64,000 nt of DNA from an uncultured Hyphomicrobiales bacterium (GTDB taxonomy: Bacteria; Pseudomonadota; Alphaproteobacteria; Rhizobiales; Xanthobacteraceae): assembly GCA_903878085.1 (NCBI GenBank), contig CAIRGJ010000026.1, positions 62,001 through 126,000 on the forward strand, written 5' to 3'. This document shows, piece by piece, positions 1 to 64,000 of this stretch. The notes beneath the pieces were generated by a model. The model searched no databases and had not been told where the DNA came from. It saw only the letters and a list, made by a program, of their open reading frames with translations. The translations under genes were made by a program, and so were the position numbers. Position 1 is the first letter of the stretch; the number at the start of each line of letters is the position of its first letter.

Positions 1-1193
1 CGCCGGCGGAAATCGCCAAGCCGGACGCGGTGACCGACGCCGACACCAAGCTTTACTACGACCAGCATCTGGCGAATTACGGCACGCCGGAGCGGCGCGA
101 ATTGCGCCAGATGGTGTTCCCAAACGCGGAAGAAGCAACGGCGGCGCGCGAGCGTCTTGCCAAAGGTTTGAGCTTTGCCGACCTGGCCAAAGAGCGCGGC
201 CTGACGGAATCCGATACCGACGTCGGCCTGGTGGCGAAGGCCGACATCATCGATCCGGCGGCGGCCGATGCCGCCTTCGCGATGAAGTCGGGCGACACCA
301 GCGCGCCGGTCAAAGGCCAGTTCGGCACCCTGCTCCTGCAAGTCGGCAAGATCGAGCCCGGCGCGCAGAAGACCTACGATCAGGTCGCCGCCCAGATCAA
401 ACGCGAGACCGCCGAAGCCCGCGCCAAGACCGAAATCGCGAGCCTGCGCGACAAGATCGAAGACGAGCGCGCCGCCGGTTCGACGCTGGCCGAGACCGCC
501 AAGAAGCTCAACCTAAAGTCTGTCACCTACGACGCCCTCGATCGCACAGGCCGAGGCCTCGACGGCCAGGCGGTCGCCGGGTTGCCGAAGGCGCCGGATG
601 TCATCACCCCGGCCTTCACCACCGATATCGGCGTCGATACCGAGGCGCTGCAAATGCCGGGCGGCGGCTATCTCTGGTACGACGTCGGCGGCATCACGCG
701 CTCACGTGAGCGCACGCTCGACGAGGTCAAGGACCAGGTCGCGGCGCGCTGGCGCGACGACGAAGCGGCGACCCGTCTGCGCACCAAGGTCGACGACATG
801 CTCGCGAAGCTCAAGGCCGGCACCGCGCTGGCGGATGTTGCCAAGGAGATCGGCTTCACCGTCGGCTCGACCGCGGGCATTCAGCGCGGCAAACCGACCG
901 CCAACACCCCGGCCAAGTTGATCGATGCCGTCTTCACGACGCCGAAAGGTGCGCCCAACACCGCCGAAGGCGACAGCCAGACGCAACGTTTCGTGTTCCG
1001 CGTCATCGACGTCGTCGATCCGACCCTCGACGACGCCTCGCCGGAAGCCAAGCAACTGTCCACGACGCTGCAGAACTCCTATGCCGACGACATCATCGGC
1101 GAATATATCGGCAAGCTCGAAGCCGACCTCGGCGTCTCGATCAATCAGCAGGCCTTGAGCCAGGTCATCGGCGGCGGCACGCCCGCGCAATAA
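1..1193 (+). CDS. ppiD: Peptidylprolyl isomerase PpiD-like, C-terminal part (cut by window edge)
   Basis: The frame is already open at base 3 and runs into the ORF-track protein, so this is the 3' part of a longer gene whose N-terminal anchor and SurA-like region lie outside the window. The visible part has a parvulin-like segment (LRQMVFPNAEEA, then LSFADLAKERG and FAMKSGDTSAPVKGQFG) followed by charged helical stretches typical of PpiD C-termini. PpiD-type proteins are inner-membrane-anchored periplasmic foldases that help newly exported proteins. It lies 27 bases upstream of trpE on the same strand, an order I know from related Rhizobiales. Family assignment is good; the exact subfamily is uncertain without the N-terminus. 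Confidence 0.82.
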   Translation, partial: PAEIAKPDAVTDADTKLYYDQHLANYGTPERRELRQMVFPNAEEATAARERLAKGLSFADLAKERGLTESDTDVGLVAKADIIDPAAADAAFAMKSGDTSAPVKGQFGTLLLQVGKIEPGAQKTYDQVAAQIKRETAEARAKTEIASLRDKIEDERAAGSTLAETAKKLNLKSVTYDALDRTGRGLDGQAVAGLPKAPDVITPAFTTDIGVDTEALQMPGGGYLWYDVGGITRSRERTLDEVKDQVAARWRDDEAATRLRTKVDDMLAKLKAGTALADVAKEIGFTVGSTAGIQRGKPTANTPAKLIDAVFTTPKGAPNTAEGDSQTQRFVFRVIDVVDPTLDDASPEAKQLSTTLQNSYADDIIGEYIGKLEADLGVSINQQALSQVIGGGTPAQ

Positions 1194-1220
1194 ATCAGGC
1201 TGGCGCCAAAAGCAAAGAAC

Positions 1221-2738
1221 ATGCAGATCGAGCCGTCGGAAAGCGCATTCGCCGAACGTTACGGCCGCGGCCAGGCACAGGTGGTCTGGACCACGCTCGT
1301 GGGCGACCTGGAGACGCCGGTCTCGGCGTTTCTCAAGCTCGGCGGCGGCAAGGCGATGAGCTTTCTGCTGGAGTCGGTGGAGGGCGGCGCGGTGCGCGGT
1401 CGCCATTCGATCATCGGCATCGAGCCCGATCTGATCTGGTGCTCGAACGGCCGCAAGGCTGAAGTGAACCGCACCGCGCGCACCAAGCCCGACGCTTTCG
1501 TGCCCTGCCCCGATGCGCCGCTCGATGCGCTGCGGGCGCTGATCGCGGAAAGCCGCATCGAGTTGCCCCACAGCCTGCCGTCAATGGCCGCCGGCGTGTT
1601 CGGCTATCTCGGCTACGACATGGTGCGGCTGATGGAAGAACTGCCGCCCGCCAATCCCGATCCGATCGGCATTCCCGACGCGATCATGGTGCGGCCGACC
1701 ATCATCGTCGTGTTCGACGCGGTGAAGGATTCGATCACGGTGGTGACGCCGGTGCGCGCTGAAGCCGGCGTCGACGCCAAGACCGCGCTCAATCGCGCCA
1801 TCGAGCGTCTGTCCGGCGTCGTCGACAGCCTGGACCGTCCGCTCGACAAGTCATTGGTGGAATTCGATCCCGGTCCGCTCGACGTGCCGCCGAAATCCAA
1901 CACCACGCCGGCCGAATACAAGGCGATGGTGCTCAAGGCCAAAGACTACATCGCGGCCGGCGACGCCTTCCAGATCGTGCTGGCGCAACGGTTCGAGGCG
2001 CCGTTCACGCTGCCGCCGTTCTCGCTGTACCGGGCGCTGCGGCGGACCAATCCGTCGCCTTATCTGTATTTCCTCGATTTCGGCAGCTTCGCGGTGGCGG
2101 GGTCCAGCCCCGAGATTCTGGTCAAAGTCAGCGGCGAGAAAGTCACGATCCGTCCGATCGCCGGCACACGCGCGCGCGGCACCACGCCGCACGAGGACAA
2201 GGCGCTGGAAGCAGAATTGCTCGCCGATCCGAAGGAGCGCGCCGAGCACCTGATGCTGCTCGATCTCGGCCGCAACGACGTCGGCCGCGTCGCGCAGATC
2301 GGCAGCGTCACCGTCACCGATCAGTTTTTCGTCGAGCGCTACAGCCACGTCATGCACATCGTCTCCAATGTCGAAGGCAAGTTGCGACCCGATTGCGACG
2401 CGCTCGATGCATTGGCCGCCGGTTTCCCCGCCGGCACCGTGTCCGGCGCGCCAAAGGTGCGCGCCATGCAGATCATCGACGAGTTGGAGAAGGAAAAGCG
2501 CGGCCTCTATGCCGGCTGCGTCGGTTATTTCTCCGCCGCCGGCGAGATGGACACCTGCATCGTGCTGCGCACCGCGCTGGTCAAGGACGGCACCATGTAT
2601 GTGCAGGCCGGCGCCGGCATTGTCGCAGATTCCAACCCCGATGGCGAACAGCAGGAATGCGTCAACAAGGCCAAGGCTTTGTTTCGCGCCGCCGAGGAAG
2701 CCCGTCGGTTTGCCAGCGCCGCCAGACGCGGCCAATAA
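1221..2738 (+). CDS. trpE: Anthranilate synthase component I
   Basis: This protein converts chorismate and ammonia to anthranilate, the first committed step of tryptophan synthesis, with TrpG as the glutaminase partner. At 505 residues it has the usual TrpE length. The N-terminal feedback motif SFLLESVEGG is at about residues 47-56. The chorismate-binding domain carries PIAGTRARGTTP at about 312 and AGTVSGAPKVRAMQI at about 404. It starts 27 bases after ppiD, leaving no room for a trpL leader or attenuator directly upstream. Unusually, trpG is about 2.5 kb downstream, separated by a cupin gene and a TRAP permease. Confidence 0.96.
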   Translation: MQIEPSESAFAERYGRGQAQVVWTTLVGDLETPVSAFLKLGGGKAMSFLLESVEGGAVRGRHSIIGIEPDLIWCSNGRKAEVNRTARTKPDAFVPCPDAPLDALRALIAESRIELPHSLPSMAAGVFGYLGYDMVRLMEELPPANPDPIGIPDAIMVRPTIIVVFDAVKDSITVVTPVRAEAGVDAKTALNRAIERLSGVVDSLDRPLDKSLVEFDPGPLDVPPKSNTTPAEYKAMVLKAKDYIAAGDAFQIVLAQRFEAPFTLPPFSLYRALRRTNPSPYLYFLDFGSFAVAGSSPEILVKVSGEKVTIRPIAGTRARGTTPHEDKALEAELLADPKERAEHLMLLDLGRNDVGRVAQIGSVTVTDQFFVERYSHVMHIVSNVEGKLRPDCDALDALAAGFPAGTVSGAPKVRAMQIIDELEKEKRGLYAGCVGYFSAAGEMDTCIVLRTALVKDGTMYVQAGAGIVADSNPDGEQQECVNKAKALFRAAEEARRFASAARRGQ

Positions 2739-2753
2739 CGCGGAGCCGATCGC

Positions 2754-3239
2754 ATGAGCGGTGACCATACCCACGATCATTCTCATGAGCCGAAATGGAA
2801 GCACGACGGCGTGCGCGTCGTGCCCGGCAATTCGCTCGATCCCAACACCGCACAGACGCCGGGCATGGACCGCAAGGCTGCGATCAATGCCGCCCGCGTC
2901 GGCGCGCAGAAACTCTGGGCCGGCACCGTCCATATCCATCCCAATGCCAAGACCGGCGCCCATCATCACGGCGCGTTGGAAAGCGTGATCTTCGTGGTGC
3001 GCGGCAAGGCGCGGATGCGCTGGGGCGAGCACCTCGAATTCACCGCCGAAGCCGAGGCCGGCGACTTCATCTACATTCCGCCTTACGTGCCGCACCAGGA
3101 AATCAATGCCAGCTGCGACGAAGTGCTGGAATGCGTGCTGGTGCGCAGCGACAACGAGGCCGTCGTGGTCAATCTCGATATCGAGCCGGTCGAGAAACCC
3201 GAGAACGTGCCCTGGATCGACCCGATCCATAAAGCCTGA
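2754..3239 (+). CDS. Cupin-fold metal-binding protein
   Basis: This 161-residue protein has a single conserved-cupin barrel. Cupin motif 1 is seen as TGAHHHGALESVIFVVRGKA (HxH and Glu ligands) and motif 2 as GDFIYIPPYVPHQEIN, so a divalent metal site with three His and one Glu is expected. The first 14 residues are His-rich (GDHTHDHSHEPK). It starts 15 bases after trpE with GGAG upstream, so it probably shares the trpE transcript. The fold is clear but cupins range from sugar isomerases to dioxygenases and regulators, so no reaction is assigned. The two TRAP permease genes that follow suggest a carboxylate-related role, which is inference only. Confidence 0.85.
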   Translation: MSGDHTHDHSHEPKWKHDGVRVVPGNSLDPNTAQTPGMDRKAAINAARVGAQKLWAGTVHIHPNAKTGAHHHGALESVIFVVRGKARMRWGEHLEFTAEAEAGDFIYIPPYVPHQEINASCDEVLECVLVRSDNEAVVVNLDIEPVEKPENVPWIDPIHKA

Positions 3240-3295
3240 GTAAAAATTGCCCAGCCGGCCCGTTTCGCGACGCGCGGCATGTTAGAACGCGCGCG

Positions 3296-3778
3296 ATGCT
3301 CAAACGACTGGACCAATTGATCGGCAGATTTATCGCCGGCGCACAATGGCTGGCGCTGCCGCTGATCGTGCTGCTGTTCCTGCAATGGCCGTTGCGCGAC
3401 ATCGTGCGCTGCTGTTCGCGCGAGGCCAACGATCTCGGCCAGGTGATTTTCTCGATCTATGTGGCCTTCAGCATTTCGGCAGCGACGCGGGCCAGCACGC
3501 ATCTGGCCGCCGACACGCTGGCGCATCGCTATTCGGCGCACACGCGGCGCCGCATCAAACAATTTGGCGGCGGCCTTGCGATTGTTCCCTGGGCGCTGTT
3601 CGTGCTGTTTGCCGGCAAGAACTACGTGCTGTCGTCGGTAATGGGCCTGGAGTCGTTTCCCGACACCAACAACTTTGGCTATTTCATCATCAAGTCGACG
3701 CTCTGGATCATGGCGATCATGGTCGTCGCGCAAGCAGCGCTCGATCTGTTCCGCCCGTCGCCATCGGGTGACCGCTGA
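3296..3778 (+). CDS. TRAP transporter small permease (DctQ-type)
   Basis: This 160-residue protein has four predicted membrane helices, the pattern of the small Q subunit of tripartite ATP-independent periplasmic transporters. Hydrophobic stretches are seen at about residues 17-35, 45-65, 88-112 and 131-152. It overlaps the next gene by one base (TGATG), so the two are translationally coupled. The Q subunit pairs with the large M subunit to move a substrate delivered by a periplasmic P protein, driven by a sodium or proton gradient. No gene for a P-type binding protein lies next to it, so the substrate is unknown. Confidence 0.85.
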   Translation: MLKRLDQLIGRFIAGAQWLALPLIVLLFLQWPLRDIVRCCSREANDLGQVIFSIYVAFSISAATRASTHLAADTLAHRYSAHTRRRIKQFGGGLAIVPWALFVLFAGKNYVLSSVMGLESFPDTNNFGYFIIKSTLWIMAIMVVAQAALDLFRPSPSGDR

Positions 3779-5217
3779 TGGAATGGAGCGGTCTGGCGCT
3801 ATTGATCCTGGTCGGCATCGGCATCATCGCCACCGGCCTCCCCGCCGCGTACATCCTTATTGCCGTCGCCACAATCGGTGCGGCGCTCGGCGTTTTCACC
3901 GGCACGATTCCGTTCTCGCTATTGTCGGCGCTGCCCAACCGGCTGATCAATCTGTTCGACAACGATCTGCTGCAGGCTCTGCCGCTTTACGTGACCATGG
4001 GTCTGCTGCTCGGCCGGCTGCCGGTGGCCGACGCGTTGTACCGCAGCAGCAACGCGCTGCTGCCGAAGACCGGTTCGGCGCCGCTGGTGTCGGGCATGCT
4101 GCTCGGCGCGCTGCTCGGACCGATGAACGGCTCGGTCGGCGCCAGCGTGCTTGGGCTAACTCGGGTGGTGGCGCCGCGGTTGAACGCCGAAGGCGTGCCG
4201 GCCGCAACCCGCGATGCGGTGATCGCGGTGGCCAGCACCCTCGGCGTGCTGGTGCCGCCGTCGCTGGTGCTCATTCTGCTCAGCGATGCGATGCTGAGTG
4301 CGCACACGTCGGCGGTGACCGCCACCGGCCGCGCCGATCGCGTCATCAATACGCAGGACATTTTTCACTCCGCCTTGGCGCCGGCCGGAATTTTTCTGCT
4401 GCTGTGCGTTGCGCTGGCTTGGTGGACCGGCCGGAGTGAAGAACTACGGCCGCTCCACGAGCGCGTCACGCGCAACGAGATGGTGCTGGCGGGTTCCGCA
4501 CTGTTCTCCCTGCTGGCGCTACTCGGCGGCGTCGCCACCGGCTACTTTTATGCGGTCGAAGCCGCGGCGGTCGGCGCCTTCGCGTTGCTGAGCGCGGGGC
4601 TGATCAGCGGCCGGCTGCCCGGCCCCGTGTTGCGTGAGGTGTTGAGCGACGCCATCGCCATCACCGGCGCGCTGTTTGCGCTGCTGATCGCGGCCACCAC
4701 ATTCACGCTGGTGCTGCGGCTCTTGGGTACCGACCGGCTGGTGAACAACCTGGTCGGCGCCATTCCAGGCGGCGATATCGCGGCGGTGGCCGTGGTGCTC
4801 GGCGTCATCGGACTCTGCGCCTTCGTGCTCGATGCCTTCGAGATCATCTTCGTGATCGTGCCGATCGTGATCCCGCCGCTGCTGATCCGCGTCGCCGACG
4901 CGCGCTGGGTCGCGGTGCTGGTGTTACTGACCTTGCAGTCGAGCTTCCTGCTGCCGCCGTTCGGCTATGCCCTGATGATGGTGCGCGGCGCCGCCAAGAA
5001 CCCGGCGCCATTCCGAAAGTTTGTGCAGGCGCTGCTGCCATTTCTCATGGCGCAGTGGATGTTGCTGGTCCTGGTGTTGCTGGTGCCAAAATTGGTCCAT
5101 ATCGGCGAGGATGCCGCGGCCAATACCCGAAACCCCGCCTCGACGCTCTCCAAAGAAGATTTCGAAAAGCGCCTGCAGGAAATGCTCGCGCCGCCGGCCG
5201 ATATCGAACCGAAATAG
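3778..5217 (+). CDS. TRAP transporter large permease (DctM-type)
   Basis: This 479-residue protein has around a dozen membrane helices and the conserved features of the TRAP M subunit, including GPMNGSVGASVLG near residue 118 and TLGVLVPPSLVLILL near residue 152. It forms the transport pore with the DctQ-like protein encoded just upstream. The C-terminal tail (about 25 residues ending ADIEPK) is hydrophilic. The pair interrupts the trp genes: trpE and the cupin gene are upstream and trpG starts 62 bases downstream. Substrate cannot be read from the sequence; the family imports organic acids and related small molecules. Confidence 0.9.
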   Translation: MEWSGLALLILVGIGIIATGLPAAYILIAVATIGAALGVFTGTIPFSLLSALPNRLINLFDNDLLQALPLYVTMGLLLGRLPVADALYRSSNALLPKTGSAPLVSGMLLGALLGPMNGSVGASVLGLTRVVAPRLNAEGVPAATRDAVIAVASTLGVLVPPSLVLILLSDAMLSAHTSAVTATGRADRVINTQDIFHSALAPAGIFLLLCVALAWWTGRSEELRPLHERVTRNEMVLAGSALFSLLALLGGVATGYFYAVEAAAVGAFALLSAGLISGRLPGPVLREVLSDAIAITGALFALLIAATTFTLVLRLLGTDRLVNNLVGAIPGGDIAAVAVVLGVIGLCAFVLDAFEIIFVIVPIVIPPLLIRVADARWVAVLVLLTLQSSFLLPPFGYALMMVRGAAKNPAPFRKFVQALLPFLMAQWMLLVLVLLVPKLVHIGEDAAANTRNPASTLSKEDFEKRLQEMLAPPADIEPK

Positions 5218-5279
5218 GCCTGCTTGACCCCCCTCGGTCGTGGTCTTAAGACCTTGAGCGGGCAAGAAAACAAGCAAAC

Positions 5280-5924
5280 ATGATCGTTCTGATCGACAAT
5301 TACGACAGCTTCACCTTCAATCTGGTCCATTACCTGGGCGGGCTGGGGGCGGACGTCGCCGTGCATCGCAACGACAAGATTTCGCCGGCCGAAGTGATGG
5401 CCTTGGACCCGGACGGCATCGTGCTGTCGCCCGGCCCCTGCACGCCGAACGAGGCCGGCATCTGCCTCGATCTGATTGGCAAGGCCGCCAAGACCATTCC
5501 GATCCTCGGCGTCTGTCTCGGCCATCAGGCCATAGGCCAGGCTTTCGGGGGCAAGGTGGTGCGCGCGCCGGTGCCGGTGCACGGCAAATTGTCGGAGATC
5601 AGCCATTCGAACTCCGGGGTTTTCCACGGCATCAACGGACCGTTCAAGGCCACGCGCTATCATTCTTTGGTGGTCGATCGGGCGACAATGCCTAGTGAAT
5701 TGATCGCCAACGCCGAGACCGACGACGGCCTGGTGATGGGATTGATGCACGAGAGCCTGCCGGTGCATGGCGTGCAGTTTCATCCCGAAAGCATCGCCTC
5801 CGAGCACGGCCATCTGATGCTGAAGAATTTTCTCGAACTCGCCGACGAATGGAACGCGCTGAGCGGCCGGCGGCCAAGCACCCTGCCTGCCCGCACGGCC
5901 GCCGCCATGCACGCGGCGAGTTGA
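5280..5924 (+). CDS. trpG: Anthranilate synthase component II (glutamine amidotransferase)
   Basis: A class I glutamine amidotransferase of 214 residues that releases ammonia from glutamine for TrpE. The nucleophile elbow is [10 protein letters not shown] with Cys79, and the His/Glu pair is in [11 protein letters not shown] (His168, Glu170). The N-terminal [11 protein letters not shown] motif is typical of TrpG/PabA. A PabA-like dual role in folate synthesis cannot be excluded, because many bacteria share this subunit, but placement 11 bases before trpD favours tryptophan synthesis. There is a small Ala/Arg-rich tail after residue 190. Confidence 0.95.
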
Positions 5925-5934
5925 GGCCAGCCAC

Positions 5935-6960
5935 ATGGCCGACGATTTCAAAACGCTCATCGCCAAGGTCGCGACCGGCGCTTCCCTGACCCGCGAGGAA
6001 GCCGCCACCGCCTTCGACCGCATGATGTCGGGCGAAGCCACGCCCTCGCAGATGGGCGGACTTCTGATGGCGCTGCGCGTGCGCGGCGAAACCGTCGATG
6101 AGATCACCGGCGCGGTGACCACCATGCGCGCCAAGATGCTGGGCGTGAAAGCGCCGCCCGATGCGGTCGACGTGGTCGGCACCGGCGGCGACGCGTCCGG
6201 TTCGTACAATATCTCGACTTGCGCGGCATTCATTGTCGCCGGCGCCGGCGTCCCGGTCGCCAAGCACGGCAACCGCGCACTATCCTCGAAGTCGGGAGCC
6301 GCCGACGTGCTTGGCGCGCTCGGCGTCAAGATTGATCAGACGCCCGAGCAGGTGTCGCGCTGCATTACCGAGGCCGGCATCGGCTTCATGTTTGCACCGA
6401 GCCATCACCCGGCGATGAAGAACGTCGGTCCGACGCGCGTCGAACTCGGCACCCGCACCATCTTCAATCTGCTGGGACCGTTATCGAATCCGGCCAGCGT
6501 CAAGCGCCAGATGATCGGGACGTTCTCGAAACATTGGATCGAGCCGATGGCGCAGGTGCTCAATAACCTCGGCTCGGAATGCGTCTGGGTGGTGCATGGC
6601 TCCGACGGGCTCGACGAGATCACGACGGCCGGGCCGACGAGCGTCGCCGAGCTTAAGAACGGCAAGATCCGCACCTTCGAGGTGACGCCGGAGGACGCCG
6701 GTTTGGCTCGGGTAAAACCGGAGGCGCTCAAAGGCGGCGATGCCGTCGAGAACGCCAAGGCGCTGCTCGACGTGCTCAAGGGCCGGAAGAATGCTTTCCG
6801 CGAGGTCGCGGTGCTCAATGCCGCCGCGGCCTTGATCGTTGCCGGCAAAGCCGAAAACCTGAAGCACGGTGCTGAACTGGCGGCCAAATCGATCGATAGC
6901 GGTGAGGCCGAAGGCCGCCTCGACCGGCTGATTGCGATATCCTGCGCCGCGGAGGCCTAA
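5935..6960 (+). CDS. trpD: Anthranilate phosphoribosyltransferase
   Basis: Transfers phosphoribose from PRPP to anthranilate, the second step of the tryptophan pathway. At 341 residues it has the normal length. The PRPP-binding loop [15 protein letters not shown] is at residues 81-95, and the anthranilate/magnesium region [12 protein letters not shown] follows at about 108-120. It begins 11 bases after trpG and its stop codon directly abuts the trpC start, so trpG, trpD and trpC look like one translational unit. Confidence 0.96.
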
Positions 6961-7776
6961 ATGGCCGACATTTTGGCGAAGATCGAGGCTTACAAGCGCG
7001 AGGAAGTCGCGGCGGCCAAGCGCGCGCGGCCGCTCGCCGCCCTTGAGGCCGCGGCCAAAGCCGCGTCCCCACCGCGCGGGTTTCTGCAGGCGATCGAGCG
7101 CCGCATCGCCGCAGGCGACTACGCTCTGATCGCTGAAATCAAGAAGGCCAGCCCGTCGAAGGGCCTGATCCGCGCCGATTTCGATCCGCCGACGCTCGCC
7201 AAGGCCTATGAGGCCGGTGGTGCGACCTGTCTTTCGGTGCTGACCGATGCACCGTCTTTCCAGGGCAAGCCGGAATTCCTCGGCCAGGCCCGCGACGCCG
7301 TGGCGCTGCCGGCGCTGCGCAAGGACTTCATCTACGAGCCCTATCAGGTGGTCGAATCCCGCGCGCTCGGCGCCGACTGCATTCTGATCATCATGGCGGC
7401 GCTCGACGACGCGGCGGCCGAAGATATCGAAGATGCCAGTTTTGCCAATGGTCTGGATGTATTGATTGAGGTTCATCAGGAACATGAACTTGAACGCGCT
7501 CTCAAACTCAAATCCCGGCTGATCGGCATCAACAACCGCGATCTGCGCACCTTCGAGACCTCACTCGCCGTCAGCGAGCGGCTGGCGCCTTTGGTGCCAC
7601 ACGACCGGATCATCGTTGGCGAAAGCGGGCTGAATACGCCCGCCGATCTCGCCCGCCTCGCCCGGATCGGCATATCGACCTTCCTGGTCGGCGAGAGCCT
7701 GATGCGTCAGGATGACGTGACTGCGGCGACGCGCGCCCTCCTCAAGCGCGGCCAGCAGCAAACGGCGGCGGAGTAG
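6961..7776 (+). CDS. trpC: Indole-3-glycerol phosphate synthase
   Basis: Closes the indole ring from carboxyphenylamino-deoxyribulose phosphate. This 271-residue TIM barrel shows the expected catalytic stretches: [13 protein letters not shown] near residue 56, [12 protein letters not shown] near 119, [13 protein letters not shown] near 180 and [13 protein letters not shown] near 218. It is a stand-alone enzyme, not fused to TrpF as in enterobacteria. The ATG follows the trpD stop with no gap (TAAATG). moaC starts 3 bases downstream. Confidence 0.96.
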
Positions 7777-7779
7777 CTC

Positions 7780-8331
7780 ATGGCGCGCGGCAAGAAGCCC
7801 TTGAAGAAAGCCGCGCCAAAGAAGCCTGCAAAGCGCGCGCCGCTGCTCGGCAATTCCGAACTGACCCATATCGACGCCCGCGGCCAGGCCCACATGGTCG
7901 ACGTCTCGGCGAAAAGCTCGACCGAACGTGTCGCTGTGGCCGAGGGCCGGGTGATCATGCGCAAGGAAACGCTCGATGCCGTAATTGCCGGTAATGCCGC
8001 CAAAGGCGACGTACTGGGCGCGGCGCGGCTCGCGGGCATCATGGCTGCCAAGCGCACCCACGGCCTGATCCCGCTCTGTCACCCGCTGCCGATCACCAAG
8101 ATCGAGATCGACATCAACCCGGAGCACGCCCTGCCCGGCTTTCTGGTGCAGGCCACCGTCAAAGTGAACGGGCAAACTGGCGTTGAAATGGAAGCCTTGA
8201 TGGCCGTCTCGATCGCCTGCCTGACCATCTACGACATGGCCAAGGCGATCGAGAAAAGCATGCGGATCGACGGCATCCGGCTGCTCTCGAAGATCGGCGG
8301 CAAGTCCGGCGACTACCGCGCGGAGACCTAG
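7780..8331 (+). CDS. moaC: Cyclic pyranopterin monophosphate synthase
   Basis: Acts after MoaA in molybdenum cofactor synthesis, converting the cyclic dehydro-GTP intermediate to cyclic pyranopterin monophosphate. The diagnostic motifs are [12 protein letters not shown] near residue 95 and [20 protein letters not shown] near residue 134. At 183 residues it is slightly longer than usual because of a Lys/Ala/Pro-rich N-terminal stretch ([17 protein letters not shown]). That stretch could be an over-long start, but GGAG lies at a suitable distance from this ATG and I see no better downstream start before the conserved region. The stop codon runs into a palindromic intergenic repeat. Confidence 0.94.
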
Positions 8332-8379
8332 CGCATGATCCCGAAAAGTGGGAACCGGTTTTCGGACAAGATCATGCGC
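8331..8379 (+). repeat. Palindromic intergenic element, copy 1 (moaC-moeA gap)
   Basis: A nearly perfect nested inverted repeat: outer arms GCGCATGATC and GATCATGCGC (10 of 10 pairs) enclosing inner arms CCGAAAA and TTTTCGG. It starts at the last base of the moaC stop codon and ends 14 bases before moeA. Two further copies lie at 51591-51638 and 54655-54699. Similar elements are widely dispersed in Rhizobiales genomes. Confidence 0.9.
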
Positions 8380-8393
8380 CACGAGAACCGCTC

Positions 8394-9602
8394 ATGCCCC
8401 TGATGTCGGTCGCCGAAGCGTTGCAGCGCGTGCTGGCCGAGGCGCGTCCGCTGCCCGCCGAAATGCTGCCGCTCAACGACGCGCTCGGCCTCGTGCTGGC
8501 CGATGACCTGACCGCGCTGCGCACCCAGCCGCCGGCCGCCGTGTCGGCGATGGATGGCTATGCCGTGCGGGCCAGCGACGTCGCCCAGGCGCCTGTCACG
8601 CTCACGGTGATCGGTGAGGTCGCCGCCGGCCATCCTTTCGATGGCGCGGTCGGCGCAGGCCAGACCGCGCGCATCTTCACCGGCGGCGTGATGCCGGCAG
8701 GCGCCGATACTGTCGTGATTCAGGAACTATCCACGCGCGACGGCGACAAGGTCACGTTCCAAAAGCCGACCGCCAAAAGCCGCAACGTCCGCGACGCCGG
8801 TATCGATTTCGCCACGGGCCAGGTGCTGCTGCAAAAAGGCCGCCGCCTCAACGACCGCGATCTGATGCTGGCGGCGGCGATGAACCATCCCAAGCTCAAC
8901 GTACACCGGCGGCCCAAGGTCGCAGTGCTCGGCACCGGCGACGAGCTGGTGCCGCCCGGCTCGACGCCCGGCCCCGGCGAGATCGTCTATTCCAACGGTT
9001 TCGCGCTGCTGGCGATGATCCGCAATGAATGCGCCGAAGCCGTCGATCTCGGCGTTGCCCGCGACCGCGTCGAGGACATCGCGGCCGCCGTACGGCGCGC
9101 CCGCGACGGCGGTGTCGATGTGTTGGTGACCACCGGCGGCGCCTCCGTGGGTGAACATGATTTGGTGCAGCGGGCGCTGGCCGCCGAAGGCCTCGATCTG
9201 TCGTTCTGGAAGGTGGCGCTGCGCCCCGGCCGCCCGATGATGCATGGCAAGGTCGGCGGCATGCAGGTGCTCGGCCTGCCCGGCAATCCGGTGTCGTCTT
9301 ACGTCTGCGCCTTCCTGTTCCTGGTGCCGCTGCTGCGGACGCTGGCCGGGCGGCAGGACATCGAGCGCCTTCCGCAACCGGCCCGGCTTGGCCGCGACAT
9401 GCCCGCCAATGACGAGCGTGCCGACTATCTGCGGGCGACGCTGCACGACGGCCCCAACGGTCCGATCGCAACCCCGCTGCCGTCCCAGGATAGTTCCCTG
9501 ATGGCGCCGCTGGCCAAAGCCGACTGCCTGCTGATTCGGGAACCGGATGCTCCGGCAGCGCCCGCCGGTTCACACTGCGTCATCCTTAAGCTCGCCCTGT
9601 AG
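8394..9602 (+). CDS. moeA: Molybdopterin molybdenumtransferase
   Basis: Inserts molybdate into adenylylated molybdopterin to give active molybdenum cofactor. At 402 residues it has the standard MoeA length. Motifs include SAMDGYAVRASDVAQ near residue 50, AVLGTGDELVPPG near 178, VTTGGASVGEHDLVQ near 245 and LGLPGNPVSSYVCAF near 294. It belongs with moaC across the 62-base gap that holds the palindromic element. An alternative start three codons in (MSVAEALQ) is possible. Confidence 0.95.
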   Translation: MPLMSVAEALQRVLAEARPLPAEMLPLNDALGLVLADDLTALRTQPPAAVSAMDGYAVRASDVAQAPVTLTVIGEVAAGHPFDGAVGAGQTARIFTGGVMPAGADTVVIQELSTRDGDKVTFQKPTAKSRNVRDAGIDFATGQVLLQKGRRLNDRDLMLAAAMNHPKLNVHRRPKVAVLGTGDELVPPGSTPGPGEIVYSNGFALLAMIRNECAEAVDLGVARDRVEDIAAAVRRARDGGVDVLVTTGGASVGEHDLVQRALAAEGLDLSFWKVALRPGRPMMHGKVGGMQVLGLPGNPVSSYVCAFLFLVPLLRTLAGRQDIERLPQPARLGRDMPANDERADYLRATLHDGPNGPIATPLPSQDSSLMAPLAKADCLLIREPDAPAAPAGSHCVILKLAL

Positions 9603-9636
9603 CGGCCTTTCGCATTTTTCACTCCAAATTAAAAGG

Positions 9637-9682
9637 TTGCAGAACAGATATTGAACAGATAGTGTTCGTTCATGCTTTGTTT
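9637..9682 (+). promoter_or_regulatory. lexA promoter with two LexA (SOS) operators
   Basis: Two direct-repeat LexA boxes of the alphaproteobacterial type are present: GAACAGATATTGAAC at 9642-9656 and GTTCATGCTTTGTTC at 9668-9682, both exact GTTC-N7-GTTC sites in opposite orientation. A -35-like TTGCAG (9637-9642), 17-base spacer and -10-like TAGTGT (9660-9665) place one box in the spacer and one over the likely transcription start. This is the expected autorepression layout. Confidence 0.88.
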
Positions 9683-9726
9683 CTGGCTGTTGCCCTTCTG
9701 GGCCCGGCCGACCGGGAGAATTCGAG

Positions 9727-10449
9727 ATGCTGACCCGCAAGCAATTCGAGCTGCTGCGCTTCATCCATGAGCGCCTGACCGAGTCCGGCGTGCCGCCGTC
9801 CTTCGACGAAATGAAGGACGCGCTCGATCTGCGGTCAAAATCCGGCATCCATCGTCTGATTACCGCCCTGGAAGAGCGCGGCTTCATCCGCCGCCTGCCG
9901 AACCGTGCGCGCGCCATCGAAGTCATCAAGCTGCCCGACTCGGTCGCTCACGGCATCAGCAATGGCCGCTCGCGCGGTTTCAATCCGAGCGTGATCGAAG
10001 GCGATCTCGGCCGGGTGCGGCCCGCCAGCGCCAGTATTTCCTCCGAGGACGACACCAGCGCCGGCCGGCCGATTGCCGTCCCGGTGATGGGCCGCATCGC
10101 CGCCGGCACACCGATCGAGGCGATCCAGACGCGCAGCCACACCATCAACATGCCGGCCGACCTTTTATCGGCCGGCGAGCATTTTGCGCTCGAAGTGCGC
10201 GGCGACTCCATGATCGAAGCGGGCATCCTCGATGGCGACCTGGCGCTGATCCGGCGCTCCGAGGCCGCCGACACCGGCGACATCGTGGTGGCGTTGATCG
10301 ACGACGAGGAAGCGACCCTCAAGCGGTTTCGCCGCCGCGGCGCCTCCATCGCGCTCGAACCGGCCAATACCTCCTACGAGGTCCGCATCCTGCCGCCCAA
10401 CCGCGTCCGCATCCAGGGCAAGCTGGTGGGGTTGTTTAGGCGGTACTAG
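9727..10449 (+). CDS. lexA: SOS response transcriptional repressor LexA
   Basis: DNA-damage repressor of 240 residues. Residues 1-65 form the winged helix DNA-binding domain ([37 protein letters not shown]). The self-cleavage site is Ala126-Gly127 in GRIAAGTP. The catalytic Ser161 is in RGDSMIEAG and Lys199 in ATLKRF, a spacing of 38 residues, close to E. coli Ser119/Lys156. The linker between domains is longer than in E. coli. The gene has two LexA operators upstream. Its TAG stop overlaps the comEC stop on the other strand at a shared CTAG. Confidence 0.97.
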
Positions 10450-12722
10450 TTCGAATCGCCGGGTTCTAGTTCATCCGTACGCGGCGTGGCGTCGCGGGCG
10501 GCCGGACGAGGCGCCACTGCACCGCTCTCGTCGGCGACCCGCGGCGGGCGCGCCCAGGGCCGTTCGTAGCCCGGGGGACGCGCAGCACTCAGCTCGAACC
10601 GCTCGCCCACCCAGCGCAGGCCGATGGCGCCATTGCCGCGCCAGTTTTTACGATCGATCAGCAACGCGCTACAGGCGCCGGGCGCCTCGCGCGGGCTGAC
10701 CACCACGGCGGCGCGGCGACAATCTTCTTCGAAGGCTTCCACTGACTGCGCCATCGAGACCAGCCGGCCGTCGGCCAGTTTGCCGATGCAGCCGGCTGCG
10801 TCGCAGCGCACGCCGTTATGCAACGTCGGGTCCTTGACCGTGCGGGCATCGGCGTCGGCCGCCAGCCATTCCTTGACCGCAAAGGTGTCGCGGCCGCTGG
10901 CCAGCACCGCCAATTGGCCGTCGCTGCCGCGGAAGGCCGCCGCCTGCCCGTCCGCCGCCACCAGCACGTCCGGCCGCGGCGTCGTCGCCGCCCACAGGCT
11001 GGCGGCGACCGCCAGCACCGCCCCGCTCCAGCGTAAAGGCGTGCGCAGCAGGCAGAGCAGCAGGATCGCCGCGGTGCCCAGCAACAGCGGCCCGGTGCCG
11101 AAGGCCTGAATGCGGCCGACCGAGCCCGGCAGGCTGGTGACCCACAGCACCACGGTGATCATCCAGTCGATGCCGAGGCCCATCAGTTGCCAGAACACGG
11201 CGTCGAAGCCGAACGGCATCACCAGCACGCCCAGGATGCCCGCCGGCATCACCACCGCGGATACCACCGGCATGGCGAGCAAATTGGCGACCACGCCATA
11301 CGGCGCCAACCGGTGAAAATGGAAGGCCGCATAAGGCGTGGTCGCCAGCCCCGCCAGCAGCGAGGCGAGGATCAGCGCGGCAATCTCGCGGCCGCCCCAC
11401 AACGCGACGCGGGCGCCGAACGCGGTGTCGGCATTGGTGCGCCAAAATGCGCCGCCCGGCAGGCCGTTTTGGTAGCCGGCGATCAAGGCCAGCGTCGCCG
11501 CAAACGACATCTGGAAGCTCGGATGCACCACCGCTTCGGGCGCAAAGATCAACACCACGACGGCCGCGACCGTGATGGTGCGGAACGTCAAAGTCGCGCG
11601 GTCGACGACGATGCCGAGCAGTACGATCGCGATCATGATGAAGGAGCGCTGGGTCGCAACCTCGTTGCCCGACAGCAGCAGATAGAACGCCGCCGCGATC
11701 AGCGCGCCGATGGCCGCCCATTTCTTGATCGGCTGGCCGCTCGCCAGCGACGGCACCAACGCGAGGACGGCGCGGATGAAGAAGAACACGATGCCTGCCA
11801 CCACCGCCATGTGATAGCCGGAGATCGACAGCACATGCGCCAGGCTCGAGATGTACATGGCGTCGTTGACCGGCGTCGAGATTGCGTCGCGCTTGCCCGT
11901 AATCAGCGCCGATGCGATCGAGCCACGGTCGCCGGGAATGACGGCGCGGATGCGCTTGTCGATCGACTCGCGAATGCCGTCGAGCGCCGAGGCGTAACGC
12001 AGCCACAGCGTTGGCGCTATCGGCGGGGTCACCACCGCGATCTTGCCGAGCGCATAACCCGATGCGCCGATGCGCTGGAAAAACATATCGCGCGCGAAGT
12101 CGTAGCCGCCGGGCCTTAAAGGAGGAAGCGGCGGCGACAGATGCGCCTTCATCTCGACAAAGCTGCCGACCGCCGGCGCGGTATCTTTACGCACCGCGAC
12201 GCGCACGCGTTCGGGCACCTCGGCATTGCGCGCGCCGGCGAGTCTATGCACCCGAACCACAATGCGGTCGCTGCGCTCGCGCTCCTCGCGGATTTCGACG
12301 AAGCCGGACAGCGTCACACTCGATAGCGTGAATTGCAGAACCGGATGCGCGATGCGCACGCTCTGCAAAGTCGCAACGGCAAAGCCTGCGGCCATCGCGG
12401 CGACGCCGAGCGCCAGTGGAAAGCCGACCGGACGTAGCCGCGCGGCATAAGCGACGGCAATGGCGATGACGGCAGCGATCGAAGCCGCCCACCAGGCCGG
12501 CTCGCGGCCGGCGGTGAAATAGCCGACAATGCCGAAGCCGAAAGCGACCGCCAGCCACGGCACCAAGCGTCCCGGAGCGACCTCGGCTAAGGCCCATCGC
12601 GCCAGCAGACCGCGCAGCGGCCCCGCGATGCCGGCTACGCCCGACGGCACAACAAGCCCGGCGCGCGGCCGCGCGGGCTCCCAGGTTTTGGCTTGCGGGC
12701 GCGGTTTAACGGCCGGGTCCAT
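10446..12722 (-). CDS. comEC: ComEC/Rec2 family DNA-uptake membrane protein
   Basis: A large polytopic membrane protein of about 758 residues. The central competence domain is recognisable from [20 protein letters not shown] and [20 protein letters not shown]. ComEC forms the inner-membrane channel for single-stranded DNA uptake. An N-terminal membrane/OB-like segment precedes it. The C-terminal part resembles a degenerate metallo-beta-lactamase-like region without a clear HxHxDH signature. The ORF track begins at a TTG (12776), but the ATG at 12722 has AGGGGG upstream and is preferred. Whether the organism is naturally competent cannot be judged from this gene. Confidence 0.88.
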
Positions 12723-12867
12723 GGGCGCGGCGCCCCCTGACGCCGACACAACCGACCGCAAGGCTAATACATGCAAAAGTTGTGGCTAGAGGAACGGTTG
12801 CGAACGCTGACAGAAGCCATTACCGGGAGATATTCCCCCCAGTTACGGCTTACCGTGGCGGAAACGT

Positions 12868-14592
12868 TCAACCGCCGGCTTTTTCCTTGGCCACGTCCTT
12901 GGCCACGTCTTTGGCAAAGGAGTCACGCAGCCCGATGGTGCGGTTGAACACTAGTTTCTCGGCGGTGGTATCCCGGTCGAGGCAGAAATAGCCCTGGCGC
13001 TCGAACTGGACGGGCGTCTCGATCTTGGCGTCGGCGGCCGCCGGCTCCAGCCGGGCGCCGGTCAGCAGCTCCAGCGAATTCGGATTGAGATCGGCGGCAA
13101 AATTCTCGGCGCCGCTCGGGTCCGGCCGGTTGAACAGCGGATTGTAGATCCGCACCTCGGCGGGGATCGAATGCGCGGCCGACACCCAGTGCATGGTCGC
13201 CTTCACCTTGCGGCCGTCCGGCGCGTTGCCGCCTTTTGTCGCCGGATCGTAGGTGCAGCGCAATTCCGTAACCTCTCCGGCGGCGTTCTTCACCACGCCG
13301 GTGCACTTGATGAAATAGGCGTAGCGCAGCCGCACTTCGGTACCGGGCGACAGCCGGAAGAATTTCTTCGGCGGCACTTCCATGAAGTCTTCTTGCTCGA
13401 TGTACAGTTCGCGCGAAAACTTGATCTTGCGTGAGCCCGCCGCCGCATCGTCGGGATGGTTGACCGCGTCGAGTTCTTCCGACTGCCCTTCGGGATAATT
13501 CTCGATCACCACTTTCAGCGGCCGCAACACCGCCATGCGGCGCAGCGCCGTCTTGTTGAGCGCCTCGCGCACGGTGAACTCGAACATGCCGGCGTCGACC
13601 ACGCTGTTGGCCTTGGCGACGCCGATGCGCTTGATGAAATCGCGGATCGCCTCCGCCGGCACGCCGCGCCGGCGCAATCCGGCAATGGTCGGCATGCGCG
13701 GATCGTCCCAGCCGCCGACGTGGCCGCCGCGCACCAGTTCGGTGAGCACGCGCTTGGACAGCAGCGTGTAGGTCAGATTGAGCCGCGCCATCTCATATTG
13801 ATGCGGCGTCGACGGCACGTCGAGATTGGCGATGAACCAGTCGTAGAGCGGACGGTGATCCTCGAACTCGAGCGTGCAGATCGAATGCGTGATGCCTTCG
13901 ATGGCGTCCGACTGGCCATGGGCGAAGTCGTAGCTCGGATAGATTTTCCAGGTGGTGCCGGTGCGCGGATGCGGCGCGTTGAGAATGCGGTACAGCACCG
14001 GATCGCGTAAGTTTATGTTGCCCGAGCTCATATCGGCCTTGGCGCGCAGCACCCGCGCGCCGTTGGGGAATTCGCCGGCGCGCATGCGGCGGAACAGATC
14101 GAGGTTCTCGTCCACCGTGCGGTCGCGGAACGGGCTGTTCTTGCCGGGCTCGGTCAGCGTGCCGCGGTTGGCGCGGATCTCGTCCTGCGACTGATCGTCG
14201 ACATAGGCCTGACCTTTGCGAATCAGGTCCTCGGCCCAGCCATAGAGCCGCTCGAAATAGTCCGAGGCGTAATAAAGGTGTTGGCCCCAATCGAAGCCGA
14301 GCCAGCGCACGTCGCGCTCGATGGCGTCGATATATTCCTGCTCTTCCTTGACCGGATTGGTATCGTCGAACCGCAAATGGCAGCGGCCGCCGAACTCTTC
14401 GGCGATGCCGAAATTCAGGCAGATCGACTTGGCGTGGCCGATATGAAGGTAGCCGTTCGGCTCGGGCGGAAAGCGGGTGACGACTTGCGCGACGCGGCCG
14501 GCATCGAGGTCGGCCTTAACGATATCGCGAATGAAGTCGCGGCCCGGTTCGGCCGCCGTCGGATTGCCGCTTGCCTTATCGTCGCTCGCCAT
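12868..14592 (-). CDS. glnS: Glutaminyl-tRNA synthetase
   Basis: Class I synthetase of 574 residues charging tRNA-Gln directly. The HIGH motif is in [16 protein letters not shown] (residues 50-53) and the KMSKS-like loop is [11 protein letters not shown] near residue 270. The C-terminal anticodon-binding beta-barrels are present ([20 protein letters not shown]). The extreme C-terminus has a short tandem repeat ([11 protein letters not shown]). It is transcribed divergently from gltX, the paralogous glutamyl-tRNA synthetase. Many alphaproteobacteria lack GlnRS and use GatCAB, so its presence is informative. No fused YqeY domain is seen. Confidence 0.95.
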
Positions 14593-14709
14593 GCTTCTTC
14601 GACCTCAATCAACCCCGGCCTCTGCGCCGCTCTAAACCCATGACGTGCCGTTCGGCACTATGTCAATTGCGATGACACTCATCCCGGCAATTGTGGTACA
14701 GGGCGCGCA

Positions 14710-16140
14710 ATGAGCGAGCCAGTCGTCACCCGTTTTGCGCCGTCCCCCACCGGATTCCTCCATATCGGCGGCGCCCGCACCGCGCTGTTCAATTGGCTTT
14801 ATGCCAAGCGGTTCGGCGGCAAGATGCTGCTGCGAATCGAGGATACCGACCGCGAGCGCTCGACCACGGCCGCCATCGCCGCCATCATTGACGGCCTGAC
14901 CTGGATGGACCTGTCCTGGGACGGCGACATCGTGTTCCAGTTTTCGCGCGCCGAGCGCCATCGCCAGATCGCCGAGCAATTGCTGGCCGAGGGCAAGGCC
15001 TATCGCTGCTATGCCTCGCCGGAGGAACTCACCGCCATGCGCGAGGCGGCCCGCAAGGAAGGCCGCACCAAGCTCTACGACGGGCGCTGGCGCGACCGCG
15101 ATCCGGCCGACGCGCCGCCGGGGGTCAAGCCGGTGATCCGCCTCAAGGCGCCGCAGACCGGCGAGACCGTGGTCGAGGACCAGGTGCAGGGCCGCGTGGT
15201 CTGGCAGAACGAGAACCTCGACGATTTCGTGCTGCTGCGCTCGGACGGCAACCCGACTTATATGTTGGCCGTCGTCGTTGACGATCATGATATGGCGGTC
15301 ACCCACATCATCCGTGGCGACGACCATCTCAACAACGGCGCCCGCCAGACGCAGATTTATCAGGCGCTCGGCTGGAACGTGCCCATCATGGCGCATATTC
15401 CGCTGATCCACGGCCCGGACGGCTCCAAGCTGTCCAAGCGCCACGGCGCGCTGGGCGTCGATGCCTATCGGGCGATGGGCTATTTGCCGTCCGCGATGCG
15501 CAACTACCTGGTGCGCCTGGGCTGGGCGCACGGCGACCAGGAGATCTTCACCGAAGCGGAAATGATCGCGGCCTTCGACCTGCCCGCCATCGGCCGCTCG
15601 CCGGCGCGGTTCGATTTCGCCAAGCTGGAAAACCTCAACGGCCATTACATCCGGGCGACCGACGATGCCGCCCTGATCGGCGACCTTGAGAAGCTGTTGC
15701 CGCACATCACCGGCGGCCAAGAGCTTGCCGGCAAGATGACGCCGGCTTTGCGCGAAAAGCTGCGCATCGCCATGCCGGGCCTGAAAGAGCGGGCTAAGAC
15801 TTTGGTCGAGTTGTTCGACGCCTCGCGGTTCTTGTGGGCTGCCCGCCCCTTGGACATCAACGACCAGGCCAAGGCGGTCCTGACTGCCGACGCCAAAGCC
15901 CTGCTCGCCTCCCTGCTGCCCGAGCTCGAGGCGGCGACCGATTGGACCGCGGCGGGTGTCGAGGCCGTGGTCCGGCCTTATGCCGAACGCGTCGGCCAAA
16001 AGCTTGGCGCCGTGGCGCAACCGTTGCGGGCGGCGCTGACCGGGCGGACGACCTCGCCGCCGATCTTCGACGTGCTCGCGGTGCTGGGCCGGGACGAGAG
16101 CCTGGCGCGGCTGCGCGATCAGGCGGCCGACGCCGCCTAG
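14710..16140 (+). CDS. gltX: Glutamyl-tRNA synthetase
   Basis: Class I synthetase of 476 residues that charges tRNA-Glu. The HIGH-type motif is [15 protein letters not shown] (residues 17-31) and the KMSKS motif is [11 protein letters not shown] (residues 239-249). Length and domain order are normal for bacterial GluRS. With a GlnRS gene next door, strict glutamate specificity is plausible, but discrimination cannot be decided from these motifs. The promoter must lie in the 117-base divergent gap with glnS; no confident -35/-10 pair is visible there. Confidence 0.96.
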
Positions 16141-16176
16141 GTTTTCACGGCGTGGTAGGCGGCCGGGCAACAACAG

Positions 16177-16308
16177 CTATGCCCATTTAGCGGGCGGATG
16201 CGCCTCGCGGACGATCTTGCCGCGCACTATCTTGCGGTGCACACTTGGCTGCGCTACCCCAAACTGCCCCGGAATCTTGCACGCCTGAATCGGCGTCACA
16301 TTGTCCGG
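16177..16308 (-). other. Short open frame with helix-turn-helix-like segment, possible gene remnant
   Basis: In the gltX-gltA gap, the minus strand has a 43-codon frame between stops (or 41 codons from a GTG at 16299). It reads like the end of a small DNA-binding protein: QFGVAQPSVHRKIVRGKIVR resembles a helix-turn-helix followed by a basic stretch. There is no ATG and no clear ribosome binding site. It may be a decayed gene fragment or chance. Confidence 0.2.
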
Positions 16309-16354
16309 CTAGAGTTTAGCTTCCCCCGCTGCCGTTAATTCGAGGGCTCGACCC

Positions 16355-17677
16355 ATGGACGCCAAGACCGACACCAAAACCAACACCGAGAAGAAGTCCG
16401 GCACGATCACCGTCGGCAACAAGAACTGGGATTTTCCGATCTACGATGGCACGGTCGGTCCGCAAGTGATGGACATCTCCAAGCTCTACGGTGAGAGCGG
16501 GCTCTTCACTTACGACCCCGGTTTCACCTCGACGGCGAGCTGCGAATCCAAGATCACCTATATCGACGGCGATGAGGGTATTCTGCTCTATCGCGGCTAT
16601 CCGATCGATCAACTCGCCGAGCACGGCGACTTCCTCGAGACCTGCTATCTCCTGCTCTACGGTGAACTGCCGACGCCGTCGCAGAAACACGATTTCGACT
16701 ATCGCGTCACGCGCCACACCATGGTGCATGAACAGATGAGCCGCTTCTTCCAGGGCTTCCGCCGCGACGCGCATCCAATGGCGGTGATGACCGGCTCGAT
16801 CGGCGCGCTGTCGGCGTTCTATCACGACTCCACCGACATCTCGGATCCGCTGCAGCGCATGATCGCCTCGCTGCGCATGATCGCGAAGGTGCCGACGCTC
16901 GCCGCGATGGCTTACAAATATTCGATCGGTCAGCCGTTCATCTATCCGAAGAACGACCTCGACTACTCCACCAACTTCCTGCGCATGTGCTACGCGGTGC
17001 CGACCGAGGACTACAAGCCGAACCCGGTGCTGGCACGCGCCATGGACCGCATCTTCATCCTGCATGCGGACCACGAGCAGAACGCCTCGACCTCGACGGT
17101 GCGGCTCGCCGGTTCGTCGGGCGCCAATCCGTTCGCCTGCATTGCCGCCGGCTGCGCCTGCCTCTGGGGTCCCGCGCATGGCGGCGCCAACGAGGCGGCG
17201 CTCAACATGCTGCGCGAGATCGGCCATGTCGACCGCATCCCCGAGTTCATCAAGCGCGCCAAGGACAAGAACGACAGCTACCGCCTGATGGGCTTCGGCC
17301 ACCGCGTCTACAAGAACTACGATCCGCGCGCCAAGATCATGCAGAAGACCTGCCACGAAGTCCTGGCCGAGCTCGGCATCAAGGACGATCCGCTGCTCGA
17401 CGTCGCCATGGAGCTGGAGAAGATCGCGCTGCACGACGAATATTTCGTCGAGAAGAAGCTGTACCCGAACATCGATTTCTATTCGGGCATCACGCTCAAG
17501 GCGATGGGCTTCCCGACCACGATGTTCACCGTGCTGTTTGCGGTGGCGCGCACCGTCGGCTGGATCGCGCAGTGGAAGGAAATGATCGAGGACCCGAAGC
17601 AGAAGATCGGCCGTCCGCGCCAGCTCTACACCGGCGCGACGACACGCGATTACGTGCCGATCTCGCGGCGCAAATAA
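16355..17677 (+). CDS. gltA: Citrate synthase (type II)
   Basis: Condenses oxaloacetate and acetyl-CoA at the entry to the TCA cycle. At 440 residues it has the length of the hexameric proteobacterial type. Active-site regions are clear: [16 protein letters not shown] near residue 232, [15 protein letters not shown] near 272 and [16 protein letters not shown] near 310, plus the late catalytic Asp region NIDFYSGI near 371. It stands alone between gltX and a convergent fabH, with a strong terminator directly downstream. The nearest upstream gene on the same strand is gltX, 214 bases away, so it probably has its own promoter. Confidence 0.97.
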
Positions 17678-17701
17678 TTTCTGAAATCAGGTGTTGCGAC
17701 A

Positions 17702-17725
17702 GGGCGGCTTTTCAGCCGCCCTTTT
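17702..17725. terminator. Bidirectional intrinsic terminator between gltA and fabH
   Basis: Perfect hairpin GGGCGGCT-TTTC-AGCCGCCC followed by TTTT on the plus strand. The minus strand also reads hairpin then a T-rich start (with AAAA in the loop), so it can serve both convergent genes. It lies 24 bases after the gltA stop and 4 bases from the fabH stop. Confidence 0.85.
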
Positions 17726-17729
17726 CGTT

Positions 17730-18785
17730 TCAGGCGTTGCCGCTTGTCGGCCTGCCGTTCGCGCCCTTGCCATTCAACCGCGCTTTGGCGCCATCATAGG
17801 CCCAGGTCACATAGGCGCCGGCCCAGGTGAAGCCACCGCCGAAGGCCGCCAGCAGCAGGCGGTTGCCCGCCTTGAGCTGTGGCTCGTAGTCCCACAGGCA
17901 GAGCGGGATGGTGGCGTTGGTGGTGTTGCCGTATTTGTGGATGGTCACCATCACCTTGTCCATCGACATGCCCATGCGCTCGGCGGTGGATTCGATGATG
18001 CGGTTGTTGGCCTGGTGCGGCACCAGCCAGTCGATCATGTCGCCGCGCAGATTGTTGCGCGCCATGATCTGGCCGGAGATCTCGGCCATGCGCGCGATGG
18101 CGTATTTGTAGACCGCCGCGCCTTCCTGATGCACGTAATGCAGACGCTTGGCGACGGTGGCCGCGCTCGCCGGCATGCGGCTGCCGCCGGCTTTCTGATG
18201 CAGGTGCACCCAGCCGGCGCCGTCGGATTTGATCATCGTGTCCATGATGCCGTAGCCGCTGTCGTTCGGCTCGAGCAGCACCGCGCCGGCGCCGTCGCCG
18301 AATAAGACGCACGTTGCACGATCGGTGTAATCGATGATCGACGACATCTTGTCGGCGCCGACCACCACCACTTTACGCGCGGTGCCGTTGGCGATGAATT
18401 GCGAGGCGATGCTCAGCGAATAGAGAAAGCCCGAGCACGCCGCCTGCACGTCGAACGAGCCGATCTCGCGAATGCCGACCATGTCGCAGATCAGATTGGC
18501 GGTGGACGGGAACTGCATGTCCGGCGTCGTGGTGGCGCAGATCAGCAGATCGACCTCTTCCGGCTTGGTGCCGGTTTTTTCCAACAGACCGCGCACGGCT
18601 TCCGCCGCCATGTGGGAGGTGCCGAGGCCCTCGCCTTTCAGGATGTGGCGCTCCTTGATGCCGGTGCGCTCGGTGATCCAGGCGTCGCTGGTGTCGACCA
18701 TGCGCGCCAGCTCGGCATTGGTCAGCAGGTCCGGCGGCACATAGCCGTGGACGGCGGTAATGGCGGCGCGGGCGGGAATGGTCAA
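17730..18785 (-). CDS. fabH: Beta-ketoacyl-ACP synthase III family protein
   Basis: A KAS III homologue of 351 residues with the complete catalytic triad: Cys117 in QAACSGFLYS, His257 in LVPHQANNRII and Asn287 in YGNTTNATIP. KAS III condenses acetyl-CoA with malonyl-ACP to start fatty acids. It is longer than the usual 320 or so residues. Its wording (HYVHQEGAAVYKYA, LAAFGGGFTWAGAYVTWAYD) reminds me of Bacteroidetes FabH proteins more than of the fabH linked to plsX in alphaproteobacteria, so it may be a second, acquired copy. The frame has no ATG near the conserved start; TTG at 18785 fits the family N-terminus, without a clear ribosome binding site. Confidence 0.85.
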   Translation of the reverse strand: MTIPARAAITAVHGYVPPDLLTNAELARMVDTSDAWITERTGIKERHILKGEGLGTSHMAAEAVRGLLEKTGTKPEEVDLLICATTTPDMQFPSTANLICDMVGIREIGSFDVQAACSGFLYSLSIASQFIANGTARKVVVVGADKMSSIIDYTDRATCVLFGDGAGAVLLEPNDSGYGIMDTMIKSDGAGWVHLHQKAGGSRMPASAATVAKRLHYVHQEGAAVYKYAIARMAEISGQIMARNNLRGDMIDWLVPHQANNRIIESTAERMGMSMDKVMVTIHKYGNTTNATIPLCLWDYEPQLKAGNRLLLAAFGGGFTWAGAYVTWAYDGAKARLNGKGANGRPTSGNA

Positions 18786-18835
18786 AACGGAGATTTCGGA
18801 CGGGTTTCGATTACGACAGACGGATGACAGGCAAG

Positions 18836-20032
18836 CTACGCTCTTGGCGGCGGCGGCGCTACTGCCTCGCCCCTCAGTTGGTTAAGCCCCGGGACGCAAT
18901 CGAGGATCGCGACCGCGGCGCGGTCGCTGGGAACCGCGGTGCCGATCGCCATAATGGCGTCCAGCCGGGCAAAGGCCGCGATCTGTCGTTGGCGGTCCGG
19001 CGTATCGGTCAGCAGCGGTACGAGAGCGCCGGCGAGCGCCTCGGCCGTGCAGAAATGCTGGAGGAATTCCGGCACCACGTTTTCGTCCAGCACCAGATTG
19101 GCGAGGATAAAGCTCTTCACCCGGATAAAGGCCCGGCCGATCATCTCCTCCAGCAGCGAAACTTTATAGGCGGCGACCATCGGCACGCCCGCGACCGCTA
19201 GTTCGAGGGTCGAGGTTCCCGACTTGCTCAAGGCTGCCCGCGCGGTCCGGAATGCTGCATCTTTTTCGACCGCCAACGTCACCACGCGGACAGGGACGCG
19301 CCAGGAGGCGGTCGCCGCACGGACGGCGTCGGCCAGTCGCGGGATCGCGGGGACAATGACCTCGATCGGACCGGTGCGGGCCGCGACCAGGGCGACGGCA
19401 CCGCCAAAGACATCTGCCATGCGGCGGATTTCGCTGGCGCGGCTGCCCGGCAGCACCAGCAGGATCGGCGGATCGCTGAGCCGGCGGCGCGCTTCGTCCG
19501 CGCTCGGCCGCAGGTCGGCCACTTTTTCGCTGAGCGGATGACCGACAAACGTACAAGGCGGTCCGCCCAGGCGCTGCATCGCCGCAGGCTCGAACGGCAG
19601 CAGCGCCAGCACATGATCGACATAGTGGCGCATGGCGCGCGCGCGTCCCGGCCGCCAGGCCCAAACCGAAGGACAGACATAATCGACGATCGGAATATGC
19701 GGCGCGATGGCGCGCACCCGCCGCGCGACACGATGGGTGAATTCCGGGCTGTCGATAATGACCAGAACGTCCGGCTTGGCGGCGATCACCGCGTCCGCCG
19801 CCTCGCGAATACGGCGCAGAATTTTCGGCAGGCCGCTCAGGATGGCGCCGACGCCGATGATCGCCAGATCGCCAAGCGGAAACAGGCTCGGCACGCCCTC
19901 GCCCGCCATATGCGAACCGCCGATGCCGGAAAATCGCACGCCCGGCGCGTGGCGCTTGAGCGCCGCGATCAGCGACGCGCCCAGCCGGTCGCCCGATTCC
20001 TCGCCGGCCACCAGGAAAACATGCGGGCTCAT
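18836..20032 (-). CDS. lpxB: Lipid-A-disaccharide synthase
   Basis: Joins UDP-2,3-diacylglucosamine and lipid X to form the lipid A disaccharide at the inner face of the cytoplasmic membrane. At 398 residues it matches the family. Recognisable segments are FLVAGEESGDRLGASL at the N-terminus, DYVCPSVWAWRPGRARAM near residue 138, FVGHPLSEKV near 182 and LLVLPGSRASEIRRM near 210. The start overlaps the lpxI stop (ATGA), so it is translationally coupled. It is the last pathway gene of the minus-strand block. Confidence 0.95.
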   Translation of the reverse strand: MSPHVFLVAGEESGDRLGASLIAALKRHAPGVRFSGIGGSHMAGEGVPSLFPLGDLAIIGVGAILSGLPKILRRIREAADAVIAAKPDVLVIIDSPEFTHRVARRVRAIAPHIPIVDYVCPSVWAWRPGRARAMRHYVDHVLALLPFEPAAMQRLGGPPCTFVGHPLSEKVADLRPSADEARRRLSDPPILLVLPGSRASEIRRMADVFGGAVALVAARTGPIEVIVPAIPRLADAVRAATASWRVPVRVVTLAVEKDAAFRTARAALSKSGTSTLELAVAGVPMVAAYKVSLLEEMIGRAFIRVKSFILANLVLDENVVPEFLQHFCTAEALAGALVPLLTDTPDRQRQIAAFARLDAIMAIGTAVPSDRAAVAILDCVPGLNQLRGEAVAPPPPRA

Positions 20033-20919
20033 CGCTGGCCGCCGGCTGGCGTCCCGAGCACGAAGATATTGGCGCGGTCGGCCGCGGCAATGAGCTGCGC
20101 CGGCTCGGCGACGATGGTCGAACCAGCAACGACCGCTATGCCCGCAAGCCCGGCGCGCGCGACGCCCTCGACGGTGAACGGACCGATCGACGGCATGTCG
20201 AAACGCAGATCCTGGCCAAGCTTGGGCGCCTTCACCAGCACGCCGCTGCCGATGGGCGTGCGCACCCGGCCGCTGGCGCGCAATTCCGCGATGCGCTTGA
20301 GCATCTCGTCGGTGCCTTCCGCCGCTTCCACCGCCTGCACATGCTTGCCGGAAACCACCACCGCCTGCCCGACATCGAACGGCCCGGTGGCGCGCAGATA
20401 GTCGAGACCCAGCGCAATGTCGGCGCGGTCGCGTTCCGATGGGTGGCTGCGGCCGAGCGTGCCTTCGGGCACCAGGATTTCCGGCGCGACTTCATGGGCG
20501 CCGAGCACGCGGAAGCCTTGTTCCTCGATCAGCCGTACGCCGCTCGTCAGGATGTGATCGTCGCCGCCACGAAACGCCGCGGCGATGCGCGGCAATAGCA
20601 TCAGCGTCGTCAGATCGAAGCGGAGCTGCCAGAAAGCGGGCCGCACCATCGAGCCGATCATCACCATTTCATGGCAGCCAGCGGCGCGCGCCGCGCGCGC
20701 AAAGCCGCCGAATTGCGCGAGGCGAACCCAGCTATGCGGGCGCTGCGCGTAGTCTTCCGGCTTTGCGATGCCCTGCAACGGAAACAGCAACACCGGACGG
20801 CCGCGCGCCTGGACGTAATCGGCGACCGCCAATGGCAGAGAACCGCCGCCGCAAATCAGCGCCAGCGGGCTTTGCTGCCCTGCGGGGCTTACTTGCCCTG
20901 CGGCCGGCGCGGTGCTCAT
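20029..20919 (-). CDS. lpxI: UDP-2,3-diacylglucosamine pyrophosphatase LpxI
   Basis: A DUF1009/LpxI family protein of 296 residues. LpxI hydrolyses UDP-2,3-diacylglucosamine to lipid X and UMP, replacing LpxH in most alphaproteobacteria. The family signature regions are visible: LALICGGGSLPLAVAD at the N-terminus, GGDDHILTSGVRLIEEQGF near residue 115, TLGRSHPSERDRADIALGL near 151 and KHVQAVEAAEGTDEML near 187. It overlaps lpxA and lpxB by 4 bases each, as expected for a coupled lpxA-lpxI-lpxB unit. Confidence 0.94.
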   Translation of the reverse strand: MSTAPAAGQVSPAGQQSPLALICGGGSLPLAVADYVQARGRPVLLFPLQGIAKPEDYAQRPHSWVRLAQFGGFARAARAAGCHEMVMIGSMVRPAFWQLRFDLTTLMLLPRIAAAFRGGDDHILTSGVRLIEEQGFRVLGAHEVAPEILVPEGTLGRSHPSERDRADIALGLDYLRATGPFDVGQAVVVSGKHVQAVEAAEGTDEMLKRIAELRASGRVRTPIGSGVLVKAPKLGQDLRFDMPSIGPFTVEGVARAGLAGIAVVAGSTIVAEPAQLIAAADRANIFVLGTPAGGQR

Positions 20920-21731
20920 GCGTCCTCGTCGCCTTCGGAGCGCTTGATCGCCATGGTCAGCGGACGCTTGCCCGCGCGAATGAAGGCTATCATTTTAGCC
21001 ACCTGCGCATCGGCGGCATAATCCACAGCGACCCGTTCGAGCCGGTCGCGGAAAGAGCCCTCGCCGAAAAACAGCGCGCGATAAGCGTCGCGCACGCGAT
21101 GAATCTCGGCCTTCGATAGACCGCGGCGGCGCATGCCGACCACGTTGAGCCCGACCAGATGGGCCAGCGGCCCCTGCGCCATGCCGCCCGGAATGACGTC
21201 GGCGCGAACGCCGCTCAAGCCGACGATCATCGCGCCGTCGCCGATGCGCGTGAACTGGCGCACCGCGACGCCGCCGCCGAACACGACATAGTCGCCGACC
21301 GTGCAATGGCCCGCGAGCATCGCATTGTTGGCGAAGACGATGTTGTTGCCGACATGACAATCGTGCCCGACATGGCTGCCAACCATGAAGAAACAATGGT
21401 CGCCGACCGAGGTGACGTTGCCGCCCTCTTCGGTGCCGGTATTCATGGTGACGTTCTCGCGGATATCGCAATCCGCGCCGACCGTGAGCCGGGTCGGGCC
21501 GCCTTTATAGCTGAACGACTGCGGCGGCGAGCCGAGCTAGGCGAAGGGATAAATTACCGTGCGCGCGCCGATCGTGGTGTGCCCGGTGACATTGACGTGC
21601 CCGATCAGCCGGCAGCCGTCGCCGATCGTGACATGCGGGCCGATGGTGCAGAACGGACCGATGGTGACGTTATTCCCGATCGTCGCCCCGGCCTCGATCC
21701 GCGCCGAGGAATCGATCAAAGCGCTGCTCAT
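20916..21731 (-). pseudogene. lpxA: UDP-N-acetylglucosamine acyltransferase LpxA, interrupted by an in-frame amber codon
   Basis: Read through, this frame encodes a normal 271-residue LpxA, the first enzyme of lipid A synthesis, with left-handed beta-helix hexapeptides (IGPFCTIGPHVTIGDG), the catalytic region MVGSHVGHDCHVGN and the C-terminal helical domain (VVGMRRRGLSKAEIHRVRDA). Codon 65 is TAG at 21537-21539, between ARTVIYPFA and LGSPPQSFSYKGG. The usual residue there is Ser, so one base change (TCG to TAG) would explain it. The reading frame is not shifted and everything after the stop is conserved. The start overlaps the fabZ stop and the end overlaps lpxI (both ATGA). Options are sequence error, a true nonsense mutation with another lpxA elsewhere, or suppression. 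Confidence 0.93.
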
Positions 21732-22204
21732 GTGTCGAAAATCATTGCGCTAAGTTCGGCTTCGGCCACGATCTGGCCGCGAACTTTGGCTTCGCCGCGA
21801 TACCACCACATGGACTTGCGCTTGTTGAGCCTGTTCATGTGGTACTCGATGGTGTCGCCGGGTAGAACCGGCTTGCGGAATTTCGCTTTGTCGATGGTCA
21901 AGAAGAACACCGATTTCGGCTGCGTCGACGCCGTCGACGCGATGCACAGAACGCCGGCGGTCTGCGCCATACCCTCGATGATCAACACGCCGGGGAATAC
22001 CGGATTGCCAGGAAAGTGGCCCTGGAAACACGGCTCGTTGAACGTGATGTTCTTGATGCCGATGCCGTGGTCGTCGCCGCGGATATCGATCACCCGATCG
22101 ACCATGAGAAACGGATAGCGATGCGGCAGCATCCGCAGCACGTCGCCGATTTCGGCGGTTTCCAGCGTCTTGACGGTTTCTTCCATCACAATCGTCTCAC
22201 TCAT
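21728..22204 (-). CDS. fabZ: 3-hydroxyacyl-ACP dehydratase FabZ
   Basis: Dehydrates 3-hydroxyacyl-ACP in fatty acid elongation and competes with LpxA and LpxD for hydroxyacyl-ACP. This 158-residue hot-dog fold protein has [13 protein letters not shown] near residue 26 and the catalytic His63 and Glu77 in [20 protein letters not shown]. It overlaps lpxD by 8 bases and lpxA by 4 bases. The order lpxD-fabZ-lpxA is a classic coupling of fatty acid and lipid A synthesis. Confidence 0.96.
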
Positions 22205-23249
22205 CAGCCGTCGAACCGGCGTCGGCGTCGCGCGCCATCCGCGCGACCAACGTCATTTCGCGGAACCACTGCCGCATCGGTTTAGCCGGCGTGCCGCCCC
22301 AGCGCGAACCCGGCGGCACATCGCCGTTGACGTTGCTGGTAGCGGCAATCTGCGTTCCTTCGCCGATCGTCACGTGGTCTTTTACGCCCGCGCGCGCGCC
22401 CAGCACAACAAAGTCCTCCAGAGTCGCGCTCCCTGCAATGCCGACCTGGGACACCAGCACGCAGTGCCGGCCGATCGCGACATTGTGGCCAACCTGGACC
22501 ATGTTGTCGATCTTGGTGCCCTCGCCGATCACGGTATCGCGCAACGCGCCGCGGTCGATAGCCGTTCCGGCGCCGATCTCGACGTCGTCCTGGATGATAA
22601 CGCGGCCGACCTGCGGCACCTTGAGGTGGCCTTTGCCCCCCATCACAAAGCCGAAACCGTCCTGGCCGATGTTGCAGCCCGGATGGACGATGACGCGGTC
22701 GCCGATCAGCGCGCAGGCGATAACGGCATTGGCGCCGATGGCGCAATCGCGTCCGATCCGCACCTCGGCGCCGATCACGGCATTGGCCCCGATCAAGGTG
22801 CCGGCGCCGATTTCGGCTCCGGCGCCGATCACCGCGCCGGGATCGACGGTGACGCCGTTTTCCAGCCGCGCGGTCGGGTCGATCGTGGTTCCGGCGAAGT
22901 CGCCGGCCTTGCCCAGCGACGACGGCCGCAGCGAATGCGGAAACAACGCGCGCGCGACTTTCACGAAGGCCGCGTAAGGCTGGGAGACTACCAGCACGGC
23001 CACATGAGGCGGCAAATGTTTGGCGAGCGCCGCCGTGGTCAGACAAGCGCCGGCATACGTCGCCGCCGCCGCTACGGCATAGCGCTGATGGTCGAAGAAG
23101 GCGAGATCGGACGGCGCCGCGCGGTCGAGCGGCGCAATATTGACGATGCGGCGCGCATGCGGCGGCGCCTCGATCACGGCGCCGCACAGGCTGGCGATCT
23201 CATCAAGCGTGAGACCGCCGCTGTGTCGCAGGAAGATCGGCTCGCTCAT
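22197..23249 (-). CDS. lpxD: UDP-3-O-acylglucosamine N-acyltransferase
   Basis: Adds the second hydroxyacyl chain to UDP-3-O-acylglucosamine in lipid A synthesis. At 350 residues it has an N-terminal uridine-binding domain (to about residue 105), a long left-handed beta-helix of hexapeptide repeats ([19 protein letters not shown] is diagnostic for LpxD), and a short C-terminal helix ([13 protein letters not shown]). Catalytic His is expected in the [13 protein letters not shown] region near residue 255. It lies 46 bases after bamA and overlaps fabZ. Confidence 0.95.
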
Positions 23250-23295
23250 GCTGCCCCGGCCGTGCCGCCGACAGCGACCCAGATTCCAACGTCGG

Positions 23296-25803
23296 TCAGA
23301 ACTTGGTGCCGCCGCTGAAGCGGAAGATCTGCGTCGAGTCGCATATCTGCGTCGTGCCGCCCGTCGGCGTCGTGCAATATTTCTTCAACGGATAGGCCAG
23401 ATCGAAACGCAGCGGACCGAGCGGCGAATCCCAGATGAAGCCGATACCGACCGAAGAACGGATCATCGCTGGCGAGTCGAGGCCAACCTGAAGCGTTTCA
23501 CCCGTCACGTTCCAAGCCGTCGGACCTTTGTAGCCCCAGATCGAACCGGCATCGACATAGGCCGCCAGTTTGATGCCGATCTCCTTCGGCAGGAAATACA
23601 GCGGCGTCTGCGCTTCGAGGCTCGCGCCCCAGTACATCGAGCCGCCGAGCGCGTCGTTGGTCGTTCCCGAAGTCAAATCGCGCGGACCGATGCCGGACGG
23701 CGAGAAGCCGCGCACCAGGTTCGGGCCCATCTGGAAATGATCCAGCATGCGCAGATCCTTGCCGCCCCAGCCCGCGATATTGCCGCCTTGCAGGTGGAGC
23801 ACGCTGACGACGTCGGACACGACCTCGTAATAGTTGCGCGTATCGATCGAGGTGCGGACGAACTTCACGTCGCCGCCGGCGCCGGCGAAGTCCTGCTTGA
23901 ACTCGGCGAACATGCCGCTGGTCGGCAGCTTGTTGTTGTCGAGCGTGTTGTAGGCCAGCGAATAGCCGACCAGAGACGTCATGACCGGGCCTGCCGCCAG
24001 TTCCTTGCGGACCGCCATCGACGCTTCGCCGTCGGCGTAACAGCCGTTCGGCGCATTGACGAGCGTATCCAGGCCAGCGGATTCACGGGTCGGACTGACT
24101 CCCGGACCGCCGCGGCCCGGCGTCAGGCTTGAATTGATACAGTTGTTGTACAGATCGGGCAGCGTGATTTCCTGCCGATAGATCGAATAGCGCGGCGCAA
24201 ACGACAGTTCCTCGGTCAAGGCGAGACCGAGCCGCAAATTCGTGCCGATGGTCTTGGTGTCGTACGACACATAGTTCGAAGCGAGGTTCTGGCGCGCGAA
24301 CAGATCGATGCCGCCGGCGACGCGATAGCCGAGCAGATAGGGCTCGACGAAGGACAGATCGACGCCGCGGGTGCGCTGGCCGTAGGTCACCGACGCCTTG
24401 GCATATTGGCCGCGGCCCATCAGGTTGCGGTCGGCGACGCTGACTTCGGCGATAAATCCGTCCGAGGTCGAATAGCCGCCTGCGATCGAGAACTCGCCCG
24501 TGGGCATTTCTTCGACATCGACGTTGATGACGACGCGATCCGGCGCCGAACCCGGCTCGTTGGAAATCTTGACGGTCTTGAAGAAGTTCAGATTCTTCAG
24601 GCGGCGCTCGGCGCGGTCGATCAGCGCGCGGTTGTAGGCGTCGCCTTCGCTGATATCGAATTCGCGGCGGATCACATAGTCGCGGGTGCGGATGTTGCCG
24701 CGGACATTGATGCGCTCGATGTAAGCACGGGTGCCTTCCTCGAGCACGAACGCCAGATTGATGGTCTTGGCCTCGAAGTTACGATCGCCGCGCGGACGCA
24801 CATTGGCGAAGGCGTAGCCGCGCTTGGCGGCTTCGATCGTCATGACCTCGACGCTCTTTTCGACCAGATCGGCGTTGTACACGCTGCCGGCGCCGAGCTT
24901 CAGCGTACTGCGCAGCGATTCGGGATCGATGGCGCGCACGTTGGACACCACGTCCACGGTGCCGACGCGGTATTGCGAACCCTCGTCGATGGTGAAGATG
25001 ACGGTGAAGCCCTTCTTGGCCGGATCGTATTCGCCGACCGCCGAGATGATGCGCGCATCCGCGTAGCCGTTCTTGAGATAGAACCGGCGCAGCAGGTCGC
25101 GGTCGGCTTCAATGCGATCGGGATCGTAGATGTCGGTGGTCTGCAGAAAGCTGAGCCAGTTGCTTTCCGACGTCTTGACGATGTCCCTCAGGCGGCCGGA
25201 CGAGAACGCCTTGGCGCCGATGAACTTGATATCCTTGACGCCGGTCTTCTCGCCTTCGGTGATTTCGAACACCAGCTCGACGCGATTGTTCGGCAGGTCG
25301 ATGATCTTGGGCTCGACGCGCACGTCGAAGCGGCCGCTGCGGTGATAGATTTCGATGATGCGCTGCACGTCGGCCTGCACGGTCGGCTTCGACAGCGTGC
25401 CGCGCGGCTTGGACTGCACTTCGGCCTTGAGCTGCTCGTCCTTGGCCTTCTTGTTGCCTTCGAAGGCAACGCGGTTGATGACCGGGTTTTCGACCACGGT
25501 GACGACCAGACGGCCGCCGGCGCGGTTGACGTGGACGTCGGAGAACAGGCCGGTGGCGTAGAGCGACTTGAGGCCTTCGTCGATTTCCTGGGGGCCGAGC
25601 TGGCCGCCGGCGCCGCCATGGAAATAACTGCGGACGGTTTCGGATTCGACCCGGCGGTTGCCTTCAACCGCGATGGAATTGACGGTCTGGGCCACGGCCA
25701 CGCCCGAGGACGCAACAGTCGCGCAAACGGTACCGACAAGGATACCGCCGAGGACAACACAGCTAAGGGCTAGTCCCCGAACCAACCGCACACAAAGTCC
25801 CAT
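23296..25803 (-). CDS. bamA: Outer membrane protein assembly factor BamA
   Basis: Core of the BAM machine that folds beta-barrel proteins into the outer membrane. About 835 residues from the ATG at 25803, with a signal peptide ([20 protein letters not shown]... ending VAVAQ), five POTRA repeats up to about residue 400, and a 16-strand C-terminal barrel with the L6 motif [10 protein letters not shown] and a final strand ending FRFSGGTKF. The ORF track extends to a TTG at 25860, but a signal peptide beginning at 25803 fits better. It follows rseP by 160 bases, which could hold an internal promoter. Confidence 0.95.
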
Positions 25804-25963
25804 GCGCAACGCGCCCTCTTGATCTTTGGCGGCCGTCCCCGCCGCAGATTCGCCAGTCAAATCAGTTAACTTCGTCGCTTTGTACAGCGTTTTGGCCGCA
25901 CTGCAAACTAAACCGCCAACCGAAGTTTCCCTTTCCCCTCATTAAGTTGCCGGGAGGCAACGG

Positions 25964-27115
25964 TTATGAAGTGGTCAGGTGCAGGATGTCATTAAACGTT
26001 GCAAAAATCATCAACACGACGACGATTGCCAGTCCGATGCGGAACCCGACCTCCTGGGCCCGCTCCGAGAGCGGCCGACCCCGGGCCGCCTCGATTCCAT
26101 AGAACAAAAGGTGACCGCCATCGAGCAGCGGGATCGGGAACAGGTTCAAGAGCCCAATCGAGACCGAAAGCACCGCGGTGAGATGGATTAAGGCAATGAA
26201 GCCTGCGGTGGCGACCTGACCGGACACCTGGGCGATCCGGATCGGACCGCCGAGCTGATCGGCGGATTCGCGGCCGGTGAACACCCCGCCGATATAGCTC
26301 AGCGTGCGGTCGACCACGAACCAGGTCTCCTGCGCGCCCATGACGATGGCCTGCAGCGGGCCGGCCTTCTCGGTCTTGATGTCGCCGGGCGCCATCGAGC
26401 GGCTGATGCCGAGCACGCCGAGGCGGTGCACGTTGCCGAAATTGTCTTTGAGCTCCTTGAGCTCAGGCGTCGCCTTGAGCGTGACATGCACGCCGCCGCG
26501 CTCGACCTCGACACTGATCGGCTCGCCGGCGCTGACGCTGACGACGCGCTGCATTTCGGCGAAATTGGCAATCGCGTTGCCGTTAATGGCCAAAACCAGG
26601 TCGCCGGCCTGGAAGCCGGCGGTCTGCGCCGCACTGCCCGGCTGGATCGCGTCGACGCGCGCCGACGTGGTCTGCTTGCCGACGGTCATGAACACGCCGG
26701 CGAAAATGGCGATCGCCAGAATGAAATTCGCAATCGGGCCGGCCGCAACGACCGCGGCGCGGGAGCCGACCGGCTTGAAGACGAAGCTGTCGTTCTTTTC
26801 GGCTTCGGTCATGCCGGCGGCGGCGTCCCGGTCGGGCACGCTCGCGGCATTTTCGTCGCCGAAGAACTTCACATAGCCGCCAAGGGGGACCGCCGAGAGC
26901 TTCCAGCGCGTACCGTAGCGGTCGTTGAAGCCGACGATTTCGGGCCCGAAACCGATCGAGAAAGTGATCACTTTGATGCCGCACCAGCGGGCGATCAAAA
27001 AGTGGCCAAGCTCATGAAAGAACACGACAATCGTGAGCACAAACAGGAACGGCACGACGTAGCCGACCAGGCCGCCGCCGAATGCGCTCATACTGCCCAG
27101 AAAATCGAAACTCAT
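25964..27115 (-). CDS. rseP: Site-2 membrane zinc metalloprotease (RseP/MmpA family)
   Basis: Intramembrane protease that cleaves membrane proteins such as anti-sigma factors. The zinc motif HELGH is at residues 34-38 in the first membrane helix, and the second zinc ligand region is in PLLDGGHLLFYGI near residue 336. One PDZ domain is visible around residues 165-235 (AQTAGFQAGDLVLAINGNAI); E. coli RseP has two, so this 383-residue form is shorter. Position between dxr and bamA is conserved in proteobacteria. Whether the substrate is an anti-sigma-E factor or a MmpA-type target is not shown here. Confidence 0.93.
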   Translation of the reverse strand: MSFDFLGSMSAFGGGLVGYVVPFLFVLTIVVFFHELGHFLIARWCGIKVITFSIGFGPEIVGFNDRYGTRWKLSAVPLGGYVKFFGDENAASVPDRDAAAGMTEAEKNDSFVFKPVGSRAAVVAAGPIANFILAIAIFAGVFMTVGKQTTSARVDAIQPGSAAQTAGFQAGDLVLAINGNAIANFAEMQRVVSVSAGEPISVEVERGGVHVTLKATPELKELKDNFGNVHRLGVLGISRSMAPGDIKTEKAGPLQAIVMGAQETWFVVDRTLSYIGGVFTGRESADQLGGPIRIAQVSGQVATAGFIALIHLTAVLSVSIGLLNLFPIPLLDGGHLLFYGIEAARGRPLSERAQEVGFRIGLAIVVVLMIFATFNDILHLTTS

Positions 27116-27167
27116 TACACCCTCATCCCGTAAGCGGTATGGCGCACTTATCGTTACCGTGAGTTTA

Positions 27168-28394
27168 CTAGGATGACTTTAAGGCAATTTCAGGCAAGAG
27201 GGCCAAGGCTATACTTCTTGCAACATGGTCAACGCCCAGAGCCGCATCGAGGCTTGCCGGCTCGGCCATCAGCCCGCGACCGGCCGCCGCATCCAATGTG
27301 GCCTCGACCAGCGCCGGGATTGCCATGAAACCGATGCGGCCGGCGATGAATTCGGCGACCGCGACCTCGTCGGCGGCATTGAGCACCGTCGGCGCCGCGC
27401 CGCCCGTCTCCATCGCCTGCCGCGCCAAGGCCAGCGCCGGAAAGCGCACTTCGTCGGCCGGCTCGAAGGTCAATTCGCGCACCTGTGCCAAATCGAGGCG
27501 GGGCGCCGGGCCATCGATCCGCGCCGGCCAGGCCAGGCAATGCGCGATCGGAATCCGCATGTCGGGCGCGCCCATCTGCGCCACCACCGAGCCATCGCGG
27601 AATTCGACCATGCCGTGGATGACCGATTGCGGATGCACCAGCACGTCGATCTCGTGCGGCGCCAGCGCGAACAGATGATGCGCCTCGATCACTTCGAGGC
27701 CTTTGTTCATCAGCGTCGCGGAATCGATCGAGATCTTCGGGCCCATCACCCAGTTCGGATGGCGCAGCGCCTGCTCCGGCGTAGCCAGCCGGATGGCTTC
27801 CAGCGACCAGGTGCGGAACGGGCCGCCCGACGCGGTCAGGATCACGCGCTTGAGGTCTTCGCGGCGACCGGCGCCGAGCGCCTGGAACACTGCGTTGTGT
27901 TCGCTGTCGACCGGCAACACGGTCGCGCCGGCGCTCGCCGCGCGGCGCATGAAGAAGGCGCCGGCGCACACCAGGCATTCCTTGTTGGCGAGCGCGACCG
28001 TGGCGCCGCGTTCGATCGCCGCCAAGGTCGGCTTCAGTCCGACCGCGCCGCTGATCGCCGCCATTACCCACTCGGCCGGGCGTTGCGCTGCTTCGACCAG
28101 CGCCTCTTCACCCGCCGCCGCTTCGATGCCGCTGCCTGCCAGCGCATCTTTAAGTTCGCCGTAGTAATCCGGATCGGCCACCACGGCGATGCGAGCGCCG
28201 ATGTCGCGCGCGATCTTGGCCAGCGCCGCGGCGTTGCGCCGCGCGCTGATGGCTTCGACGCGATAGCGGCCGGGCTCGCGCTGGATCAAATCGACGGTGC
28301 TCAACCCCACCGAACCGGTGGCGCCGAGGATCGTGATGCTGCGCGGCTCGGTTGCCGGCAGCGGTGTCGAGCGTGCGAGGCTGGCTGGCGTCAT
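27168..28394 (-). CDS. dxr: 1-deoxy-D-xylulose 5-phosphate reductoisomerase
   Basis: Converts DXP to methylerythritol phosphate with NADPH, the committed step of the MEP isoprenoid pathway. From the ATG at 28394 it is 408 residues. The Rossmann motif [18 protein letters not shown] is near residue 20, and metal/substrate regions are [11 protein letters not shown] near 165 and [19 protein letters not shown] near 230. The ORF track extends 24 codons further, overlapping cdsA; the 28394 start leaves a 4-base gap after the cdsA stop and is preferred. Confidence 0.95.
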
Positions 28395-28398
28395 GCCG

Positions 28399-29076
28399 TC
28401 ACCATACCAGCAGGCCGCGCGCCGGCGCATCGAAACCGCCGCGCAACAGACCGATGACGCAGCCAACCACCGCGGCGGCCCAGAAGCCGTCGAGCCGGTC
28501 CATCACGCCGCCATGACCGGGAATGAGCTGGCTGGAATCCTTGACGCCGAACTTGCGCTTCACCCATGATTCGAAAAGATCGCCGGCTTGCGCGCACACC
28601 GACAGCAGCAATGCGACAGCCGCGATCGCCACGGTGCTGAACGATCCGAACAGTCTTGCGACCAGAACCGCGACAATCATCGCCCCGAGCGTGCCGGCAA
28701 TCGCGCCCGCCCAGGTTTTCTTCGGGCTCACCGCAGGCAGCAGTTTCGGCCCGCCAATGGCGCGGCCGGCGAAGTAGCCGAAGATGTCGGTGCTCCACAC
28801 AATGGCGAACAGCAGCACGATCGCCAGCAATCCGAATGCGGCATCGGCGCGCAGTAACACTGGCGCCATGAACATCGCAGCCGCGTAGAGGATGCCGGCC
28901 GCGATCCACGCCGGGCCTTTGACCAGCCTTGTCCATTCCCACACCACGGCAATCGCGGCCGCCGCCCAGAACAGCGCGAAGGGCCAGCCGCCGAAGTACG
29001 CAGCCGCAATCGCCACCGGCGCCAGCACCGCCGCCGAGACGATGCGTAGCGCCAGATTGCTTTGGAGCAAGGCCAC
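28399..29076 (-). CDS. cdsA: Phosphatidate cytidylyltransferase
   Basis: Makes CDP-diacylglycerol, the precursor of all phospholipids, in the inner membrane. The complete family signature is present near the C-terminus ([13 protein letters not shown] then [14 protein letters not shown]). Seven or so membrane helices fill the rest. At 225 residues it is shorter than the E. coli enzyme (about 285), mainly at the N-terminus. The start is GTG at 29076, 5 bases after the uppS stop codon. Confidence 0.93.
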
Positions 29077-29081
29077 GCGGT

Positions 29082-29828
29082 TCAGGATCCGGTCTTGGCG
29101 ACGAGGCCGCCGAAGCGGCGTTCGCGCTGGCGGTATTCGGCGATGGCCGCTTCAAGCGCGGCGCGGTCGAAATCCGGCCAATAAGTCGGCACGAATACCA
29201 GTTCGCTGTAGGCCGATTGCCACAGCAGAAAATTCGACAGCCGCTGCTCGCCGCTGGTGCGGATGATCAGATCGGGGTCAGGCAGATCGGGCGCGTCGAG
29301 CAAGCCGCCGACCGTTTCCACGGTGACATCGGCAGGCTTCAACGCGCCGCTGGCGACTTGTTCAGCGATGCGGCGCGCCGCGCGCGCGATTTCCTGGCGG
29401 GCGCCGTAATTGAACGCCACCACCAAAGTCAGTCCGTCATTGTTGCGGGTCAGTTCCTCGGCTTCGGTCAGCAGACGGCCGATGTCGGCATCGAGCCCTT
29501 CGCGTTCGCCGATAATGCGCACGCGCACGTTGCTCTTGTGCAGTTCGGCAAGGTCGTTGCGGATGAAGCGCCGCAGCAGGCCCATCAGCTCCAAGATCTC
29601 GGCGGCCGGCCGCGACCAGTTTTCCGCACTGAAGGAAAAAATCGTGATGACCTTGATGCCGATTTCGCCCGCGGCGCGGATGGTGCGGCGTATGGCCTCG
29701 ACGCCGCGCCGGTGACCTTCGGCCCGCGGCAGCCCGCGCGCCGACGCCCAGCGTCCGTTGCCATCCATGATGATGGCGACATGACGGGGCGCCGTCGGCG
29801 CGTTTTGCGGAGCTTCGACTTCGGGCAT
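29082..29828 (-). CDS. uppS: Isoprenyl (undecaprenyl) diphosphate synthase
   Basis: Cis-prenyltransferase of 248 residues that makes the C55 lipid carrier for peptidoglycan and other glycans. The N-terminal motif [20 protein letters not shown] near residue 16 contains the catalytic Asp, and the conserved [20 protein letters not shown] near residue 190 and FVPTYWPDF near 213 confirm the family. It sits between frr and cdsA, the conserved proteobacterial order. Confidence 0.96.
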
Positions 29829-29839
29829 CGGGATCGACC

Positions 29840-30397
29840 TCAGACCGTGAGGATCTCCTTTTCCTTGGCCGACAGCATATGGTCGACTTCGCTGATGCCG
29901 GCGTCGGTCGCCTTCTGCACGTCAGCGGTAAAACGCTCGATTTCGTCCTTGCTGTGCTCTTTCTCGAGCTTCTTGAGCACGTCGATCGCGTCGCGCCGCA
30001 CGTGACGCACGGCAACGCGCGCGGCTTCGGCATATTTATGCGCGAGCTTGACCAGTTCCTTGCGCCGTTCCGTGTTGAGCTCGGGAATACGCAGGCGGAT
30101 GGTCTGGCCTTCGGTCGCCGGCGACAGGCCGAGATTGGAATTGACGATGGCCTTTTCCACCGCGTGCACCAGCGAGCGGTCCCAGACGTTGACCGAGATC
30201 ATACGCGGCTCGGGTATGGTGACGCTGGCGCATTGCACCAGCGGCATCTGCGAGCCGTAGGCTTCCACCATCACCGGGTCGAGCAGCGCCGCCGAGGCGC
30301 GCCCGGTGCGCAAGCCCGAAAGCTCGCCCTTCAGGACGACGCTGGCACCGGCCATGCGGCGCTTGATGTCGTTGATATCGTGCGTTGCGTTCGCCAT
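29840..30397 (-). CDS. frr: Ribosome recycling factor
   Basis: Splits post-termination ribosomes with EF-G. The protein is 185 residues, the standard length, with the tRNA-mimic three-helix bundle: [20 protein letters not shown] near residue 25, [20 protein letters not shown] near 108 and [20 protein letters not shown] near 134. It is 60 bases downstream of pyrH and 11 bases upstream of uppS on the minus strand. Confidence 0.97.
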
Positions 30398-30457
30398 GGC
30401 GATCCCCCGAAATTACGCGCCGAATCTGCCGACACTGTCTAGCGCATAAAACACGCG

Positions 30458-31171
30458 TTAGCCGACGATGGTCGCGCGCCCTTTGCCGCGCAGAACGGCC
30501 TCGATCGCACCCTGCTCGGCGATCGAGAAAACGATGATAGGCATCCGATTTTCCCGGGCAAGCGCGAAGGCGGCGCCATCCATCACCTTGAGGTCTTTTT
30601 CGATCGCTTCTTGGTGGCTAAGCCGGTCGTAACGCGTGGCTTTCGGGTCTTTCTTGGGATCGGCGCTATAGACGCCATCGACATTGGTGGCCTTAAGCAC
30701 GGCCTGGCCCTCGAGTTCCGCGCAGCGCAGCACCGCGGTGGTATCGGTGGTGAAGAAAGGATTACCGGTGCCGGCCGCCAGCAGCACGATGCGGCCCTTG
30801 TCGAGGTTTTTCAGCGCGCGCTTGCGGTTATAGGTCTCGCAGACGGCGGTCATGGAAAGCGCCGACAGCGTGCGGGCCTCGCGCCCGGCACGCTCGATCG
30901 CGGCCTCCAGCACCAGGCAGTTCATCACCGTCGCCAGCATGCCCATGGTGTCGCCGACCGGACGCGGTACGCCGCGCGCCGAGACTTCGACGCCGCGAAA
31001 GATGTTGCCGCCGCCGACCACGACCCCGAGTTCGACGCCGAGCTTGGCGGTCGCCACCAGATCGGCGGCGAGACGCTCGACCGTGCCCTGATCGACGCCG
31101 AAGCCGGTCCCGCCCGACAGCGCCTCGCCGGACAGTTTGACGATGACGCGTCGGTAGACCGGATCACTCAT
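30458..31171 (-). CDS. pyrH: UMP kinase
   Basis: Hexameric bacterial UMP kinase (amino acid kinase fold), making UDP for nucleotide and sugar precursor pools. At 237 residues it is complete. Motifs include [14 protein letters not shown] near residue 8, [15 protein letters not shown] near 48, [20 protein letters not shown] near 134 and [20 protein letters not shown] near 164. It follows tsf by 26 bases. In the operon it supplies pyrimidine nucleotide for cdsA and the lpx genes. Confidence 0.97.
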
Positions 31172-31197
31172 GCGCCGCGACCCCTATTGTAACTTAA

Positions 31198-32127
31198 TCA
31201 GCTCTGCCCGGCAGCCGCGGCGACTTCGGCGGCGAAGTCGCTTTCAGCCTTCTCGATGCCCTCGCCGAGACCGTAACGCACGTAACCGACGATCTTGATC
31301 GGACCGCCGACTTTGCCTTCGGCTTCCTTCACCGCCTGCGCGACCGACTTCTTGCCGGAGTCGTCGAAAATGAACGGCTGCTCAAGGAAGGTCTGTTCCT
31401 TGTAGAAGGTCTTGAGACCGTTCTCGACGATCTTCTCGATCATCGCCTCGGGCTTGCCCTGCTGACGGAATTTGTCGGCGAGCACATCCTTCTCGCGTTT
31501 TACGATTTCCGGGTCGACGCCGGCGGCATCGAGCGCAATCGGATTGGCCGAGGCGACATGCATCGCCAGCTGGCGGCCGAGCGCAAGCAGTTCGTCGGTC
31601 TTGCCGGTCGATTCCAGCGCAACGATGACGCCGATCTTGCCGAGACCGTCGGTGACCGCATTGTGCACGTAGGCGCCGATCGCGCCCTTGCTCACTTCGA
31701 GCGAGGCGGCGCGGCGCAGCGTCATGTTCTCGCCGATCTTGGCGATGGTATCGGATATCGATTCCGCGACCGTGATGCTGCCGGCCTTGGCGGCGTTGAT
31801 CTTGTCGACCTCGGTGCCGACGCTGAGCGCCACGTCGGCGATCATCTTGACCAGCCCCTGGAATAGATCGTTGCGGGCGACGAAATCGGTTTCCGAATTG
31901 ACTTCGACCACGACGCCCTTGGTGCCGGCGATCTGAATGCCGATCAAACCTTCGGCGGCAACGCGGCCCGATTTCTTGGCGGCCTTGGACAGGCCTTTCT
32001 TGCGCAGCCAGTCCTGCGCCGCCGCCATCTCGCCGTTGGTTTCGGTGAGCGCGGATTTGCAGTCCATCATGCCGGCGCCGGTCGACTCGCGCAGTTCCTT
32101 GACCATCTGGGCGGTGATATTTGCCAT
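31198..32127 (-). CDS. tsf: Elongation factor Ts
   Basis: Guanine-nucleotide exchange factor for EF-Tu. This 309-residue protein has the UBA-like N-terminus ([20 protein letters not shown]) and the core [14 protein letters not shown] near residue 80, the region that contacts EF-Tu. The two core subdomains and C-terminal module are intact. It is separated from rpsB by 120 bases that hold a palindromic repeat. Confidence 0.97.
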
Positions 32128-32146
32128 GGTTCTCTATCCTTCACGC

Positions 32147-32234
32147 GTCATGGCCGGACCGTGCCGGCCAGCCACGTCTTTGATCGCAGAAAACAAGTCG
32201 TGGATGCCCGGGCACATTTGGCGCCCGGGCATGA
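32147..32234. repeat. Palindromic intergenic repeat in the tsf-rpsB gap
   Basis: Two inverted-repeat modules fill most of the gap: one around GGCCGGACCGTGCCGGCC and one GCCCGGGCACATTTGGCGCC continuing to CGGGCATGAC. The terminal GCCCGGGCATGAC is shared with the element at 35237-35387. The rpsB-tsf transcript would fold here, which could tune tsf expression. Confidence 0.7.
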
Positions 32235-32247
32235 CGATTGCGGTGGC

Positions 32248-33246
32248 CTATTCGGCCGTCAGTTCCTTGGCCTTCTTGACCCAACTGTCGACGCGGCCGG
32301 GCAAGCCGACTTCTTCGCCGACATTGTGCGCGGCCTTGTCATTGAGCTCGGCGATCTGCTGGAGGTGGAAGATTCCGAGATCGTTGAGCTGCTTCTCGAT
32401 CGCCGGCGACACGCCGGGCAGCTTCTTGAGGTCGTCGGCAACGCCGCGCGGACCGGCGAGTTGCTCGAAGCCGAGGTCGCTCGCGGCCGGCACCACCGGC
32501 ACCGATTCCACGACCGGCTTCTCGGCAGCGCCGAGATCGACGCCGTGATCGCCTTGCGAACGCGAGATGCCATCGAGCGCGGCGCGCGCGATCAGGTCGC
32601 AATACAGCGTCACCGCGCGGGCGGCGTCGTCATTGCCGGGCACCGGATAAGTGATGCCCTTGGGATCGCAGTTGGTGTCGACGATGGCCGCGACCGGAAT
32701 GCCGAGACGCTGGGCTTCCTTGATCGCGATGTCTTCCTTGTTGGTGTCGATCACGAACAAGAGGTCGGGCACGCCGCCCATGTCCTTGATGCCGCCGAGC
32801 GAGCGGTCGAGCTTGTCGCGCTCGCGCTGCATCGTCAGGCGCTCTTTCTTGGTGTAGCCGCCGGTATCGCCGGAGCCGAGCATCTCGTCGAGCTTGCGCA
32901 GCCGCGAGATCGAACCGGAAATGGTCTTCCAGTTGGTCAGCGTGCCGCCGAGCCAGCGCGAATTGACGAAATACTGCGCCGACTGCTTGGCCGCCGCCGA
33001 GATTGCGTCCTGCGCCTGGCGCTTGGTGCCGACGAACAGGATGCGGCCGCCTTTGGCCGCGGTGTCGCTGACAGCCTGCAGCGCGCGCGCCAGCATCGGC
33101 ACGGTCTGGGCGAGATCGACGATGTGGATGTTGTTGCGGGTGCCGAAGATGTATTGACCCATCTTCGGGTTCCAACGGTGGGCCTGGTGGCCGAAGTGCA
33201 CGCCAGCTTCCAAGAGCTGACGCATCGTGAAGTCAGGAATCGCCAT
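32248..33246 (-). CDS. rpsB: 30S ribosomal protein S2 with C-terminal extension
   Basis: Small-subunit protein S2, starting at [21 protein letters not shown] (33246); the ORF track begins 26 codons too early in the leader. The core ([48 protein letters not shown]) ends near residue 230. It is followed by about 100 extra residues with a helix-hairpin-helix-like module ([20 protein letters not shown]), giving 332 residues against about 241 in E. coli. Such an extension occurs in other alphaproteobacterial S2 proteins; its job is unknown to me. Confidence 0.96.
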
Positions 33247-33362
33247 TTCAAAAATTCTCCGGTTGATCCGCCGCGGACTTGTGTGAGCCCCGTGAAGGGA
33301 CCACCGGAAGGCCTTTTGACCCATTGTCGGGGCCGAAAGCCAAAAGTCCGCGTGAGTGATGT
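33247..33362 (-). promoter_or_regulatory. Structured rpsB leader, candidate ribosomal-protein autoregulatory RNA
   Basis: The roughly 115-base leader between the predicted start of transcription and rpsB has a perfect 8-base closing stem, GCGGACTT (33344-33351, minus strand) with AAGTCCGC (33273-33280). It encloses smaller hairpins such as GGCTTTCGGCC and CCCTTCACGGGG. A leader of this length and fold suggests feedback by S2, as known for rpsB in other bacteria, but no known motif was matched. Confidence 0.45.
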
Positions 33363-33368
33363 GCCGGG

Positions 33369-33397
33369 CTTATATAGGCGGGTTTCCAGGGATGCAA
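33369..33397 (-). promoter_or_regulatory. Promoter of the rpsB-tsf operon
   Basis: On the minus strand a -35-like TTGCAT (33392-33397), a 17-base spacer and a -10 TATAAG (33369-33374) lie about 120 bases upstream of the rpsB start. This is the best sigma-70-like promoter in the gap. Upstream, 33403-33600 is filled with C- and G-rich inverted repeats and no gene is seen there. Confidence 0.6.
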
Positions 33398-33402
33398 GAC
33401 AA

Positions 33403-33660
33403 GGTATTTGCCCGCTTTTTATCCCCCCCCTGAACGGGGAGGGTCCGGCGCCGCCCAAGCGCGAGAGGTGCGTTTCCCCTCGCCCGCGGGCGCCGCACCC
33501 TGCTCCACCATCACGACGCCTCATGACAGCGCCCTCGATGAACAGGACGGGGCCACTATAACCCCGCCCGCCAGCGCGGGGATAAATTCTCACGCAATTA
33601 TGATAATATTCCTAGCCGCCGCGCGACCTGCCGCAGGATCGCGCGGCAAGCGCGTCTTAA
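33403..33660. other. Intergenic spacer with inverted repeats
   Basis: Between the rpsB promoter and the small lipoprotein gene there is no convincing ORF. The stretch holds short inverted repeats (for example CCGCGCGA and TCGCGCGG around 33615-33643, and CCCCGCCC/GCGGGG near 33560). An AT-rich patch near 33598-33612 (ATTATGATAATATTC) could be part of a promoter for the lipoprotein gene. Confidence 0.5.
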
Positions 33661-33683
33661 GGTTTTGGGGGATAATCAAAGCC

Positions 33684-34100
33684 ATGACGACCGACCCGCG
33701 ATGGCCCCGACGACTGTTTGCACTGGCCACGGCAATGAGCGTCGCCGGATGCGCGAGCGAGCAGTCGGTCACGGCACCGCAGCCGGCGCCGGCGAACTAT
33801 GCGCAGCTCACAGCCACCTATTTCGCCAGCACGTTTCCGACGAAGCCGCTCACCGGCGCAGCGATCTCCCCGATCCAACCGGCGATCGCGCCGCAACCCG
33901 CCGAATGGGTCGCCTGCGTCAAGCTGGCCGGCGGCGAAACTTACGCGATGTTTTTCACCAACGGCGCGATCATGCACACGCGCAGTGCGCTCAGTATCGA
34001 TCGTTGCACCACGGCCGAAGGCTACGCGCCGTTTCCCGCGCCCGCACCGCCGGCAAAGCCTGCGCAGCCGGCCAAAGGCAAAACAGCCGCGAAGCGCTGA
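33684..34100 (+). CDS. Small putative lipoprotein of unknown function
   Basis: From the ATG at 33684 the product is 138 residues and begins with a signal peptide ending in a lipobox-like AGCASEQS (Cys near residue 21), so it is probably a membrane-anchored lipoprotein. The middle part (EWVACVKLAGGETYAMFFTN) has two further Cys in the mature chain that could pair. The C-terminus is Pro/Ala/Lys-rich (APAPPAKPAQPAKGKTAAKR). The ORF track starts much earlier, in the repeat-rich spacer, which is unlikely. I do not recognise a family. It converges on the ABC binding protein gene with a 7-base gap. Confidence 0.72.
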   Translation: MTTDPRWPRRLFALATAMSVAGCASEQSVTAPQPAPANYAQLTATYFASTFPTKPLTGAAISPIQPAIAPQPAEWVACVKLAGGETYAMFFTNGAIMHTRSALSIDRCTTAEGYAPFPAPAPPAKPAQPAKGKTAAKR

Positions 34101-34107
34101 CGCGCGC

Positions 34108-35163
34108 TCACACCCCGAAATATTTCGAATAGCGGTCTTTAAGTTCGTCCATCTGCGAGATGATGCCCTCCGGATCGGTGTTCATGATCTTGATCGACGA
34201 TAGCGGCACGCGGCCGGGTCTGTCCTTGACCAGCGCGTGCACCGAACGCAGCCCGCCGATGTCGACGAACAATTGCTGTGCCTCCGGCGTGAACAGGAAA
34301 TTCTGGAACAGCCGCGCGGCATTGGGGTGCGGCGCCGCGGCAAAGATCGCCGACGGCATCGCGATCATCGGCGAACCCTCGAGCGCATAGACCGGTTCGA
34401 TCGGCTTGCCGCTCTCCTTCGAGATCAGCACGTTGTATTCGTTGCCGTCCGCCATCACCGGACGCTCGCCGAGAATGACCTTCTTCGGCGTGTCGGTCGC
34501 CGACTGCACCTGCATCACCTTCTGCTTGGCGAGCTTTTCCAGATAAGGCCAGCCGAGGTGCTTCACCATCTGATAGGTCGAGGTGATGATGGTGCCGGAA
34601 TAGCTCGGGCTCGCCTTGACCAACTTGTTGAACCATTTCGGATCGAGCAAATCGGCGAAGCTCTTCGGCGCGTCGTCCTTTTTCACCAGTTCGGTATTGT
34701 AGGCGATGACGCATAGCGACGAGCGCACGATGGCGTGCGTACCGTCGGCGTCTCGGTATTCGGCGGGAATGTGCCTGGCGACATCCTCCGGCACATAAGG
34801 CGCCAGCAGCTTCTGCTGTTTCCAGGTGATGAACTGCGCGAGGTCGCCGGTGTTGCAGGCATCGACCGAATGGATATTGGCGGCATATTCCTGCGCGATG
34901 CGGGTGAAAATGCGTTCGGCGCCGGCGCGCTCGACGCGCATGGTGACGCCGATTTTTTTCTCGAAAGCCTTGCCGAGCGCTTCGGCGACCTGAAGGTCGG
35001 CCGAGGTGTACCAGACGACATTGCCTTCCTTTTTCGCCGCGGCAATTAGCGCCGGCGTAATTGCCTCCGCCGGCGGCGCTGACGCGAGCACGCGCGTTGC
35101 AAGCGCCGCGAACGGCAAAGCGGCGCAGGATTTGAGCAGCGTGCGGCGAGAGAGAGTGAGCAT
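34108..35163 (-). CDS. Periplasmic ABC-transporter substrate-binding protein (iron/AfuA-like), orphan
   Basis: A 351-residue type 2 periplasmic binding protein of the ferric-iron/putrescine-like class (EGNVVWYTSADLQVAEALGKAF near residue 45, DPKWFNKLVKASPSYSGTII near 165, NAARLFQNFLFTPEAQQLF near 290). The ATG at 35163 has GGAGG at good spacing; the ORF track start is 26 codons upstream. The N-terminus SRRTLLKS followed by a hydrophobic stretch is a likely Tat signal. No ABC permease or ATPase gene is adjacent, so the ligand and partners are unknown. Confidence 0.85.
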   Translation of the reverse strand: MLTLSRRTLLKSCAALPFAALATRVLASAPPAEAITPALIAAAKKEGNVVWYTSADLQVAEALGKAFEKKIGVTMRVERAGAERIFTRIAQEYAANIHSVDACNTGDLAQFITWKQQKLLAPYVPEDVARHIPAEYRDADGTHAIVRSSLCVIAYNTELVKKDDAPKSFADLLDPKWFNKLVKASPSYSGTIITSTYQMVKHLGWPYLEKLAKQKVMQVQSATDTPKKVILGERPVMADGNEYNVLISKESGKPIEPVYALEGSPMIAMPSAIFAAAPHPNAARLFQNFLFTPEAQQLFVDIGGLRSVHALVKDRPGRVPLSSIKIMNTDPEGIISQMDELKDRYSKYFGV

Positions 35164-35236
35164 GGTGATCCTCCCGGGTGATTTCTTTTTTAGGGAGGTT
35201 AGCATTGCGAAGGCAGGCTGTCTGGACACCCTTTCT
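35164..35236. other. Upstream region of the orphan binding-protein gene
   Basis: This short stretch holds the ribosome binding site GGAGG for the minus-strand binding-protein gene and presumably its promoter. No clear -35/-10 pair stands out. Together with the repeat at 35237-35387 and the dnaE fragment at 35409-35474 it makes up the gene-free interval before the kinase gene. Confidence 0.4.
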
Positions 35237-35387
35237 GTCATTGCCGGGCTTGACCCGGCAATCCATGAACGCGGGCGTTATCAGCAGGCTTACGTAAGTC
35301 CGCCATCGACGCGACTAAGTCATGGATGCCCGGGTCATAGGCGAGCGAAGCGACGCCGTCCTTCGGACGGCTATGCCCGGGCATGAC
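35237..35387. repeat. Compound palindromic intergenic repeat
   Basis: Contains the palindrome TGCCGGGCTTGACCCGGCA and a second module in which GTCATGGATGCCCGGG pairs with CCCGGGCATGAC around an inner hairpin GCCGTCCTTCGGACGGC. The terminal sequence GCCCGGGCATGAC is shared with the tsf-rpsB gap, and a shortened relative (CCCCGGAATGAC) lies at 36043-36055 before dnaE. Such elements are frequent in intergenic DNA of Bradyrhizobium relatives. Confidence 0.75.
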
Positions 35388-35408
35388 AACGGAAAGAGCG
35401 GCACGCTC

Positions 35409-35474
35409 CTACAACGCCTCGACCTGCACCACGCCGGGCACGGCCTTGATGGCGCCGGCGATCTGCGGCGAGAC
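35409..35474 (-). repeat. Duplicated 3' end of dnaE (66 bases)
   Basis: This stretch matches the last 66 bases of dnaE (36063-36128) at 64 of 66 positions and in the same orientation. On the minus strand it encodes VSPQIAGAIKAVPGVVQVEA then Leu and TAG, exactly the DnaE C-terminus. Both differences are synonymous (Val GTC/GTG and Ala GCC/GCG). It and the true dnaE end flank the kinase gene as direct repeats. Confidence 0.93.
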
Positions 35475-35478
35475 AGCC

Positions 35479-35982
35479 CTAGCCAAGTGGCTCACTCCAC
35501 GAAAGGAAAAAATCAGCCCGGTCCTTAGGATTTGACCGCGCGAAGTATCTCGCAACCTGATTTTCCAATGCATATTCACGTGGATCGATTACTCTGACCT
35601 CAGGAGCGATCGGGTAGCTTGGTCGGTACGAAACGTTTTCCACGAAAACCAAATATCCTAGTTCGCGACTGTGAACTTGGCTTAGCGCGTCTAGCAGAAG
35701 CACGCCCTCAACGATCAGGCATCGATGATTCCCACGAGCTTGCATGCAGCGATCTAGTTCTTCGACGCGCCATTCTATCGGTCCCTGATCCACCGGTCGG
35801 GTGAGATACAAATCGAGATGCAGAGAAGGTATGCCGAGTTGCCACGCAAGCCAGGTGGCCGCCGAGCTCTTGCCCGCGGAGCCATCACCGTCGAAACCTA
35901 TGACGGTCGGATTTCGGTCAGGCCCTATGTGTTCTGTCACGCACCGATAAAGTTCAGAATATTCGGCTGGTGCGGTTTTCAT
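35479..35982 (-). CDS. P-loop nucleoside kinase-like protein (uridine kinase family), probably acquired
   Basis: A 167-residue P-loop protein with Walker A GFDGDGSAGKSS (residues 29-40), a LHLDLYLTR segment near 55 that fits the lid/substrate Asp of the uridine kinase-phosphoribulokinase family, and a Walker B-like RCLIVEGVLLLDAL near 87. It probably phosphorylates a small molecule; the substrate is unknown. Two hand-counted lines of the gene are about 50 percent GC against about 67 percent in neighbouring dnaE, which suggests transfer. Its stop lies 4 bases from a 66-base copy of the dnaE 3' end, with the real dnaE end on the other side. Confidence 0.75.
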   Translation of the reverse strand: MKTAPAEYSELYRCVTEHIGPDRNPTVIGFDGDGSAGKSSAATWLAWQLGIPSLHLDLYLTRPVDQGPIEWRVEELDRCMQARGNHRCLIVEGVLLLDALSQVHSRELGYLVFVENVSYRPSYPIAPEVRVIDPREYALENQVARYFARSNPKDRADFFLSWSEPLG

Positions 35983-36062
35983 GGAAAGATTTCATGAATG
36001 CTGAGAGCGTATCATTTTTATTTTCGGGCTTACACTACGCGCGCCCCGGAATGACAACAGGA

Positions 36063-39000
36063 CTACAACGCCTCGACCTGCACCACGCCGGGCACCGCCT
36101 TGATGGCGCCGGCGATCTGCGGCGACACCTTGAAGCGGCCGGGCAGCTTCACCTCGACCTCGGTGCCCTGCGCCAGCAGCAGCACCATGCTGACCTCACC
36201 ATCGCCATTGTTGCCGCGGGGAGCCGGCTCCAGCCGCTTGGCGATGCCTTCGATCGGCGCGCCGTCGCGCAAGAACACGCGCAGGCCCTTGTGCAGATTG
36301 GCCGCCGCGGCGTCGAGCGGCTCGGCCGACTGGATGCGCGCGCGCACTTCGTCGCCCTGCACCTCGGCCGACAAGATCAGCAAAACGGCGGTGCCGGGTT
36401 CGAGCAAATCGCGATATTCCGCAAGGCCCTCGGAGAAGACGATCGCCTCGAAATGGCCGGTCGGATCGGACAGGCCGAAGATGCCCATCTTGTTGCCGGT
36501 CTTGGTGCGGCGCTCCTGGCGCGACACGACCGTGGCCGCGACCTTGCCGGCGGTTGCGCCCATCTTCACGGCGCGGGCGAATTCCGCCCAGGGCTGCACG
36601 CGTAGCTTCTTGAGCACCGCGGCGTAATCGTCGAGCGGATGACCGGACAGGAAGAAGCCGACCGCTTCGTATTCGCGGCGCAGCCGTTCGGCCGGCAGCC
36701 AGGCTTCGATCTGCGGCAGTACAATCGGCTCCGGCGAACCGCCGCCGCCGAACAATTCGTTCTGGCCGACCGCCGCGGTTTCATGCGCGCGCTGGGCACG
36801 GCCGAGCACCTGCTCCATCGCGCCAAGGACGCGGGCGCGGTTGCGCTCGAACGCGTCGAAGGCGCCGGCGGTGGCCAGGCTTTCCAGCACGCGCTTGTTG
36901 ACGGCGCGCGGGTTCACGCGGGCGGCGAAGTCGGCGAGATCGCGGAACGGGCGGTCGCCGCGCGCTTCGACGATGGCTTCGACCGCCTGGCGGCCGACGC
37001 CTTTGAGAGCTGCCAGCGCGTAGATGATGGTGTTGCCCTCGACGCCGAAAGCGACGCCGGAACGGTTGATCGAGGGCGGATCGACCTTGATGCCGAGGCG
37101 CTCGGCCTCGGCGCGGAATTCGGACAGCTTATCTGTATTACCCATATCAAGGGTCATCGACGCCGCCATGAACTCGACCGGATAATTGGTTTTCATGTAC
37201 GCCGTTTGATAGGCGACCAGCGCGTAGGCGGCGGCGTGGCTCTTGTTGAAGCCGTATTCGGCGAAGCGTTCGAGCAGATCGAAGATCGCGTCGGCCTGCA
37301 CCTTCTCGATGCCGCGCTCGGTCGCGCCTTTGACGAAATGTTCGCGCTGCTCCTGCATCTCCTTGCGGATTTTTTTGCCCATGGCGCGGCGCAACAGATC
37401 GGCTTGCCCCAGCGAATAGCCGGCCAGAATCTGGGCGGCCTGCATCACCTGTTCCTGGTAGACGATGACGCCGAAGGTTTCCTTCAGGATCACTTCCAGT
37501 TTGGGATGGATGTATTCCGGCGGCTCCATGCCGTGCTTGCGCGCGCAATAGGTCGGGATATTCGCCATCGGGCCGGGGCGATACAGCGCGACCAATGCGA
37601 TGATGTCCTCGAAGCGGTCGGGCTTCATGTCGAGTAGCGCGCGGCGCATGCCGGCGCTTTCCAATTGGAACACGCCGACCGCTTCGGCGCGCGCCAAGAG
37701 ATCGTAGGTTTTCGTATCGTCGAGCGGGATGGCGGTGAGGTCGATGTCGACGCCGCGGCTCTTCAAGAGCGCCACCGCGGTCTGCAACACGGTGAGCGTC
37801 TTGAGGCCGAGGAAGTCGAACTTCACGAGACCCGCCTGCTCCACCCATTTCATGTTGAACTGGGTGACCGGCATGTCGGATTTCGGATCGCGATACAGCG
37901 GCACCAGGTCCGACAGCTTGCGGTCGCCGATGACGATGCCGGCGGCGTGGGTCGACGCGTGGCGCGTCAGGCCCTCGAGCTTGCGGGCGATGGCGAAGGC
38001 GCGCTTGACGGTCGGATCGCTGTCGGCTTCGGCCTGCAGTTTCGGCTCGCCCTCGATGGCCTGCGCCAGCGTGATCGGCGCTGCCGGATTCTGCGGCACC
38101 AGCTTGCACAGCTTGTCGACCTGGCTATAGGGCATCTGCAGCACGCGGCCGACGTCGCGCAGCACGCCGCGCGCCTGCAGCGTGCCGAAGGTGATGATCT
38201 GCGCCACCTGGTCGCGGCCGTAGCGCGCCTGCACGTAGTCGATCACTTCGCCGCGGCGGTCCTGGCAGAAGTCGACGTCGAAGTCGGGCATCGACACGCG
38301 CTCGGGATTGAGGAAGCGTTCGAACAACAGGCCGAAGCGGATCGGGTCGAGATCGGTGATGGTGAGCGCGTAAGACACCAAGGAGCCGGCGCCCGAGCCA
38401 CGGCCGGGGCCGACCGGGATGCCTTGCTGTTTGGCCCACTGGATAAAGTCGGCGACGATCAGGAAGTAGCCCGGATATTTCATGCGCGCGATGACGTCGA
38501 GTTCGAAGGCGAGACGTTCGCGGTATTCGTCCTCGGTGCGGCCTTCGGCCAAGCCCGCACTGGTGAGCCGCGCGGTGAGGCCCGCTTCGGCGCGCTTGCG
38601 CAACTCCTCGGCCTCGTCGACCACGCTGCCGCCCTCGCCGACCGAAAAGCGCGGCAGGATCGGCGCCTTGGTGCGCGGACGGAAGGCGCAGCGCTCGGCG
38701 ATCTCGACCGTGGAGGCCAGCGCCTCCGGCAGATCGGCGAATAATTCGCGCATCTCGGCGCGGCTCTTGAAGCGGTGCTCGGCGTTAACCTGGCGGCGGT
38801 CGCTTTGCGACACGACGCGGCCTTCGGCGATGCAAATCAGCGCGTCGTGCGCTTCGTGGTCGGCAACGGTGGCGAAGAACGGCTCGTTGGTCGCGACCAG
38901 CGGAATGTTTTTGGTGTAGGCGAGATCGATCAGCACCGGCTCGGTCATGCGCTCGTTCGGCGTGCCGTGGCGCTGCAGCTCGACATAGAGCCGGTCGCCG

Positions 39001-39512
39001 AACAGGCGGATGAGCGAGTCGAAGCGCGTGGCGGCAAGATGGCTTTGGCCGGAAGCGATGGCGTGATCGAGCGGCCCGCCGGGGCCGCCGGTGAGCGCGA
39101 TGACGCCGTCCGTTTCGCCGTCGAGCCATTCCAGCTTGAGCCGCGGCGGCTCGTTGTCGGGGGAATCCAGGAAGGCGCGCGACGACAGCCGCATCAGGCT
39201 GCGGTAGCCGGTCTCGGAGGCGGCCAGCAGCACGACGCGCGAGCGCTCGGGGCTCGCATTGGCGTTGCGGGCGCCGTGGTCGGTGTCGCCGAAATCGAGG
39301 CTAAGCGCGCAGCCGACGATCGGCTGGATGCCATAGCCGGCGAGCTTCTCGGAGAATTCCAGCGCACCGAACATGTTGTCGGTGTCGGTCAGCGCCAGCG
39401 CCGCCTGCTTGTCGGCCTTCGCCAGTTCCGCGAGCCGCGCAATCGGCAGCGCGCCTTCCAAGAGCGAATAGGACGAGTGCACGTGCAGGTGCACGAAATC
39501 GAGGTCGGACAT
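36063..39512 (-). CDS. dnaE: DNA polymerase III alpha subunit
   Basis: Replicative polymerase of 1149 residues. The N-terminal PHP domain begins FVHLHVHSSYSLLEGALP. The palm has the catalytic motif PDFDVDFCQDRRGEVIDYV near residue 405, followed by the fingers (VPLYRDPKSDMPVTQFNMKW). The helix-hairpin-helix region (ALKGVGRQAVEAIVEARG) is near 830 and the OB fold/tau-binding C-terminus ends VQVEAL. This is DnaE1; the error-prone DnaE2 normally lacks this length and context. Its 3' end is partly duplicated 650 bases downstream. A 32-residue LexA-controlled peptide gene lies 291 bases upstream on the same strand. Confidence 0.97.
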   Translation of the reverse strand: MSDLDFVHLHVHSSYSLLEGALPIARLAELAKADKQAALALTDTDNMFGALEFSEKLAGYGIQPIVGCALSLDFGDTDHGARNANASPERSRVVLLAASETGYRSLMRLSSRAFLDSPDNEPPRLKLEWLDGETDGVIALTGGPGGPLDHAIASGQSHLAATRFDSLIRLFGDRLYVELQRHGTPNERMTEPVLIDLAYTKNIPLVATNEPFFATVADHEAHDALICIAEGRVVSQSDRRQVNAEHRFKSRAEMRELFADLPEALASTVEIAERCAFRPRTKAPILPRFSVGEGGSVVDEAEELRKRAEAGLTARLTSAGLAEGRTEDEYRERLAFELDVIARMKYPGYFLIVADFIQWAKQQGIPVGPGRGSGAGSLVSYALTITDLDPIRFGLLFERFLNPERVSMPDFDVDFCQDRRGEVIDYVQARYGRDQVAQIITFGTLQARGVLRDVGRVLQMPYSQVDKLCKLVPQNPAAPITLAQAIEGEPKLQAEADSDPTVKRAFAIARKLEGLTRHASTHAAGIVIGDRKLSDLVPLYRDPKSDMPVTQFNMKWVEQAGLVKFDFLGLKTLTVLQTAVALLKSRGVDIDLTAIPLDDTKTYDLLARAEAVGVFQLESAGMRRALLDMKPDRFEDIIALVALYRPGPMANIPTYCARKHGMEPPEYIHPKLEVILKETFGVIVYQEQVMQAAQILAGYSLGQADLLRRAMGKKIRKEMQEQREHFVKGATERGIEKVQADAIFDLLERFAEYGFNKSHAAAYALVAYQTAYMKTNYPVEFMAASMTLDMGNTDKLSEFRAEAERLGIKVDPPSINRSGVAFGVEGNTIIYALAALKGVGRQAVEAIVEARGDRPFRDLADFAARVNPRAVNKRVLESLATAGAFDAFERNRARVLGAMEQVLGRAQRAHETAAVGQNELFGGGGSPEPIVLPQIEAWLPAERLRREYEAVGFFLSGHPLDDYAAVLKKLRVQPWAEFARAVKMGATAGKVAATVVSRQERRTKTGNKMGIFGLSDPTGHFEAIVFSEGLAEYRDLLEPGTAVLLILSAEVQGDEVRARIQSAEPLDAAAANLHKGLRVFLRDGAPIEGIAKRLEPAPRGNNGDGEVSMVLLLAQGTEVEVKLPGRFKVSPQIAGAIKAVPGVVQVEAL

Positions 39513-39803
39513 GTGTGCTCGAAGCTTGGCGGCCTAAAGGTCGGGTGATTCTGCGTTTCACTTAGAGTGAGGACGCATGCCTCCCAAGTCCACCGCGAAG
39601 GCTTGGGAACCGCGCGCTATGCCCGCTTTCCTAGGCCGCCGCCCGCTACCGGCGCTCGCATTCCCCCGTCATGCCCGGCTGCGGGCCCTTAAAGGCACCC
39701 TTAGTCCGGCCATGACCACGCAAAACCACCACGCGGAACGCCTACACACGACGCTGACGCGGGTACGCCACAGACGCCGAACGCCACTAACCCACTGACA
39801 CCA

Positions 39804-39902
39804 CTACAGATTGGTGAACACTTGCGACCAGATGGCGACCATGCCGACGAACAGCGACAGCGCCGCCAAGGCAGCGGCTTCTTGAATCATGATCTTCAAC
39901 AT
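39804..39902 (-). CDS. LexA-controlled 32-residue membrane peptide (SidA-like candidate)
   Basis: A tiny gene absent from the ORF track. The ATG at 39902 is preceded by a strong ribosome binding site (GGGAGAGAG, 2 bases from the start codon region) and ends with TAG at 39804. The product starts MLKIMIQEAAALAAL and continues SLFVGMVAIWSQVFTNL: one hydrophobic segment of about 18 residues between a short N-terminus and a short polar tail, so a single-span inner-membrane peptide. The promoter carries two exact LexA boxes. Size, topology and SOS control resemble SidA of Caulobacter (29 residues, blocks division via FtsW/FtsN); sequence homology was not tested. Transcription may continue toward dnaE. 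Confidence 0.78.
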   Translation of the reverse strand: MLKIMIQEAAALAALSLFVGMVAIWSQVFTNL

Positions 39903-39918
39903 TGCTCTCTCCCAAAAA

Positions 39919-39960
39919 GAACGTAGAGAGAACATAGTTCAGGTTTTGTTCTTGAGTCAA
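39919..39960 (-). promoter_or_regulatory. Promoter with two LexA boxes upstream of the 32-residue peptide gene
   Basis: Read on the minus strand: -35 TTGACT (39955-39960), LexA box GAACAAAACCTGAAC (39937-39951) in the spacer, -10 TATGTT (39931-39936, spacer 18), and LexA box GTTCTCTCTACGTTC (39919-39933) over the -10 and start point. Both boxes are exact GTTC-N7-GTTC matches. The order -35, GAAC-type box, -10, GTTC-type box is the same as at lexA. Confidence 0.9.
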
Positions 39961-40079
39961 GCCCCCAAATCCAGCGCTTTCTGCGGCTAAACGCCCGGAT
40001 TCACCAGATCTTTTGACGCCGCGCTAGAATCATCGCAATCGTTCAATGCGACAACGCACCCCGTCGTAAGGACAAAGGA

Positions 40080-40481
40080 ATGTCGGACATTTTCGGCGTT
40101 GAGGTGCGTCTGATCGTAGCCTTGTGCGCCACTCAACTGGTCTTTTCACTCTACGGCGCCGGCTTGCGGCGGCCGTTCGGCTCGCTGGCCACGATCGCCG
40201 ATCCCCCCGACGGATTGCGCCAATCCAAGTGGGCTGCGATCGCCGCGGACCTCGCGTTCCTGACGTTCTTGTTCGTCATGTGGGGAATTCTCATCACGCA
40301 GATGAACATCGTCACGTTCATCATTCTTGCATTCGTATTCGCCGTGATTGGCGATTATTTGAGCCAGCGGATCAGACTGGTGCCATCGTTTTATATTTCG
40401 CTGGTTCTTGCCGCGTGCGCCATCGCCCTAGTGATACTCGGCAACGACGGAATCGCGCTGGCATTCGCCGCAATCAATTAG
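40080..40481 (+). CDS. Hypothetical four-helix membrane protein
   Basis: A 133-residue protein with four hydrophobic segments at about residues 8-28, 53-75, 77-97 and 104-128, and almost no long soluble region. An AAGGA-type ribosome binding site (AAGGACAAAGGA) precedes the ATG closely. I do not recognise a family and see no catalytic motif. It is transcribed away from dnaE and its LexA promoter, with 128 bases between that promoter and this start, and converges with the next gene. Confidence 0.7.
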   Translation: MSDIFGVEVRLIVALCATQLVFSLYGAGLRRPFGSLATIADPPDGLRQSKWAAIAADLAFLTFLFVMWGILITQMNIVTFIILAFVFAVIGDYLSQRIRLVPSFYISLVLAACAIALVILGNDGIALAFAAIN

Positions 40482-40539
40482 GCTTGGCGCCGCCGAACAC
40501 GTAATCGGCCGTGTGGCCGTCAAGGTTCGACGATGATCC

Positions 40540-40917
40540 TCAGCGCCCCGTATACGGCTTGCACTCGCCGTCCTGGACTGTGTAGCCGGGCTGGCACTTC
40601 TGCGGTCCGCGATACGGCTTGCACTCGCCGTCCTGCACCGTGTAGCCGGGCTGGCATCGGGTCGGCACCGCGCGCGGCGGGCCGCGGCGCTCGTCGTCAC
40701 GGTAACGGCGGTCGTCGAAGTCCCTGCGGTCGCCGAAGCCCGGCGGCGGGCCGCGATATTCGCGCTGCGGCACATAGCCGGGCTGCACCAGGGGTCCGCA
40801 CACCACCTCGCCGTCCGGATCGAGCACGCAGGCGCGTTGCGCCATCGACGCGGTGGCAAAGCACAGGCTGCCGGCGAGAACGCCGAGGGCCAAGATCAAG
40901 CGGTGCATGTCAAACAT
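40540..40917 (-). CDS. Small secreted cysteine-containing repeat protein
   Basis: A 125-residue protein with an N-terminal signal peptide (LILALGVLAGSLCFATASMAQ). The mature part has a CVLDPDGEVVCGP pair, an Arg/Asp-rich middle (RRDFDDRRYRDDERRGPP), and at the C-terminus two exact copies of CQPGYTVQDGECKPY, each with two Cys. The repeats suggest small disulfide-linked modules outside the cytoplasm. No family or function recognised. Start could be the Met three codons in (MHRLIL). Confidence 0.7.
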   Translation of the reverse strand: MFDMHRLILALGVLAGSLCFATASMAQRACVLDPDGEVVCGPLVQPGYVPQREYRGPPPGFGDRRDFDDRRYRDDERRGPPRAVPTRCQPGYTVQDGECKPYRGPQKCQPGYTVQDGECKPYTGR

Positions 40918-40939
40918 CCTTTGCTTGCAAAGAGGTGCA

Positions 40940-41671
40940 TCAATCCAACTCCACCACCAGGCCTTCTTTGATGGTCACCCGCCTGTCCATCCGCGCCGCC
41001 AACTCCATGTTGTGGGTGGCGATGATGGTGGCGAGCCCCGAGGCGCGTACCAATTGCGTCAGCGCCGCGAACACATGATCGGCGGTGTGAACGTCGAGGT
41101 TGCCGGTCGGCTCGTCGGCCAGCAGAATGCGCGGCGCATTGGCGACGGCGCGGGCAATCGCCACGCGCTGCTGCTCGCCGCCCGACAGCTCCGTCGGCCG
41201 GTGATTGAGGCGATTGGCCAGGCCCAGATAATCCAGCAGTTCCACTGCGCGCTTTTTCGCCTCGCCGCGCGCCAGACCGCGGATCATCTGCGGCAGCAGC
41301 ACATTCTCGATGGCGGTGAATTCCGGCAGCAGGTGATGCGACTGATAGACGAAGCCGATCTCGTTGCGGCGGATGCGGGTGCGCTCATGGTCGGGCAGCG
41401 CCGCGGTGGCGCGGCCGTCGATATAGACCTCGCCGTGGTCGGGATGCTCGAGCAGGCCGGCGATGTGCAGCAGCGTCGATTTGCCGGCGCCCGACGGTCC
41501 CACCAGCGCCACCGACTGCCCGGCCCAGATCGCGAGTTCCGCGCTGTTGAGGATATGCAGCGCCTCGTCGCCCTGTTTGTAGGTGCGCTCGATCTGATGC
41601 AGGAACAGCAGCGGGATTTCTTCGGCGTCTTGCGTCGCCTCGACGCCGACCTCGATCATCGTGTCACTCAT
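40940..41671 (-). CDS. lolD: Lipoprotein-releasing system ATPase LolD
   Basis: ABC ATPase of 243 residues that powers extraction of outer-membrane lipoproteins from the inner membrane. Walker A is [18 protein letters not shown] near residue 57, the signature is [19 protein letters not shown] near 161, and Walker B is [12 protein letters not shown] near 182. It overlaps lolC by 8 bases, which settles the partner. Close MacB/FtsE-type relatives are excluded by this gene pairing. Confidence 0.94.
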
Positions 41672-42932
41672 AACGCAGCGCCTCCACCGGATCGAGGCGC
41701 GCCGCGCGCCACGACGGATAGAGCGTCGCCAACAGCGACAGCGTCAGCGCCATCACCACCACCGCGGTGGTCTCGCCGGAATCCATGTCGGCCGGCAGGT
41801 GCGAGAGGAAATACAATTCGGGCGAGAACAGTTCGGTGCTGGTCATCCACGACAGGAATTGCCGGATGTTCTCGATGTTGAAGCACACGATCATGCCGAG
41901 GAAAAAGCCGACAATGGTGCCGACCACACCGATGGCAGCGCCGGTGATCAGGAACACGCGCATGATCGCGCCTTGGGTGGCGCCCATGGTGCGCAGGATG
42001 GCGATGTCCTGGCCTTTGTCCTTCACCAGCATGATCAGGCCGGAGACGATGTTCAGAGCGGCCACAAGAACAATGAGCGTCAGGATCATGAACATCACAT
42101 TGCGTTCGACCTGCAGCGCGTTGAAGAACGTGGCGTTGCGCTGGCGCCAGTCGATCATGAAGATCGGCCTCTGGGCTGCCTCCTGTACGTCCTTGCGGTA
42201 GCGGTCGACCCTGTCGGGATTGTCGGTATAGACCTCGATGGCGGTGACATCGCCGGCGCGGTTGAAATAAGCCTGCGCCTCCTTCAGCGGCATGAACACC
42301 ATGGCGCTGTCGTATTCCGACATGCCGATCTCGAACACCGCGGCGATCTTGTAGACCTTGATACGCGGCGTGGTGCCCATCGGCGTCACCGCGCCTTTCG
42401 GCGCCACCAGCGTGATGTTGTCGCCCGAGCGCAGCGACAGCTGGTCGGCGAGCCTGCGGCCGATGGCGACGCCCTGGGCGTCGTCGAAGCCGCCAAGCGA
42501 ACCCTGCTTGATGTTGTTGATGACCGACGGCAGGCCTTCGAGGTCCTTCAGGCGGATGCCGCGGATGAGCACGCCGCCGGCGTTGAACGGCGACGACGCC
42601 AGCGCCTGGCCCTCGACGATGGGCGCGGCCAGCTTGATGCCTTTGACGCCCGAGATGCGCGCGGCGACGTCTTCCCAGTCGGTCAGCGGCTTTTCCAGCG
42701 GCTGGATCAGCAAATGGCCGTTGAGGCCGAGAATCTTGTCGAGCAGCTCTTTGCGGAAGCCGTTCATCACCGCCATGACGATGATGAGGGTAGCGACGCC
42801 GAGCATGATGCCGAGGAAGGAGAACCCGGCGATGACCGAGATGAATCCTTCCTTGCGCCGCGCCCGCAGGTAGCGCAGCGACAGCATCCATTCGAACGGC
42901 GAAAAGGGCCGCGTCCCGTTGGGCTCGGTCAT
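41664..42932 (-). CDS. lolC: Lipoprotein-releasing system permease (LolC/LolE family)
   Basis: Inner-membrane permease of 422 residues with one N-terminal helix, a large periplasmic domain (about residues 50-275) and three C-terminal helices, the FtsX-like layout. The N-terminal [20 protein letters not shown] and C-terminal [20 protein letters not shown] are typical of LolC/LolE. Only one permease gene is present, so the transporter is probably a homodimer with LolD, as in many alphaproteobacteria. Confidence 0.93.
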
Positions 42933-43250
42933 AGATGATTGTTTCCGGTCACGGGATTCTCACACGATTCGGGCGGATTCATGCCACGTCTGGCGGCATA
43001 AGTCCTCGGAAGGGCACAGGAAATGTGTGACTTCCCCTCCCCCGCGAGCGCAGCGAGTGTGGGGAGGGGTCAGGGGTGGGGGAAAGCGGCGTCCGCTGAC
43101 GGTCAAATTTTTATCTAAGCACCCCACCCCGGTTCGCATCGCAAGGCGATGCGACATAGCCGATGCATCGCATCGGCGTTCTTCTTGAGAAAGAACGGCG
43201 GCCTAAGGCCGCCTATGCCTCCCCGCGCTTCGCGGGGGAGGGAAAAAGAA
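42933..43250. other. Intergenic region rich in inverted repeats (lolC-proS)
   Basis: This 318-base stretch has no convincing gene. It holds C/G-rich inverted repeats (for example CCCCTCCCCCGCGAGCG with the later GTGTGGGGAGGGG near 43035-43070, GCCGATGCATCGCATCGGC at 43159-43177, GTTCTTCTTGAGAAAGAAC at 43178-43196, and CTCCCCGCGCTTCGCGGGG at 43219-43237). The last hairpin lies just beyond the proS stop and may stabilise or terminate the proS transcript. Confidence 0.6.
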
Positions 43251-44573
43251 TCACCGCGTCAGCAAATCCAGCGCCGCGGCGGGCGTCATCATTTCCTTGG
43301 CGCCGGTCGCACGATTCTTGACCTCGACCTTGCCTTCGGCCAGCCCGCGCGGGCCGACCATCACCTGATAAGGCAGACCGATCAGGTCGGCGGTGGCAAA
43401 CTTGGCGCCCGCGCCTTTGTCGAGATCGTCGTACAGCACGTCGATGCCCTTGGCGGAAAGCCCGCGATAGAGTTCCTCGCAGGCGCCGTTGGTCGCGCTA
43501 TCGCCCTGCTTGAGGTTGAGGATTGCCACCTTGAACGGCGCCACCGCCTCCGGCCAGATGATGCCGGCATCGTCATGCGAGGCCTCGATGATCGCGGCCA
43601 CCAGACGGCTCGGCCCGATGCCGTAGGAGCCCATGTGCACCGGCTTGTCGCCGCCCTCGCCGGTGGCGACCACCGCCTTCATCGGCTCGGAATATTTGGT
43701 GCCGAAATAGAAGATATGGCCGACCTCGATGCCGCGGGCCGAGACCTGATCGGCAGACGGCACGCCGGCGAAGGCTGCGGCGTCATGCATGTCGGAGGTC
43801 GCGGCATATTGCGCGGTCCATCGGTCGACGATCGATTGCAAACCGGCTTTGTCGTCGAAGTTCACGTCGGCCGGCGGCACCGGCAAATCGAGATAATCCT
43901 TGTGGCAGAACACCTCCGACTCGCCGGTCGAGGCCAGGATGATGAACTCGTGCGACAGGTTGCCGCCAATCGGGCCGGACTCGGCGCGCATCGGGATCGA
44001 TTTGAGGCCGAGCCGCGCGAAGGTGCGCAGATAGGCGACGAACATCTTGTTGTAGGAATGCTCCGCGCCGGCCTGGTCGACGTCGAACGAGTAAGCGTCC
44101 TTCATCAGGAATTCGCGGCCGCGCATCAGCCCGAAGCGCGGGCGCACCTCGTCGCGGAATTTCCACTGGATGTGATAGAGATTGAGCGGCAAATCTTTGT
44201 ACGAGCGCACATAGGCGCGGAAGATCTCGGTGATCATTTCTTCGTTGGTCGGGCCGAACAGCATCTCGCGCTTGTGACGGTCCTCGATGCGAAGCATCTC
44301 CTTGCCGTAGGCCTCGTAGCGGCCGCTCTCGCGCCACAGCTCGGCCGACTGCATGGTCGGCATCAGCAATTCGATCGCGCCAGCGCGATTCTGCTCCTCG
44401 CGCACGATGGCGCAGATCTTGTTCAGCACCCGCAGGCCCAGCGGCAAAAAGGCGTAAATGCCGGCGGCCTCCTGCCGCATCATGCCGGCGCGCAGCATCA
44501 GCCGGTGCGACACGATCTCGGCTTCACGCGGCGGCTCGCGCAAAATCGGCATGAAATAGCGGGACAGGCGCAT
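43251..44573 (-). CDS. proS: Prolyl-tRNA synthetase (short alphaproteobacterial form)
   Basis: Class II synthetase of 440 residues charging tRNA-Pro. The start at [20 protein letters not shown] (44573) fits the family; the ORF track runs 137 codons too far upstream. Motif regions include [40 protein letters not shown] (motif 2) and [16 protein letters not shown] (motif 3). Length shows that the large editing insertion domain of E. coli ProRS is missing, as known for alphaproteobacteria such as Rhodopseudomonas; correction of misacylated tRNA would then need a separate protein. No strong ribosome binding site is visible. Confidence 0.95.
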
Positions 44574-44724
44574 GGGGGGCGTCTCGGAATCGAGGAGCGA
44601 ATAGGCCCACTGTGAAAGCGGATCGGGTGGAAAAACACAAGAGCGCGCGGGGTTTCCCCGGCCGCCTATTCCCATACCCGATCCGCCATTGTAGCTTCCG
44701 CTTTCTGGTTTAGGGGCGTTTAAC

Positions 44725-45105
44725 GTGAAGCGCGTGGGCGGCAGGCGGATTATCGGCTGGTTGGCGATCGTTGCGATCGCCATGCATACCGTGCTGTGGG
44801 GCGTCGCCGCCCCGATGGCCGCAGGCGCGACGGTCGATCCGCTCTCGGTCATCTGCCATAGCGCCGCGCTAAGTGACGCCACCGACCAAGCGCCGGCGGA
44901 CCAGGCGCCCGGCCACTCGCAAGCCTGCGACCACTGTAACCTGTGCAGCGCGTCAGCCGCCCCATCGGCCACACTCGACAGCATTATCGCCGGGCAACTG
45001 ACGCCGGCGAAGCTGCTGCAGGTGTTGATCCCGGCAGCCGCCGGGCCGCGCGATGGGCTCGCCAGCCATCCGCATCAAGCCCGAGGTCCGCCGCAACTGA
45101 CGTGA
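44725..45105 (+). CDS. DUF2946-like small exported protein of the copper cluster
   Basis: A 126-residue protein starting at GTG with AGGGG at good spacing. It has an N-terminal hydrophobic segment ([20 protein letters not shown]) and a central Cys/His cluster (CHSAAL, then [13 protein letters not shown]) that could bind a metal. The pattern matches DUF2946-type proteins, which usually lie next to TonB receptors and PCu(A)C chaperones. That is the arrangement here: the receptor gene starts 55 bases downstream. A role in copper handling is inferred from context only. Confidence 0.72.
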
Positions 45106-45160
45106 ACGCCGGCCGGCCAACGCCGGGCTGACTCACCGTTTTAGTTGCAAGGACAGTTCT

Positions 45161-47470
45161 ATGTTTCGTCTCAGGCTTGGGGCCTGCGCGGTCGCATTCG
45201 CGAGCGGCGGCGCCCTTCCCGCGGTCGCGCAAGTGCAAATACCCGAAATCACCATCAACGCCCTGCCGTCGGACCTGGCGACGCCGCCGGTCAAAGAGCG
45301 CTATCAACTGCCGCAGACCGCGGCCAGCACCACCGCCGCGACCATCGAAACCACCACCAATGCGGTCGATGCCGCCGACACCATCAAATACCTGCCGAGC
45401 CTATTGGTGCGCAAACGCAACACTGGCGACAACCAGGAAGTACTCGCCACCCGCAACTGGGGCATCAACGGCTCGGCGCGCAGCCTGGTCTATGCCGACG
45501 ATATTCTGCTGTCGGCTTTGATCGGCAACAACAACAGCAACGCCACGCCGCGCTGGGGCATGGTGACGCCGGAGCAGATCCAGCGCGTCGATATGCTGTA
45601 CGGCCCGTTTGCCGCCGCCTATCCCGGCAACTCCATCGGCGGCGTGCTGCTGTTCACCACCAAGATGCCCGACAAGCCGCTGGCGACCGTCAAGCAGTCG
45701 GAGTCGTTCCAGACCTTCGACTTCTACAACACCAAGGACACCTACCGCACCGACCAGACCAGCGCCTCGCTCGGCAACCGCTGGAACGATTTGGCGGTCT
45801 TTGTCAGCGGTAATTATCAGAACAGCTACAGCCAACCGCTCGGCTGGGTCACGACCGCGAGCGCGCTGCCGGCCGGCGTCACGGGGCAGATCAATCAGCC
45901 CAACCGCACCAACACGGCGGCTGCCAATGTGCTCGGCCCCAGCGGGCTGCTGCACACCCAGCAGACCAATCTGAACGCCAAGGCGGCGGTCGATCTCACC
46001 GCATGGCTGACAGCGACTTATTCGGCCGGCTTCTGGCAGAACAATCAAACCTCCAGCGTTGCGACCTATCTGCGCGATGCTTCGGGTAACTTGACCTATG
46101 GCGGGCCCACCGCCGGCGCCGGCTTTGCCAGCGGCACCTATAACCTCACGCAGCAGGATCTCGGTCAGGCGCTGTCGCTGAAGACCGACACCCGCGGCGC
46201 CTTCGACTGGGACGTCGCGGTGACGCGTTTCGACTATCTCAAGGACATCCAGCGCAACCCGTTCACGGTGACCGCAACCGGCGTAGGCTTCACCGATACC
46301 GGCAAGATCGCACGGCTGGACGGCACCAACTGGACCACGGCCGACGCCAAAGGCATCTGGCGCGTGACCGGCGGCCATGAACTCAGCTTCGGCGTGCACG
46401 GCGACTACAACGTGCTCAACAATCCGACCTACCAGACGGCCAATTGGACCGGCGGGCCGGATTCCACCGGCACGCTGTATTCGCGCGGCGACGGCAAGAC
46501 CCAGACCGTCGCATTGTGGGCCCAAGACGCATGGCGTTTCGCGCCGCAGTTCAAGCTGACGCTGGGCGCGCGCTGGGAGACCTGGCGGGCCTTCGATGGT
46601 TATAACTATGTCGGCAACACTGCGACCAATTCGGCGACCGGCGCCATCACCTCCACCAGCCTGCTGATCCCGCCGAACTTGAGCGCGACGGCCACCTCGC
46701 CCAAGGCGTCGTTGAGCTTCGAGCCAAACAGTCAGTGGCAAGTGACCGCCTCGTTCGGCGTCGCCAACCGCTTCCCGACGGTCGGCGAACTATACCAGAT
46801 CGCGACCAACAGCGGCGTGCTGTACAATCCGAACCCCAACCTGAAACCGGAGAAGGCGTTAGCGGAAGAAATCGCCATCGAGCGCAAGTTTACCGACGGC
46901 AAGATCCGGCTGTCATTGTTCCAAGACGATACCCGCGACGCGCTGATTTCGCAGAGCAGCACGTCGCCGGCCTCCGGGCTGGTGACGGCCTTCACCACCA
47001 ATGTCGATCACGTCCGCAACCGCGGCGTCGAACTGGCGTGGCAGCGCGACCGCGTGCTGTTCGGCAATACCGATCTGTTCGGCAGCATGACCTATGTCGA
47101 CTCGGTGATCCTTAGCGATCCGAATTTCGTCGGCACCAACGGCTCGACGGCCGAGGGCAAACGCGCGCCCTATGTGCCGGCGTGGCGCGCAACGCTCGGC
47201 GGCACCTATCGCCTCAACGAGGCCTGGGCCTGGACCGTGGCTGGCCGCTACCAGAGCAAGATCTACGCGACGCTCGATAACACCGACAATGTAGCGAACG
47301 TCTATCAGGCGTTCGATCCGTTCTTCGTCGTCGACAGCCGCATTCAATACAAGGTGACCGAACACGGCTCACTGGCTTTCGGCGTCGACAACCTCACCAA
47401 CGCGAAATACCACCTGTTCCACCCTTTCCCGCAACGGACCTACGTGATGCAGGGCCGCTTGCAATTCTGA
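45161..47470 (+). CDS. TonB-dependent outer-membrane receptor, probably for copper
   Basis: A 769-residue TonB-dependent receptor: signal peptide ending in AVAQ, a TonB-box-like EITINAL near residue 28, a plug domain (IKYLPSLLVRKRN, RVDMLYGPFAAAYPGNSIGG) to about residue 170, and a 22-strand barrel ending in an aromatic (QGRLQF). It is read in an operon with the DUF2946 protein and a PCu(A)C chaperone, which suggests copper or a copper chelate as substrate, as for OprC/NosA-type receptors. No Met/His-rich surface loop is obvious, so the ligand remains an inference. Confidence 0.88.
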   Translation: MFRLRLGACAVAFASGGALPAVAQVQIPEITINALPSDLATPPVKERYQLPQTAASTTAATIETTTNAVDAADTIKYLPSLLVRKRNTGDNQEVLATRNWGINGSARSLVYADDILLSALIGNNNSNATPRWGMVTPEQIQRVDMLYGPFAAAYPGNSIGGVLLFTTKMPDKPLATVKQSESFQTFDFYNTKDTYRTDQTSASLGNRWNDLAVFVSGNYQNSYSQPLGWVTTASALPAGVTGQINQPNRTNTAAANVLGPSGLLHTQQTNLNAKAAVDLTAWLTATYSAGFWQNNQTSSVATYLRDASGNLTYGGPTAGAGFASGTYNLTQQDLGQALSLKTDTRGAFDWDVAVTRFDYLKDIQRNPFTVTATGVGFTDTGKIARLDGTNWTTADAKGIWRVTGGHELSFGVHGDYNVLNNPTYQTANWTGGPDSTGTLYSRGDGKTQTVALWAQDAWRFAPQFKLTLGARWETWRAFDGYNYVGNTATNSATGAITSTSLLIPPNLSATATSPKASLSFEPNSQWQVTASFGVANRFPTVGELYQIATNSGVLYNPNPNLKPEKALAEEIAIERKFTDGKIRLSLFQDDTRDALISQSSTSPASGLVTAFTTNVDHVRNRGVELAWQRDRVLFGNTDLFGSMTYVDSVILSDPNFVGTNGSTAEGKRAPYVPAWRATLGGTYRLNEAWAWTVAGRYQSKIYATLDNTDNVANVYQAFDPFFVVDSRIQYKVTEHGSLAFGVDNLTNAKYHLFHPFPQRTYVMQGRLQF

Positions 47471-47506
47471 CCCAAAGCAGCAACTTCAACCGCAAGAGGA
47501 CACACC

Positions 47507-48007
47507 ATGTTTGCAAAGATCGCGCTCACGCTATCCCTTCTCGTCGCCGCTCCCGCCCTTTGCGCGGCGCATGAATTCAAGGCCGGCGACCTCACCATCG
47601 GCCATCCCTGGAGCCGCGCGACGCCGGGCGGCGCCAAGGTCGGCGGCGGCTATCTGACGATCACCAATAACGGCAGCGCTCCGGACCGGCTGATCTCAGC
47701 CACGGCCGCGGTGGCCGACCATGTCGAGCTGCACGAAATGGCGACCAAAGACGGCGTGATGACGATGCGGGCGATGCCCAAGGGGGTGCCGGTCGAGCCG
47801 GGCAAGACCGTCGCCTTCGTCCCCGGCGGCTATCACCTGATGCTGATGGGACTGAAAGCACCGCTCAAGGAAGGCGACCGCATCAAGGCGGAACTGACCT
47901 TCGAAAAGACCGGCAAAGTCGAGGTCACCATCAATGTCGAAGGCATGGGCGCCCAGCACCCGGCCCCCGGCGGCGCCGACCATGACATGCACGACCACAA
48001 GATGTGA
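47507..48007 (+). CDS. Periplasmic copper chaperone PCu(A)C
   Basis: A 166-residue exported protein (signal peptide ending LCAAHEF) of the PCu(A)C family, which hands Cu(I) to cytochrome oxidase assembly. Conserved elements: HPWSRATPGGAKVGGGYL near residue 28, VELHEMATKDGVMTMR near 73 and PGGYHLMLMGLK near 105, supplying the His and Met ligands. The C-terminal tail HPAPGGADHDMHDHKM is an extra metal-binding stretch seen in many family members. It is the last gene of the copper cluster, with a weak hairpin-T terminator just after it. Confidence 0.92.
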   Translation: MFAKIALTLSLLVAAPALCAAHEFKAGDLTIGHPWSRATPGGAKVGGGYLTITNNGSAPDRLISATAAVADHVELHEMATKDGVMTMRAMPKGVPVEPGKTVAFVPGGYHLMLMGLKAPLKEGDRIKAELTFEKTGKVEVTINVEGMGAQHPAPGGADHDMHDHKM

Positions 48008-48023
48008 CGGCAATCGGCGCAAC

Positions 48024-48046
48024 TTCGCGCAGTGCGAGAACTTTTT
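48024..48046 (+). terminator. Weak terminator after the PCu(A)C gene
   Basis: Imperfect hairpin TTCGCGC-AGT-GCGAGAA (one mismatch) followed by CTTTTTG, 17 bases after the stop codon. It is short, so termination may be partial. Confidence 0.4.
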
Positions 48047-48149
48047 GATGCTTCTCCATATCCGCGAAGCGTGGGTCACAGCGCCTGCGGTGAAAATTCG
48101 TGCAAACTGAAAAAGGAACTCTGCGTTGCGCGATTGCTGCAGCGCGGCA

Positions 48150-48415
48150 AAGAATTATGCTTTTTTGGGCTCGATTACGCAATGATCGGTCTAATTTTCA
48201 GTGACAAGCGCCCGTCTCGTGAGCTAGCCTATCGGCATCCGAGTGAGTGGAGACCCGGCACTTCAAGACCGGTATCCAGCGCGCGGTCCAAGTCTTGGGA
48301 GGGAAGCAGGTTCTTGGCGCGGGCAACCGCTGCCGCCTCGATAAAAAGAATAACAACCGAGGACGGGGACACAAAAAAAGCAACGAGCAGGGCACGCGCG
48401 CCCTGCTCTTTTTTT
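48150..48415 (+). ncRNA. Candidate small RNA in the copper-cluster/DUF1467 gap
   Basis: The 430-base gap 48008-48437 has no credible gene but contains a series of possible hairpins on the plus strand: GTCTC (48214-48218) with GAGAC (48250-48254), CAAGAC (48264-48269) with GTCTTG (48292-48297), CCTCG with CGAGG near 48335-48362, then a strong terminator. A possible promoter (TTGCTG, 16-base spacer, TATGCT) lies just before 48160. No known RNA family was recognised; 6S RNA was considered but not supported. The 5' end is a guess. Confidence 0.35.
48385..48415. terminator. Strong bidirectional intrinsic terminator
   Basis: Perfect 9-base stem GAGCAGGGC/GCCCTGCTC with a 6-base loop, followed by seven T on the plus strand. 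An A tract (48373-48379) provides a T tract after the hairpin on the minus strand too. It ends the minus-strand rnj-mce-DUF1467 transcripts and anything arriving on the plus strand. Confidence 0.92.
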
Positions 48416-48437
48416 GCATAAATCTATTTTTGGAACG

Positions 48438-48707
48438 TCAGCGCGGCGGCGTCGATATGCGGGCCAGGAACTCGATCGGGATCAGGCCGCGGTCATAGGC
48501 GAAATAAAGCGCCACAAACACCACGGTGGAGACAATCGTGGTCCAGCCGAGCTTGCCCCACAGCCGGTGCATCGCCGGCGCGCCAGGATCCGAGCCCGGC
48601 ACCACGTCGCCCGCCTCTTCCTGATTGCGCACGCCCCACGGCAACACCGCGAACAGCACGACCCACCAGATCAGGAAATAGATTGCGACGTAGGTGCCGA
48701 TGCGCAT
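48438..48707 (-). CDS. DUF1467 family small membrane protein
   Basis: An 89-residue protein with two membrane helices (YVAIYFLIWWVVLFAVLPWG and a second near residues 55-72) joined by a short loop (VRNQEEAGDVVPGSDPGAPA). This matches DUF1467, a family found next to mce and proS in alphaproteobacteria. Function unknown. It starts 6 bases after the mce stop and is the last gene before the bidirectional terminator. Confidence 0.85.
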   Translation of the reverse strand: MRIGTYVAIYFLIWWVVLFAVLPWGVRNQEEAGDVVPGSDPGAPAMHRLWGKLGWTTIVSTVVFVALYFAYDRGLIPIEFLARISTPPR

Positions 48708-48713
48708 GAATGA

Positions 48714-49118
48714 TCAAGCCTGTTCGAGTTCGACCAGCGTGCCGCAGAAATCCTTCGGGTGGAGGAACAGCACTGGCTTGCCGTGGGCGCCGATTTTGGG
48801 CTCGCCATCGCCGAGCACGCGCGCGCCTTGCGCTTTCAACGCATCGCGCGCGGCGCGGATGTCGGGCACCTCGTAGCAGAGATGATGGATACCGCCATCC
48901 GGATTCTTTTCGAGGAATTTGTTGATCGGCGAGCCTTCGCCCAGAGGCTCCAGCAACTCGATCTTGGTGTTGGGCAAATTGATGAACACGGTGGTGACGC
49001 CGTGGTCGGGCTGCGGCACCTGGGCCGTGACCTCGGCGCCGAGCGTGTCCTTGTAGACCTTGGCGGCCTTGGCGATGTCGCGCACCGCGATGGCGACGTG
49101 ATTGAGACGACCGATCAT
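48714..49118 (-). CDS. mce: Methylmalonyl-CoA epimerase
   Basis: Vicinal-oxygen-chelate fold protein of 134 residues interconverting the (R)- and (S)-forms of methylmalonyl-CoA, as needed for propionate use. Metal ligands are expected from LNHVAIAVRDIAKAAK near residue 4, GGIHHLCYEVPDI near 75 and the Glu in FCGTLVELEQA near the end. The length and motifs fit MCEE closely, though other glyoxalase-like enzymes share this fold. It lies between rnj and the DUF1467 gene on the same strand. Confidence 0.92.
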   Translation of the reverse strand: MIGRLNHVAIAVRDIAKAAKVYKDTLGAEVTAQVPQPDHGVTTVFINLPNTKIELLEPLGEGSPINKFLEKNPDGGIHHLCYEVPDIRAARDALKAQGARVLGDGEPKIGAHGKPVLFLHPKDFCGTLVELEQA

Positions 49119-49152
49119 GGAATTCCTCGTAATCTCCGCTCCGGCAGCGCCA

Positions 49153-50826
49153 CTATACCGTCAAGACGTGCACATGGCACATCGGCTTTTTGCCCCAGCG
49201 CTGCGCCACCACGGCGCGGACCGCGCGGCGCACCGCCTCGCCGACCGCATCGGGATCGCCCCGCCTTTTGCGCGGCAGCGACTCCACCGTGCTCTCGATG
49301 GCGTCATAGACCGCGTCGGCGATCACCTTCCCATCGCGGTCGCGCTCGGGAATGCCGATGAGATCGACCTCGGGATCGGCCGCCAGTTCGCCCTTGTCGG
49401 TGACCGCGAGCGCCACCGAAATGCTGCCGGCGAAACTCAGCCGGCGGCGGTCGGCGACGGTGCGCGAGTCGGCCTCGACCAGAATGCTGCCGTCTTTGTA
49501 CAGCCGCCCGCACGGCACTTCGTCGATGATGCCGGCGCGGCCTTCGGCCAGCCGCACCAGATCGCCGTTGCGGCATTGCACGACTTCCTTGATGCCGAGA
49601 CTGCGGGCGAGCTTGGCGTGCTCGGACAGATGCAGCGACTCGCCATGCGCCGGGATCAGGATCTTGGGCTTGACCCAACCGATCAGTTCCTCGAGCTCGG
49701 CGCGGCGCGGATGGCCGGAGACGTGCACCAGATGGTTGCGGTCGGTGATGACTTCGATGCCTTGATCGATCAGGCCGTTGATGATCTTGCCGACTTCCTT
49801 TTCGTTGCCCGGAATGGTGCGGGCGGAGAAAATCACGGTGTCGCCGCGCGACAGCGTGACTTCCGGGTGCTGATCGGTGGCAATACGCGACAGCGCCGCG
49901 CGCGGCTCGCCCTGGCTGCCGGTGCACAGCGCCACCACTTTGTTGGGCGGCAAATAACCGTAGGCTTCGGCCGGCCGGAAATCCGGCACGCCGTCGAGAT
50001 AGCCGCACTCGCGCGCGATCTGCGTGATGCGGTCCATGGCGCGGCCGACCACCACGACCTCGCGGCCGCAGGCGAAGGCGGCTTCCGCCACCGTGCGCAA
50101 CCGCGCGACGTTGCTGGCGAAGGTCGTCACCGCGACGCGGCCCTTGGCCTGCGCGATCAGTGCGCGGATGGTCTTGCCGACATCGGCTTCCGACGGCGAG
50201 CGGCCCTCGCGCACCGCATTGGTGGAATCGCCGACCAGCGCCAGGCAGCCCTCCTCGCCGAGCGCGCGCAGCTTCTTTTCGTCGGTGACGTCGCCGAGGA
50301 TCGGCGTCAGGTCGATCTTCCAGTCGCCGGTGTGCAGCACCGTGCCGCAAGGCGTGCGGATGATCAGCGCGTTGGATTCCGGAATCGAATGCGCCATCGA
50401 CACCAGTTCGACGTCGAACGGCCCGATATTGAAGCGGCTGCCAAGCTTGACAATGGTGACGGGAATATCCGGCGCGCCGGGCTCGTTGGCGCATTTGGCG
50501 GCGAGCAACGCGGCGGTGAACGGCGTGGCGTAGACCGGCACCTTCAGCTTCGGCCACAGCTCGATCAGCGCACCGTAATGGTCTTCGTGGGCGTGGGTGA
50601 GGATCAGCCCGGCGAGGTTCTTGCGCTCCTGCACCAGGTAGCGGATGTCGGGCAGGATCAGGTCAATACCGGGCAGATGCTCTTCCGCCGCGAACGAGAC
50701 GCCGAGATCGACCGCGAGCCAGCTGCGGGTGCGGCCGTCGCCGAGGCCATAGATCGACAGGTTCATGCCGATCTCGCCGACGCCGCCGAGCGGCGCGAAG
50801 ACGAGTTCTTGTTGCGGTTGAGCCAT
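49153..50826 (-). CDS. rnj: Ribonuclease J
   Basis: Metallo-beta-lactamase/beta-CASP nuclease of 557 residues with 5'-3' exonuclease and endonuclease activity on RNA. The metal motif LTHAHEDHYGALIELWP is near residue 75, VLHTGDWKIDLTPI near 164, LVGDSTNAVREGRSPSE near 198 and the beta-CASP motif SGHPRRAELEELIGWVKPKI near 385. The C-terminal domain follows. Its start overlaps the birA stop by one base. Alphaproteobacteria often carry RNase J as well as RNase E. Confidence 0.93.
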   Translation of the reverse strand: MAQPQQELVFAPLGGVGEIGMNLSIYGLGDGRTRSWLAVDLGVSFAAEEHLPGIDLILPDIRYLVQERKNLAGLILTHAHEDHYGALIELWPKLKVPVYATPFTAALLAAKCANEPGAPDIPVTIVKLGSRFNIGPFDVELVSMAHSIPESNALIIRTPCGTVLHTGDWKIDLTPILGDVTDEKKLRALGEEGCLALVGDSTNAVREGRSPSEADVGKTIRALIAQAKGRVAVTTFASNVARLRTVAEAAFACGREVVVVGRAMDRITQIARECGYLDGVPDFRPAEAYGYLPPNKVVALCTGSQGEPRAALSRIATDQHPEVTLSRGDTVIFSARTIPGNEKEVGKIINGLIDQGIEVITDRNHLVHVSGHPRRAELEELIGWVKPKILIPAHGESLHLSEHAKLARSLGIKEVVQCRNGDLVRLAEGRAGIIDEVPCGRLYKDGSILVEADSRTVADRRRLSFAGSISVALAVTDKGELAADPEVDLIGIPERDRDGKVIADAVYDAIESTVESLPRKRRGDPDAVGEAVRRAVRAVVAQRWGKKPMCHVHVLTV

Positions 50827-51581
50827 TAGCGAGATCCTAAATCGAACACTTCACCGGCAGTGACGGTCGTCACGCCGTTTGCGGCCTGCAACAGCAGGCG
50901 GCCCCTATCGTCAAGTCCCTGAAAGCGGCCGGACAGCTCGCGCTCCGGCAGGCGCACGCGAATGTCCTGGCCGAGGCCCGCCGCGCGCTTGAGCCAGTCG
51001 GCGCGCACGTTCGCGAAACCCTGCCCGCGCTGCCACTGATCGAGCCGCGCGAGCATGGCGCGCGATAGCACATCGAGCACCTGCGCGGGGGATACCAGGG
51101 CGCCGGCGGCGGCAAGATCGGTCGCCGGATAGGGCGTGTCGCCGGGGTGCGCGGCGCAATTGACGCCGATGCCGACGGCGACCGCGAAGACCGGGTCGCT
51201 CTCGCCTTCGATCAGGATACCGGCGAGCTTGGCGCCGCCCAGCAGCAGGTCGTTCGGCCATTTCAGCTTCAGCAGCGGGCCGAGTTGCGGCGCGCATTCC
51301 GCCACCGCGTCGTGCAGCGCCAATGCCGCGACGAACGAGAGTTGCGGCGCGGCGTCGGCGGGCGACGGCTCGGTGAGCAGCAAGGTGGCGAAGAGATTGC
51401 CCGGTGCGGAAACCCAGGTGCTGCCGCGGCGGCCGCGGCCGGCGCTTTGCGCAGCGGCCATGATCCACAACGGGCCGCGCTCGCCGGCACGCGCACGCGC
51501 CAGCGCCTCGGCATTGGTGGAGCCGAGCGTCTCGTAAGATACGTGCCGGACCCCCGCCAGGTCCGTGGCTTCGCGGTGCAT
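50826..51581 (-). CDS. birA: Biotin-[acetyl-CoA-carboxylase] ligase, group I
   Basis: Makes biotinyl-AMP and attaches biotin to BCCP and related carboxylases. This 251-residue form lacks the N-terminal DNA-binding domain of E. coli BirA, so it should be an enzyme only. Motifs: LGSTNAEALARARAG near residue 21, the biotin loop AAAQSAGRGRRGSTWVS near 42 and LKWPNDLLLGGAKLAGIL near 107. It lies between nuoN and rnj; a palindromic element separates it from nuoN. Confidence 0.94.
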   Translation of the reverse strand: MHREATDLAGVRHVSYETLGSTNAEALARARAGERGPLWIMAAAQSAGRGRRGSTWVSAPGNLFATLLLTEPSPADAAPQLSFVAALALHDAVAECAPQLGPLLKLKWPNDLLLGGAKLAGILIEGESDPVFAVAVGIGVNCAAHPGDTPYPATDLAAAGALVSPAQVLDVLSRAMLARLDQWQRGQGFANVRADWLKRAAGLGQDIRVRLPERELSGRFQGLDDRGRLLLQAANGVTTVTAGEVFDLGSR

Positions 51582-51590
51582 TTCTAGTGG

Positions 51591-51638
51591 CGCGTGATCT
51601 TGTCCGAAAACCGCTTCACACTTTTCGGGATCACGCGC
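51591..51638 (-). repeat. Palindromic intergenic element, copy 2 (nuoN-birA gap)
   Basis: Same nested hairpin as at 8331 and 54655, in minus orientation: outer arms CGCGTGATC and GATCACGCG, inner arms CCGAAAA and TTTTCGG. Compared with copy 1, an A-T pair in the outer stem has become G-C on both arms, a compensatory change. Confidence 0.9.
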
Positions 51639-51648
51639 GGGGAATTCC

Positions 51649-53094
51649 TCAGAACAGCGACTTCGCCGCCGCGGTGGCCGCGCCGAGCAGCGGTCCGGGA
51701 TAGGCGAAGAACAGAATGTTGATCAGGCCGGCGACGGCGAGCACCAGGCGCAACAGGCCCGGCATGCGCTGGAAACTTTTCGCCGGCTCGTCGAAATACA
51801 TGACCTTGACGATGGTGAGATAGTAGAAGGCGCCCACCACGCTGGCCAGCACGCCGATCACGGCGAGCACATAGAGCCCGGCCTTGATGGCGGCCAGGAA
51901 CACGTAGAATTTGGCAAAGAAGCCGGCCAGCGGCGGAATGCCGGCGAGCGAGAACAACAGCATGGCGAGAAAGAACGCCATGGTCGGCTGCGTGCGCGCC
52001 AGGCCCGCGAGATCACTGATGTTTTCCACCAGCATGCCGTCGCGCCGCATCGACAGGATGCAGGCGAAGGTGCCGAGCGTCATCACCACATAGATCGACA
52101 TATAGACCAGCACGCCCTGCACGCCCTCTTGCGTGCCCGCAGCCAACCCAACCAGTGCGAAGCCCATGTGGCCGATGGAGGAATAAGCCATCAGGCGTTT
52201 GATGTTCTTCTGGCCGATGGCGGCGAAGGCGCCGAGCACCATCGAGGCGATCGAGATGAACACCACGATCTGCTGCCATTCGTGCGTAATACCCGGGAAC
52301 GCCACCATGGTAGCGCGCACGAAGATGGCGATGCCGGCGACCTTGGGGGCGGCGGCAAAGAACGCCGTGACCGGCGTCGGCGCGCCCTCATAGACGTCCG
52401 GCGTCCACATATGGAACGGCACCGCCGAGATCTTGAAGCAGAAGCCGGCGAACATGAACACCAGGCCGAAGATCAGGCCAAGGTTGGCACCCTGCCCGGT
52501 GGCTTTGGCGATGCCGGCGAAGTTGACCGTGCCGGTGAACCCGTAGATCAGCGACGCCCCGTACAACAACATGCCGGACGACAGTGCACCGAGCACGAAA
52601 TACTTCAGGCCGGCTTCGGTGGAGCGGACGCTGTCTCGGTTCGATGCCGCCACCACATAGAGCGGCAGGCTCATCAGTTCGAGGCCGAGATAGAGCGCGA
52701 TCAGATCGTTGGCCGAGATCAGCATCATCATGCCGAGCGTCGCCAAAAGGAACAGCACGCCATATTCGAAGCGCTGCTGCTTATCCATCGACAGGTAATC
52801 CAGCGACAGCATCAGCGCGCCGGCCGAGCCGGTGAGCGCCAGCAATTTCAAATAGCGCGCGTAATCGTCGACCACGAAGCTGCCGCCGAACAGTTCGGTG
52901 CGGCCGGCGGGCACGGTCAGCACGAGGCCGGCGACCAGCACCATCACCGCGATGCACCAGGCATTGACGATGAAAGCGCTGCGCTCGGTCTGATGGATGC
53001 CGACGCCGACCATCAGCATCACCAGGGCGCCGACGCCCAGCACCAATTCCGGCAGCACCGGCCACAGTCCTTGCATTTGGGTCATGGCGTTCAT
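51649..53094 (-). CDS. nuoN: NADH-quinone oxidoreductase subunit N
   Basis: Antiporter-like proton-pumping subunit of complex I, 481 residues with about 14 membrane helices. The conserved core is visible: [20 protein letters not shown] near residue 140, [20 protein letters not shown] near 226 (with the key Lys/His region) and [19 protein letters not shown] near 292. Its start overlaps the nuoM stop by 4 bases (ATGA). It is the last nuo gene of the operon. Confidence 0.96.
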
Positions 53095-54641
53095 CGGACG
53101 GCGCTCACGGGGATAAGGACGGGCGCGCCGCCCTTGAGTTCGATTGGCGTCAGTTCAGCCGTCTTGGGCGCGGCGATGGCCTTGTTATAGCCGTCGAGCA
53201 GTTGCGCGACCGAGGCCGCCGACATGTCGAGCACGGGCTTGGGCGCAATGCCAAACAGAATCGTCAGCACGACGAGCGGCGCGAAGATCACCGCCTCGCG
53301 CAAGCCGATGTCGCCGATGCTCGCAACCGCGGGCTTGAGCGTGCCGAAGATCATCTTGCGGTACAGCCACAGCGCATAGGCCGCCGACAGGATGACGCCG
53401 AAGGTGGCGAAGAACGCGACCGCGATGTTGTTCTTGAAGGTGCCGATCAGCGTCAGGAATTCGCCGACGAAACCCGAGGTGCCCGGCAACCCGACATTGG
53501 CCATGGTGAAGATCATGAAGATCGCGGCATAGACCGGCATGCGGTTGACGAGGCCGCCGTAGAACGCGATCTCGCGGGTGTGCATGCGGTCGTAGACGAC
53601 GCCGACGCAGAGGAACAGCGCGCCGGCGACGATGCCGTGCGAGATCATCTGGAAGATGCCGCCGGCGATGCCCTGCGTGGTGCCGGCAAAGATGCCCATG
53701 GTGACGAAGCCCATGTGCGCGACCGACGAATAAGCGATCAGCTTCTTCACGTCCTCCTGCATCAGCGCCACCAGCGAGGTGTAGATGATGGCGACGACCG
53801 ACAGCGTGAAGATCAGCGGCGCGAAATCGTGGCTGGCCGACGGGAACATCGGCAGCGAGAAGCGCAGGAAGCCGTAGCCGCCCATCTTCAGCAGGATGGC
53901 GGCGAGGATCACGGAGCCCGCGGTCGGCGCTTCGACATGCGCGTCGGGCAGCCAGGTGTGCACCGGCCACATCGGCATCTTCACCGCGAACGAGGCGAAG
54001 AACGCCAGCCAGGCCCACTTCTGCATGCCGAGCGGGAAGCCGTGCTTCATCAGCGCCGGGATGTCGGTGGTCCCCGCCTCCCAATACATCGCCATGATGG
54101 CCAAGAGCATCAGCACCGAGCCTGCCAGCGTGTAGAGGAAGAATTTGAAGCTGGCATAGACGCGGCGCTGGCCGCCCCAGACGCCGATGATCAGGAACAT
54201 CGGAATGAGGCCGCCTTCGAAGAACAAATAGAACAGTACCAGGTCGAGCGCCGAGAAGGTGCCGACCATCAGCGTTTCCAGCACCAGAAACGCGATCATG
54301 TATTCCTTCACGCGCTTTTGCACCGAGGTCCAACTGGCCAGGATGCAGAGCGGCATCAGCGCCGTGGTCAGGATGACGAAGGGCAGCGAAATGCCGTCGA
54401 CGCCCATGTGATAATTGGCGACGCCGAGCCAGGGATGGTTTTCCGAGAACTGGAATTCGGCCGAGGCCGGATCGAAGCGCACCACCATCACCAGCGAGAT
54501 CGCGAAGGTGACCAGCGTGGTCCACATCGCCACCCAGCGCGCGGTGTTCTTGGCGAGATTGTCGTTGCCGCGCACCAGCGTAATGAACAGCGCGCCGACC
54601 AGCGGCAGGAAGGTGACGACGGAGAGAATGGGCCAGCTCAT
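53091..54641 (-). CDS. nuoM: NADH-quinone oxidoreductase subunit M
   Basis: Second antiporter-like pump subunit of complex I, 516 residues. Conserved segments: [20 protein letters not shown] with the essential Glu near residue 130, [20 protein letters not shown] near 225 and [20 protein letters not shown] near 298. It is separated from nuoL by 58 bases that hold palindromic element copy 3, the only sizeable gap within the nuoE-N block. Confidence 0.96.
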
Positions 54642-54654
54642 GACGTTTTCTCCG

Positions 54655-54699
54655 CCATGATCTTTTCCGAAAACCGGATTCCACTTTTCGGGATCATGG
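54655..54699 (-). repeat. Palindromic intergenic element, copy 3 (nuoL-nuoM gap)
   Basis: Nested hairpin with outer arms CCATGATC and GATCATGG and inner arms CCGAAAA and TTTTCGG, in minus orientation. It begins 14 bases upstream of the nuoM start and touches the nuoL stop codon. It lies inside the nuo transcript and could fold in the mRNA. Confidence 0.9.
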
Positions 54700-56793
54700 C
54701 TAGTGCATCCCCGCCGAGAACATGAACCAGGTAATGAAGGCGGCCACCCCGATCAGCATCGCGAAGGCGTAGTGGTAGAGATAGCCGGTCTGCAGCCGCA
54801 CCACGTTGCGGGTGACGTCGAGCACGCGGGCGGAGACGCCGTCAGGGCCGAAGCCGTCGATCAGCCAGCCATCGCCCTTCTTCCACAGCTCGCGGCCGAT
54901 CCATTTGGCCGGACGCACGAAGATGAGGTCGTAGAGTTCGTCGAAGTACCACTTGTTGAGCAGAAAGCGGTACAGGAAGTCGTGCTGGCGCGCGAGTTCG
55001 ACCGGAATGTCCGGACGGCGGATATAGAAGTGCCAGGCGATGACGAAGCCGATCGCCATCATCACCGTCGGCAAGAGGCCGATCTGCAGCGGGATGTGGT
55101 GCATGTCCTCGAGCACGTGATTGTCCTTGCCGAAGGTCAGCGCCTCGCGGAAGAAGCCTTCGACGCCGTGACCGGCGAATACTTCCTTGAACGGCAGACC
55201 GGCGAGCACCGAACCGGCGGCGAGGAAGCCGAGCGGGACCAGCATGGTCATCGGGCTTTCGTGCGCTTCTTTCCAATGCTTGCGGTCGTGCGGCTCGCCG
55301 TGGAAGGTCTTGAAGATCAGGCGCCACGAATAGAACGAGGTCAGCAGCGCCGCGGCGATGGTGCAGACGAAGCCGTACAACGCCATCGGGTTATGGCCGA
55401 CATAAGCCGCCTCGATGATGGCGTCCTTAGAGAAGTAGCCGGCGGTCAGCGGGAATCCGGTCAGCGCCAGCGTGCCGATGATCATCACGGTGTAGGTGTA
55501 CGGGATGCGATCCTTCAGCCCGCCCATGTGGCGGATGTCCTGCTCATGATGCATCGCGTGGATCACCGAGCCGGACCCTAGGAACAGCAGCGCCTTGAAG
55601 AAGGCGTGCGTGAACAGATGGAACATGCCGACCGAATAAGCGCCGCAGCCCATGGCGACAAACATGTAGCCGAGCTGCGAACAGGTCGAATAGGCAACGA
55701 TACGTTTGATATCGTTCTGCACCAGACCGATGGTGGCGGCGAAGATCGCCGTGGTGGCGCCGATGAAGGTGACGAAAATCTGCGCGTTCGGCGCCAGTTC
55801 GAACAGCGGCGACAGCCGCGCCACCATGAACACGCCGGCCGTCACCATGGTCGCGGCGTGAATCAGCGCCGAGACCGGCGTCGGGCCTTCCATCGCGTCC
55901 GGCAGCCAGGTGTGCAGCAGGAACTGCGCCGACTTGCCCATCGCGCCCATGAACAGCAGCAGGCAGATGATGGTCAGCGCGTCGGGGTGGTAGCCGAAGA
56001 ACCACATCGTCTTGCCGGTCAGCGACGGCGCTTGCGCGAACACGGTGTCGAGATCGACCGCACCGACAAACGCGAACAGCGCGAAGATGCCGAGCGCGAA
56101 GCCGAAATCGCCGACACGGTTGACGACGAAGGCCTTAATCGCGGCCGCGTTCGCTTCCGGATTGTGGTACCAGAATCCGATCAGCAGATAGCTGGCGAGA
56201 CCAACGCCCTCCCAGCCGAAGAACATCTGCACCAGATTGTCCGACGTCACCAGCATCAGCATGAAGAAGGTGAAGATCGACAGATAGGCGAAGAACCGCG
56301 GCCGGTACGGGTCCTCGTTCATGTAGCCGATGGAATAGAGGTGGACGAAGGCCGACACGGTGTTCACCACCACCAGCATTACTGCGGTCAGCGTATCGAT
56401 GCGAAGCGCCCATTCGATCTTGAGGTCGCCGGCGGCGATCCAGGTCAGGATCGGCACGCGGGCATCAACATGGTTGAAGCCGACCTGCACGAAGGCGATC
56501 CAGGACAGGATCATCGAGATCATCAGCAGCGTCGTGGTGATCAGTTCCGCGGTGCGCGAGCCGGCGGCGGCCGGTTCAACGGCGTGACTATCACCCTCGT
56601 GATGCGAATGATGGATGACGCCGGCGTCGCCGTGCACCGACGGCGCGTGATGATGGACATGAGCGTCGGTGGCGTTGTCTTCCAGGCCCGGCGGCGGCGC
56701 CTGGCCCGGGAAACGCGCGCGCGCGCCGGCCAGCGCAATCAAGCCGGCCAGAATGGCGCCAAGCAGCGGGAGAAAGACGATGGCCTGATACAT
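54700..56793 (-). CDS. nuoL: NADH-quinone oxidoreductase subunit L with His-rich insertion
   Basis: Largest antiporter-like subunit of complex I, 697 residues, with the long lateral helix at the C-terminus. Core motifs: [20 protein letters not shown] near residue 190, [20 protein letters not shown] near 292 and [19 protein letters not shown] near 369. Between the first two membrane helices there is an insertion of about 45 residues rich in His ([20 protein letters not shown] then [12 protein letters not shown]). It could bind metal ions or protons at the membrane surface; I recall similar inserts in related Rhizobiales. Confidence 0.96.
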
Positions 56794-56800
56794 GAGCGCG

Positions 56801-57109
56801 TCAGCCCTTCATCATATTGATGTCTTCGACCGCAATCGAACCGCGATTGCGGAAATAGACTACGAGGATTGCCAAGCCGATCGCGGCTTCGGCGGCCGCG
56901 ACGGTGAGCACGAACAGCGCGAAAATCTGGCCGACGATGTCACCCAGATGGGTCGAGAACGCCACCAGATTGATGTTGACCGCGAGCAGGATCAGCTCGA
57001 TCGACATCAAGATGATGATGACGTTCTTGCGGTTCAAAAAGATGCCGAAAATCCCGAGCGTGAACAGGATGGCGGCGACCGAGAGATAATGTCCGAGGCC
57101 GACGGTCAT
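56801..57109 (-). CDS. nuoK: NADH-quinone oxidoreductase subunit K
   Basis: Small membrane subunit of complex I, 102 residues with three helices and the conserved Glu residues in the second and third helices ([40 protein letters not shown]). It overlaps nuoJ by 4 bases and precedes nuoL by 7 bases. Confidence 0.96.
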
Positions 57110-57738
57110 GGGTTGCTCCCAAAACTATTGCTGCCAAGGCCCTGCCCCGAGCGAACCTTGATCACCTCCATCGACATCGCCGGCGTGCGCGCGACCTGCT
57201 CGGCGATGTTCTGCCGGCGGACGCGCTCTTTATGGCGCAGCGTCAGCACGATGGCGCCGATCATGGCGACCAGCAGGATCATGCCGGCGGCCTGGAAGAA
57301 ATAGACGTACTGGGTGTAGAGCACGAGGCCGATCGCCTCGGTGTTGGACACCGTTTTCGAGATCGGCGCCACGATTGCCTGCGGCACGCCGGGTCCGATC
57401 ACCCAGGCGCCGACCACCAGGAACAACTCGGCGAGGAAGATGCCGCCGATCAAGAGGCCGATCGGCAGATATTGCAGCGCGCCCTGCTTCAACTCGGCGA
57501 AGTCGACGTCGAGCATCATCACCACGAACAGGAACAGCACGGCGACCGCGCCGACATAAACCACGATCAGGATCATCGCCAGGAATTCGGCGCCCATCAG
57601 CACGAACAGGCCGGAGGCGCTGACGAAAGACAGGATCAGATAGAGCACCGAATGCACCGGGTTCTTCGACGCGATCACCATGAAGGCGCTCGCGACGCAG
57701 AACCCGGCAAACAGATAAAAGAACACCGCGGCAATCAT
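57106..57738 (-). CDS. nuoJ: NADH-quinone oxidoreductase subunit J
   Basis: Membrane subunit of complex I of about 210 residues with five helices ([20 protein letters not shown], then [20 protein letters not shown] and [20 protein letters not shown]). The ORF track starts 35 codons upstream inside nuoI. The true start is one of two tandem ATGs (57741 or 57738); AGGTGA overlapping the nuoI stop favours the second. It overlaps nuoK by 4 bases. Confidence 0.94.
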
Positions 57739-57742
57739 CATT

Positions 57743-58231
57743 TCACCTATAGGGCGCGTCGAGCGCGATGTTTTTCGCGATCTCGCGTTCCCAGCGGTCG
57801 CCATTCGCGAGCAGCCGCTCTTTGTCGTAGTAAAGTTCCTCACGGGTCTCGGTAGCGAACTCGAAATTCGGGCCCTCGACGATGGCGTCGACCGGGCAGG
57901 CTTCCTGGCACAGCCCGCAATAGATGCACTTCACCATGTCGATGTCGTAGCGCGTGGTGCGGCGCGTGCCGTCGTTGCGGCGCGGGCCGGCCTCGATGGT
58001 GATGGCCTGCGCCGGGCAGATCGCCTCGCACAGCTTGCAGGCGATGCAGCGTTCCTCGCCGTTGGAATAGCGGCGCTGCGCGTGCTCGCCGCGGAAGCGC
58101 GGCGAAATCGGGCCCTTCTCGAACGGATAGTTCAGCGTCGCCTTGGGCGCCAAGAGATAGCGCATGGCCAGCACGAAGCCGGTCACGAACTCCCACAGGA
58201 ACAGCGCCTTGGCCGCGCGATCGAGCCTCAT
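57743..58231 (-). CDS. nuoI: NADH-quinone oxidoreductase subunit I
   Basis: Iron-sulfur subunit of complex I, 162 residues, carrying clusters N6a and N6b. The two ferredoxin motifs [16 protein letters not shown] (near residue 62) and [16 protein letters not shown] (near 101) have all eight Cys. An N-terminal amphipathic stretch anchors it to the membrane arm. It starts 22 bases after nuoH. Confidence 0.97.
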
Positions 58232-58253
58232 GGCTTGCTCACCTTTGGCATCA

Positions 58254-59288
58254 TCACTTCATCGCCCCAATCGCCACGCCGCCGTACTGGAGAACGGTAG
58301 CGACGATCGCCACCATCGCCAGCGACAATGGCAGAAACACCTTCCAACCGAGCCGCATCAGCTGATCGTAGCGATAGCGCGGCACCATAGCCTTGGCCAT
58401 GGAGATCAGGAAAAAGAAAAACACCGCTTTCAGCACGAACCAGACCACGCCCGGCACCCAGATGAACGGCGCATAGGGGATAGGTGACAGCCAGCCACCC
58501 ATGAAGAAGATGGTGGCCATGGCGCACATGGTGCAGATCGCCACGTATTCGCCGAGCATGAACATCATGTAGAGCGAAGAGCCGTATTCGACCATGAAGC
58601 CGGCGACCAATTCCGATTCTGCTTCCACCAGATCGAATGGCGGCCGGTTGGTTTCCGCCAGCGCCGAGACAAAGAATATGACGAACATCGGGAACAGCGG
58701 CAGCCAGTACCAGCCCAGCGCACCATAGGGCCCATCCTGCGCCTGCACGATGGCGGACAGGTTCAGCGAGCCCGCGCAGAGCAGCACGGTGATAATGACG
58801 AAGCCGATCGAGACTTCGTAGGACACCATCTGCGCCGCCGAGCGCACCGCGGCGAGGAAGGCGTATTTCGAATTCGACGCCCAGCCCGCCATGATGATGC
58901 CGTAGACCATCAGCGACGAGATCGCGAAGATGTACAGCACGCCGACATTGATGTCGGTGACCACCCAGCCGATGTTGACCGGAATCACCGCCCAGGCGGC
59001 GAGCGCCAGCACGCAGGAGATCAGCGGCGCCAGCAGGAACACGCCTTTGTTGGCGCTGGACGGGATGATCGGCTCCTTGAGCACGAATTTCATCAAATCC
59101 GCGAAGGACTGGAACAGGCCCCAGGGGCCGACCACATTGGGGCCGCGCCGCAATTGCACCGCCGCCCAGATCTTGCGGTCGGCATAGAGCACGTAGGCCA
59201 CGGCGACGAGCAGGGCCACCAGCATCAGCAGCGACTCCGCCACGATGACGATCACAGGCCAGAGATAGGTCCAGAAGAATTCCATCAT
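58254..59288 (-). CDS. nuoH: NADH-quinone oxidoreductase subunit H
   Basis: Membrane subunit of complex I at the quinone channel, about 344 residues with eight helices. Conserved segments: [20 protein letters not shown] near residue 33, [20 protein letters not shown] near 56 and [20 protein letters not shown] near 215. The start is one of two tandem ATGs (59288 or 59285) after GGAG, 4 bases from the nuoG stop; the ORF track start inside nuoG is too long. Confidence 0.95.
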
Positions 59289-59292
59289 GGCC

Positions 59293-61359
59293 CTACTCCG
59301 CCGCCGTTTTGGCGGACGCATTCGCCAGTGCCGAACATTCGGCCATGACGGCGGACGCGCGCGCGATCGGATTGGTGAGATAGAAGTCGGTGACGGCCGC
59401 GCGCAATGGCGCCTTGTCGAACGAGCCGCCGAGATTGGCCAGCGTCGAGACATTGGCGGCATCGCCGGGCGCAATCTGGTCGAGCCGCATCATATGCGGG
59501 TGCGCGGCAAACACCGCCTCGCGCAACGCGCCCAGCGAATCGTAGGGCAGCTTGTGGCCGAGGACGTCGGACAGCGCGCGCAGGATCGCCCAGTCCTCGC
59601 GGGCATCGCCCGGCGGGAATGCGGCGCGATTGGCCATCTGCACGCGGCCTTCGGTGTTGACATAGATCGCGGATTTTTCCGGATAGGCCGCGCCGGGCAG
59701 GATGACATCGGCGCGATGCGCGCCGCGGTCGCCATGGGTGCCGATGTAGACGACGAAGGGCCCGGCCGCGACCTCGATCTCGTCGGCGCCGAGCAGGAAC
59801 AGCACGTTGGCGCCGCCGGCAGCCAGCTCAGTGGCGGTCTTGCCGCCTTTGCCCGGCACGAAGCCGATATCGAGCGCGCCGACGCGTGACGCCGCGGTAT
59901 GCAACACCGAGAAACCGTTCCAGCCGTCGGCGATGGCGCCGTACTCGACCGCGGCTTTCGCCGCCAACGACGCGACCGTAGCACCGTCTTTGCGCGCCAA
60001 GGCACCGGCGCCCAGAATGATCAACGGATTCTTCGCCGCCTTCAGCGCCTCGGCGAATTTGGTTTTGCCGAGACCCGCCAGCGTTTCGGCGCCGGCGCCA
60101 AGATAATCATAGGAATAAGTCAGGTCGACCTTCTCGCCGATCAGCGCGACCGGAAAATTACCGGCGCGCCAGCGCTTGCGGATGCGGGCGTTGAGCACCG
60201 CCGCCTCGCGGCGCGGATTGGCGCCGACGATCAACAGCGCGTCGGCGCGCTCGATGCCGGCGATGGTCGAATTGAACAGGTAGCTGGCCCTGCCCCAGGC
60301 CGGATCGAACGCCGCGCCGTCCTGCCGCGCGTCGATGTTGGCGCTGCCGAGGCGGGTCATCAGATCCTTGAGCGCGAACATTTCCTCGACGCCGGCCAGA
60401 TCGCCGGCGATGGCGCCGACATTGTTGCCTGCGGCTTTGACCTTGTCGGCGATCGCGGCGAAGGCTTCCGCCCAGGTCGCCGGGCGCAATTTGCCGCCGC
60501 TGCGGATGTAGGGCTGATCCAGCCGCTGCGTGCGCAGGCCGTCGACGATGTGGCGGGTCTTGTCGGAAATCCACTCTTCGTTCACGTCGTCATTGATGCG
60601 CGGCAGGATGCGCATGACCTCGCGGCCGCGCGTGTCGATGCGGATCGCGGAGCCGACCGCGTCCATGACGTCGACCGACTGCGTCTTGTTCAACTCCCAC
60701 GGCCGCGCCGCGAAGGCATAAGGCTTCGAGGTCAGCGCACCGACCGGGCACAGATCGACCACGTTGCTCTGCAGTTCGGAGCTCATGGCGTGTTCGAGGT
60801 ACGTCGTGATCTCCATGTCCTCGCCGCGGCCGGTGGCGCCGAGTTCGGCAACGCCCGCCACTTCGCTCGAGAAGCGGATGCAGCGCGTGCAATGGATGCA
60901 GCGCGTCATGACGGTCTTGACCAGCGGGCCGATATATTTGTCTTCGACCGCGCGCTTGTTTTCCTGATAGCGGCTGGCGTCCGTGCCATAAGCCATGGCC
61001 TGGTCCTGCAGATCGCACTCGCCGCCCTGATCGCAGATCGGGCAATCCAGCGGATGGTTGATCAGCAGGACCTCCATCACGCCCTCGCGGGCCGCCTTCA
61101 CCATCGGCGACTTGGTGCTGAGCACCTTCGGCGAGCCGTCTTTGTTGGGCTGCAGATCCTTGACGCCGACGGCGCAGGACGCCTGCGGCTTGGGAATACC
61201 CACCACTTCAATGAGGCACATGCGGCAATTGCCGGCGATCGACAGCCGCTCGTGGTAGCAGAAGCGCGGGATTTCCGCGCCCGCGGCTTCGCAGGCCTGG
61301 AGCAGCGTATACTCCGGCGGGACGTCGACTTCTTTGCCGTCAACGATAAGCTTGGTCAT
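59293..61359 (-). CDS. nuoG: NADH-quinone oxidoreductase subunit G
   Basis: Iron-sulfur subunit of complex I, 688 residues from [20 protein letters not shown]. The 2Fe-2S motif is [19 protein letters not shown] near residue 34, the N5 cluster His/Cys motif [19 protein letters not shown] near 100 and the next 4Fe-4S set [16 protein letters not shown] near 153. The C-terminal molybdopterin-oxidoreductase-like domain is present without cofactor. Its start overlaps the DUF3291 gene stop by 4 bases. Confidence 0.96.
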
Positions 61360-61859
61360 GCCGCATGCTCGCTTGGATGCATCGTGGGCGCGCCGCCGCG
61401 CGCCGTCTTCCACAGTTGCGCCGCCGGGATGCGATCCCAGCCGAAAGCGTATTCGCTCGGGCCGTGCGCCTTGAGATATTCAAGACGCTCGACGCCCTCC
61501 GCCATGCTTGGACGATGGCCGGCCGGCACGAACCACAGCACCAGCGGCGTCTCGATGTGTTCGAACCACTCGGCGCGGCGGCCGTAGAACCGGCTGTGCA
61601 CGGTCTTCCAGACGAAGCGCTCCAGCGCCTCGACGTTTTGCCACAGCGTCAAATTCGGCAGCATGCGCGGATCGTCATAGACCGGCATGTTCATGGCATG
61701 ACCGCTTGCATCCTGCAGCCGCCAGACGAAACCCTCGATCGCTTCCGCCAACCCGTTCACGCGCGCGACATTGTCGACGAATTCCGCCATGCGCGGGTCG
61801 TCGAGCGGATACTTGATCCGCGCGATGTTGAACTGGGCGAGGTGCGGCGCGTCAGACAT
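61356..61859 (-). CDS. DUF3291-like protein encoded inside the nuo operon
   Basis: A 167-residue soluble protein starting [20 protein letters not shown]. The stretches EGFVWRLQDASGHAMNMPVY, PNLTLWQNVEALERFVWKTV and FVPAGHRPSMAEGVERLEYL match what I know of DUF3291, a monooxygenase-like (dimeric alpha-beta barrel) family. It overlaps both neighbours, the 68-residue Cys protein upstream (8 bases) and nuoG (4 bases), so it must be translated with the complex I genes. No link between DUF3291 and complex I is known to me; assembly or quinone chemistry is speculation. Confidence 0.85.
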   Translation of the reverse strand: MSDAPHLAQFNIARIKYPLDDPRMAEFVDNVARVNGLAEAIEGFVWRLQDASGHAMNMPVYDDPRMLPNLTLWQNVEALERFVWKTVHSRFYGRRAEWFEHIETPLVLWFVPAGHRPSMAEGVERLEYLKAHGPSEYAFGWDRIPAAQLWKTARGGAPTMHPSEHAA

Positions 61860-62058
61860 TGATATGCGAATGCTCCCCGCACCAATCGTTGAATTGAACG
61901 ATCGCCCACTCCTGGTCGGACGCAATCGGCGGCGGCGCGTGACGCCGGCACTGCCCGCGCTTGGCGTGCTCGCGCAAATGCTCGAGCGGCAGGTCGTCCT
62001 GCAACGGCCACCAGAATTTGCAGTTTCGGCAACGCAGACTGGTTTGCTCATAGCTCAT
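61852..62058 (-). CDS. Small Cys4 zinc-ribbon-like protein encoded inside the nuo operon
   Basis: A 68-residue protein starting [19 protein letters not shown]. The four Cys are at residues 10, 13, 37 and 60, in [17 protein letters not shown] and DWCGEHSH, a layout typical of small zinc-binding modules. It is in the ORF track only as the tail of an over-long frame. Its ATG overlaps the nuoF stop (ATGA) and its end overlaps the DUF3291 start, so it is coupled on both sides. A role in iron-sulfur or zinc handling during complex I assembly is possible but unproven. Confidence 0.8.
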
Positions 62059-63374
62059 TCTGCCGCCTCTAGAGGCTTCGGGTCGCGCACCGCGCCGTGC
62101 GCATCGGCATTGCGCGAATAGGCGTCGATGCGTTCTTCGATCTCGTGCCGGAAATGCGCGATCAGGCCCTGGATCGGCAAGGCCGCGGCGTCGCCAAGCG
62201 CGCAAATGGTGTGACCTTCGATCTGCTTGGTAACTTCCAGCAGCATGTCGATCTCGCGCTTCTGCGCGCGGCCTTCCGCCATGCGCGTGAGCACGCGCCA
62301 CATCCACCCCGTTCCCTCGCGGCACGGCGTGCATTGGCCGCAGCTCTCATGCTTGTAGAAATAAGACAGCCGCGCCACCGCGCGAATGAGGTCGGTCGAC
62401 TTGTCCATGACGATGACCGCGGCGGTGCCGAGACCGGAGCGCAGCTTGCCGAGACTGTCGAAATCCATCGGCGTGTCGATGATCTGCGCCGCCGGCACCA
62501 TGCGCACCGACGAGCCGCCGGGAATGACGGCTTTCAGATTATCCCAGCCGCCGCGAATGCCGCCGCAATGGGTTTCGATCAATTCGCGGAAGGTGATGCC
62601 CATCGCCTCTTCGACATTGCACGGCTTGTTCACGTGGCCGGAAATGCAGAACAGCTTGGTGCCGACATTGTTCGGATTGCCGAACGAGGAGAACCACGAC
62701 GCACCGCGCCGCATGATATCCGGCGCGACCGCGATCGATTCAACATTGTTGACCGTGGTCGGGCAGCCATAGAGGCCGACATTGGCCGGGAACGGCGGCT
62801 TCAGCCGCGGCTGGCCCTTCTTGCCCTCGAGGCTTTCGAGCAGCGCGGTTTCTTCGCCGCAGATATAGGCGCCGGCGCCGTGATGGACGTAGAGGTCGAA
62901 ATCCCAGCCGTTGACGTTGTTCTTGCCGATCAGCTTGGCCTCGTAGGCCTCATCGATCGCCGCCTGCAGCCGTTCGCGCTCGCGAATGAACTCGCCGCGC
63001 ACATAGATGTAGCCGACATGCGCGCCCATGGCGAAACCGGCGATCAGGCAGCCTTCGACCAGGAGATGCGGATCGTGCCGCATGATCTCGCGGTCCTTGC
63101 AGGTGCCGGGCTCGGATTCGTCGGCATTGACGACGAGATAATGCGGCCGCTCGCCGATCTCCTTCGGCATGAACGACCACTTCAGCCCGGTCGGGAACCC
63201 GGCGCCGCCGCGGCCGCGCAGTCCCGAGGCTTTCATCTCGTTGACGATACCGTCGCGGCCCTTTTCCAGGATCGCCTTGGTGCCGTCCCAGGCGCCGCGC
63301 GCCCGCGCGCCCTTGAGGCCCCAATCGTGCAGGCCGTACAAATTCTGGAAGATGCGATCCTTGTCAGCGAGCAT
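62055..63374 (-). CDS. nuoF: NADH-quinone oxidoreductase subunit F
   Basis: NADH- and FMN-binding subunit of complex I, 439 residues. The FMN/NADH motif is [18 protein letters not shown] near residue 51 and the Glu-rich loop [20 protein letters not shown] near 170. The N3 4Fe-4S motif is [15 protein letters not shown] near 345 with a fourth Cys in [13 protein letters not shown]. It starts 3 bases after the nuoE stop. Confidence 0.97.
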
Positions 63375-63377
63375 CGT

Positions 63378-63992
63378 TCACGCCTTCACGGACTTGAGTG
63401 TGGTCGGGCCGCCTTCCGGCGCGGAAAACTGGCGATCGATCTGCGGGCCCGGCTTCGGCGCCTTACCGGCGGCGAAAGCGTCGAGCAACTTCTCGAAAGT
63501 CTCCGGCGTCAGATCCTCGTAAGTGTCCTTCCAGATCAGCGCCATCGGCGCGTTGACGCAGGCGCCCAGGCACTCGACCTCTTCCCACGAGAAATTGCCG
63601 TCGGCCGACACTTCGAACGGCTCGTGCGCGATGCGGTTATGGCAGACCTCGAACAGCGCGTCGGCGCCGCGCAGCCGGCATGGCGTCGTACCGCAGACCT
63701 GCACATGCGCCTTCTTGCCGACCGGTTGCAGCAGGAACATCGTGTAAAAGGTCGCCACTTCCATGGCGCGGATGTGTTCCATGCCGATCATGTCGGCGAC
63801 ATAGCGGATCGCCGCTTCCGGCAGCCAGCCGCCGTGCTGCTCCTGCGCGCGCCACATCAGCGGAATGACCGCCGACTGCTGGCGGCCTTCGGGAAATTTC
63901 AACAATTGCTTCTTGGCCCAGTCAAGATTCTCTTTGCTGAAAGAGAAATCTTTCGGCTGTTGTTCGGGCGGGGCGAGACGGCGGACGGTCAT
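63378..63992 (-). CDS. nuoE: NADH-quinone oxidoreductase subunit E
   Basis: Thioredoxin-like subunit of complex I with the N1a 2Fe-2S cluster, 204 residues. Ligands are in [19 protein letters not shown] (near residue 99) and [16 protein letters not shown] (near 138). The start at 63992 is the last gene start in the window; nuoA-D are expected beyond the right edge. Its C-terminal tail is Pro-rich ([19 protein letters not shown]). Confidence 0.96.
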
Positions 63993-64000
63993 CGGTCGAC

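Follow-up and report, generated by a model that had tools for sequence, protein, structure and literature searches.

A kinase gene between two copies of the dnaE 3' end in a Xanthobacteraceae genome: a probable recombination scar with counterparts in Bradyrhizobium

The stretch of DNA analysed here, called the window in the following, comprises 64,000 nucleotides from an uncultured bacterium of the Xanthobacteraceae. A second, partial copy of the 3' end of a conserved gene, dnaE, is present in it downstream of the gene and on the same strand. The features of the locus are the following.

32248–33324, minus strand: rpsB, the conserved far edge of the dnaE–rpsB interval
34108–35163, minus strand: gene of a solute-binding protein (SBP), found directly 3' of dnaE in the genomes G323, G308 and G253
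35234–35390, no strand assigned: REP-like dispersed intergenic repeats, with many further copies elsewhere in the genome
35409–35474, minus strand: displaced dnaE 3' end, copy 2 of the repeat, 66 bp with 64/66 identical (sequence comparison)
35475–35478, no strand assigned: junction of 4 bases from the kinase stop codon to the displaced tail (from the sequence)
35479–35982, minus strand: P-loop (uridine-kinase-like) gene, 167 aa, probably acquired (ORF)
35983–36062, minus strand: spacer of 80 bp from the dnaE stop to the kinase start
36063–36128, minus strand: last 66 bases of the resident dnaE, copy 1 of the repeat (sequence comparison)
36063–39512, minus strand: dnaE, DNA polymerase III alpha subunit, 1149 aa, intact (ORF)

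The original prediction described a 66-base repeat of the dnaE end, and the sequence comparison agrees with it in full. The two copies are identical at 64 of 66 positions and have the same orientation, and the two mismatches, GTC/GTG and GCC/GCG, are third-position changes that are synonymous in the dnaE frame. Within the pair there are exact direct repeats of 33 and 29 bp, the longest in the window (the next longest is 24 bp), and a crude estimate puts the probability of finding such a pair by chance anywhere in the 64 kb at ca 1e-25. Only one gene, that of the kinase, lies between the copies. It is intact, with 80 bp between the dnaE stop and its start and 4 bp between its end and the displaced tail, and no obvious microhomology was seen at the latter junction. 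Neither an integrase nor a transposase gene was found between the copies, where the kinase is the only ORF, as had also been stated for the integrase on first reading.

The motif ATGACAAC had been reported to precede both copies. The motif is real, but it is located outside the duplication, being the end of dispersed REP-like repeats, and it stands at differing distances from the two dnaE ends, 19 and 4 bp. These palindromic repeats adjoin both dnaE ends (35234–35390 and 36038–36062) and occur in many copies in the genome and in its relatives. In the spacer, positions 36038–36062 are the head of such a repeat, and positions 35983–36021 have a GC content of 33%. The possibility that the REP-like repeats acted as the mobilising agent was considered and rejected on the grounds of their genome-wide dispersal, their unequal distances from the stops and their differing types.

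The kinase gene differs clearly from its surroundings in composition. The GC content is 53.2% for the ORF and 52.4% for the interval between the copies, compared to 64.3% for the window, and the contrast that had been pointed out originally thus persists on full computation. Just 0.16% of 504-bp windows are equally AT-rich, and the GC3 value is 0.51 vs 0.81–0.87 for the neighbouring genes. Two motifs were recognised in the protein sequence, a Walker A motif, GFDGDGSAGKSS, and LIVEGVLLL. It gave no match to Pfam or PADLOC and only a sub-threshold match to NCBIfam, with no curated family model above the cut-off. An AlphaFold model calculated from eight sequences has a pLDDT of 82.8, and the predicted fold is nearest to PDB entry 1rz3, which is uridine kinase-like (probability 1.00, E 2.8e-6, TM 0.59). 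With both the Walker A motif and a kinase fold in the model, the gene probably encodes a uridine-kinase-like P-loop kinase. Promoter, terminator and Rfam scans around it found nothing.

One scenario to be considered is that the gene behaved selfishly, for instance by encoding a toxin-like kinase, and drove its own insertion, with a long duplication of the target. The product would be the same, namely a gene with a long direct repeat of the target on either side (PMC1643837, PMC3031569), and one homologue of the kinase has a marginal match to the Pfam Zeta_toxin model (E 0.004, below the cut-off). However, there is no partner antitoxin gene between the copies, the window protein gave no restriction-modification or defence-family match, and the genes that occupy the corresponding position in Bradyrhizobium (see below) are metabolic or protease genes and not selfish systems. 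We regard this scenario as very improbable.

Homologues of the kinase are rare. They are 35–50% identical to it and were found in Bradyrhizobium, a Xanthobacteraceae MAG, Azospirillum and Roseomonas. Three other genomes among 398 of the family have one, a pattern scan of 84,980 species genomes gave five kinase loci, two of which are in genomes already among these three, and the number of plasmid homologues is one. The search for the kinase next to dnaE that had been proposed originally was run, and in none of the loci read is dnaE located beside a kinase homologue. Flanking direct repeats or duplicated gene ends of the kind seen in the window were likewise found at none of the other kinase loci examined.

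The surroundings of the homologues are varied. In the Xanthobacteraceae MAG (G010; L003:1447-2128, which is the same as L059), the gene is ca 110 bp 3' of a tRNA-Leu(cag) gene and in the same orientation, and no repeat of the tRNA-Leu end is present at this locus. The homologues of an Azospirillum megaplasmid and of Roseomonas (L037:5711-8205 and L057:5711-8205) lie ca 220 bp from genes of 151 and 680 aa, and these two loci are closely alike despite the different genera in their records. Part of the 680-aa protein is tyrosine-recombinase-like, but neither Pfam nor NCBIfam gave a match, and the Azospirillum kinase homologue carries an in-frame stop. In Bradyrhizobium macuxiense (L056:3773-5960) the homologue comes after a 402-aa gene of unknown family and before the gene of a 144-aa small protein, and is possibly part of a multi-gene unit. 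One kinase homologue adjoins a gene that, by its sequence, is putatively VirB4-like.

We now turn to the state of the site in relatives of the window. In G323, G308 and G253, the SBP gene is located immediately 3' of dnaE, with a single-copy, insert-free site and no kinase, and this is the empty site that the original prediction had suggested looking for. The sequence 3' of the displaced tail aligns with the sequence directly behind dnaE in these three genomes, that is, the tail is joined to the flank that follows dnaE in relatives. Since the same SBP flank stands behind dnaE where the kinase is missing, the displaced tail would carry the old dnaE boundary and the kinase would be an acquisition. 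Of the 44 genomes of the genus, only that of the window has the kinase and the other 43 are without it, while relatives of the dnaE C-terminus were found in 41/44, and the dnaE–rpsB interval varies within the genus in both length and gene content.

It is important to point out that in a layout of the type R-X-R-Y, the import may be either X or the second R-Y. By parsimony, the kinase side is the probable newcomer in the window, as the kinase is absent from the relatives and the old flank is common to them. The new unit would consist of the dnaE tail, the spacer and the kinase or, equivalently, of the kinase and the tail. The dnaE gene of the window (G000) gives a weak signal that agrees with this assignment, in that its identity to dnaE of G308 is 92% at −750 to −600 and 79–83% in the last ca 450 bp, a pattern suggestive of a mosaic. 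The displaced tail matches G308 at 64/66 and the resident tail at 62/66, the two tails of the window differing at only two sites. That both mismatches between the tails are synonymous likewise counts weakly in favour of a recombinational origin.

The nearness of the displaced fragment to the dnaE of other species, which had been proposed as a check on its donor, was also evaluated. The comparison could be made, but it ends in ties, with 64/66 for the window's own dnaE, for G308 and for G034. Among the 399 family genomes the best match outside the window is also 64/66, and the fragment is too little sequence to pick a donor, because the dnaE end is so conserved that other species reach this value. 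As no sampled genome was found to have dnaE followed by this kinase, we infer the donor in the window by analogy.

The analogy comes from Bradyrhizobium. The search for recurrences consisted of a 66-bp tail probe of the 399 family genomes followed by locus comparison, a self-comparison of 124 dnaE loci, and a scan of 272 Bradyrhizobium genomes with position checks. Displaced dnaE tails were found in 3 of the 266 Bradyrhizobium genomes with a dnaE match, and these are the following.

G336 (L086): displaced tail of 235 bp, 91% identical; the cargo is a carbonic anhydrase
G289 (L087): displaced tail of 57 bp, 100% identical; the cargo is a trypsin-like protease and an FHA protein
G139 (L159), first displaced tail: the cargo is a caspase-domain protein
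G139 (L159), second displaced tail: the cargo is a putative acyl-CoA metabolism block (named from sequence)

The two displaced tails of G139 have lengths of 84 bp (93%) and 58 bp (86%). Second matches in G057, G101, G358, G347, G397, G399, G428, G446, G462, G480, G285 and G551 were examined by position or alignment and discarded, being distant, weak or assembly-related and not tandem tails.

The origin of the cargo can be followed in these cases. The carbonic anhydrase of G336, the protease and FHA genes of G289 and the caspase gene of G139 all directly follow dnaE natively in other Bradyrhizobium species. G336 and G384 share a collinear stretch that runs from dnaE, includes the carbonic anhydrase and stops ca 20 bp before the displaced tail, while the displaced tail of G336 and the lipoprotein gene are collinear with a unit of displaced tail and lipoprotein gene in G289. 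In G139, the first displaced tail and ca 1.3 kb behind it are collinear, at 83%, with the native dnaE end of G305. That the cargo consists of other species' dnaE neighbours points to recombination between two dnaE loci, in which one join was homologous and the other was not.

The resident and displaced tails of G336 were found to be 9.4% different, which is as much as between species, and those of G289 are identical at 57/57 positions. These numbers bear on the option of a local duplication, in which the kinase inserted behind dnaE, a tandem duplication including the dnaE end took place, and the second kinase copy was then deleted. No donor dnaE is needed in this case, and the near-identity of the tails in the window and in G289 is what one would expect. 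However, two events are required, a divergence of the size found in G336 does not fit, and the presence of other species' dnaE neighbours as cargo is left unexplained. Furthermore, no remnant of a second kinase is present elsewhere in the genome of the window. We consider a local duplication to be distinctly unlikely.

The tails start at 57, 58, 66, 84 and 235 bp from the stop in the different cases, such that there is no constant attachment core, and this variation fits non-homologous joins rather than one common site. Nor was a recognised integrase found in the bracketed intervals of G336, G289 and G139. Both results speak against site-specific integration, according to which an integrative element would have used the dnaE 3' end as its site and later lost its integrase, with the kinase as what is left of it. 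The restored gene, the direct repeat and the distal displaced end do have the geometry of islands at the 3' ends of tRNA or protein genes, and the positions of some homologues, close to a pair of putative recombinase genes in Azospirillum and Roseomonas and 3' of tRNA-Leu in G010, could be taken to favour it. On the other hand, the homologues examined are without direct repeats of the kind in question, and the Bradyrhizobium cargo are ordinary dnaE-neighbour genes, so that we judge site-specific integration to be unlikely. Regarding the original suggestion of an island-like insertion at the dnaE end, the insertion with a re-created end is upheld by the kinase-free genomes, but the island-like mechanism is not, considering the missing integrase, the differing tail starts and the nature of the cargo. 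The alternative that had been offered along with it, acquisition of a donor dnaE 3' fragment together with the kinase by homologous recombination, is supported by the Bradyrhizobium cases and, for the window, by analogy with them.

In the mechanism that we propose, chromosomal DNA of a related bacterium, containing the 3' portion of dnaE with the kinase just behind it, would enter, and the incoming dnaE portion would recombine with the resident dnaE through homology. At the other end the join would be non-homologous and fall within the dnaE tail of the recipient, 66 bp ahead of the stop. This would restore dnaE with a donor-type end and add the kinase, while the last 66 bp of the recipient would stay downstream, displaced and still attached to the old flank. 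Two routes to the second join are conceivable, both described in PMC3240628. It may have come about by homology-facilitated illegitimate recombination, or the donor fragment may first have been closed into a circle by ligation and then have undergone one crossover. Either route would lead to an identical product.

We estimate the probability that the window locus is a recombination scar of this kind, with the donor dnaE end and the kinase imported by dnaE homology and the recipient tail left behind, to be about 75%. Three parts of this picture are inferred: that the agent was RecA-type recombination, where the kinase came from, and in which direction the import went. Some points count against the mechanism: in experiments, homology-facilitated illegitimate recombination occurs only rarely (PMC3240628), the junction is without clear microhomology, and the tails of G289, which are 100% identical over their 57 bp, can be explained without a divergent donor.

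To put the dnaE cases in proportion, other genes were used as controls. None of the 703 other genes in the same loci has a tail copy, and in sampled 20-kb regions one of 468 genes does. The difference between 3/266 for dnaE and 1/1171 for the control genes corresponds to a Fisher p of ~0.02. The control genes come from a smaller number of genomes and in part from the same surroundings, and the window is left out of the count since it prompted the search. By this comparison, tail scars are at most moderately enriched at dnaE. The control exception is a 180-bp repeat of 95% identity in G139 (L182, G139:C1:4200001-4220000), so that scars of this type also occur at genes other than dnaE. This repeat is of the same kind as the dnaE scars and brackets genes that were assigned from their sequences as a putative SDR-type gene and an ArsR-type regulator.

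One can speculate that in the Xanthobacteraceae genes are captured preferentially at the dnaE 3' end and that the series of tails, two of them in G139, are fossils of successive imports, although we find this doubtful. If it is true, the length of dnaE, its conservation or replication-coupled breaks possibly make the gene a favoured recombination anchor.

The entry of genes beside conserved genes without mobile elements is usually inferred from statistics only. A displaced tail is a physical trace of one event, and it reveals both the anchor gene and the position of the non-homologous join. Given densely sampled strains, it would also reveal the imported side. With the scar at a replication gene in four genomes, and with traceable cargo in three of them, the mechanism becomes testable, and its signature is simple to search for genome-wide.

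Finally, the scar can be compared with known systems. Insertion with long target duplication has been proposed for restriction-modification genes in Helicobacter pylori (Nobusato et al. 2000, as reported in PMC1643837 and PMC3031569). As far as these reports describe it, the likeness is that one gene or operon is accompanied by a long direct target repeat, which is seen by genome comparison and does not need a transposase. The difference is that the genes there are restriction-modification genes, whereas here they are a kinase and, in Bradyrhizobium, other species' dnaE neighbours; the latter give a source for the repeat, unlike in the Helicobacter pylori case. Displaced 3' ends of T6SS effector genes and orphan Rhs tails have been attributed to homology-facilitated illegitimate recombination (PMC5361080). 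There too, a conserved upstream part is the anchor, a new 3' part is imported together with a neighbour gene, and the old 3' end is pushed downstream. However, the loci concerned encode polymorphic toxins and are under diversifying selection, whereas dnaE is a housekeeping gene whose protein is essentially unchanged.

Many hotspots of variable gene content between conserved genes are also without mobile elements, and the core genes that flank them recombine often (Oliveira et al. 2017, PMC5635113). In that respect they resemble the dnaE locus, but they are explained by double homologous recombination, for which a scar is not required, whereas at dnaE one of the joins lies within the other copy of the core gene, and a tail stays behind. 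Islands that depend on an integrase and occupy protein-coding genes, such as dusA (PMC4482086), show a general likeness in that they too sit at a gene end and are accompanied by a direct repeat, but the integrase and the fixed attachment core that characterise them are missing in the window and in the other dnaE scars. Judged from the sequences, the dnaE scar would thus fall outside that class. The scar itself is of a known kind, and what is new is dnaE as the anchor and, in three other genomes, a traceable source of the repeat.
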